Part shown: positions 1 through 8,674 of the stretch, piece by piece
Numbering within the stretch: position 1 is the first letter of the stretch
How the letters are laid out: each line of letters begins with the position of its first letter
DNA from: a bacterium
GTDB lineage: Bacteria > CG2-30-53-67 > CG2-30-70-394
Reading direction: 5' to 3'
Length of the DNA stretch: 8,674 nt
Assembly (NCBI GenBank): GCA_024278555.1
Contig: JAJRSX010000194.1
Span: 1 to 8,674, forward strand
Notes under the pieces: model-generated
The model's database searches: none
Seen by the model: only the letters and a program-made list of their open reading frames with translations
Told to the model about the DNA's origin: nothing
Position numbers and translations under genes: made by a program

Positions 1-89
1 CCCCACACCTGGCCATGTTCCCGGTCCCAGGTGACGGTGGGGTGTCGCCGGCTGGCGCGGTGGACGATCTGGTAGGTGTAGGCGGCCAT
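1..89 (-). CDS. Unrecognised protein, N-terminal fragment (29 codons, runs off window)
   Basis: An ATG at 89 (minus strand) opens a frame that stays open to the window edge and reads MAAYTYQIVHRASRR followed by HPTVTWDREHGQVW. A good Shine-Dalgarno (AGGA, within GGAGAGGATCACC before the ATG) lies at the right distance, and a sigma-54-type promoter lies 49 bases upstream of the start. These signals, rather than the short peptide, are why I call it a gene. The visible residues show no signal peptide or membrane segment, and I do not recognise the family. Its strand matches the DUF971 cluster to its right, but a 216-base gap with its own promoter argues for separate transcription. Expression would be expected to depend on RpoN and an enhancer-binding activator. 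Confidence 0.6.
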   Translation of the reverse strand, partial: MAAYTYQIVHRASRRHPTVTWDREHGQVW

Positions 90-137
90 GGTGATCCTCT
101 CCGAGGGGCGCGACGAGCGCGGTTGCACCCGGCTTAC

Positions 138-153
138 AGCAAGTTGGATGCCA
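138..153 (-). promoter_or_regulatory. Sigma-54 (RpoN) promoter, -24/-12 type
   Basis: On the minus strand the sequence reads TGGCATCCAACTTGCT. Against the sigma-54 consensus TGGCACG-N4-TTGCW it keeps the invariant GG and GC dinucleotides at exact spacing, the full TGGCA and the full TTGCT. It differs only at the two bases after TGGCA, and it is preceded by the preferred pyrimidine. The -12 GC falls at 139-140, which puts the transcription start near 127 and gives a leader of about 38 bases before the ATG at 89. Both the match and the placement are good. Experimental confirmation is lacking. Confidence 0.65.
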
Positions 154-206
154 GGGCCATAACCCATTGATTCCACGCCATTCCCGTCGATGGTGTCCGG
201 GCGGAG

Positions 207-224
207 GTGCGGTCAATGTCGCAC
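207..224. promoter_or_regulatory. Dyad GTGCG-N8-CGCAC upstream of the sigma-54 promoter
   Basis: A perfect 5+5 bp inverted repeat, centred about 88 bp upstream of the predicted sigma-54 start site. Activators of sigma-54 promoters usually bind dyads in this range, so it is a candidate enhancer site. The arms are short and could occur by chance in GC-rich DNA. Confidence 0.25.
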
Positions 225-246
225 GATGAGACGGTCGGTGCGGCGC

Positions 247-267
247 CCCGTCTCACTTCGAGACGGG
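247..267. promoter_or_regulatory. Perfect 8-bp inverted repeat: enhancer-type dyad or terminator stem
   Basis: CCCGTCTC at 247-254 and GAGACGGG at 260-267 are perfect inverted repeats around a 5-base loop (ACTTC). Two readings fit. It is centred about 130 bp upstream of the predicted sigma-54 start, where an enhancer-binding protein could bind as a dimer. It also lies 39 bases past the DUF971 stop codon and could fold in that transcript as a terminator stem, but no U-run follows. A further copy of GAGACGG at 228-234 could compete for the same CCGTCTC arm. Confidence 0.45.
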
Positions 268-278
268 AGCAACGGCGA

Positions 279-296
279 CACGGAGAGCCATCCGTG
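279..296 (-). terminator. Small hairpin just after the DUF971 stop codon (weak terminator candidate)
   Basis: CACGGA at 279-284 and TCCGTG at 291-296 form a perfect 6-bp stem with a 6-base loop, starting 9 bases past the stop codon of the minus-strand cluster. The position suits a transcript 3' end or a barrier to exonucleases. No T-run follows on the minus strand, so it is not a standard intrinsic terminator. Confidence 0.3.
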
Positions 297-305
297 CCAA
301 TCCTC

Positions 306-785
306 TCAGCCATCCACCCTCTTCAGGGAGATGGGGCGCGGCTGCAGGGTGAGGGGCTGCGGGGCCGCCGCGGTGGGGATGGGTGCCGGGCTGCAGCTAC
401 TGCACCCGGAGGCGGGCGCGGCGGCAAAGGGTAGCTCCGGCTCCGGCATGGGCATGCCGTTGTCGCGTGCGCGACGCTCCTCGCAGACGCTACATGGGCA
501 CCAGTAGCGCAGGTAATCCCAGCGGAAGATGCCGTCGTTGTGGCCGTCGCTGAAGGCCAGCGCCACCGCGTAGTTGCCGTACGGCTCCACCCCGCTGACC
601 CGGATGTCGGGCGCGGGCGCCGGGCGGACGCGGTCGGCGCCGCCGGTGAGACACTCCGGGCAGGGGCAGTGGATCCGCAGGTCCACCGCGCTGTACTGCG
701 ATCGGTGGCCGTCCGCCCAATCCACCTCCAGGCCGCCGTCGCCCTGGTGGTGAATCACCTCGCGTGGGGTGTGTTGAAGCTCCAT
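306..785 (-). CDS. DUF971 domain protein with two CPCxxC motifs
   Basis: A 159-residue protein of the DUF971 (gamma-butyrobetaine hydroxylase N-terminal-like) family. The family signature is visible: a beta-rich start ending in VDWADGHRSQYSAVDLR (21-37), CPCPEC at 40-45, a central VEPYGNYAVALAFSDGHNDG (66-85), then FRWDYLRYW and CPCSVC at 96-101. The role of free-standing bacterial DUF971 proteins is not firmly known. The paired cysteine motifs suggest a bound metal. An unusual Pro/Ala-rich extension of about 50 residues follows, carrying one more CSSC (128-131). I chose the ATG at 785 over an in-frame GTG at 800 because family members normally begin close to the first strand. Neither has a clear Shine-Dalgarno. 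It is the last gene of a minus-strand cluster, 31 bases after the Rieske gene. Confidence 0.88.
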   Translation of the reverse strand: MELQHTPREVIHHQGDGGLEVDWADGHRSQYSAVDLRIHCPCPECLTGGADRVRPAPAPDIRVSGVEPYGNYAVALAFSDGHNDGIFRWDYLRYWCPCSVCEERRARDNGMPMPEPELPFAAAPASGCSSCSPAPIPTAAAPQPLTLQPRPISLKRVDG

Positions 786-801
786 GGGGTATTGGACCAC
801 A

Positions 802-827
802 AGGCGGGCCGGCTCGTCAGCCCGCCT
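802..827 (-). other. Inverted repeat spanning the Rieske stop codon
   Basis: AGGCGGGC at 802-809 and GCCCGCCT at 820-827 form a perfect 8-bp stem with a 10-base loop. The right arm is the last coding sequence of the Rieske gene, and the stop codon lies in the loop. In the minus-strand transcript the hairpin would sit between the Rieske and DUF971 genes. With no U-run it is more likely a messenger-stability or partial-attenuation element than a full terminator. Confidence 0.35.
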
Positions 828-1140
828 CGCGTACCTCGATCCAGCCGTCCACTACCCGTACCTCGTAGCAGGGGAGGGGCTCGTAGGCGGGCGGGGCAAG
901 GACCTCGCCGGTGCGCAGGGAGAAGCGGGCGCCGTGGCGCGCACAGGTGATGACCTCGCCCTCCACCTCGCCGTCGGCCAGGGGCGCGCCGTCGTGGGTG
1001 CAGACATCTTCGATGGCGAGGAGGTTGCCGCCGACGTTGAAGAGGGCGACCTCCACCCCGGCAACCGCCACCACCTGTCGCCTCCCCGGTGGGAGCGCGT
1101 CGCTGCGCACCGTGCGAAACCAGTTGTCATGGGCCGCCAT
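817..1140 (-). CDS. Rieske [2Fe-2S] ferredoxin (non-heme iron dioxygenase ferredoxin type)
   Basis: A complete 107-residue soluble Rieske protein, the usual length for stand-alone Rieske ferredoxins. The cluster ligands are clear: C47-T-H49 and C66-A-R-H69, separated by 16 residues, in CTHDGAPLADG and ITCARHGARF. The C-terminal SLRTGEVLAPPAYEPLPCYE is the typical strand region after the second box. There is no signal peptide, so it acts in the cytoplasm as an electron carrier. No oxygenase or reductase gene is nearby, so its partner is unknown. A Shine-Dalgarno AGGAG lies 8 bases before the ATG and overlaps the stop codon of the cyclophilin gene, which strongly indicates co-transcription. The link with a DUF971 protein, which also carries paired cysteines, hints at a shared iron-sulfur or redox role. 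That link is inference. Confidence 0.92.
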   Translation of the reverse strand: MAAHDNWFRTVRSDALPPGRRQVVAVAGVEVALFNVGGNLLAIEDVCTHDGAPLADGEVEGEVITCARHGARFSLRTGEVLAPPAYEPLPCYEVRVVDGWIEVREAG

Positions 1141-1149
1141 GGGCGTCTC

Positions 1150-1761
1150 CTACGGCCTGCCGACCGGCGGCGTGGCCGGCTCCACCGGCGCGGGGAGGGG
1201 GGTGACACGCTTCACCGACAAGATCACCGCGTCCTCCAGGGGCACGTCGCGGTGGCCGTGGCGGACGCCGGTGGGGAGCTTGGCGATGGTGTCCACCGCC
1301 TCCATGCCGTCGGTGACCCTGCCGAAGACGCAGTAGCCCCAGCCGCGCAGGCTCTTCCCCTTGTGGTCGAGGAACTTGTTGTCCACCAGGTTGATGAAAA
1401 ACTGCGAGGTGGCGGAGTGGGGCTGGTTGGTGCGCGCCATGGCGATTGTGCCGCGCTCGTTCTTCAGGCCGTTGTCCGCCTCGTTAGGGATCGGCGGCCG
1501 CGTCTCCTTCTGCTTCATCCCCTTGGCGAAGCCGCCACCTTGAATCATGAAGCCCTTGATCACCCGGTGAAACACGGTGTTGTCGTAGAAGTGGGCGTCG
1601 ACGTAGGCGAGAAAGTTCTCCACCGTCTTCGGCGCCTTGTCCGGGTAGAGCTCGATGGTGATGGGGCCGGCGGTGGTCTCCAGCCGCACGATCGGGTTGG
1701 CGGCGTGGGCGGGGGCGGCGAGGAGGAGGGTCGCGACGGCGGCGACGAGGAGGCGGGTCAT
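1150..1761 (-). CDS. ppiA: Periplasmic cyclophilin-type peptidyl-prolyl cis-trans isomerase
   Basis: A 203-residue cyclophilin that catalyses cis-trans isomerisation of peptide bonds before proline during folding of exported proteins. Residues 1-20 form a clear signal peptide ([20 protein letters not shown]) with AHA cleavage, so it is periplasmic. The core shows [13 protein letters not shown] (64-76), with the catalytic Arg at 66 and Gln at 74, RGTIAMAR (103-110), SATSQFFIN (116-124) and FLDH (130-133). This closely resembles E. coli PpiA, including the Phe in place of the cyclosporin-binding Trp of eukaryotic cyclophilins. The tail after residue 186 is proline-rich and not part of the domain. 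A strong Shine-Dalgarno AGGAGA lies before the ATG at 1761. It is the first gene of the minus-strand cluster, ending 9 bases before the Rieske ATG. Confidence 0.95.
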
Positions 1762-1807
1762 GGTCTCTCCTGGAAAGGGGGAAATGAACTTAATCCAATT
1801 TTCGTGG

Positions 1808-1819
1808 CTCAAGTTTGAG
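1808..1819. promoter_or_regulatory. Short palindrome CTCAA-GT-TTGAG between divergent genes
   Basis: A 5+5 bp inverted repeat with a 2-base centre, in the AT-richer gap between the cyclophilin and the secreted-protein gene. Each arm overlaps a TTGAG that could serve as part of a -35 box: TTGAGA on the plus strand and TTGAGC on the minus strand. It is therefore placed as an operator for divergent promoters would be. The short arms keep confidence low. Confidence 0.25.
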
Positions 1820-1843
1820 ATAAGAACGCGCGATGGTAACAAT
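1815..1843 (+). promoter_or_regulatory. Candidate sigma-70 promoter for the secreted-protein gene
   Basis: TTGAGA (1815-1820, five of six to the -35 consensus) is followed after 17 bases by AACAAT (1838-1843, four of six to the -10 consensus). This is the best plus-strand pair in the 138-base divergent gap and lies about 57 bases before the ATG at 1900. The local drop in GC supports a promoter region. No comparable minus-strand pair for the cyclophilin was convincing. Confidence 0.35.
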
Positions 1844-1899
1844 GGGCTCCTGCACGAGGCAGGGTGGGCGATCGTACCAGGGAGGCTTGAGACGAAACC

Positions 1900-2508
1900 A
1901 TGGAACAGCGACGACACATCGGCTGGCTGGTTGCTCTCGTGGTACTGGTGACGGCCGGGACGCCGGCCGCGGGTGGCGAGTGGCTGCAGACGGCGGGACA
2001 GCCGGAGGTGGTCTTTGGGGTGGAGAACACCGCGCGGGTACCGCTGTTGGTGGTCCGTGCCCACACCGAGGCGGGAGAGAACACCGACTTCTTCATCGCC
2101 CTGCCGGCGACGGTGGCGGCGGAGGTGAGCCGCTACATCGTCGGCCACACCTTCTCCGAGGCGGTGGTCGAGCAGGCGCAGCTCCGCGCCGCGGTCGAGG
2201 TGGCGCAGCTCTCCATGGGCGAGATCAACACCCTGCAAGATCCTTTGGTCCGTCACGGCGCCCGCCAGTCCTATCTCCGCAATTTGAAGTTTGGCCTGGT
2301 GCGTCTGGTGCGCGAGGCGGCGCGACCGTCGGGTAAGTCGGTGGTCTTCTTTTCCCGGCCGAGCAAGGCCGGTCTGCAGATGCTCACCGGCCTCGAGGTC
2401 GGCGGCCACCGTTTCGACTTCGGCCCCCGCCCCGAGCCGACGCAGCGCCGCCATGTGGACGGTAGCCGCGACCACGGCTTTCTGAGCTGGGCGATCGACC
2501 GGGGATAG
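1900..2508 (+). CDS. Probable exported protein of unknown function (202 aa)
   Basis: I do not recognise the family. Residues 1-25 look like a signal peptide: charged MEQRR, then a hydrophobic run to about residue 20, with probable cleavage after AAG near residue 25. The rest is soluble, has no cysteine, and mixes a beta-rich start ([18 protein letters not shown]) with a helical centre (residues 70-110, [19 protein letters not shown] onward). A second probable strand segment is [14 protein letters not shown] (147-160). The start ATG at 1900 has only a GGAGG 14 bases upstream, which is far for a Shine-Dalgarno, so the exact start is less certain. The gene is divergent from the cyclophilin and on the same strand as the phosphate transporter, 84 bases downstream. 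Its pattern of residues and third-position GC look like real coding sequence. Confidence 0.72.
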
Positions 2509-2592
2509 GGGCGCGCCCACGGTGGTCGCCGGCCTGCTCTCCTCCCCGGTGACCGTCGGGGCAACGTCGCGGGGTCGTACGGAGGTGCCGGT

Positions 2593-4299
2593 GTGAGCGG
2601 CGCGGGCGTCTCGTGGTTCGAGGTGGTGGTCGGCCTCGTCGGGGGGGTCGGCCTCTTCATCCTCGGCATGGAGCGGATGAGCCACGCCCTCCAGCGGCTC
2701 GCCGGTGAGCGGCTCCGGGACCTCCTCCAGACCCTCACCCCTAACCCCTACCTCGGCGCGGTGGTGGGGACCGGCCTCACCGCGCTCGTCCAGTCGAGCT
2801 CGGTGACCACCATCATGGTGGTGGGGCTGGTGCAGGCGGAGGTGGTCGGCCTCACCCGCGCCGTCGGGGTGATCTTCGGCGCCAACGTCGGCACCACCAT
2901 CACCACCCAGATCATCGCCTTCCACATCGCCCACTACGGGTTGCTGTTCATCGGTCTCGGCGTGCCGCTCCTCTTCCTCGCCCGCCGCGACACCCTCCGT
3001 CAGGTAGGGGCGGCGATGGTTGGCTTCGGCCTGCTCCTCTTCGGGATGGAGGTGATGGGCAACGCGGCGGCGCCCCTGCACCGGGAGCCCCGCCTGGTCG
3101 GCTGGCTCGCCTCCCTCTCCAACCCCCTCGCCGGGATCGGTGCCGGGATTGGGGTGACCGTGATCCTCCAGTCGTCGGCGGCGGTCACCGGCATCCTCAT
3201 CGCCCTCGCCGGTCAGGGGATCGTGCCATTGGAGGCGGCGATCGCCATCGTCCTCGGCGCCAACGTCGGCACCTGCCTGAAGATCAACCTCGCCACCGCC
3301 GGCAAGTCCAGAGAGGCGGTGCGCGCCGCCGCGGCGCACCTCCTCTTCAACGTCATCGGGGTCGTGGCGTGGGCGGGGTTCCTGCCCCTCTTTGCGACCC
3401 TCCTCCGTGAGATCACCCCGGCGGTGGGGGCGGCGGCGGTGCCGCACCAGATCGCCAACGCCCACACCCTCTTCAACCTGGTGAACGCGGCGCTGCTGTT
3501 GCCGCTGGCGCCCCTCTTCGCCCGCGGCGTGCGCCGGCTCGTCCCCGACCGCGAGGAGGAGGCGCGCTTCGAGACCCGCTACCTCGACGAGGAGTTTGTG
3601 GAGAGCCCGGCCCAGGCCCTGGAGGCGGTGCGCCAGGAGGCGCGGCGGATGGGGTGGGTGGTAGACACCATGTTCGACGGCCTCTCCGAGACCCTCTTTC
3701 GCGCCGACACCGAGGCGATGCAGGAGATCGCCGCCAAGGACGACGTGGTCGACTACCTCGAACGGGCGATCACCGACTACCTGCGGCTGATCTCCAGTGA
3801 AGACCTGGCGCCGCGCGAGGCCCAGGAGGTGATGGTCGCCAACAGTGTGATCAACGAGATCGAGCATATCGGCGACGTCATCGAGCTCGACCTCGGCCAC
3901 CTGGTCCACCGCCTGCGGCGCACCGGCGCCGGCTTCACCCCGGAGGGACGCAAGGAGATCGCCATCCTCCTGGAGACGGTACGCGGCCTGACCGCACGGG
4001 CGATCGACAGCTTTGTCCGCCGCGACCCGGCCGCCGCCGCCGACGTGGTCGGCGAGAAGGGACAGGTGCGCGGCCTCGAGGAGCAGTCGCGCCACGACCA
4101 CGTGGCACGGCTCCAGGAGGGGGTCGCCGAGTCCCTGGCCACCCACGCCCACCACCTCGACGCCCTCAACTGCGTCATGCGCATCGACCACCACGCCCGG
4201 CGGATCGCCCGGATGGTGGTCGACGACGTTCCGCCACCCCCGTCGCGCCGGACCAAGGGCCACCACGGCCACGGGAGCTCTGCACGCCAGGGGCCGTAG
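2593..4299 (+). CDS. Na+/phosphate cotransporter family protein with PhoU-like domain
   Basis: A 568-residue inner-membrane protein of the NptA/YjbB-type Na+/Pi cotransporter family, presumed to move phosphate with sodium. The membrane part (about 8-315) has the two characteristic inverted Na/Pi repeats: VQSSSVTT (66-73) with GANVGTT (96-102), and LQSSAAVTG (192-200) with GANVGTC (222-228). Residues about 340-545 are charged and helical and match a PhoU-like cytoplasmic domain, including the run of helices around [20 protein letters not shown] His-rich, basic tail follows. The start is a GTG at 2593 with a strong Shine-Dalgarno GGAGGTG (2581-2587) 5 bases before it. No pst or phoB-like genes or Pho box were seen nearby, so regulation by phosphate is not shown here. 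YjbB-type proteins are known to promote phosphate export, so direction of transport is open. Confidence 0.95.
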
Positions 4300-4414
4300 G
4301 TATCGCCTCACCTCGGCGCGGCCGGTCGCCGATGGGGTGCTCTTTCCGGTGGCGCGGCCATCGCGCCTGGTCTAGCTTCTCCCCACAACATCCCCATATT
4401 TGGAGCCCGAAGCC
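4300..4414. other. Intergenic gap between the Na/Pi transporter and DUF4912 genes
   Basis: A 115-base gap. It holds two copies of GGCGCGGCC (4315-4323 and 4351-4359), and CGATGG (4329-4334) can pair with CCATCG (4358-4363). No T-run terminator and no convincing promoter was found, so read-through or an unseen promoter are both possible. Confidence 0.3.
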
Positions 4415-6067
4415 ATGGACCGCACGCAAAATCCCGCCCGCCTGCTAAAACGGATTCGCGCCATCCTCAACCACGTCGTCGAGGGAGACGGCGAGGCACC
4501 GCACTGGTCGCTGGAGGGGCTCGTGGCCCACACCCGCGAGCGGCTGATAGAGGCGGCGAGGCTCCTCCCGGTGTCCGGCTACAGCCGCCTGCGCAAGGAG
4601 GCTCTCGCCAAGCGCCTGATCCCCGCCCTACGGGAGCTGAGTGAGCGCGCCGCCACGAGCAAGGGGCGGGCAGCGCGCGCCGCCGCGACCAGGCGGCGGC
4701 CAAAGGGCGGGGCGAGCCTTGCAAAGGGTACGCGCACGGCTGCGGAGGCGGTGCAGCCCCTGGAAGAGGAGGCGGCCGCCTCCAAGTTCGACCTCGGCCC
4801 GGAGGTGAAGGAGCCGCGCCAGGCGCACATCCCGTGGGGGTACGCCCACGACCGGATCACCGCCATGGCGATCGACCCGGACCGCCTTTATTGCTACTGG
4901 GAGGTGACCGACGACGCCATCGCGGCAGCGCGCGAACGGCTCGGTCCCGGCGGCCCCACCGCCTGGCTCAACCTGCGTATCTACGACGTCACCGACCGGA
5001 TCTTCGACGGCACCAACGCCCACACCTACTTCGACATCCGGGTGGAGCGCTCCGATCGCCAGTGGTTCGTGACCCTGAACAAGCCGACCTCGACCCAGGT
5101 GGTGGAGGTGGGGCTGAAATCGTACGAGGGGTACTTCGTGAAGATAGCCCGCGCGCATCGGGTCGACATGCCGCGCAAGGCGCCGGCCCCTGGGGCGCCG
5201 GTCGAGTGGCTCACGGTTCGCCCGGAGAGCGGCGAGGTGGAGGGCGCATCCTCCCCCCAGTCGCCGCCGCAAGGGGGTGGTCCCGGAGGTGTGTCCGGCG
5301 GTGAGGCGCCTCGGGCGGAGGCGGCACCGGCCGGCGGCCCGAGCGGTTTCGGCGACGCCGCCCCGATCGCCGCCTCCCTCCCCCCTGCCGCCTCGGTCCA
5401 CCACACCTCGGTGGCGAGCCACACCTGGCTGTCCCGCTCGGAGCGCTTCGAGTGGGCCGGTCCGGTGCGCCGCACGAGCTGGCACGCCGGCCCCTTTCCC
5501 CTGGAGGTGGAGGCACCGGGACGAATCGAGGAGCGGTTCGAGGGAGAGGCGACGCTCTACGCTGACGCGGGCGGCGGGCGGGTGGTCTACGGCCCGTGGG
5601 AGGTGGTGATCCACGGCCTTGCCGGCTGGGCCGAGGGGCGCGTCGTCGGCCACTGGCAGGTCTACAAGTCATGGCCCACCGAGAGCGGTCACGAGACCTG
5701 GACGACGGAGGCCCCGCCACCGCCGGCGGCGGTGTTCCAATCCACCCACACCCTCGCGACCTCCCCCGCCGGGGCGAGCGAGCGTTGGTGGGGGGCCGGC
5801 AGCGAGCAGCGGCTTGGCGGCGGCTCCGAGCTCTACCGTCTCGGCGCCAGCGAGCTGCGCCTCGGCGGCGCCAGCGAGCAGCGGTGGGCGGGCGCCTCGG
5901 AGGTACATCTCGCCGGCGGTTCGGAACAGGTGTGGGGCGGCAGCTCCGAGCTCTCCTACCTCGGCGGCAGCGAGGCACGTCTCAACGCCGCCGGCGCGAG
6001 CGACCATCTCGGTGGCAGCGAGGCCCGCCTCGGCAACGCCTCGGGCGAGGGGCAGTGGCCGGTGTAG
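4415..6067 (+). CDS. DUF4912 domain protein with Rho_N-like segment and GxSE repeat tail
   Basis: A 550-residue cytoplasmic protein with no signal peptide or membrane segment. Residues about 42-74 (RLIEAARLLPVSGYSRLRKE onward) resemble the Rho N-terminal/SAP-like helical module often found at the front of such proteins. A basic, Ala/Arg-rich linker follows (75-125). The DUF4912 domain spans about 137-270, with PWGYAHDRITAMAIDPDRLY and CYWEVTDD as its marks. Its biochemical role is unknown. A Pro/Gly/Ala-rich spacer (270-330) leads to a second beta-rich region (335-420). The last 100 residues are GxSE repeats. The start is the ATG at 4415, with GGAG at 4402-4405; an in-frame TTG at 4400 overlaps that Shine-Dalgarno and is unlikely. 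It stands directly upstream of a GH57 alpha-glucan enzyme, which suggests a partner in glycogen metabolism, perhaps scaffolding or glucan binding. That is inference. Confidence 0.9.
   Translation: MDRTQNPARLLKRIRAILNHVVEGDGEAPHWSLEGLVAHTRERLIEAARLLPVSGYSRLRKEALAKRLIPALRELSERAATSKGRAARAAATRRRPKGGASLAKGTRTAAEAVQPLEEEAAASKFDLGPEVKEPRQAHIPWGYAHDRITAMAIDPDRLYCYWEVTDDAIAAARERLGPGGPTAWLNLRIYDVTDRIFDGTNAHTYFDIRVERSDRQWFVTLNKPTSTQVVEVGLKSYEGYFVKIARAHRVDMPRKAPAPGAPVEWLTVRPESGEVEGASSPQSPPQGGGPGGVSGGEAPRAEAAPAGGPSGFGDAAPIAASLPPAASVHHTSVASHTWLSRSERFEWAGPVRRTSWHAGPFPLEVEAPGRIEERFEGEATLYADAGGGRVVYGPWEVVIHGLAGWAEGRVVGHWQVYKSWPTESGHETWTTEAPPPPAAVFQSTHTLATSPAGASERWWGAGSEQRLGGGSELYRLGASELRLGGASEQRWAGASEVHLAGGSEQVWGGSSELSYLGGSEARLNAAGASDHLGGSEARLGNASGEGQWPV
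5771..6034 (+). repeat. In-frame tandem repeats coding Gly-[Ala/Gly/Ser]-Ser-Glu units
   Basis: Residues 453-540 of the DUF4912 protein contain about eleven units of 6-10 residues built on G-[AGS]-S-[ED]-x-x-[LWY], for example GASELRLG, GASEQRWA, GASEVHLA, GGSEQVWG and GGSEARLG. The DNA repeats are degenerate, so the pattern is kept at protein level, which suggests selection on the peptide rather than recent slippage. The alternation of small, acidic and bulky residues would suit short beta-strands or a repetitive surface. Confidence 0.85.
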
Positions 6068-6069
6068 CG

Positions 6070-6210
6070 TTCAGCCCTCGGCTCTCAGCGAACAACCCAC
6101 GGCCGCGGCGTGGGCTCACTCGACATCCACGCCCCCTGAGGCGACCCTGCCGTCCGTCAATCCTCCCCACCGCAGGGACAAACGCTGATTGCTGAAAGCT
6201 GACCGCTGAA
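6070..6210. repeat. MITE-like intergenic element with imperfect inverted ends
   Basis: The left end (6070-6093, beginning TTCAGCCCTCGGCTCTCAGC) and the reverse complement of the right end (6187-6210, beginning TTCAGCGGTCAGCTTTCAGC) match at 18 of 24 positions by my count. Between them, CCCACG (6096-6101) and CGTGGG (6109-6114) form an inner hairpin. The element fills nearly the whole 156-base gap between the DUF4912 and GH57 genes. No coding capacity is seen. It resembles small dispersed CAGC-rich intergenic repeats that I recall from other proteobacteria, which I cannot verify here. Confidence 0.45.
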
Positions 6211-6214
6211 AGCT
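6191..6214. repeat. Direct repeat GCTGAAAGCT x2 just before the GH57 start
   Basis: Two exact 10-base copies at 6191-6200 and 6205-6214, with a 14-base period. They end 9 bases before the GH57 ATG and so occupy the space where a ribosome-binding site would be. They overlap the right end of the inverted-ended element. Confidence 0.75.
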
Positions 6215-6223
6215 CTTGCACCC

Positions 6224-7804
6224 ATGACCGGCTACCTCTCCCTCGTCCTCCACGCCCACCTCCCCTTCGTCCGCCATCCGGACGACCCGACGGTGATGGA
6301 GGAGCGGTGGCTCTACGAGGCGATCGTCGAGACCTACCTGCCGCTGGTGCAGATGTTCGAGGGGCTCGCCCACGACGGCGTCCCCTGCCGGACCACCGTA
6401 TCGCTGTCGGCGCCGCTCATCTCGATGCTCACCGACGACCTGCTGAAGATCCGGGCGGCGGCCCACCTCGACCAGCTCATCGAGCTCGCGGACAAGGAGA
6501 TCGAGCGCACCGCCGACGAGCCGTACTACCAGCGGCTGGCGCACATGTACCGCGACCGCTTCGGCAAGCTTCGCCACACCTGGCAATGCCACGACGGCAA
6601 CCTGGTGGCCGCCTTCCGCAAGCTCCAGGAGCAGGGGGTGGTGGAGGTGATCACCTCCACCGCCACCCACGCCTTCTTCCCGTTGATGGACCAGAACTGG
6701 GCGGCCATGCGTGCCCAGGTCCACGTCGCCGCCGACCTCTACGAGCGCCACTTCGGCAAGCGCCCTCTGGGAATGTGGCTCGGCGAGTGCGGCTACATCC
6801 CCGGCGCCGACGAGCTCCTGCGCGAGGCGGGGGTGCGCTACTTCTTCGTCGACACCCATGGCATCCTCTACGCCGACCCACCGCCGGTCTACGGCGTCCA
6901 CGCCCCCCTCTACTGCGCCAGCGGCGTCGCCGCCTTTGGTCGCGACGTGGAGACCTCCCGCCAGGTGTGGTCGGCGCAGGAGGGTTACCCGGGAGACCCC
7001 CACTACCGCGACTTCTACCGCGACATCGGCTTCGACCTGCCACTGGAGTACATCGGCCCGTACATCCACCCGGAGGGCCACCGCCTCTACACCGGCCTCA
7101 AGTACCAGGCGATCACCCACGGCAAGCTGCACGACAAGTGGGTCTACGACCCGGAGATCGCCCGCGGCAAGGCGGGGCTCCACGCCACCGACTTCCGCAC
7201 CCGCCGGCAGCAACAGGTGCGCGACCTCGCCGCCCACATGGACCGGCCGCCGATCCTCGTCTCCCCCTACGACGCCGAGCTCTACGGCCACTGGTGGTTC
7301 GAGGGGATCCAGTTCCTCGACGACCTCTTCCGCCAGCTCCACTACGACCAGGACGAGGTCGAACCCCTCTCCCCCGGCGACTACCTCACCCGCCACCCCA
7401 CCAACCAGGCGGCCACCCCGTGCGCCTCCTCGTGGGGCCACAAGGGGTACAACGACTACTGGCTGTGCGAGCAAAACGCCTGGATCTACCGCCACCTCCA
7501 CGAGGCGGGCGAGCGGATGGTGGCGCTCGCCCACCGCTTCCCCGAGCCGAACGAGCTGGAGCGGCGGGCACTGAATCAGGCGGCGCGCGAACTCCTGCTG
7601 GCCCAATCGAGCGACTGGCCCTTCATCATGCGCACCGGCACCACCGTCGGCTACGCCGAGCGCCGCTTCAACAGCCACACGGTCCGCTTCAACCAACTCT
7701 ACGACGGCCTCACCAAGGGCGAGATCGACGAGGCGGCCCTGGGGGCGATGGAGGCCGAGGACAACCTCTTCCCGGAGATCGACTACCGGGTCTACGGCCG
7801 CTGA
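6224..7804 (+). CDS. GH57 glycoside hydrolase, 1,4-alpha-glucan branching enzyme type
   Basis: A complete 526-residue cytoplasmic enzyme of glycoside hydrolase family 57. Branching enzymes of this type cut an alpha-1,4-glucan and rejoin it as an alpha-1,6 branch during glycogen synthesis. Visible family motifs in order: HAHLPFVRHP (10-19), W29, GMWLGECGY (183-191) with the nucleophile Glu188, and SPYDAELYGHWWFEG (347-361) with the acid/base Asp350. The C-terminal helical domain (from about 390) carries SSWGHKGYNDYWLCEQNAW with Trp404 and Trp413. These tryptophans sit at spacings like those of the active-site tryptophans in the characterised Thermococcus enzyme TK1436, as I recall it. Length also agrees with that group. 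It follows the DUF4912 gene by 156 bases on the same strand. No Shine-Dalgarno precedes the ATG at 6224. Branching rather than hydrolytic activity is inferred from family, not proved. Confidence 0.93.
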   Translation: MTGYLSLVLHAHLPFVRHPDDPTVMEERWLYEAIVETYLPLVQMFEGLAHDGVPCRTTVSLSAPLISMLTDDLLKIRAAAHLDQLIELADKEIERTADEPYYQRLAHMYRDRFGKLRHTWQCHDGNLVAAFRKLQEQGVVEVITSTATHAFFPLMDQNWAAMRAQVHVAADLYERHFGKRPLGMWLGECGYIPGADELLREAGVRYFFVDTHGILYADPPPVYGVHAPLYCASGVAAFGRDVETSRQVWSAQEGYPGDPHYRDFYRDIGFDLPLEYIGPYIHPEGHRLYTGLKYQAITHGKLHDKWVYDPEIARGKAGLHATDFRTRRQQQVRDLAAHMDRPPILVSPYDAELYGHWWFEGIQFLDDLFRQLHYDQDEVEPLSPGDYLTRHPTNQAATPCASSWGHKGYNDYWLCEQNAWIYRHLHEAGERMVALAHRFPEPNELERRALNQAARELLLAQSSDWPFIMRTGTTVGYAERRFNSHTVRFNQLYDGLTKGEIDEAALGAMEAEDNLFPEIDYRVYGR

Positions 7805-7851
7805 GGCCATCATCGTCGGTAGGATTCTCGCCCAGAGAGGCGGAGGACGGC

Positions 7852-7879
7852 GGGGGTGGGGAGGGGGAGGCAGGAGGGG
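7852..7879 (+). other. G-rich tract with near-canonical G-quadruplex pattern
   Basis: Four runs of four or five G (7852-7856, 7858-7861, 7863-7867, 7876-7879) separated by 1, 1 and 8 bases, about 50 bases after the GH57 stop. The last loop is one base longer than the usual 1-7 rule. In the transcript it could fold at the 3' end of the GH57 message. Confidence 0.4.
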
Positions 7880-7937
7880 AGGCGGTGTCGACGGCGGTGG
7901 GCCGGGGGATGGCGTGGGCCGGGAAGGCCATTTTGGC

Positions 7938-7963
7938 CACGGAATCCACGGAAAGACACGGAA
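7938..7963. repeat. CACGGAA repeat cluster (three copies)
   Basis: CACGGAA occurs at 7938-7944, 7947-7953 and 7957-7963, with periods of 9 and 10 bases, next to the hairpin GGCCA-TTT-TGGCC (7926-7938). I recall related intergenic repeats, read as CCGTGGATTCCGTGG on the other strand, in many bacterial genomes. A genome-wide count is needed to confirm that. Confidence 0.55.
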
Positions 7964-8050
7964 GGGAAACGAGCCACGGGTAGAGGCGTCGCTGGTGGTG
8001 AAGACCAGGGAACGGCGGGGGGCCTGGAAGGCAGGGCTCACAGCTGCTCT

Positions 8051-8142
8051 GGGGTCAGGCTTGCAAACTTGCAAGTTTGGATCTTGCTGTTGGCCACCAA
8101 AGGGCAAACTTGCAAGTTTGCAAAGGTTGCAAGCCTGACCCC
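8051..8142. mobile_element. REPIN-like non-autonomous element with 16-bp inverted ends
   Basis: GGGGTCAGGCTTGCAA (8051-8066) and TTGCAAGCCTGACCCC (8127-8142) are perfect 16-bp inverted repeats. Inside are two exact copies of the 16-bp palindrome CAAACTTGCAAGTTTG (8064-8079 and 8105-8120), separated by a 25-base centre containing TTGGCCACCAA. The layout, two inverted REP-like units around a short spacer, is that of a REPIN. The GGGGTCAGG-type end resembles sequences I know beside REP-associated tyrosine transposases (RAYT). No transposase is in the window, so any movement would depend on one elsewhere in the genome. Confidence 0.7.
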
Positions 8143-8246
8143 AATTCCTTCAGCCCCCCCGCCCCCGGCGCGGAGATCGGAGCCGACGATCTAGATGAGG
8201 CGGCCCCCGTGGTGAAACCGGTCCCCTCCCCGTACGATGGGCGGCC

Positions 8247-8674
8247 ATGTCGGGGAGACACCACACCTTTGCGGAGTTGGTCGGGATCATGGCGCGGTTG
8301 CGGGCGCCGGGGGGGTGTCCGTGGGATCGGGAGCAGACCTTTGAGTCCCTGCGCGCCTTTGTCATCGAGGAGGCGTACGAGGTGGTGGAGGCGATCGACT
8401 CGGGGGATCGGCGAGAGCTCGCCGAGGAGCTCGGTGATCTGCTCTTGCAGGTGGTCTTCCTCGCCGAGCTGGGCCGGGAGGAGGGGGCCTTCTCCATCGA
8501 CGACGTCACGGAGGCGATCTGCGCGAAGCTGATCCGCCGCCACCCCCACGTCTTCGGCGACGAGGGGGTGGCGGACACCGAGGAGCTGCTGCGCAACTGG
8601 GAGCGGATCAAGCAGGAGGAGCGGACGGCGAAGGGGGAGGCTGGGGGAGGGGAGGGGGCGAAGCCCGCCAAGGG
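8247..8674 (+). CDS. mazG: Nucleoside triphosphate pyrophosphohydrolase MazG (3' end beyond window)
   Basis: The frame opens at the ATG at 8247 and stays open to the window edge (142 complete codons). MazG hydrolyses non-canonical and surplus nucleoside triphosphates to monophosphate and pyrophosphate in the cytoplasm. The first MazG domain is complete: [20 protein letters not shown], then the metal-binding EEAYE (Glu41, Glu42, Glu45) and EELGDLL (Glu61, Asp64), then HPHVFGD (99-105) and [10 protein letters not shown] (117-126). The last residues ([14 protein letters not shown]) are the linker to the second domain, which lies beyond the window; full-length MazG is about 260-280 residues. No clear Shine-Dalgarno precedes the ATG. 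A TACGAT 8 bases upstream could be a -10 box, which would give a very short leader, but its -35 partner is poor. Confidence 0.93.
8633..8658 (+). other. mazG: G-quadruplex motif in the mazG linker
   Basis: G runs at 8633-8637, 8643-8647, 8649-8652 and 8654-8658, with loops of 5, 1 and 1 bases, meet the usual G3+N1-7 rule on the coding strand. They encode the glycine/glutamate-rich linker of MazG, where amino-acid constraint is low. Confidence 0.5.

Follow-up and report, generated by a model that had tools for sequence, protein, structure and literature searches.

The 92-bp element examined here, carried on contig C175 of the genome G000 (3.06 Mb in 211 contigs) within a stretch of 8,674 nucleotides (the window), is very probably a REPIN-like miniature element, itself non-autonomous, that ends in the terminal repeats of a TIRYT/RAYT-type Y1 transposase element present in the same genome. 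The Y1 transposase in question is of the HuH, IS200-like kind. The evidence consists of a family of copies, ends identical to those of the transposase element, HuH and Y---NP motifs in its protein, ends and transposase that changed together between two species, the absence of the element from a sister genome at this site and a subfamily with a common 9-bp insertion.

Architecture of the element and its repeat family

The original prediction described a compact REPIN in which a perfect 16-bp inverted repeat encloses two identical perfect palindromes. The outer arms (GGGGTCAGGCTTGCAA) are indeed fully complementary (Table 1) and extend to 21 nt at 95% (8050-8070 and 8123-8143). The two palindromes (CAAACTTGCAAGTTTG) are identical and perfect as described and sit inside perfect 19-nt inner arms (8061-8079 and 8105-8123), but they are not strictly enclosed, the first overlapping the outer arm by 3 nt. 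Compared with shuffled sequences, the element folds strongly both as single-stranded DNA (z = -6.3) and as RNA (z = -6.0), with none of 200 shuffles folding as well. Given these scores, and an end found 58 times in the genome against no occurrence of its reversed pattern, the element is no chance feature.

Table 1. Features of the element and its left flank (window coordinates)
Feature	Position	Strand	Remark
REPIN-like/TIR doublet, 92-bp subfamily	8051..8142	+	15 shorter doublets as relatives
Left terminal repeat GGGGTCAGGCTTGCAA	8051..8066	+	identical 16-mer at either end of the C170 transposase element
Right terminal repeat, inverted copy	8127..8142	-	
Perfect palindrome CAAACTTGCAAGTTTG, copy 1	8064..8079	.	
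Perfect palindrome CAAACTTGCAAGTTTG, copy 2	8105..8120	.	
Conserved spacer, family consensus GACCTCGCTGTTGGCCAYCAACGGG	8080..8104	+	sets doublet orientation
9-bp insertion AGGTTGCAA	8124..8132	+	common only to the window, C111 and C13 copies; precise position ambiguous
Left flank CTCT	8047..8050	+	left of 12/22 copies; target preference or part of end

A search of the genome for further copies was successful. Counts of elements rest on pattern and BLAST searches together with loci extracted from G000, and the pattern search recovered 55 exact copies of GGGGTCAGGCTTGCAA and three more with one mismatch (58 ends in total), with none for the reversed pattern used as a control. Many of the family copies are single ends. 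The extracted loci include 18 doublets of 75-92 bp, mostly 83 bp (eleven of 83 bp, one of 75 bp, two of 82 bp, one of 84 bp and three of 92 bp), as well as three 42-bp palindromic monomers, one of which lies inside a compound element. The monomer (GGGGTCAGGCTTGCAAACTTGCAAGTTTGCAAGCCTGACCCC) may have arisen from a doublet through a deletion running from one internal 16-bp direct repeat to the other. The family doublets have a common spacer, and the three 92-bp members, namely the window copy and its full-length relatives at C111:173-264 (97%) and C13:5756-5847 (96%), carry the same 9-bp insertion at the same place, which is what copying of a single variant would produce. The base preceding GGGG is a T in 21 of the 22 listed copies, and inverted matches between the left and right flanks of copies are in general short.

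Other repeats occur in the same genome. A second set, of the GGGGTCAGGTCTT type found at the ends of the C27 and C185 transposases, is present on C15, C19, C31, C106, C145, C171 and C185, while C43, C52, C78 and C31 bear single-ended copies that start with GGGGTCAGGCTTGCAAACTTGCAA, continue into a conserved tail of their own (about ATCACnCAnAACGCTCTGAAAGCA) and have no inverted partner. Within the window, a CACGGA-rich run (ggccacggaatccacggaaagacacggaaggg) occupies positions 7936-7966, and similar runs are found near some other family repeats.

Transposases sharing the ends in two sister species

Four Y1_Tnp genes are present in G000. One of them belongs to an element of 1,026 bp (C170:19262-20287) bounded by a 17-nt perfect inverted repeat, with the exact 16-mer GGGGTCAGGCTTGCAA at both ends (19262-19277 and 20272-20287), and it is the only transposase of this genome to bear the full 16-mer. 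The RAYT gene sought between such ends was therefore found, and the proposed tie between this type of end and RAYT transposases holds for a RAYT-like gene with ends identical over 16 bp. Its protein contains a HuH motif (PNHLHL) and a Y---NP motif (YIHLNP), matches the Pfam domains Y1_Tnp (43.6 bits) and, at its C-terminus, Bac_DnaA_C (38.6 bits), and scores 78 bits against the NCBIfam model REP_Tyr_transpos, for which the cut-off is 80. For its stop codon the gene uses the TGA within the terminal TGACCCC (19262-19268), so that the repeat supplies the codons of the final residues (LQA). A stop codon inside the terminal repeat TGACCCC is also seen in homologues L177, L179, L182, L189, L197 and others, and in the C104 and C168 genes of G001, a sister genome of the same genus and the other genome of that genus searched. 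Among 30 Desulfuromonadales homologues, the stop codon falls in an exact TGACCCC in 12 and in a degenerate TGAC form in 6 more.

No exact copy of GGGGTCAGGCTTGCAA was found in G001. This genome carries two transposases, 61% and 64% identical to that of C170, which form a single clade with it in a local tree (100/98). The first (C168:5006-6022, 61% identical) has GGGGTCAGTCCTGCAA at both ends. Copies of this 16-mer are scattered through G001, where C84 holds two doublets of it (150 and 142 bp), and no such ends were seen in the G000 loci examined. The second (C104) has GGGGTCAGGCATGCAA ends, of which no dispersed copies were seen. The dispersed repeats thus match the local transposase in each species, GGGGTCAGGCTTGCAA going with C170 in G000 and GGGGTCAGTCCTGCAA with C168 in G001, and ends and transposase have changed together between the two.

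The C27 and C185 transposases, other Y1 transposases of G000 with related GGGGTCA ends, could act instead of or besides that of C170. Both genes have GGGGTCAGGTCTT-type ends close by, the first 9 bases of which are common to the ends of the family, and the window element might accordingly be a MITE with GGCTTGCAA ends moved mainly by one of these two enzymes if it accepted GGGGTCA ends. This seems unlikely, as the full 16-mer is found on C170 only, the local tree sets C27 and C185 in another clade, whose ends read GGTCTT, and changes of ends between species track the C170 clade.

Outside the genus, a scan of species genomes for GGGGTCAGGCTTGCAAACTT returned three loci only, two in Desulfuromonadales and one in Nitrospinota. 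One of these, in a Desulfuromonadales MAG (L077:760 onward), holds a short remnant that resembles the start of a RAYT gene between GGGGTCAGGCTTGCAA-type ends and is what persists of an internally deleted transposase element.

Tandem units at the ends and the site upstream of mazG

Pairs of GGGGTCA 3-30 bp apart number 74, and the reversed control gives 2. In 73% of 86 pairs the sequences preceding the two copies are the same over at least 5 nt, compared with 5% when flanks are paired at random, and this holds for 14 of 17 pairs from Desulfuromonadales. For 40 of 108 ends in the loci examined, the adjacent 7 flank bases recur within about 60 nt upstream (3.7% at random positions), a proportion inflated for the whole genome because the loci were partly chosen by the GGGGTCA-pair pattern, which affects the within-pair flank comparison less. 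What separates the flank copies is usually the beginning of the element end, with GGGGTCA itself the commonest case. Such tandem units of flank and end are found for example at C203:1718-1742, C24:8543-8574, C171:1145-1301 and C147:22176-22260 in G000, and at the Desulfuromonadales loci L111, L117, L123 and L196. Some cases (for example L176, L196) are located in the first, very large contigs of other genomes, which makes assembly error improbable as the source of every one. Apart from regular tandem arrays, microhomology at the junctions looks weak (0-2 nt in most units), and simple microhomology slippage does not seem clearly favoured as their source. These units, made of 4-13 nt of flank plus the end and lying outside GGGGTCA-ended Y1 elements, might tentatively be regarded as the scar of repeated abortive replication-coupled starts that favour a point 7 nt into the end. 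They are possibly new, no description having been found in the literature.

Because the tandem units point to replication- or repair-like rearrangements at the ends, one might suppose that the dispersed repeats spread with no transposase involved, solely through template switching or recombination between palindromes. This is very improbable, as it leaves unexplained the exact identity to transposase ends, the species-specific way in which ends and transposase changed together and the presence of copies at unrelated flanks.

The window element is flanked by a GH57 gene (6224-7804) and by mazG, which starts at 8247, both recognised by domain search. In G001 the same two genes (89% and 85% DNA identity) are neighbours separated by about 50 bp, and their junction is devoid of the whole stretch of about 395 bp (7811-8205) that holds the element. 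It is therefore very unlikely to be a fixed regulatory site, a reading rejected on this synteny. Conservation at the locus across relatives, which would count against mobility, is contradicted by the absence of the whole intergenic stretch from the sister. The search for empty sites in relatives was answered in part only: the element is absent from the sister, but a precise 92-bp empty site was not found, more than the element being missing. At C203:1736 the sister likewise is without a longer stretch containing the element, and C203:9048 corresponds to a break in synteny with it. The suggestion that the palindromes serve mazG as a fixed upstream site, for protein binding or as a regulatory structure, to which a strong hairpin 104 bp from the start of that gene lends some appeal, is scarcely credible for a family found at dozens of unrelated loci, with no promoter- or terminator-like match at the window element and no such sequence before mazG in the sister. 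Other regulatory effects near mazG are conceivable but unsupported.

Relation to known systems and possible mechanism

The kind of element favoured here, a miniature element with the ends of a Y1 transposase element, is already known; what is new is the family itself, together with some details of its ends. TIRYTs, the TIR-associated tyrosine transposases of TIRtrons, are RAYT-like genes lying between inverted repeats with a GGGGWSAS motif, and their repeats are moderately abundant and dispersed, form some dimers and may overlap the 3' end of the gene (Di Nocera et al. 2013, PMC3733652). The C170 element shares with them a RAYT-like gene between long terminal inverted repeats, the GGGGWSAS motif (here GGGGTCAG) and, as in some published members, dispersed copies of the repeats (58 ends). 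It differs from published TIRYTs in its host lineage and repeat sequence, both new, in doublets having a conserved spacer and two nested palindromes, and in the joint change of end and transposase seen between sister species.

Subclass 2.1.2 of the TnpAREP transposases lies within RAYT group 1 (Quentin et al. 2018, PMC6006769) and includes 20 of the 26 published TIRYTs, with terminal repeats that are mostly GGGG[AT][CG]A[CG] (PMC6006769, PMC3733652). By its combination of domains and motifs, a Y1_Tnp core with HuH and Y---NP followed by a C-terminal Bac_DnaA_C, the C170 transposase would fit this subclass, the tree built here being a local one. The 2018 survey reported no REP-like sequences near subclass 2.1 genes (PMC6006769), whereas the C170 gene has a matching repeat family.

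With REPINs (Bertels and Rainey 2011, PMC3116915) the family shares two inverted palindromic repeats able to form a hairpin, dispersed doublets (18) and a RAYT in the genome. The REPIN reading holds in function. The family does not, however, consist of canonical REPs or REPINs but of TIRYT-type terminal repeats: the hairpin foot is GGGGTCAGG rather than GTAG or GTGG, the ends are the terminal repeats of the transposase element itself, and copies number in the tens, compared with the larger numbers usual for REPs. In a literature search with GGGGTCAGG, the matches listed were all unrelated.

From these comparisons we infer binding and cleavage by the transposase, a single-strand mechanism, mobility of the family and present-day activity. 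While the DNA of the region is single-stranded, its inverted arms would pair into a hairpin. The transposase of C170, or one closely related to it, would recognise the GGGGTCAGGCTTGCAA foot of this hairpin, cleave there via the catalytic tyrosine and insert a copy at a new site ending in T, often CTCT.

A DnaA-domain RAYT, from a class listed by a large survey as being without REP-like repeats, is now tied to a repeat family. The two sister species, with matched but different pairs of ends and transposases, provide a natural test of which residues read the end, and the tandem units of flank and end would be a trace, at the sequence level, of how these poorly understood transposases work.
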